Assembly (NCBI GenBank): GCA_002733155.1
Contig: NVUO01000008.1
Location: 62,962 to 77,599, forward strand
Source of the DNA: Sulfurimonas sp.
GTDB taxonomy: Bacteria; Campylobacterota; Campylobacteria; Campylobacterales; Sulfurimonadaceae
Direction: 5' to 3'
Length of the DNA stretch: 14,638 bases
Shown: positions 1 through 14,638 of the stretch, one piece after another
Position numbering within the stretch: the stretch's first letter is position 1
How the letters are laid out: each line of letters starts with the position of its first letter
Notes under the pieces: generated by a model
Seen by the model: only the letters and a program-made list of their open reading frames with translations
Databases searched by the model: none
What the model was told of the DNA's origin: nothing
Made by a program: the position numbers and the translations under genes

Positions 1-1072
1 TACCTTTATAATCGATTATACCAATACCCACACTAATCAAAATTCCAGCTAGCACAGGTAAAGGTATAAGTTTTGCATACTCACCAGCACCAAATAAAAC
101 AACTAAAAGCACAAATGAATGTATAACTCCTGACAATCTACTTGTACCGCCAGCATTAATATTTACAACTGTACGCATAGTAGCACCAGCACCAGGCAGT
201 CCACCAATTATTCCAGCTGCCATATTTCCAATACCCTGACCAATGAGTTCCTTATTGGAATTATGTTGTGTCTTAGTCATATTATCTGCTACTACCGAGG
301 TAAGAAGAGAATCTATCGCACCCAATGAAGCTAGGGTTAATGCTGGAATAATTATAACCATTGGGTGATGCCAATCCATACCTAAAAGGGTATCAATATG
401 AACATCAGGAAGACCTTTTGGAATATCCCCGATAATTGGTACATCTAATCCTGCAACAACTGTTATTACAGAAAGAGTGATAAGTGCTACTAAGGCAGAT
501 GGAACTATTTTTGTGATTCTTGGAAAAAGATATATAATAGCAAGAGTAGATAAAGAAAGAACAACTGCCTGAGCATTAATACCACTGGCAAGTGTTGTCA
601 GATTTGCAAATATATCTAAAATACTTCCATAAGAATTCATTCCAAAAAATGGAAAAATTTGCATAATTATAATTATCATACCAATCCCACTCATAAAACC
701 TGAAATTACAGGATATGGCATATAACGAATATATTGACCTATACGAGATATACCCATAATAACTAAAAAAAAACCAGCTAAAACAAAGGTAGCTACTATA
801 GACCCAATTGCAGCTTCTAAAGAACCATATAAAGCTATTTCACCTGCAATTATTACAGCTGAGACTACAGTCATAGGACCAGTTGGACCAGATATTTGCG
901 TATTAGTCCCACCAAATAAAGCTGCGAAAAAACCAAGAGCTATAGCTCCATAAAGCCCAGCAATTGCTCCCATGCCCGATTGAACACCAAATGCTAAAGC
1001 AAGGGGCAATGCTACAACTGCTGCTGTAACACCACCAAACATATCACCTGATAAATTTTTTGTACTTAACAT
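1..1072 (-). CDS. SulP-family anion (probable bicarbonate) transporter, C-terminus cut off by window edge
   Basis: Inner-membrane transporter of the SulP family, which moves sulfate, bicarbonate or related anions. About 357 N-terminal residues are visible; the rest of the membrane domain and any C-terminal STAS domain lie outside the window. Family marks seen are SGPTGPMTV at about residues 61-69, a YPVISGFMSGIGM stretch in the middle, and DSLLTSVVADN starting at about residue 254, followed by GGLPGAGATMRTVVN. The DSLLT pattern and the GPTGPMT loop resemble the cyanobacterial bicarbonate transporter BicA, where residues at these places bind Na+ and substrate (family knowledge). The start is ATG at 1072-1070, behind a strong AGGAGG-type ribosome binding site. 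It overlaps the carbonic anhydrase stop codon by 7 nt, so the two are likely translationally coupled. That partner favours bicarbonate over sulfate as substrate (inference). Confidence 0.88.
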   Translation of the reverse strand, partial: MLSTKNLSGDMFGGVTAAVVALPLALAFGVQSGMGAIAGLYGAIALGFFAALFGGTNTQISGPTGPMTVVSAVIIAGEIALYGSLEAAIGSIVATFVLAGFFLVIMGISRIGQYIRYMPYPVISGFMSGIGMIIIIMQIFPFFGMNSYGSILDIFANLTTLASGINAQAVVLSLSTLAIIYLFPRITKIVPSALVALITLSVITVVAGLDVPIIGDIPKGLPDVHIDTLLGMDWHHPMVIIIPALTLASLGAIDSLLTSVVADNMTKTQHNSNKELIGQGIGNMAAGIIGGLPGAGATMRTVVNINAGGTSRLSGVIHSFVLLVVLFGAGEYAKLIPLPVLAGILISVGIGIIDYKG

Positions 1073-1728
1073 ATTACCCTCCTATTATTTATCTTATAAA
1101 CTTTAAATGTAGATTCATCTGGGTCATAATACTCAATATTTCCATTATGAATATCATAAATCCAAGCATGTATATGGATAGTTCCATCTTCAACACCCTG
1201 TTTTACATATGGGTATGTAAGTAAGTTTTCTATCTGAAAAACTACAGAGAGCTTTTCAGTTAAACGCAATAATTGTTCATGTGAAGCATTTTTATCTATG
1301 GATGATTTTGCTAATGACTTTGCTTTATCACCTAAGCTAAGCCATTTTTTAGTATGAATAAACGCAGCATCTTCAACTCCTGTATAAAGTGCATTAATTG
1401 CTCCACATTCTGTATGACCACAAATAATTATCTCAGATACCTTTAACGCTGTAACTGCATACTCTATCCCCGATGCAGTTGCATGATAATCTTCATCTGG
1501 CTTATAAGGAGCTACAAAATTTCCAACATTTCTTAAAACAAAAAGATCACCAGGGGCTGATTGCGTTATGAGGTTCGGTATTACCCTTGAATCTGCGCAA
1601 CCTATAAAAAGTGCTTTTGGATGTTGTCCATTTTTGGCTAATTTAAGCAACTCTAGTTTATGTTCTTTAAAGTAACTTTTTTTAAATACATCGTTACCTT
1701 TTAATAATGTACTGTATCTTAACATCAT
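1066..1728 (-). CDS. beta-class carbonic anhydrase
   Basis: Zinc enzyme interconverting CO2 and bicarbonate, predicted cytoplasmic (no signal peptide). The 220-aa length is normal for beta-carbonic anhydrases. Visible zinc ligands are C44, H105 and C108, in GCADSRV and CGHTECGA; the D46/R48 dyad that gates the zinc site is present, so the enzyme should be active. Two adjacent ATG codons (1728 and 1725) are possible. The upstream AGGA is only 3 nt from the first and 6 nt from the second, so the second may be used. The gene overlaps the start of the SulP transporter by 7 nt. Together they suggest import of bicarbonate and its rapid equilibration with CO2 for carbon fixation or pH control (inference). 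A small secreted-protein gene lies 47 nt upstream on the same strand and may share the transcript. Confidence 0.95.
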   Translation of the reverse strand: MMLRYSTLLKGNDVFKKSYFKEHKLELLKLAKNGQHPKALFIGCADSRVIPNLITQSAPGDLFVLRNVGNFVAPYKPDEDYHATASGIEYAVTALKVSEIIICGHTECGAINALYTGVEDAAFIHTKKWLSLGDKAKSLAKSSIDKNASHEQLLRLTEKLSVVFQIENLLTYPYVKQGVEDGTIHIHAWIYDIHNGNIEYYDPDESTFKVYKINNRRVIC

Positions 1729-1775
1729 AATTCCTATATAATTAAATTTATAAACGCTTAAAAATGAGGGAGTGG

Positions 1776-2060
1776 CTAAGAAAGGATAGGTGGCCTAAAC
1801 AGTGTATTATTTAATTTGAAAATGTAGCTTTTTTCTTTAAATGTAGGTATTGGTAATTTCGTTTTACTATTATATAAAAACAAAATTGAAGATATTAAAT
1901 TTGTATCATCAATATATTTTTCAGCTATTCTTTTTTCCATTACAAATTCAACAGTTTTTGATGAAGAATTTTCAAATAATATTGTATATGAGATATGCTC
2001 AAATGTTAAGGAAAATAAAAAAGATAGTGATAAAACTAAACTAATAATACGTAATTTCAT
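1776..2060 (-). CDS. small putative secreted protein of unknown function
   Basis: A 94-aa protein that I do not recognise. Residues 1 to about 20 form a signal-peptide-like segment (Met-Lys-Leu-Arg, then a hydrophobic run), followed by a polar mature part rich in Lys, Asn and Ser that ends in FRPPILS. There is no lipobox cysteine and no other cysteine, so it is probably periplasmic rather than a lipoprotein. Support for a real gene is a consensus promoter directly upstream: TTGACA, 17 nt, TAATAT. The -10 box ends only 6 nt before the ATG, leaving no room for a ribosome binding site, so the mRNA is probably leaderless. There is no alternative Met before residue 41. It lies 47 nt upstream of the carbonic anhydrase gene and may be cotranscribed with it. 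Confidence 0.6.
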   Translation of the reverse strand: MKLRIISLVLSLSFLFSLTFEHISYTILFENSSSKTVEFVMEKRIAEKYIDDTNLISSILFLYNSKTKLPIPTFKEKSYIFKLNNTLFRPPILS

Positions 2061-2066
2061 ATCTTT

Positions 2067-2095
2067 ATATTAGTTGTATTGTAAAAAATTGTCAA
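2067..2095 (-). promoter_or_regulatory. sigma70-type promoter of the small secreted-protein gene
   Basis: On the minus strand, TTGACA (2095-2090) is followed by a 17-nt spacer and TAATAT (2072-2067). This is a near-perfect vegetative promoter. Transcription would start at about position 2060, at or beside the ATG of the 94-aa gene. Confidence 0.75.
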
Positions 2096-2189
2096 GATAG
2101 GTATAGGTAGACAAATAAAAGTATTATAATAAGGTTACTAAAATACTCATTTATAATAAATATTTAAATCTTATATATATTTCTAAAAG

Positions 2190-2219
2190 AAATGGCTAAG
2201 CAAAATGCTTAAGCCATTT
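2190..2219 (-). terminator. probable intrinsic terminator of rpsB-tsf
   Basis: On the minus strand AAATGGCTTAAGC, a 5-nt loop ATTTT and GCTTAGCCATTT form a 12-bp stem with one bulged base, followed by a short CTTTT run. The 5' arm contains the last sense codons and the TAA stop of tsf, so the hairpin can form only after the terminating ribosome leaves. Confidence 0.65.
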
Positions 2220-3258
2220 GTGCAGCAACCTCTGCCGCAAAATCATCTTCTTTTTTCTCAATTCCATCACCAACTTCAAGGCGAATAAATTCAGTAATAT
2301 TAGCCGTACCACCAAGAGACGCAGCTGCAGCATCAATAGCCTCAGCTACTGTTAACTTGTCATCTAAAACATATTGTTGGTTTAAAAGTGCTTGTTCTTG
2401 GTCTAGCATAGTATTATCAAGAATAAAACGAGCTATTTGACCAGGTACAATTTTATCCCAGATTTTCTCTGGTTTACCTTGCTCTTTTAGTTTTGCTTTG
2501 ATATCAGTTTCAGCTTGAGCCATAACTTCATCAGTTAATTGCATTTTAGAGATGTATGTTGGTACATTCTTAAGTGGTTTTTTAAGACGAGACAGTTCTT
2601 CATTCTCTTTTTTAAGAGCTTCAATCCTACCTTTAGTCTCACCCTCCACATATGCAGCATCAAAATCTTTATATGTAAGAGTAGTTGGCTTCATAGCGGA
2701 CGTGTGCATAGCTACTTGCTTAAGTATATCACGCATACCCTCAGCGGTTTTTTCTGAATCACACTCAGCTTTAATGATTACAGCTATACGATTATTTGAG
2801 TGAATATAACCATTTAAAGCAGTTTTTGAATCTGCATTTAATGTTGAAAAACGACGAAGTTCGATTTTTTCACCAATTTTGTTTACAGCTTCAGCAAAAC
2901 TAGCACCAAATGTAGAAGCATTAAAAGCATCTACATCAGCTGGTTGATTAGCATAAATTTCTTGAGCTGAATCTTTAACTAAATTTTGAAAACCTTCATT
3001 TTGTGCAACAAAGTCAGTCTCAGAATTTATCTCAATTACAGTAGCTTTTGAAAAGTCATCAGCGATAACAATTCCGGCAAGACCCTCAGCAGCAATTCTA
3101 CCAGCTTTTTTAGCAGCTTTAGCTATACCACGTTCCTTAAGCCACTCAGTTGCTTTAGTCATATCACCATCAGATTCAACTAAAGCCTTTTTACAATCCA
3201 TCATTGGAGCGTCAGTAGCTGCGCGTAATTCTTTTACCTGTGCTGCTGTAACTGCCAT
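2209..3258 (-). CDS. tsf: translation elongation factor Ts
   Basis: Guanine-nucleotide exchange factor that recycles EF-Tu from GDP to GTP form during translation; cytoplasmic. The N-terminal UBA-like region (about 1-55, with [16 protein letters not shown]) and the diagnostic TDFVAQNE motif at 81-88, which contacts EF-Tu, are intact. At 349 aa it is longer than the 283-aa E. coli protein; the extra length lies in the C-terminal half and is, from memory, usual for Campylobacterota. The gene follows rpsB with only 2 nt between stop and start. Its ribosome binding site GAGGA lies within the last codons of rpsB, so the two are expected to be co-translated. A hairpin overlapping its stop codon probably ends the transcript. 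Confidence 0.98.
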
Positions 3259-3260
3259 AA

Positions 3261-4061
3261 TTAAACTTCCTCTGTTTTAGCTGGAGTAGCAGCTTGTGTT
3301 TCTTTAACTTCTGTAGCTGTTTCAGATTCAGTAGAACTCTCTGCACTTACTTCTTCAACTTGCTCTTCTTCATCTGGTGCATCACGTAAGGCTTTACCTT
3401 CATTGATAGCTGCAGTCATTTCACGACAAAACAGTTGAATTGAACGTATAGCATCATCATTACCAGGAATTGGGTAAGTGATTAAATCTGGGTCACAGTT
3501 AGTATCTAGTGGAGCTACAACTGGTATACCAAGACATCTAGCCTCTAAAATTGCGATATGCTCTTTTACAGCATCTACAACAAACATCATATCTGGAAGT
3601 TTTTTCATATCACGAATACCACCGAAGTATGCTTGTAATTTTTCTTTTTTACGAGTAAGCATTAAAGCTTCTTTTTTAGTTAAAAGATTAATTTGACCAT
3701 TTTCTTGCATCTCTGTGATTACATCAAGTTTACGGATAGATTTTTGAATAGTTGGGAAGTTAGTAAGCATACCGCCTAACCATCTGTTATCTACATATGG
3801 CATATTACAAGCTATAGCTGCATCTCTAACAGAGTTACGAGCTTGTTTTTTAGTACCAACAAAAAGAATAGTCTTACCTTCAGCTGCAGCGTCCATTACA
3901 ATTGTATAAGTGTTACGGAAATAACGAAGAGTTTTTTGTAAATCGATGATATAAATGTTCTTACGAACACCAAAAATATACTTTTTCATTTTTGGATTCC
4001 AACGACGAGTTTGGTGTCCGAAGTGTACACCACATTCTAATAAGTCTTTCATAGTTACCAT
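3261..4061 (-). CDS. rpsB: 30S ribosomal protein S2
   Basis: Structural protein of the small ribosomal subunit. The start [20 protein letters not shown] and later [19 protein letters not shown] and [12 protein letters not shown] segments are typical S2. The core ends near residue 230 and is followed by a low-complexity acidic tail of about 35 residues rich in Glu, Thr, Ser and Ala, which is absent from E. coli S2; such tails vary widely between lineages. The start is ATG at 4061, with AAAGGA spaced about 7 nt upstream. It is the first gene of the rpsB-tsf operon and has a long 5' leader with predicted secondary structure, consistent with S2 autoregulation as known in other bacteria (inference here). 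Confidence 0.98.
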
Positions 4062-4210
4062 TTAAGGTCCTTTAAGTAGCTTTATTTCAGCTAAGAGTTT
4101 TGTTAGTTAAACTTTGAGAATGTCGGACAATTTCTCTTAAAAAAGAGAGTTGCACTAACTTTTGACATAATCGCTTAATGTTTTCAAATGAATAAATCAT
4201 AAAGAAAAAT
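4062..4210 (-). promoter_or_regulatory. structured 5' leader of rpsB
   Basis: About 150 nt lie between the predicted transcription start (near 4210) and the rpsB ATG. On the minus strand, GTTAGT (4159-4154) can pair with ACTAAC (4107-4102). This encloses a hairpin CTCTT/AAGAG at 4149-4131, and a second small hairpin AGCT...AGCT lies close to the ribosome binding site. S2 represses its own operon in enterobacteria, so a similar role is plausible but unproven. Confidence 0.4.
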
Positions 4211-4216
4211 CCGCGA

Positions 4217-4222
4217 ATTATA
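4217..4222 (-). promoter_or_regulatory. -10 box of the rpsB-tsf promoter
   Basis: A perfect TATAAT on the minus strand (context TTTTAGATATAATTCGCGG), 32 nt beyond the bcp stop codon. The upstream side is T/A-rich with no clear -35, the usual form of epsilonproteobacterial sigma70 promoters. The G/C-rich CGCGG after it resembles a stringent-control discriminator (inference). Confidence 0.6.
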
Positions 4223-4253
4223 TCTAAAATAGTTTTAAAAATTACTTTGTTAA

Positions 4254-4724
4254 TTATGAGTTTTGTAATTCTTGAAGTGTTTGCTGTACTTTTTCTACAT
4301 GTTCTTTTACGCGAACCTTATCAAATACAGCTTTTATAATTCCATCTGGATTTATAATAAATGTAGTACGTACAATACCCATATACTCTTTTCCAAAGTT
4401 TTTCTTTAACTGCCATACACCGTACTCTTGCATCATGTCTGTAGATTCATCACTCAGTAAAGTTATAGAAAGTGAATGTTTTTCTATAAAATTTCTATGT
4501 TTCTTAGTTGAATCTGCGCTTACTCCAATAATAATTGCATCTAAATCATTAAAATTTGGTAATGCTTCTGTAAATTCACAAGCCTCAGTTGTACAACCTG
4601 GTGTATTATCTTTTGGATAAAAATATAAAACTATCCATTTTCCTTTTAAGTCTCTTAAACATATCTCTATGTCATCTTGGTTAGCTAAACAAAATTCTGG
4701 TGCTTTTTTTTCTAATAAACTCAT
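4254..4724 (-). CDS. bcp: thioredoxin-dependent peroxiredoxin, Bcp/PrxQ type
   Basis: Cytoplasmic thiol peroxidase reducing H2O2 and organic hydroperoxides with electrons from thioredoxin. The 156-aa length is standard. The active-site stretch DNTPGCTTEACEF contains the peroxidatic Cys44 and, five residues later, Cys49, the resolving cysteine of the atypical 2-Cys Bcp subgroup; Thr41, Pro42 and the conserved Arg119 (GIVRTTF) complete the site. A further Cys12 and Cys22 are not part of the mechanism. The start is ATG at 4724, with AAGGAAG about 6 nt upstream. Its 5' region is an 80-bp tandem duplication that includes this ribosome binding site and a promoter-like extended -10, so the gene may have two similar leaders. 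It is followed closely by the rpsB promoter. Confidence 0.95.
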   Translation of the reverse strand: MSLLEKKAPEFCLANQDDIEICLRDLKGKWIVLYFYPKDNTPGCTTEACEFTEALPNFNDLDAIIIGVSADSTKKHRNFIEKHSLSITLLSDESTDMMQEYGVWQLKKNFGKEYMGIVRTTFIINPDGIIKAVFDKVRVKEHVEKVQQTLQELQNS

Positions 4725-4728
4725 CTTA

Positions 4729-4907
4729 TTCTTCCTTTTAATTTATTTCATAAATTCAAGGGAACCTTCCCCTATTATTTTATCACGGAAAAAGAAGTAA
4801 TTCCTTTTCCTACGCTAACGCTGAGTTTTCTTCCTTTTAATTTATTTCATAAATTCAAGGGAACCTTCCCCTATTATTTTATCACGGAAAAAGAAGTAAT
4901 TCCTTTT
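4729..4907. repeat. 80-bp direct repeat, two identical copies at 99-bp period
   Basis: Positions 4729-4808 and 4828-4907 appear identical, with 19 nt between them (4809-4827, containing ACGCTAACGCT). Each copy begins and ends with TTCCTTTT. After the second copy, TTCCTTTTAATTTATCACGG (4900-4919) is a fragment of a further unit that has lost its middle part between two TTTA microrepeats. Each unit contains the dyads AATTTAT-TTC-ATAAATT (4740-4756 in copy 1) and GGGAACCTTCCC. Confidence 0.9.
4777..4785 (-). promoter_or_regulatory. candidate extended -10 promoter for bcp (proximal repeat copy)
   Basis: TGATAAAAT on the minus strand fits the extended -10 form TGnTAnnnT and would start a leader of about 45 nt ending at the bcp ribosome binding site. 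The same element recurs 99 bp upstream at 4876-4884 in the second repeat copy, giving a potential second start. Confidence 0.4.
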
Positions 4908-4932
4908 AATTTATCACGGCGCTTGTACCTAT

Positions 4933-5397
4933 CTAAAAGATAAACATAAGTAAATATACCCATATTCCCGTAAGTGAAATTGCGACTACACCTATAAAAG
5001 TTTTTAGACCTGATTTTTTATGTGTACCTGCCTTTAACTGTTTTTTGACTGTAAATATTGTTTTAGACCAATATATCAAAGTAGTTACTGAAATAATTAT
5101 ATGAAATATTAAAACAATAAAAGCATACTTATAAGAGACTGAACTATCCTCCATAAAAGCATTAAATCCACCAGCCATTCTTACGCCAATCTCAAAATAA
5201 ATTAATACTATCACTGAAAATGCAAATATAAATACCTGTACATAGGCATGAGCCTTATAATATTTATTTCTAGCTAAAGATATAGCTCCAGCTATAAGTA
5301 ATGGCAGTATAGCTACTATTAAAGTCACTACATCCATAAAAAATGGTGCACGTGTACCTAAGAAACCTGGAAGAAACATATAATCTAAATTATTCAT
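4933..5397 (-). CDS. DUF420 family integral membrane protein
   Basis: A 154-aa polytopic membrane protein with about four hydrophobic helices (around 21-42, 50-72, 90-110 and 130-153). Family signatures seen are PGFLGTRAPFFMDVV at 10-24, a conserved His50 with Gln54 in KAHAYVQ, the FEIGVR segment with Arg73, and His99 preceding the third helix end. These histidines are the conserved residues of DUF420 proteins (YozB-like). One member, CtaM of Staphylococcus aureus, is needed for haem-copper oxidase maturation; whether this protein does the same is unknown. The start codon overlaps the stop of the upstream dedA-like gene by 8 nt (ATGAATAA), so the two are coupled. After its stop comes the bcp repeat region. 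Confidence 0.8.
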   Translation of the reverse strand: MNNLDYMFLPGFLGTRAPFFMDVVTLIVAILPLLIAGAISLARNKYYKAHAYVQVFIFAFSVIVLIYFEIGVRMAGGFNAFMEDSSVSYKYAFIVLIFHIIISVTTLIYWSKTIFTVKKQLKAGTHKKSGLKTFIGVVAISLTGIWVYLLMFIF

Positions 5398-5995
5398 ATT
5401 TTATACCTTTTGTTTTGTAAGCATACCAACTTCCTAGTAAAACTAAAAGAAATAATACAGTTATAGTTATTTGCTTTAAGTAAAAATCAATTAATTCTTG
5501 ATTTTCACCAATAAAATATCCAAGTATAGTTAAAATAAAAGCCCATATTCCAGCACCCAATGCTGTATATGTAGAAAATACTATTAAATTCATTTTAGAT
5601 AATCCTGCTGGAACAGAAATTAATTGGCGAACACCAGGTATAAGCCTACCAATAAAGGTAGATATATGTCCATGTTTATCAAAAAAATTATCCATTTTCT
5701 TTAATGTCTCTTCTTTTATAAAAAAATATTTTCCATATCTTTTTAATATTTTTCGCCCTAATTTTAAAGCTAAATAATAATTAATCAAAGCTCCAATCAT
5801 AGATCCACTAAGACCAGATAACATAATCAAAGATATACTCATCTGCCCCTGTGAAGCCAAATAACCAGCTGGGATAAGGACTATCTCACTAGGAAATGGT
5901 ACAAACGAGCTTTCAATAGCCATAAGTAAAAATATACCAATATAGCCCCAGTCAAATATTAAATCCACTAAATCATGCGCTATTTCTTTAAGCAT
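5390..5995 (-). CDS. DedA family membrane protein
   Basis: Inner-membrane protein of the DedA/VTT superfamily. Some members recycle undecaprenyl phosphate or move phospholipids across the membrane (family knowledge); the substrate cannot be read from sequence. At 201 aa it has the usual size. Conserved features are the acidic residues Glu28 and Glu37 in IESSFVPFPSE and the signature FIGRLIPGVRQLISVPAGLSKM at about 114-135, which carries the essential arginines Arg117 and Arg123. The start is ATG at 5995, with GGAG 8 nt upstream. It overlaps the following DUF420 gene by 8 nt. The short upstream gap holds two GTATAC palindromes (6019-6024 and 6036-6041), but I cannot identify a convincing promoter. 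Confidence 0.93.
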   Translation of the reverse strand: MLKEIAHDLVDLIFDWGYIGIFLLMAIESSFVPFPSEIVLIPAGYLASQGQMSISLIMLSGLSGSMIGALINYYLALKLGRKILKRYGKYFFIKEETLKKMDNFFDKHGHISTFIGRLIPGVRQLISVPAGLSKMNLIVFSTYTALGAGIWAFILTILGYFIGENQELIDFYLKQITITVLFLLVLLGSWYAYKTKGIKYE

Positions 5996-6066
5996 TTATC
6001 TTACTCCAATAAATTGACGTATACCATAATATCTAGTATACTATTACTATAATTACCTTCGGGATG

Positions 6067-6087
6067 CCTCTTAGTTTTTCTAAGAGG
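6067..6087. other. perfect 8-bp hairpin between the defence cassette and dedA
   Basis: CCTCTTAG, a TTTTT loop and CTAAGAGG. It lies 8 nt after the stop of the 53-aa ORF and 72 nt before the dedA start. Neither strand has a T-run following the stem, so it is not a standard intrinsic terminator, but it could protect or weakly end the upstream transcript. Confidence 0.5.
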
Positions 6088-6094
6088 AGAAAAC

Positions 6095-6256
6095 TTACAC
6101 ATTTAGTAGCTCTTTAAATTCACTGATAGAAATCATTCCTATTTTATTTTCCAATCTTTTGACATCAAACAGTCGTCCTTGAACAAGGAAGGCGTTACTT
6201 TTAAAATTATTAGCAATTTTCTTTTTAACTTCGTTCCACTCATCATATTGTTTCAT
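6095..6256 (-). pseudogene. 53-aa ORF, probable internally deleted PemK/MazF-like toxin remnant
   Basis: The ATG overlaps the mcrB stop by one base (TAATG), so the ORF would be translated by coupling. The N-terminus MKQYDEWNEVKKKI resembles, from memory, the leader helix of a subgroup of PemK/MazF-family toxins in related bacteria. The C-terminal part, LVQGRLFDVKRLENKIGMIS, resembles the last third of the same proteins. The roughly 70-residue core between them, containing the RNase fold, is missing while the frame is kept. I infer an in-frame internal deletion. It could instead be an intact small protein of its own; no search was possible. Confidence 0.45.
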
Positions 6257-7413
6257 TATTTGAGTATCTCTAAAACTTCATTTAATTTAACGTCATCTGA
6301 ATAAAAATACTCTTCAAGAAGTGGTTTTATTTTATACTCTTTTATAAATTCTAAGTCTTTGTCATTGTTTACTTTCATAAAATAACTATGACCTAACATA
6401 TAGTCTTCACCTAAATTATCTTTACTTCCAATATATTCATTTAATTTTTTCATTAAATCTCTAGCATTATCATCTTCAACCAATGCTAAATTTGGCTTCA
6501 TTTTTAAAAATGTAAATCTACGTCTTAAAGCTATATCAATAGTAGCAATAGATTTATCAGTTGAGTTCATAGTAGCGATTATGTAAAGATTTGATAGTAT
6601 CTTAAAACTTTCCTTTGAGTAAGGCAGAGTTACTTCGTATTTATCTCTTTTATCTTCTTCTATAAGCGTTATAAGTTCTCCAAAAATTTTAGATATATTT
6701 CCTCTGTTTATCTCGTCTATAACTATGTAGAAGTTTTTTGTCTCTTGTTTTAAGGCTTCATCAACAATATTTTTAAAAACACCATTTTTAAGTTTTATAT
6801 CTCCATTTTCACTTGGTCTATAACCCTCTATAAAATCTTCATAAGAATAACTTTGATGAAAGGTTACAAACTCAACTCTTTTCTCATTTTTTATCTTTTT
6901 AAATGTACCGCTATCTAGTTCAACTGCTTCATTAGATTTATTATCTGTAATAGTATTAAATATATCTTTTTCATTTTTTTCATTTTCTATCATAGAAATA
7001 ATTCTTTGATAATTATGAGTTTTTCCAACTCCTGGAGCACCGTATAGGATTATATTCGTATTTTTTGGATTATTTTCTTTATCCATCAATTCCAAAACAT
7101 TTGTATCATTAAGCTTATTGTATAAGAAATTATGATAATTCAATAGTGCTGAACTTGGTTCCATAGAACTTATACTTATATTCCATTCATGCAAGTCTCC
7201 ACCTTTTAAACATCTAGTTTTTAAATTACGTAAATATAAGAAATCTTCAATTAATAATAATGAAGCAGTATCTTCCCCAAGACTTACTAATTTTTTTGGT
7301 AAGTCTATATCTAGAATTCTAATAAATGTATTAATTCTATCATCTTGAAAAAAATTATCATGCGTATTTTTAGTTTGTTTCAAGTATTCTCTAAATTTTT
7401 CCTTATTATTCAT
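6256..7413 (-). CDS. mcrB: McrB-like AAA+ GTPase of a type IV restriction system
   Basis: Motor subunit of a McrBC-type modification-dependent restriction system. McrB oligomers bind modified DNA and use GTP to drive translocation by a complex with McrC. Of 385 aa, residues 1 to about 118 form a small N-terminal domain I do not recognise, presumably for DNA recognition. The AAA+ domain follows with Walker A GAPGVGKT (125-132), the McrB-typical TFHQSYSYEDFIEGYRP (184-200), Walker B VIDEINRGN (231-239), the MNST element (282-285, matching the McrB MNxxD signature) and the RRRF arginines at 297-300. It is shorter than many McrB proteins because the N-terminal part is small. It overlaps mcrC by 4 nt (ATGA) and is downstream of it, the reverse of the E. 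coli order. No methyltransferase is nearby. Confidence 0.88.
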   Translation of the reverse strand: MNNKEKFREYLKQTKNTHDNFFQDDRINTFIRILDIDLPKKLVSLGEDTASLLLIEDFLYLRNLKTRCLKGGDLHEWNISISSMEPSSALLNYHNFLYNKLNDTNVLELMDKENNPKNTNIILYGAPGVGKTHNYQRIISMIENEKNEKDIFNTITDNKSNEAVELDSGTFKKIKNEKRVEFVTFHQSYSYEDFIEGYRPSENGDIKLKNGVFKNIVDEALKQETKNFYIVIDEINRGNISKIFGELITLIEEDKRDKYEVTLPYSKESFKILSNLYIIATMNSTDKSIATIDIALRRRFTFLKMKPNLALVEDDNARDLMKKLNEYIGSKDNLGEDYMLGHSYFMKVNNDKDLEFIKEYKIKPLLEEYFYSDDVKLNEVLEILK

Positions 7414-8546
7414 TTCATTATCTCCATTCTATTCTTAATCTCAGCAACATATTCACTATACCCACCATCAAAATTCAAATCAACACTTCTCATTTTTAAT
7501 TTTATCATTTTATCATCTTTTCCTAGTTGTAAATCTTCTTTTATTTGAATCTGATGCTGTGGATATAAAAGCATAGTATTTTTAATTCCAAAATTTGTAC
7601 CATATACAAACATCTGGTATTTATCATCTCTTTTTAAATCTTTTTTATCTATTACACTTTTATATTTTGCATCTATAATCAAATTGTTACAAACTATATC
7701 TGGTATTAATTTTAAATTACCAAAGTTTCGTTCATATTGAAGTTTTGCACTAGAATCTATAGCCTTTTGAACATTACCTATAAATTTTTCAAAAAGTTCA
7801 TTCATATCAAATAAAAATGCAAAACTTTTTTTACCATTCTCAAATATAGGTATTGATTTTTGTAAAAGCAACAAGGCAAATTCAAAACTGTCTTTGAACC
7901 TAGTATTTAGTCTATTAAAGTTTATTTTTAAAGTATTTATATCAAAATCCATAGATTCAACTTCATCAAAAATCAGCTCACATTGTTTTAAAAGTTTTTT
8001 ATTTTTAGTGAATTTCATTAAAGTTTTGATAGCATATAAAAAGAACTGATTCAAGTCATTATTTTGTGAAAACTCATCATATTCACAATAAATTTTAGCC
8101 TTTGTAAAATTGTACTTTAGGTTTTCATTTATAAGATACTTTCCACGAAGCACTCTTAAATTGTCTTGCTCTGTTATGTATTCTTTGTAGATTCCGCGTT
8201 GAAGTTCATGAAACAAATTTTTAGCAAACATTTGTATAAAAATCTCTATAATATTATTTGATTTTTCATTCTTTGCATTTGCTATATCTTCATTATGAAC
8301 TTTTATATCATAGGAATACATCAACATATATATAAATATATTTAGATTTTCTTCATCATTATCTTTTGATATCTTAGGAAGTATATAAAAATCTTCTCCA
8401 TCATAATTAATAATTCCGCAATATTGTTTCGCTTTTAAATTTTCCCAATCTTTTTTAAAAAACATGTGAAGAGATGGAGTAGATTCAATATAATTTATAA
8501 GCTTGTTATCAACTGCACAATACTCATAAGTTATATTTTCAAGCAT
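7410..8546 (-). CDS. mcrC: McrC-like endonuclease subunit
   Basis: Nuclease partner of McrB, which stimulates its GTPase and cuts DNA. The 378-aa protein has an N-terminal region of the McrC type and a C-terminal PD-(D/E)xK nuclease fold. Catalytic candidates are Asp283 in LIPDIV, then Asp292 and Lys294 in IIDAKYK, followed by the family helix YQMFVYG at about 310-316. The upstream MNELFEKFIG segment (248-257) is also typical. All core residues look intact. It starts 2 nt after the relE stop, with a weak GAGAG upstream, and overlaps mcrB by 4 nt. Expression therefore probably depends on the toxin-antitoxin promoter. R.LlaJI-type McrC homologues of methylating systems are an alternative, but no methyltransferase is present here. 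Confidence 0.87.
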   Translation of the reverse strand: MLENITYEYCAVDNKLINYIESTPSLHMFFKKDWENLKAKQYCGIINYDGEDFYILPKISKDNDEENLNIFIYMLMYSYDIKVHNEDIANAKNEKSNNIIEIFIQMFAKNLFHELQRGIYKEYITEQDNLRVLRGKYLINENLKYNFTKAKIYCEYDEFSQNNDLNQFFLYAIKTLMKFTKNKKLLKQCELIFDEVESMDFDINTLKINFNRLNTRFKDSFEFALLLLQKSIPIFENGKKSFAFLFDMNELFEKFIGNVQKAIDSSAKLQYERNFGNLKLIPDIVCNNLIIDAKYKSVIDKKDLKRDDKYQMFVYGTNFGIKNTMLLYPQHQIQIKEDLQLGKDDKMIKLKMRSVDLNFDGGYSEYVAEIKNRMEIMK

Positions 8547-8548
8547 TA

Positions 8549-8836
8549 CTATTTTTCTCTCGCTTGAAGTAGTTTGTATATTTTAGAATTTTTTCTTTGT
8601 CCAACTGCTAAAACTATTATGAGTATTTCTTTGTCAAGAACTTTATAAGCAAGTCTATATCCAACTGTCCTTAACTTTATTTTATAAACATTATCGTAAG
8701 CACTTAACTTATCTTTAGATACTTTAGGATTCTCTAGCCTAGATTCTAGTTTCTTTTTAAATTGTTCCCTAAAACTACTATTTAATTTTTTAAATTCTTT
8801 AAGAGCCTTTGGATGAAATGTAAGTTTATAACTCAT
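8549..8836 (-). CDS. relE: RelE-family mRNA interferase toxin
   Basis: Ribosome-dependent mRNA-cleaving toxin of a type II toxin-antitoxin pair. It is 95 aa, exactly the length of E. coli RelE, and aligns without gaps in my reading. The functional residues of E. coli RelE (Lys52, Lys54, Arg61, Arg81 and Tyr87) are all present at the same positions, in VYKIKLRTVGYRL and VGQRKNSKIYKLL. The toxin should therefore be active and need its antitoxin. The ATG overlaps the antitoxin gene by 11 nt, and no strong ribosome binding site is visible, so translation is probably coupled. mcrC begins 2 nt after the stop. This places the toxin between its antitoxin and a restriction system in one transcript. 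Confidence 0.93.
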   Translation of the reverse strand: MSYKLTFHPKALKEFKKLNSSFREQFKKKLESRLENPKVSKDKLSAYDNVYKIKLRTVGYRLAYKVLDKEILIIVLAVGQRKNSKIYKLLQAREK

Positions 8837-9077
8837 CTAACTTTACTTCAACAGGAGTAAAGTCTTCATCTAATCTTTGTTTTATTTCTTGGCTTAACAT
8901 ATAATCATCCAACATTTCAACCATAGCTTCATAAGTCTTCGCTGGAATTAGGTAAGCATCTGCAACATTATGATTAAGTATAGCTATAACTTCATCTCCA
9001 GCATTTTTCAGAAGCTGTGTTGGGGATTTTTTTAACTCTGTAATACTTGCAGTGTAATTTGATAAAATCGCTTGCAT
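8826..9077 (-). CDS. relB: Phd/YefM-type antitoxin of the RelE toxin
   Basis: Labile antitoxin that should bind and neutralise the downstream RelE and repress its own operon. In the 83 aa, residues 1 to about 50 match the Phd/YefM DNA-binding fold (ITELKKSPTQLLKNAG, then VIAILNHNVADAYLIPA). The C-terminal tail ends in PVEVKLDEL, very close to the PVRVTLDEL end of E. coli RelB that wraps the toxin. The N-terminal domain is thus Phd-like and not the ribbon-helix-helix of classical RelB, as in StbD/StbE-type pairs. The start is ATG at 9077, with AAGG 7 nt upstream. A palindrome and TATAAT box 37-55 nt upstream form the likely autoregulated promoter. Confidence 0.9.
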   Translation of the reverse strand: MQAILSNYTASITELKKSPTQLLKNAGDEVIAILNHNVADAYLIPAKTYEAMVEMLDDYMLSQEIKQRLDEDFTPVEVKLDEL

Positions 9078-9096
9078 TTAAGTACCTTTTTAAGTA
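9077..9096. repeat. paired direct repeat upstream of the antitoxin gene
   Basis: TTTAAGTA occurs at 9077-9084 and again at 9089-9096 (12-nt spacing), flanking the antitoxin ribosome binding site. It could be an additional operator half-site pair or chance in AT-rich DNA. Confidence 0.3.
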
Positions 9097-9113
9097 TTTT
9101 ATTTAGTATTCAT

Positions 9114-9132
9114 ATTGTACTATACAATTATA
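9114..9132 (-). promoter_or_regulatory. candidate promoter and operator of the relBE-mcrCB cassette
   Basis: TATAAT on the minus strand (9132-9127) overlaps the murG stop codon. It is followed by the perfect dyad ATTGTA-CTA-TACAAT (9114-9128), which would cover the transcription start near 9120. A palindrome at the start site upstream of an antitoxin is the expected arrangement for autorepression by Phd-type proteins (family knowledge). Confidence 0.5.
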
Positions 9133-10144
9133 AAAATTTAGATATATCACTTATCATCTTTTTAGCTACATCTTTTTGTGAGTATTCCATTAAAGCCTTA
9201 CTTTTTTCTTCTAAATCTTCATTTAAAATTTCTAATAATTTATCTTTTAAGCCCTCACCCTCACGTTCACACCAAGATAAATTTTTATCTACTATGAATT
9301 TTGCATTAAAAAACTGATGATCAGCTGCTGCGTATGGATATGGTACATATAAAGCTGGACATCCATTAGCTGTTAGTTCCCAAAGTGTAGATGCACCAGC
9401 ACGACTTACAGCTAAATCAGCCCTAGTTATCAACTTATCTAAATCTTTAGTAAAGTGATATAATTCTACTTCAATTCCAAGTTTTTCATACTCGTTTTTC
9501 ACTCTATTATAATCACTCTCACCAGCTTGATGTATAACTTTTATACCTTTATCTATTAGTTTTTGAGCTACATCCAAGGCTAAATCATTTATAGCCTTAG
9601 CCCCAAAAGATCCACCTAAAAAAATGATAGTTTTTATATCTTTTCTAATTCTTTGAGTTAGAAAAAAGTTTTCTTTTACTGGGTATCCTTTTATCGGAGA
9701 AGAATCCTCATAAGCTGATACAAAACTCTTAGCAAATTGTTTTAAAAGTGAATTTAGTCTACCAATAACTGCATTTTGTTCATGTATAAAAAGAGCTATA
9801 TTCTTAGATATACTAGCAAATGAGGCTGGAGCTGCTGAAAAACCACCTACACTATACACAGCATCGATATTGTGTATTTTTAATATTTTTCTAGATTTAA
9901 AAAAAGCTAAAAAAACCTTAAACAATGCCTTTAGTTTTCCTAAACCTTTTTGGTTTACAACTCCTGTTGTATTTAAAAAATATACATGAGAAAATGAACT
10001 ATCATTTAAAAAATATTTTTTATCTTGTCCAGAACTTGAACCAATAAATATAACTTCATGACCATCATTTACAGCAGCTTCAACTAATGCTTCAGCTATC
10101 ATTAAATGACCACCAGTACCACCACCAGTTATACATAACTTCAT
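9128..10144 (-). CDS. murG: UDP-GlcNAc:undecaprenyl-PP-MurNAc-pentapeptide GlcNAc transferase
   Basis: Peripheral inner-membrane GT-B glycosyltransferase converting lipid I to lipid II, the last cytoplasmic step of peptidoglycan precursor synthesis. At 338 aa it is of normal size. Seen are the glycine loop ITGGGTGGH (5-13), SVGGFSAAP (98-106), HEQNAVIGRLN (121-131), GGSFGAKAIN (177-186) and the C-terminal donor-site stretch RAGASTLWELTANGCPALYV (248-267), continuing to DHQFFNA. The ATG overlaps the ftsW stop by one base (TAATG), a coupled arrangement that supplies lipid II precursor machinery beside the FtsW glycan polymerase. The antitoxin gene begins 50 nt downstream with no terminator between. 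Confidence 0.97.
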   Translation of the reverse strand: MKLCITGGGTGGHLMIAEALVEAAVNDGHEVIFIGSSSGQDKKYFLNDSSFSHVYFLNTTGVVNQKGLGKLKALFKVFLAFFKSRKILKIHNIDAVYSVGGFSAAPASFASISKNIALFIHEQNAVIGRLNSLLKQFAKSFVSAYEDSSPIKGYPVKENFFLTQRIRKDIKTIIFLGGSFGAKAINDLALDVAQKLIDKGIKVIHQAGESDYNRVKNEYEKLGIEVELYHFTKDLDKLITRADLAVSRAGASTLWELTANGCPALYVPYPYAAADHQFFNAKFIVDKNLSWCEREGEGLKDKLLEILNEDLEEKSKALMEYSQKDVAKKMISDISKFL

Positions 10145-11304
10145 TACATTTTTACCTTTTTAGATGCCATTAAAACCATACCTATACCGATGGAGCCTGC
10201 TAACATAGTACTGCCACCATAAGATAAAAATGGTACTGATATACCTTTAATGGGTGTAATACCACTAATTCCGTAAGCGTTTACCAAAAATGCAAAAGCT
10301 AAAAGTAAACCTACGCCTAGACTAAATAAATAAATAATACTATTTTGGCTTCTATTTGCAATTTTAAATAGTCTTTGAAGCATCAATAAAAATATAAGAA
10401 CTACAAATAATACTCCAAAAAATCCAAACTCTTCAGCTAGTCCAGCTAAAACAAAATCTGTATGCACCTCTGAAAGAAAACCAAGTTTAAATGTACCATT
10501 TCCAATACCCACTCCAAATAAACCACCATTATGAATAGCATTTAAAGAGTGACCAATCTGATATGGTTCTACCTCAGTTGGAACCCTTAACTCTTTTGCT
10601 AAGGATTCTGGTAAAAGTTCCAATACAGTATTTTGTGCCAAAGCCCACCAAGATTTAATACGTAAAATTCTATGTTCGGCTGTTAATATAAAAAATAATA
10701 AAAAAGAAAATGCACCCACTAATAGAGTTAAGAAAAATCTAAAACTACTACCAGCAAACATTAACATAATTAAAAGTGTTAAACCAAGTACTACAACCTG
10801 ACCTAAGTCATTTTGAACAAAAGCTATTATAAACATAGCTACAATAAATACAAGTCCGTAAGGAGCAAAACGGATATATTCTTTTTTAATACCCATGCCA
10901 TCATGATGACCTAGTTTTCTCGAAAAACTCCAGGCAAGGAAATATACAAATCCTATTTTGAAAAACTCAACTGGGGCTAAAGAAAAACCAAAAAGTTTTA
11001 TCCATCTTTTAGCTCCACCAACTGCTGATACTAAAAAATCTGGTAAAAATGGCATTATAACCATAAGGCTAGTTGAACCAATAAAAAGAGTAAAACCTAT
11101 AATACTTAAGTACTTATCTGGGTCTAATTGGGCTAATAACCAAATAACAATTATGCTTACAAAACCAAATATTGCCTGTCTGATTGCAAAATGAAATTCA
11201 TTTACACCAAAAAGTAAGGTTGTATATGCTGATAATGAATAAGTCATAACTATACTTATAGTAATTAGTATAGTTACGAGGGTAAAAAGTTTTCTATCTG
11301 CCAT
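10144..11304 (-). CDS. ftsW: SEDS-family peptidoglycan glycosyltransferase FtsW
   Basis: Polytopic SEDS protein that polymerises lipid II into septal glycan strands together with a class B penicillin-binding protein. It has 386 aa and about ten membrane segments. Conserved stretches are GGAKRWIKLFG (96-106), the FVQNDLGQ motif (162-169), IGHSLNAIHNGGLFGVG, HTDFVLAGLAEEFG (281-294, whose Asp283 matches the catalytic Asp of SEDS enzymes), and VPFLSYGGSTML near the end. Linkage to murG supports FtsW rather than RodA. The start is ATG at 11304, with AGGA about 10 nt upstream; it follows the coiled-coil gene by 12 nt and overlaps murG by one base. Confidence 0.95.
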   Translation of the reverse strand: MADRKLFTLVTILITISIVMTYSLSAYTTLLFGVNEFHFAIRQAIFGFVSIIVIWLLAQLDPDKYLSIIGFTLFIGSTSLMVIMPFLPDFLVSAVGGAKRWIKLFGFSLAPVEFFKIGFVYFLAWSFSRKLGHHDGMGIKKEYIRFAPYGLVFIVAMFIIAFVQNDLGQVVVLGLTLLIMLMFAGSSFRFFLTLLVGAFSFLLFFILTAEHRILRIKSWWALAQNTVLELLPESLAKELRVPTEVEPYQIGHSLNAIHNGGLFGVGIGNGTFKLGFLSEVHTDFVLAGLAEEFGFFGVLFVVLIFLLMLQRLFKIANRSQNSIIYLFSLGVGLLLAFAFLVNAYGISGITPIKGISVPFLSYGGSTMLAGSIGIGMVLMASKKVKM

Positions 11305-11316
11305 AAAAAAAGATTC

Positions 11317-11835
11317 CTATTTAATTTTATTAATTTTTAAAACAAACTCTACTTCTGCTTTTGAAATATGTAACTCTTTTGATATAGTCCCGAGGCTTAC
11401 ACCCTGCTTATATAATGAGATTATTTTTTCATCATCATTTCCATGAACTGATGATGGTATAGAGATTTGCTTAACCCCATTTTCAAGATTTGAGATTCTA
11501 GTATCTATTTTATCATCAAGAGAAGATACCTGCTCTTCCATTCTTTTTAGACCAATAGACAATGGTTTTACCATATCATATACACTTCTTTCAATCTCTT
11601 GGTATATCTCATCATCCTTCATTCTAGATGTAGTTTTTTGCAGGTTTAAGGCTGTTTCTTTAACTGTTTTTTTAAGATAATATATCTCTCTATTTAATTC
11701 TTCAACTACTGAGGCTACTGAATGAATATTTTTTTGGTATTGACTATCTTTAGAAAATACATAATAAATTAGATAAAGTATCATTGCAGTCATAGCTACA
11801 ACTAGATACTCAATACCAATAAAATCTAATCTCAT
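11317..11835 (-). CDS. membrane-anchored coiled-coil protein with C-terminal helix-turn-helix-like segment
   Basis: A 172-aa protein of unknown function. Residues about 8-28 form one transmembrane helix (IEYLVVAMTAMILYLIYYVF), residues about 35-125 are a charged heptad-like coiled-coil region, and residues about 134-170 (EKIISLYKQGVSLGTISKEL onward) have the pattern of a DUF6115/sigma-region-4-like helix-turn-helix. The layout suggests an inner-membrane anchor with a cytoplasmic rod, possibly linked to division or cell-wall synthesis because it lies directly upstream of ftsW. That is an inference from position only. The ATG overlaps the upstream gene by 4 nt (ATGA), and ftsW starts 12 nt after its stop. 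Confidence 0.75.
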   Translation of the reverse strand: MRLDFIGIEYLVVAMTAMILYLIYYVFSKDSQYQKNIHSVASVVEELNREIYYLKKTVKETALNLQKTTSRMKDDEIYQEIERSVYDMVKPLSIGLKRMEEQVSSLDDKIDTRISNLENGVKQISIPSSVHGNDDEKIISLYKQGVSLGTISKELHISKAEVEFVLKINKIK

Positions 11836-12353
11836 TGTCTAGCCTCTTTTGCTTCACGGATAAGTACCCTCTCTCTTGCTGTCATATAAGCTGACCACTC
11901 TTTTTCATCTCTATCATGCATCTTAGATATAAGAGCTAAGCTAGAATCTAGAGCTGTAAAATAAACTGCTACATCACGTTTGGGGTGAACTGGCATAGCT
12001 ATACGACCGTAATATTCTTGATTTTTATCTAAAATATTTTCACTTAATTTAAAGTGTTCAAAACCAATAGATTCTATCTCTACTGAACTCGTAAGAGATA
12101 ATCTTTTAGGCTCAGTATTTTTTAAAAACATTTCTAAACTGTCTATTTTTCTATGAAGTTCAACAATAAGATTTAATAAAACTGGATCACTATCACTAGT
12201 CTCACCTCTAGCTTTAGCTAATTTTAACCATTGAGAGATTGGATCATCATCAGTCTCACTTAGTTGGTGATATTCACGTGAGAAAGATTGTTCATCTGTA
12301 CTTTTTACACTAAAAACCAAAGAGATTGGAGCTGGAACTAAACGTACACTCAT
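11832..12353 (-). CDS. conserved-looking cytoplasmic protein, possibly PilZ-like
   Basis: A 173-aa soluble protein without signal peptide or membrane helix; I do not recognise it firmly. The N-terminal half contains a predicted helical segment (LLNLIVELHRKIDSLEMFL, about 60-78). The C-terminal half has a beta-rich pattern followed by a long charged helix ending in REAKEARQ, which resembles degenerate PilZ-type c-di-GMP domains. The RxxxR and D/NxSxxG binding motifs are not visible, so nucleotide binding is doubtful. It overlaps both neighbours by 4 nt: mqnP before it and the coiled-coil gene after it. It is therefore a fixed part of the mqnP-to-murG transcript. Confidence 0.7.
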   Translation of the reverse strand: MSVRLVPAPISLVFSVKSTDEQSFSREYHQLSETDDDPISQWLKLAKARGETSDSDPVLLNLIVELHRKIDSLEMFLKNTEPKRLSLTSSVEIESIGFEHFKLSENILDKNQEYYGRIAMPVHPKRDVAVYFTALDSSLALISKMHDRDEKEWSAYMTARERVLIREAKEARQ

Positions 12354-13210
12354 GCTGTAACCTTATCAAGTATTATAAAAACAAAAAAAGCAATACCTAA
12401 ATAACCATTCACTGTAAAAAATGCACGATCAATCTTAGTAAAATCTTTTCTAACTATATGATGCTCATATGCAAGCATAATCCCGCTAAGTATTACAGCT
12501 AAGATTGCGAAAAAACCAAGTCCAGCTATCCATACAAACATAGCCCAAAAAATTACAGACAACATATGAAATAAGGCTGATATAAAAAGAGTAGCCTCAG
12601 CTCCATATTTAGATGGAATAGAATGAAGATTATTATTTTTATCAAACTCTATATCTTGAAGTGAATATAATAAATCAAAACCAGCTACCCAAAAAATTAC
12701 ACCAAATGATAATAATACTGACCACGAAGTTATCTCAGCACTAACTGCTACAACTCCTGCAATTGGAGCCAAACCAAGGGAGATTCCAAGTATAATATGA
12801 GCTAAAGACGAAAACCTTTTAAAATAGGAATAAGACCCAAGTACAGCTAAGATTGGTACACTAAGAGAAAAGGCTAATGGATTAATAAAATAAGCTACTA
12901 TAACAAAAGCAAAGGCATTTACAAGTATAAAAATCATAATACTCGTAGCATCTAAACGTCCATCTACATTTGGTCTGCCAGCTGTACGCGGATTTGCTGC
13001 GTCAATATCTCTATCTGCGAATCTATTTACACCCATTGCAAAATTTCTAGCACTTATAGCTGCTAATGACCCCATTATAAGTAGATACATTCCAAACCAA
13101 CCATCAGCTGCAACTATCATAGCTATAAAAATAAATGGTAGTGAAAATATTGAATGTTCGAACATTACTAGTTCGTTAAAGTCTTGAAGTTTTTTAGAAA
13201 TTCTTTGCAA
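12350..13210 (-). CDS. mqnP: UbiA-family prenyltransferase, probable menaquinone biosynthesis MqnP
   Basis: Integral membrane enzyme attaching a polyprenyl chain to an aromatic acceptor. It has 286 aa with about eight or nine helices. Both Mg-diphosphate-binding aspartate motifs are intact: NRFADRDID at 62-70 and YSLQDIEFDK at 182-191. In Campylobacterota menaquinone is made by the futalosine pathway, whose prenyltransferase is MqnP, so this is preferred over UbiA (4-hydroxybenzoate); the split cannot be proven from motifs. The only well-placed start is TTG at 13210, with AAGG 7 nt upstream. It is the first gene of a leftward operon continuing through ftsW and murG and is divergent from miaA. 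Confidence 0.87.
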   Translation of the reverse strand: MQRISKKLQDFNELVMFEHSIFSLPFIFIAMIVAADGWFGMYLLIMGSLAAISARNFAMGVNRFADRDIDAANPRTAGRPNVDGRLDATSIMIFILVNAFAFVIVAYFINPLAFSLSVPILAVLGSYSYFKRFSSLAHIILGISLGLAPIAGVVAVSAEITSWSVLLSFGVIFWVAGFDLLYSLQDIEFDKNNNLHSIPSKYGAEATLFISALFHMLSVIFWAMFVWIAGLGFFAILAVILSGIMLAYEHHIVRKDFTKIDRAFFTVNGYLGIAFFVFIILDKVTA

Positions 13211-13238
13211 AAATGGACCTTAGAGTATTTTTTGTTTA

Positions 13239-13244
13239 ATTTTA
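13239..13244 (-). promoter_or_regulatory. candidate -10 box for the mqnP-ftsW-murG operon
   Basis: TAAAAT on the minus strand, in the context TTTGGGTAAAATTAAAC, would give a leader of about 20 nt containing the AAGG ribosome binding site. It sits back to back with the miaA promoter, so the two divergent promoters share upstream DNA. Confidence 0.4.
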
Positions 13245-13262
13245 CCCAAACTTGATTTAAAA

Positions 13263-13271
13263 TGATATAAT
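13263..13271 (+). promoter_or_regulatory. extended -10 promoter of miaA
   Basis: TGATATAAT is a perfect extended -10 (TGnTATAAT). It ends 6 nt before the miaA ATG at 13278, so transcription would begin at or next to the start codon and no ribosome binding site would be included. Confidence 0.65.
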
Positions 13272-13277
13272 TTGCTT

Positions 13278-14180
13278 ATGATTCAACTCGCACTTATAGG
13301 ACCAACTGCATCAGGAAAAAGTGATTTAAGTTTAAAAATTGCCAAAAAAATTGACGCGTACATACTTTCCATAGATTCTTTAAGCATATATAAAGAGATA
13401 AATATAGTCTCAGCTAAACCTTCTAAGCATGAATTAGAAGCTATAAAACACTTTGGAATAGATGTCTTATATCCAAATGAATATTTTAGTGTTGATATTT
13501 TTATAAACCTTTACAAACAAACTCTACAAAGATGTAAAGAAGATAATAAAAACCTCATTATAGTTGGAGGTACATCTTTTTATCTAAAATCATTACTTCA
13601 GGGTTTATCAACCCTTCCATATATAGATTTAAAAATTGAAAAAAAAGTAGACTTACAACTACAAGATTTAGAAAAAACATATGATTTCTTATACGATTTA
13701 GATGAAAAATATATGAAAAATATAGATAGAAATGATAAATACCGTATTCAAAAAGCCCTACTAATTTACGAAGCATCTAGTATTGCCCCAAGTAAATGGT
13801 TTGAAGATAATCCAGCAAAGTCCATTATACAAAATTTAGATATTTATAATATAGATGTAGATAGAGAAATATTACGTGAACGTATATCTAAACGTACAAA
13901 TAAAATGCTAGATATTGGCCTTATAGATGAAGTATGTTTTTTAGAGCAAAAATATACAAGATTACCAAACTCAATGGGAGCTATAGGCATAGTTGAAGTA
14001 TTGGAATATTTAGATAATAAAGTAAGTTTAGATGAGATGATTTTAAATATATCTACACATACAGCCCAATTAGCAAAACGCCAACAAACTTTTAATAGGA
14101 CTCAATTTAATAATATAACTCATGCACCACTTGAAAAACTAGAAGATATTATTTTAAATCATCATATTTATCACGAATAG
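13278..14180 (+). CDS. miaA: tRNA dimethylallyltransferase
   Basis: Transfers a dimethylallyl group to N6 of adenosine 37 in tRNAs that read UNN codons. With the ATG at 13278 the protein is 300 aa, a normal size. Seen are the P-loop GPTASGKS (8-15), the catalytic region DSLSIYKEINI (33-43) followed by SAKPS, the substrate-channel motif VGGTSFYLKSLL (96-107), NDKYRIQKALLIYE, and the C-terminal IGIVEVLEYL and KRQQTFNR segments. The in-frame TTG two codons earlier (13272) falls between the -10 box and the ATG and is less likely. The transcript appears leaderless. It is the only complete confidently called gene on the plus strand and is divergent from mqnP. Confidence 0.95.
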   Translation: MIQLALIGPTASGKSDLSLKIAKKIDAYILSIDSLSIYKEINIVSAKPSKHELEAIKHFGIDVLYPNEYFSVDIFINLYKQTLQRCKEDNKNLIIVGGTSFYLKSLLQGLSTLPYIDLKIEKKVDLQLQDLEKTYDFLYDLDEKYMKNIDRNDKYRIQKALLIYEASSIAPSKWFEDNPAKSIIQNLDIYNIDVDREILRERISKRTNKMLDIGLIDEVCFLEQKYTRLPNSMGAIGIVEVLEYLDNKVSLDEMILNISTHTAQLAKRQQTFNRTQFNNITHAPLEKLEDIILNHHIYHE

Positions 14181-14319
14181 CTACAAATATAATATCCCCA
14201 TTAGGCATATCACTCTGTAAGAGAGTCACACTCTCTACATAATTGAGTACCAATACTTCTGTCATTTTTTTGGCGAAGTGATTGGTTCTTTTTTGTAAAC
14301 TTTGTAAAGAAATTGTCAA
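14149..14319 (-). CDS. doubtful 56-aa ORF antisense to the miaA 3' end
   Basis: An open frame from TTG at 14319 to TAA at 14149, convergent with miaA and overlapping its last 32 nt. The peptide has a protein-like composition (KKMTEVLVLNYVESVTLLQ followed by SDMPNGDIIFVAIRDKYDD). An AAGGA lies 12 nt before the TTG; an internal ATG at residue 19 would give 38 aa and has no ribosome binding site. I recognise no family. It fills most of the gap between miaA and the cytochrome gene. It may be a small real gene or chance. Confidence 0.3.
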   Translation of the reverse strand: MTISLQSLQKRTNHFAKKMTEVLVLNYVESVTLLQSDMPNGDIIFVAIRDKYDDLK

Positions 14320-14337
14320 GTAACTATAAATTCCTTA

Positions 14338-14366
14338 TTGACACATTTAAGTCATACTTTTAGTAT
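14338..14366 (+). promoter_or_regulatory. sigma70-type promoter of the DUF1924 cytochrome gene
   Basis: TTGACA (14338-14343), a 17-nt spacer and TAGTAT (14361-14366), followed by a ribosome binding site AAGGAG (14376-14381) 6 nt before the ATG. All elements have consensus form and spacing. Confidence 0.75.
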
Positions 14367-14387
14367 CTAAACTTTAAGGAGTAGAAG

Positions 14388-14638
14388 ATGAAAAAAGTTC
14401 TTATCTCTTTATCATTTCTAACATCTCTTGGCTTTTCATTTGAATTTAATCCACAACTGCAAGTCTATGTGCAAGCTTTAGAAAACGAAGCAAAAAAACA
14501 AAACACTAATTTTAAAGCTTTTAACTATACAAGAGGTGAGAAAATTTTCACATCTAAGCATATCGGTAAAAAAGGCAAACTAATTTCTTGTACTTCTTGT
14601 CATACAAATGACATTACACAAAAAGGTAAAAACATTTC
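14388..14638 (+). CDS. DUF1924-type periplasmic c-type cytochrome, truncated by window edge
   Basis: The first 83 residues of an exported haem protein. Residues 1-18 form a Sec signal peptide (MKKVLISLSFLTSLGFSF). The haem c attachment motif CTSCH is at 68-72, preceded by RGEKIFTSKH (49-58), which matches the DUF1924 family, where the domain resembles the oxygen-binding haem protein SHP. Members are small monohaem periplasmic cytochromes, often next to a diheme or membrane cytochrome b; such a partner may follow beyond the window. The second conserved cysteine pair and the C-terminus are not visible. Start and promoter are both strong. Confidence 0.85.
   Translation, partial: MKKVLISLSFLTSLGFSFEFNPQLQVYVQALENEAKKQNTNFKAFNYTRGEKIFTSKHIGKKGKLISCTSCHTNDITQKGKNI

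Follow-up and report, generated by a model that had tools for sequence, protein, structure and literature searches.

Does the close packing of a RelE-type toxin–antitoxin (TA) pair and a McrBC restriction system in this marine bacterial genome, which is assigned to the genus of Sulfurimonas MAGs, represent one dedicated defence device, or have separate modules come to lie side by side? The window, i.e., the whole stretch of 14,638 nucleotides analysed here, contains five minus-strand ORFs which follow one another without a break. A re-check of the ORFs found all of them, and all joints, at the positions given by the initial annotation: the antitoxin gene (8826..9077) overlaps the RelE gene (8549..8836) by 11 nt, a 2-nt gap separates relE from mcrC (7410..8546), mcrC and mcrB (6256..7413) are adjacent in one operon with a 4-nt overlap, and mcrB shares 1 nt with a 53-aa ORF (6095..6256).

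Gene content of the insertion between murG and dedA

The string is flanked upstream by murG (9128..10144, minus strand, Glycosyltransferase 28 domains) and downstream by a dedA-type gene encoding a VTT domain (5390..5995, minus strand, PF09335, E 1.3e-23). At 23 of the 30 dedA loci examined, murG and dedA overlap by 4–8 nt, which represents the empty site, and the TA-mcrCB block is an insertion between these two genes.

In E. coli RelE, the residues K52, K54, R61, R81 and Y87 matter for the toxin, and alignment of 88 residues with this protein (4v7k, E 1.3e-23) confirmed that the RelE of the window keeps all five; it also matches the RelE/ParE profile (PF05016, E 1.9e-12) and is a close RelE. 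Its partner had been taken for RelB, a view which we correct here, as the protein is a YafN-like antitoxin of the Phd/YefM type (PF02604, E 1.6e-10; YafN model, E 2e-12, below the cut-off of that model) and not a ribbon-helix-helix (RHH) RelB, so that the pair is not RelBE in the strict sense. The RelB-like family PF18506 reached E 0.0057 only, below its cut-off, and a comparison of the antitoxin with solved structures gave no match at E 1 or better. Similar to E. coli RelBE, YafNO and related type II pairs, the antitoxin gene lies upstream of the toxin gene and overlaps it, and the toxin is near E. coli RelE, whereas the antitoxin is Phd/YefM-type where RelBE has an RHH RelB.

The catalytic motifs of the restriction genes are likewise kept as initially described, which profiles, structure matches and an alignment of McrC with relatives confirm. 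McrC matches PF10117 (E 1.1e-54) and the structure 6ut5 (E 2.8e-28), and the P-D and D-x-K elements of its PD-(D/E)xK nuclease are invariant across the 17 relatives aligned. McrB, the AAA+ GTPase-type subunit (PF07728, E 5e-20; McrB structures, E 4e-48 and weaker), has Walker A, a DEINRG Walker B and an NxxD motif, features whose importance in McrB is described in the available text of PMC11090510. Adjacent nuclease and AAA+ genes with these motifs resemble the McrBC type IV restriction system represented by E. coli McrB and the McrB-McrC pair 6ut5 to 6ut8. The window differs in two respects. First, mcrC precedes mcrB, as it does in 57/57 related loci where mcrB was seen, while the usual order given in that source has McrB upstream (order is not a defining feature). 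Second, the N-terminal part of about 100 residues belongs to no convincing family, and its first 80 residues gave no Pfam match at E 1 or better, including ADAM/DUF3578 and EVE as specificity domains. PADLOC did not recognise McrC, and what it returned for the other genes was weak or unrelated.

What is left in the 53-aa ORF is the start and the C-terminal part of a PemK/MazF toxin gene; about 80 middle residues are missing, and this remnant, which gave no PF02452 match, lacks a complete PemK domain. A full PemK ORF is found at the equivalent place in locus L063, where it overlaps the end of mcrB, and PemK genes occur at mcrCB in 3/29 genomes (P about 1e-4 against random placement). Since both ends match PemK/MazF, we rejected the idea of a new small McrB partner. 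The junction between mcrB and the remnant contains a 23-bp exact match to two other places of the genome, one of them beside an IS110-like transposase; in our judgement this match is coincidental, because the matching stretch codes for a start which resembles that of full PemK ORFs elsewhere.

Transcription signals around the gene string

From its sequence, the five-gene string looks like a single transcription unit. The initial annotation had stated that neither an internal promoter nor an internal terminator was evident, and a simple scan of the minus strand indeed flagged nothing terminator-like within the string. The same scan listed several promoter-like sites there, but the whole window holds 68 such sites, fewer than shuffled sequences (mean 81). 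An 8-bp hairpin downstream of the string (6067..6087, minus strand) was considered as a terminator and found unconvincing, having no T run, a z of −0.81 for the whole stretch and no call in the terminator scan.

The 50-nt gap between murG and the antitoxin gene (9078..9127, minus strand) is a candidate TA promoter/operator. It contains a TACAAT box at 9119-9114, without a consensus −35, and an inverted repeat ATTGTA/TACAAT at 9114-9128 whose final base is the murG end. The box stands at equal distance in L242 and L244, the closest relatives, and a promoter-like region directly upstream of the antitoxin gene is common to other copies of this TA. Together with the appearance of a single unit, this region makes it plausible that mcrCB is expressed partly from the TA promoter. 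Of the earlier proposal that McrBC transcription is set by the antitoxin, a weak link by way of the promoter which serves the TA itself may hold, while a dedicated RelBE-McrBC device is not supported.

Such a device would place McrBC under antitoxin-repressed transcription, so that a drop in antitoxin raises McrBC and frees RelE, and restriction is backed by abortive infection. The continuous string with its 2-nt relE-mcrC gap and the promoter-like box upstream of the antitoxin gene speak for it, as do the TA, Fic and Abi genes found beside mcrCB in relatives (see below) and the BrnT-like RelE upstream of some CoCoNuTs, for which an echeloned defence is proposed in the accessible part of PMC11090510. 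Nevertheless, we consider it improbable in view of the comparison with related loci: the TA family of the window is near mcrC in this genome only, TA kinds vary and can be absent, and at the hyp site TA or Fic genes accompany other defence genes just as often.

Toxin–antitoxin genes beside mcrCB in related loci

Among 65 related mcrC-first loci having upstream DNA, 26 carry a TA gene within two genes of mcrCB, of the kinds RelE/ParE, MazF, MNT-HEPN, MqsRA, PIN and DUF4258-YgiT. Counting Fic and Abi_2 genes as well, the number rises to 31/65, and 24/65 loci have none of the counted TA, Fic, Abi or accessory genes. A literature search for a TA-McrBC linkage in Campylobacterota gave no paper among the matches listed. 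Inspection of single loci identified the L238 ORF as an HNH protein and not an mcrB remnant, and a remnant of mcrC in L220 was recognised by eye only, with no mcrC match at E 1e-3.

RelE/ParE genes lie at most 100 nt upstream of mcrC in 5/65 loci, compared to 0.0075 expected under random RelE placement, a null which ignores insertion hotspots and uses a RelE density taken from 29 genomes for each of the 65 loci. Of the five, L126 and L128 carry near-identical RelE proteins (92%). That the neighbours met by chance, with no special site preference, would fit the exact pair of families being seen in this genome only, but this enrichment and the frequency of PemK at mcrCB leave it a next to negligible probability, and pure chance adjacency was rejected on the basis of the enrichment over random placement.

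Apart from L126/L128, the RelE toxins beside mcrCB are less than 42% alike, and the TA kinds are scattered over the McrC tree. Fic occurs with mcrCB at both the hypD and the thioredoxin sites and DUF4258-YgiT with mcrCB at two sites; such repeated pairing at separate sites fits co-travel. Some TA-mcrC joints are very narrow, at 2, 8 and 9 nt. Where a TA is lacking, mcrC can come right after a housekeeping gene.

The RelE family of the window itself was near mcrC in 0/26 other loci, with flanks examined up to 1.5 kb, and in 7/26 of these loci another gene follows relE at a spacing of −3 to 10 nt, as tight as here. For this pair of families the adjacency is confined to this genome, an outcome which the initial annotation had named as speaking against its proposal. 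Specificity for mcrCB was likewise not seen at the hypD-hypE site, where TA or Fic genes occur in 6/8 gaps with mcrCB vs. 7/12 gaps with other defence genes (Fisher p 0.64), a control of small numbers from one site and one genus. Together, these two results speak against a conserved RelBE-McrBC unit. Some hypD-hypE TA or Fic genes next to unrelated defence genes are 83–97% identical to those beside mcrCB; the RelBE pair preceding mcrCB in L126 recurs in L219, where it is 83–87% identical and stands ahead of a Septu-like pair, and L221 and L239 contain the L160 RelE at 85–87%.

A further explanation is that the TA stabilises the mcrCB cassette, because RelE would be set free if the insertion were lost, the kind of toxin being exchangeable. 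Such a guardian or addiction role would agree with the fact that mcrCB has acquired different TA kinds as neighbours repeatedly and independently, and the decayed second toxin gene in the window fits a turnover of such modules. We regard this role as doubtful, since the same or similar TA modules are also found on their own, or next to housekeeping genes or further defence genes, and many mcrCB loci have no TA.

Probable independent modules and their relation to known systems

Since relatives freely exchange such neighbours at insertion sites which they have in common, the locus looks like ordinary defence-gene clustering and not one built-in two-step device. The probable explanation is that Phd-RelE, mcrCB and the wreck of a MazF gene are independent modules at the murG-dedA joint, one of several defence insertion sites in Sulfurimonas. 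Gene content, motifs, the empty site, module exchange and the lack of TA specificity for mcrCB carry this interpretation; regarding transcription, protein activity and independence of function, we infer the following. McrBC would cut invading modified DNA, Phd-RelE would act as a separate autoregulated TA, and each could work alone. Transcription of mcrCB would come from murG read-through, with a probable contribution of the TA promoter within the 50-nt gap. Insertions at joints of this type are kept in the same direction and at close spacing, which would explain why TA and mcrCB lie in one operon. Counting against independent modules are the strong enrichment over random placement and the 31/65 loci with TA, Fic or Abi_2 genes, as well as the very tight TA-mcrC joints and the multi-site recurrence of TA kinds.

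The 31/65 loci could also be read as mcrC-first systems of Campylobacterota offering a plug-in abortive-infection slot for unrelated TA, Fic and Abi modules, in which the toxin kind is irrelevant and which other defence genes at these joints would use as well. Such modules would be taken up repeatedly because an upstream autoregulated TA promoter gives infection-induced McrBC and a fallback growth arrest. We deem this slot unlikely; if true, it would be a general way of making restriction infection-inducible. With independent modules, the locus is an example of a tight TA-restriction operon arising by module insertion and exchange, and tight spacing alone is weak evidence for functional coupling.

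An idea similar to restriction followed by abortive infection is already in print for the McrBC-related CoCoNuTs (PMC11090510, as far as its text was available). Those with a BrnT-like RelE share with the window a toxin gene of the RelE fold which directly precedes genes of the McrBC type, and the staged defence proposed for them is similar to the one considered here. The differences, relative to the same portion of that source, are that the string has no CnuH, TerY or CARF gene, that its McrB carries NxxD vs. the NxD named for CnuB, and that it has a canonical RelE with its own antitoxin. A CoCoNuT label was consequently rejected, given NxxD instead of NxD and no coiled-coil tandem nuclease partner such as CnuH among the ORFs of the string.

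HEPN/MNT and other TA modules clustered with restriction genes in operon-like arrays, as described in the available sections of PMC3710099, are comparable, whereas here mostly type II TA kinds lie beside a type IV system and exchange takes place at joints of housekeeping operons. The murG-dedA and hypD-hypE joints are places to mine for candidate Campylobacterota defence genes. As in the core defence hotspots of P. aeruginosa and E. coli (PMC10250203, PMC10121019, in the parts available), defence genes are exchanged at fixed chromosomal sites, but the Sulfurimonas sites lie inside operons (murG-dedA, hypD-hypE), often between overlapping genes. In favour of independent modules, inspection by eye showed that the murG-dedA joint is occupied by an MNT-HEPN-type pair alone in L182 and, in L206, by a DNA methylase accompanied by a partner gene.

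The five-gene string and the murG–dedA joint

The minus-strand ORFs for the antitoxin (8826–9077), RelE (8549–8836), McrC (7410–8546), McrB (6256–7413) and a 53-aa product (6095–6256), together with their four joints, all lie where the initial annotation had placed them, and its claim that no terminator interrupts the string was borne out by a simple scan, in which the minus strand inside the string contained no terminator-like site. Profile matches from Pfam and NCBIfam place RelE in the RelE/ParE family, McrC in PF10117 and McrB in AAA_5; the antitoxin, previously regarded as RelBE-type, is Phd/YefM by profile and not an RHH RelB. All five residues which we take to be functional in RelE (K52, K54, R61, R81 and Y87) are, as proposed, kept in an alignment with E. 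coli RelE spanning 88 residues. McrC, which matches McrC of structure entry 6ut5, likewise retains its catalytic motif (P-D and D-x-K, invariant across 17 aligned relatives), and McrB matches McrB structures and contains the NxxD motif.

The string is located between murG (9128–10144) and dedA (5390–5995) in a genome of 2.3 Mb (84% complete) belonging to the same genus as genome G133, whose locus is identical to L120 (Sulfurimonas sp. N3M-Bin_6). A dedA match was found in 134/135 genomes of the genus, and murG and dedA overlap by 4–8 nt in 23 of the best 30 dedA loci. The seven non-overlapping cases among these comprise the window itself, joints holding mcrCB (L183) or mcrB (L184) and, as judged by eye, an MNT-HEPN-type pair in a gap of 751 nt (L182), a C5-methylase-like gene with a partner (L180/L206) or a reverse transcriptase (L205/L208), together with L204/L207, which have a different neighbour and a contig end. 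Beyond the best 30 dedA loci, L129 (genome G146) provides an additional murG-MNT-HEPN-mcrCB-dedA case. The block of toxin-antitoxin (TA) genes and mcrCB is an insertion between murG and dedA. Core defence hotspots are known in P. aeruginosa and E. coli (PMC10250203, PMC10121019).

Neighbours of mcrCB in related genomes

McrC homologues occur in 55/200 family genomes, including the window's own. Among the McrC rows, 30 were full or partial window-type genes and were taken as loci, a few more were short fragments, and 23 represented a distant type, in which mcrB precedes mcrC in the 21 loci where both are visible. Adding 58 named loci and dropping 20 duplicates resulted in 69 distinct loci of the mcrC-first type, with mcrC followed by mcrB in 57/57 cases where mcrB is visible (not visible in 12); L144 and L175 represent one gene split in two.

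Neighbours were labelled from Pfam scans of cluster representatives at the 65 loci having more than 400 nt upstream. A TA gene lies within two genes of mcrCB at 26 of them, counting the window's toxin remnant (20 upstream, 1 between and 7 downstream, two loci being counted twice); weak members are three DUF4258/YgiT-type pairs (putative TA), an MNT fragment (L135) and L160, whose RelE is 544 nt off. TA, Fic or Abi_2 genes were present at 31/65 loci, YhcG, ORF6N, Bro-N or ATPase genes at 15/65, and none of these kinds at 24/65. Five loci have a RelE/ParE gene no more than 100 nt from mcrC: the window, L126, L128, L149 and L150 (gaps of 2, 8, 9, 85 and 77 nt). Based on 159 ParE/RelE and 54 PemK genes in 29 genomes (68.9 Mb), random placement would yield 0.0075 instead of five RelE genes at this distance upstream, and PemK genes touching mcrCB in 3/29 genomes correspond to a P of about 1e-4. 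The TA-mcrCB adjacency in the window is real and recurrent in kind. RelE toxins of different mcrCB loci are less than 42% alike, L126/L128 excepted, and TA kinds are scattered over the McrC tree (62 rows; 22/59 inner branches weak); the TA genes beside mcrCB reflect repeated recruitment and exchange. Among the papers listed in literature searches, none dealt with TA-McrBC linkage in Campylobacterota.

Further variation was seen within these systems. A YhcG-type (DUF1016) nuclease gene lies between mcrC and mcrB in L137, L139, L141 and L154, and by eye McrB differs widely in its N-terminal part across L061–L175 but McrC does not, a pattern resembling an exchange of specificity domains; McrB specificity domains are described as varied (PMC7641849). 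Among mcrB-first systems, L095 (1–3073) carries a small RelE-like ORF (by eye) between mcrB and mcrC, overlapping the mcrC start, and L093, L099, L101, L102 and L103, from another genus of the family, carry HepT-like ORFs (by eye) immediately upstream of mcrB. HEPN genes have been tied to restriction systems (PMC3710099).

The RelE family and the hypD–hypE site as controls

The window's RelE family occurs at 27 loci in 26/228 family genomes. Of the 26 other loci, 23 have an antitoxin start, L262 has none in the flanking DNA examined, and L265 and L266 are weak family matches (38–39%). RelE/ParE lies close upstream of mcrC in 5/65 loci, the window included; for the window's own RelE family, mcrC or mcrB was found near 0/26 other loci (tblastn, E 0.01; flanks up to 1.5 kb per side, shorter at contig ends). 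At seven of these 26 loci (L250–L254, L260, L261), relE is followed at −3 to 10 nt by the start of another gene, in five cases the same glycosyltransferase-like one (by eye). A counter-case outside this sample is L152, with a RelE 55% like that of the window ending 0.94 kb upstream of mcrC and separated from it by an ArfB-like coding stretch (by eye).

Window-type mcrCB also occupies eight hypD-hypE gaps of the genus. As comparison served 28 other such gaps (above about 400 nt, pairable on one contig), in which neither mcrC nor mcrB gave a match at E 1e-3. Apart from TA, Fic or HNH-type ORFs, 16 of these contain no recognised defence gene, and 12 carry other defence-type genes, found by PADLOC or Pfam (L215, L217, L219, L222, L224, L232, L237) or by BLAST to the genes of those gaps (L221, L225, L226, L234, L239). 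TA/Fic genes are present in 6/8 gaps with mcrCB (missing in G089 and G142) versus 7/12 with other defence genes (L219, L221, L224, L225, L232, L237, L239; Fisher p 0.64, with small numbers from one site). Individual modules recur there: L219 has copies of the L126 antitoxin and RelE (87 and 83% identity) ahead of a Septu-like pair, the L160 RelE reappears in L221 (87%) and L239 (85%), and the L121 MNT-HepT pair in L237 (83 and 97%). Fic, MNT-HEPN or Phd-YafQ pairs stand without mcrCB and without other defence genes in L216, L238 and L228. With 0/26 for the RelE family and 6/8 versus 7/12 at this site, the data do not support a dedicated RelBE-McrBC device; the best reading of the adjacency is that defence modules have been exchanged at an operon joint. 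A guardian role of the TA pair for mcrCB may nevertheless exist.

Across L213–L240, the hypD-hypE joint holds candidate defence genes of many kinds (PDC-S49, PDC-S20, Septu-like PDC-M62, PifA/KAP, Hhe) as well as TA/Fic modules. A 92-aa ORF in L220, McrC-like at its start and Fic-protein-like at its end (by eye) and without an mcrC match at E 1e-3, is possibly the scar of a lost Fic-mcrCB insertion. The window genome shows four hypD and four hypE matches on contigs C1, C5 and C23, perhaps due to duplication or mixed assembly.

Transcription of the string and the 53-aa ORF

A TTGA(C/T)-type −35 plus a TATAAT-type −10 was present in 14, and a −10-like box in 22, of the 23 other TA copies with an antitoxin start. 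In the window, the 50-nt gap (9078–9127) contains TACAAT at a distance equal to that in the relatives L242 and L244, all three having no consensus −35 upstream of the antitoxin; its motif score was reached by 0.64% of shuffles, an optimistic value given that the motif was picked after inspection. These motifs make a TA promoter plausible, with weak support, and mcrCB transcription by read-through from murG is equally possible. Among the 31 loci that lack an upstream TA, Fic or Abi gene and have a co-directional gene upstream, mcrC lies −8 to 11 nt from a gene of no counted kind in 10 (by eye hypD in L061, L072, L079, L133 and L138), and mcrCB therefore does not need a TA promoter. A weak coupling of TA and mcrCB at the level of transcription may nevertheless exist.

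The 53-aa ORF (6095–6256) gave no Pfam match above the cut-off (PF12213, E 0.11, is far below) and was matched in 28/200 family genomes, the own genome counted. In the 27 others, the best match mostly covers residues 10–52 and represents the C-terminal part of ORFs of 93–180 aa, exceptions being G173 (residues 1–33) and G038, where the frame carries a stop. In an alignment with four longer rows from three distinct loci (L124 and L011 being one), the 53-aa ORF retains the start and the C-terminal part, with ~80 residues between them missing. Pfam assigns the full-length ORFs at L063 and L124 to PemK/MazF, and the one at L063 overlaps the mcrB end by 11 nt. The 53-aa ORF is a PemK/MazF remnant and thus a second toxin gene, now dead, at the far end of mcrCB, and the window carries a decayed version of the L063-type mcrB-PemK arrangement. 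The mcrB/remnant junction (about 6245–6267) has 23-bp exact matches at two other places of the genome (L211, L212), one of which adjoins an IS110-like transposase.
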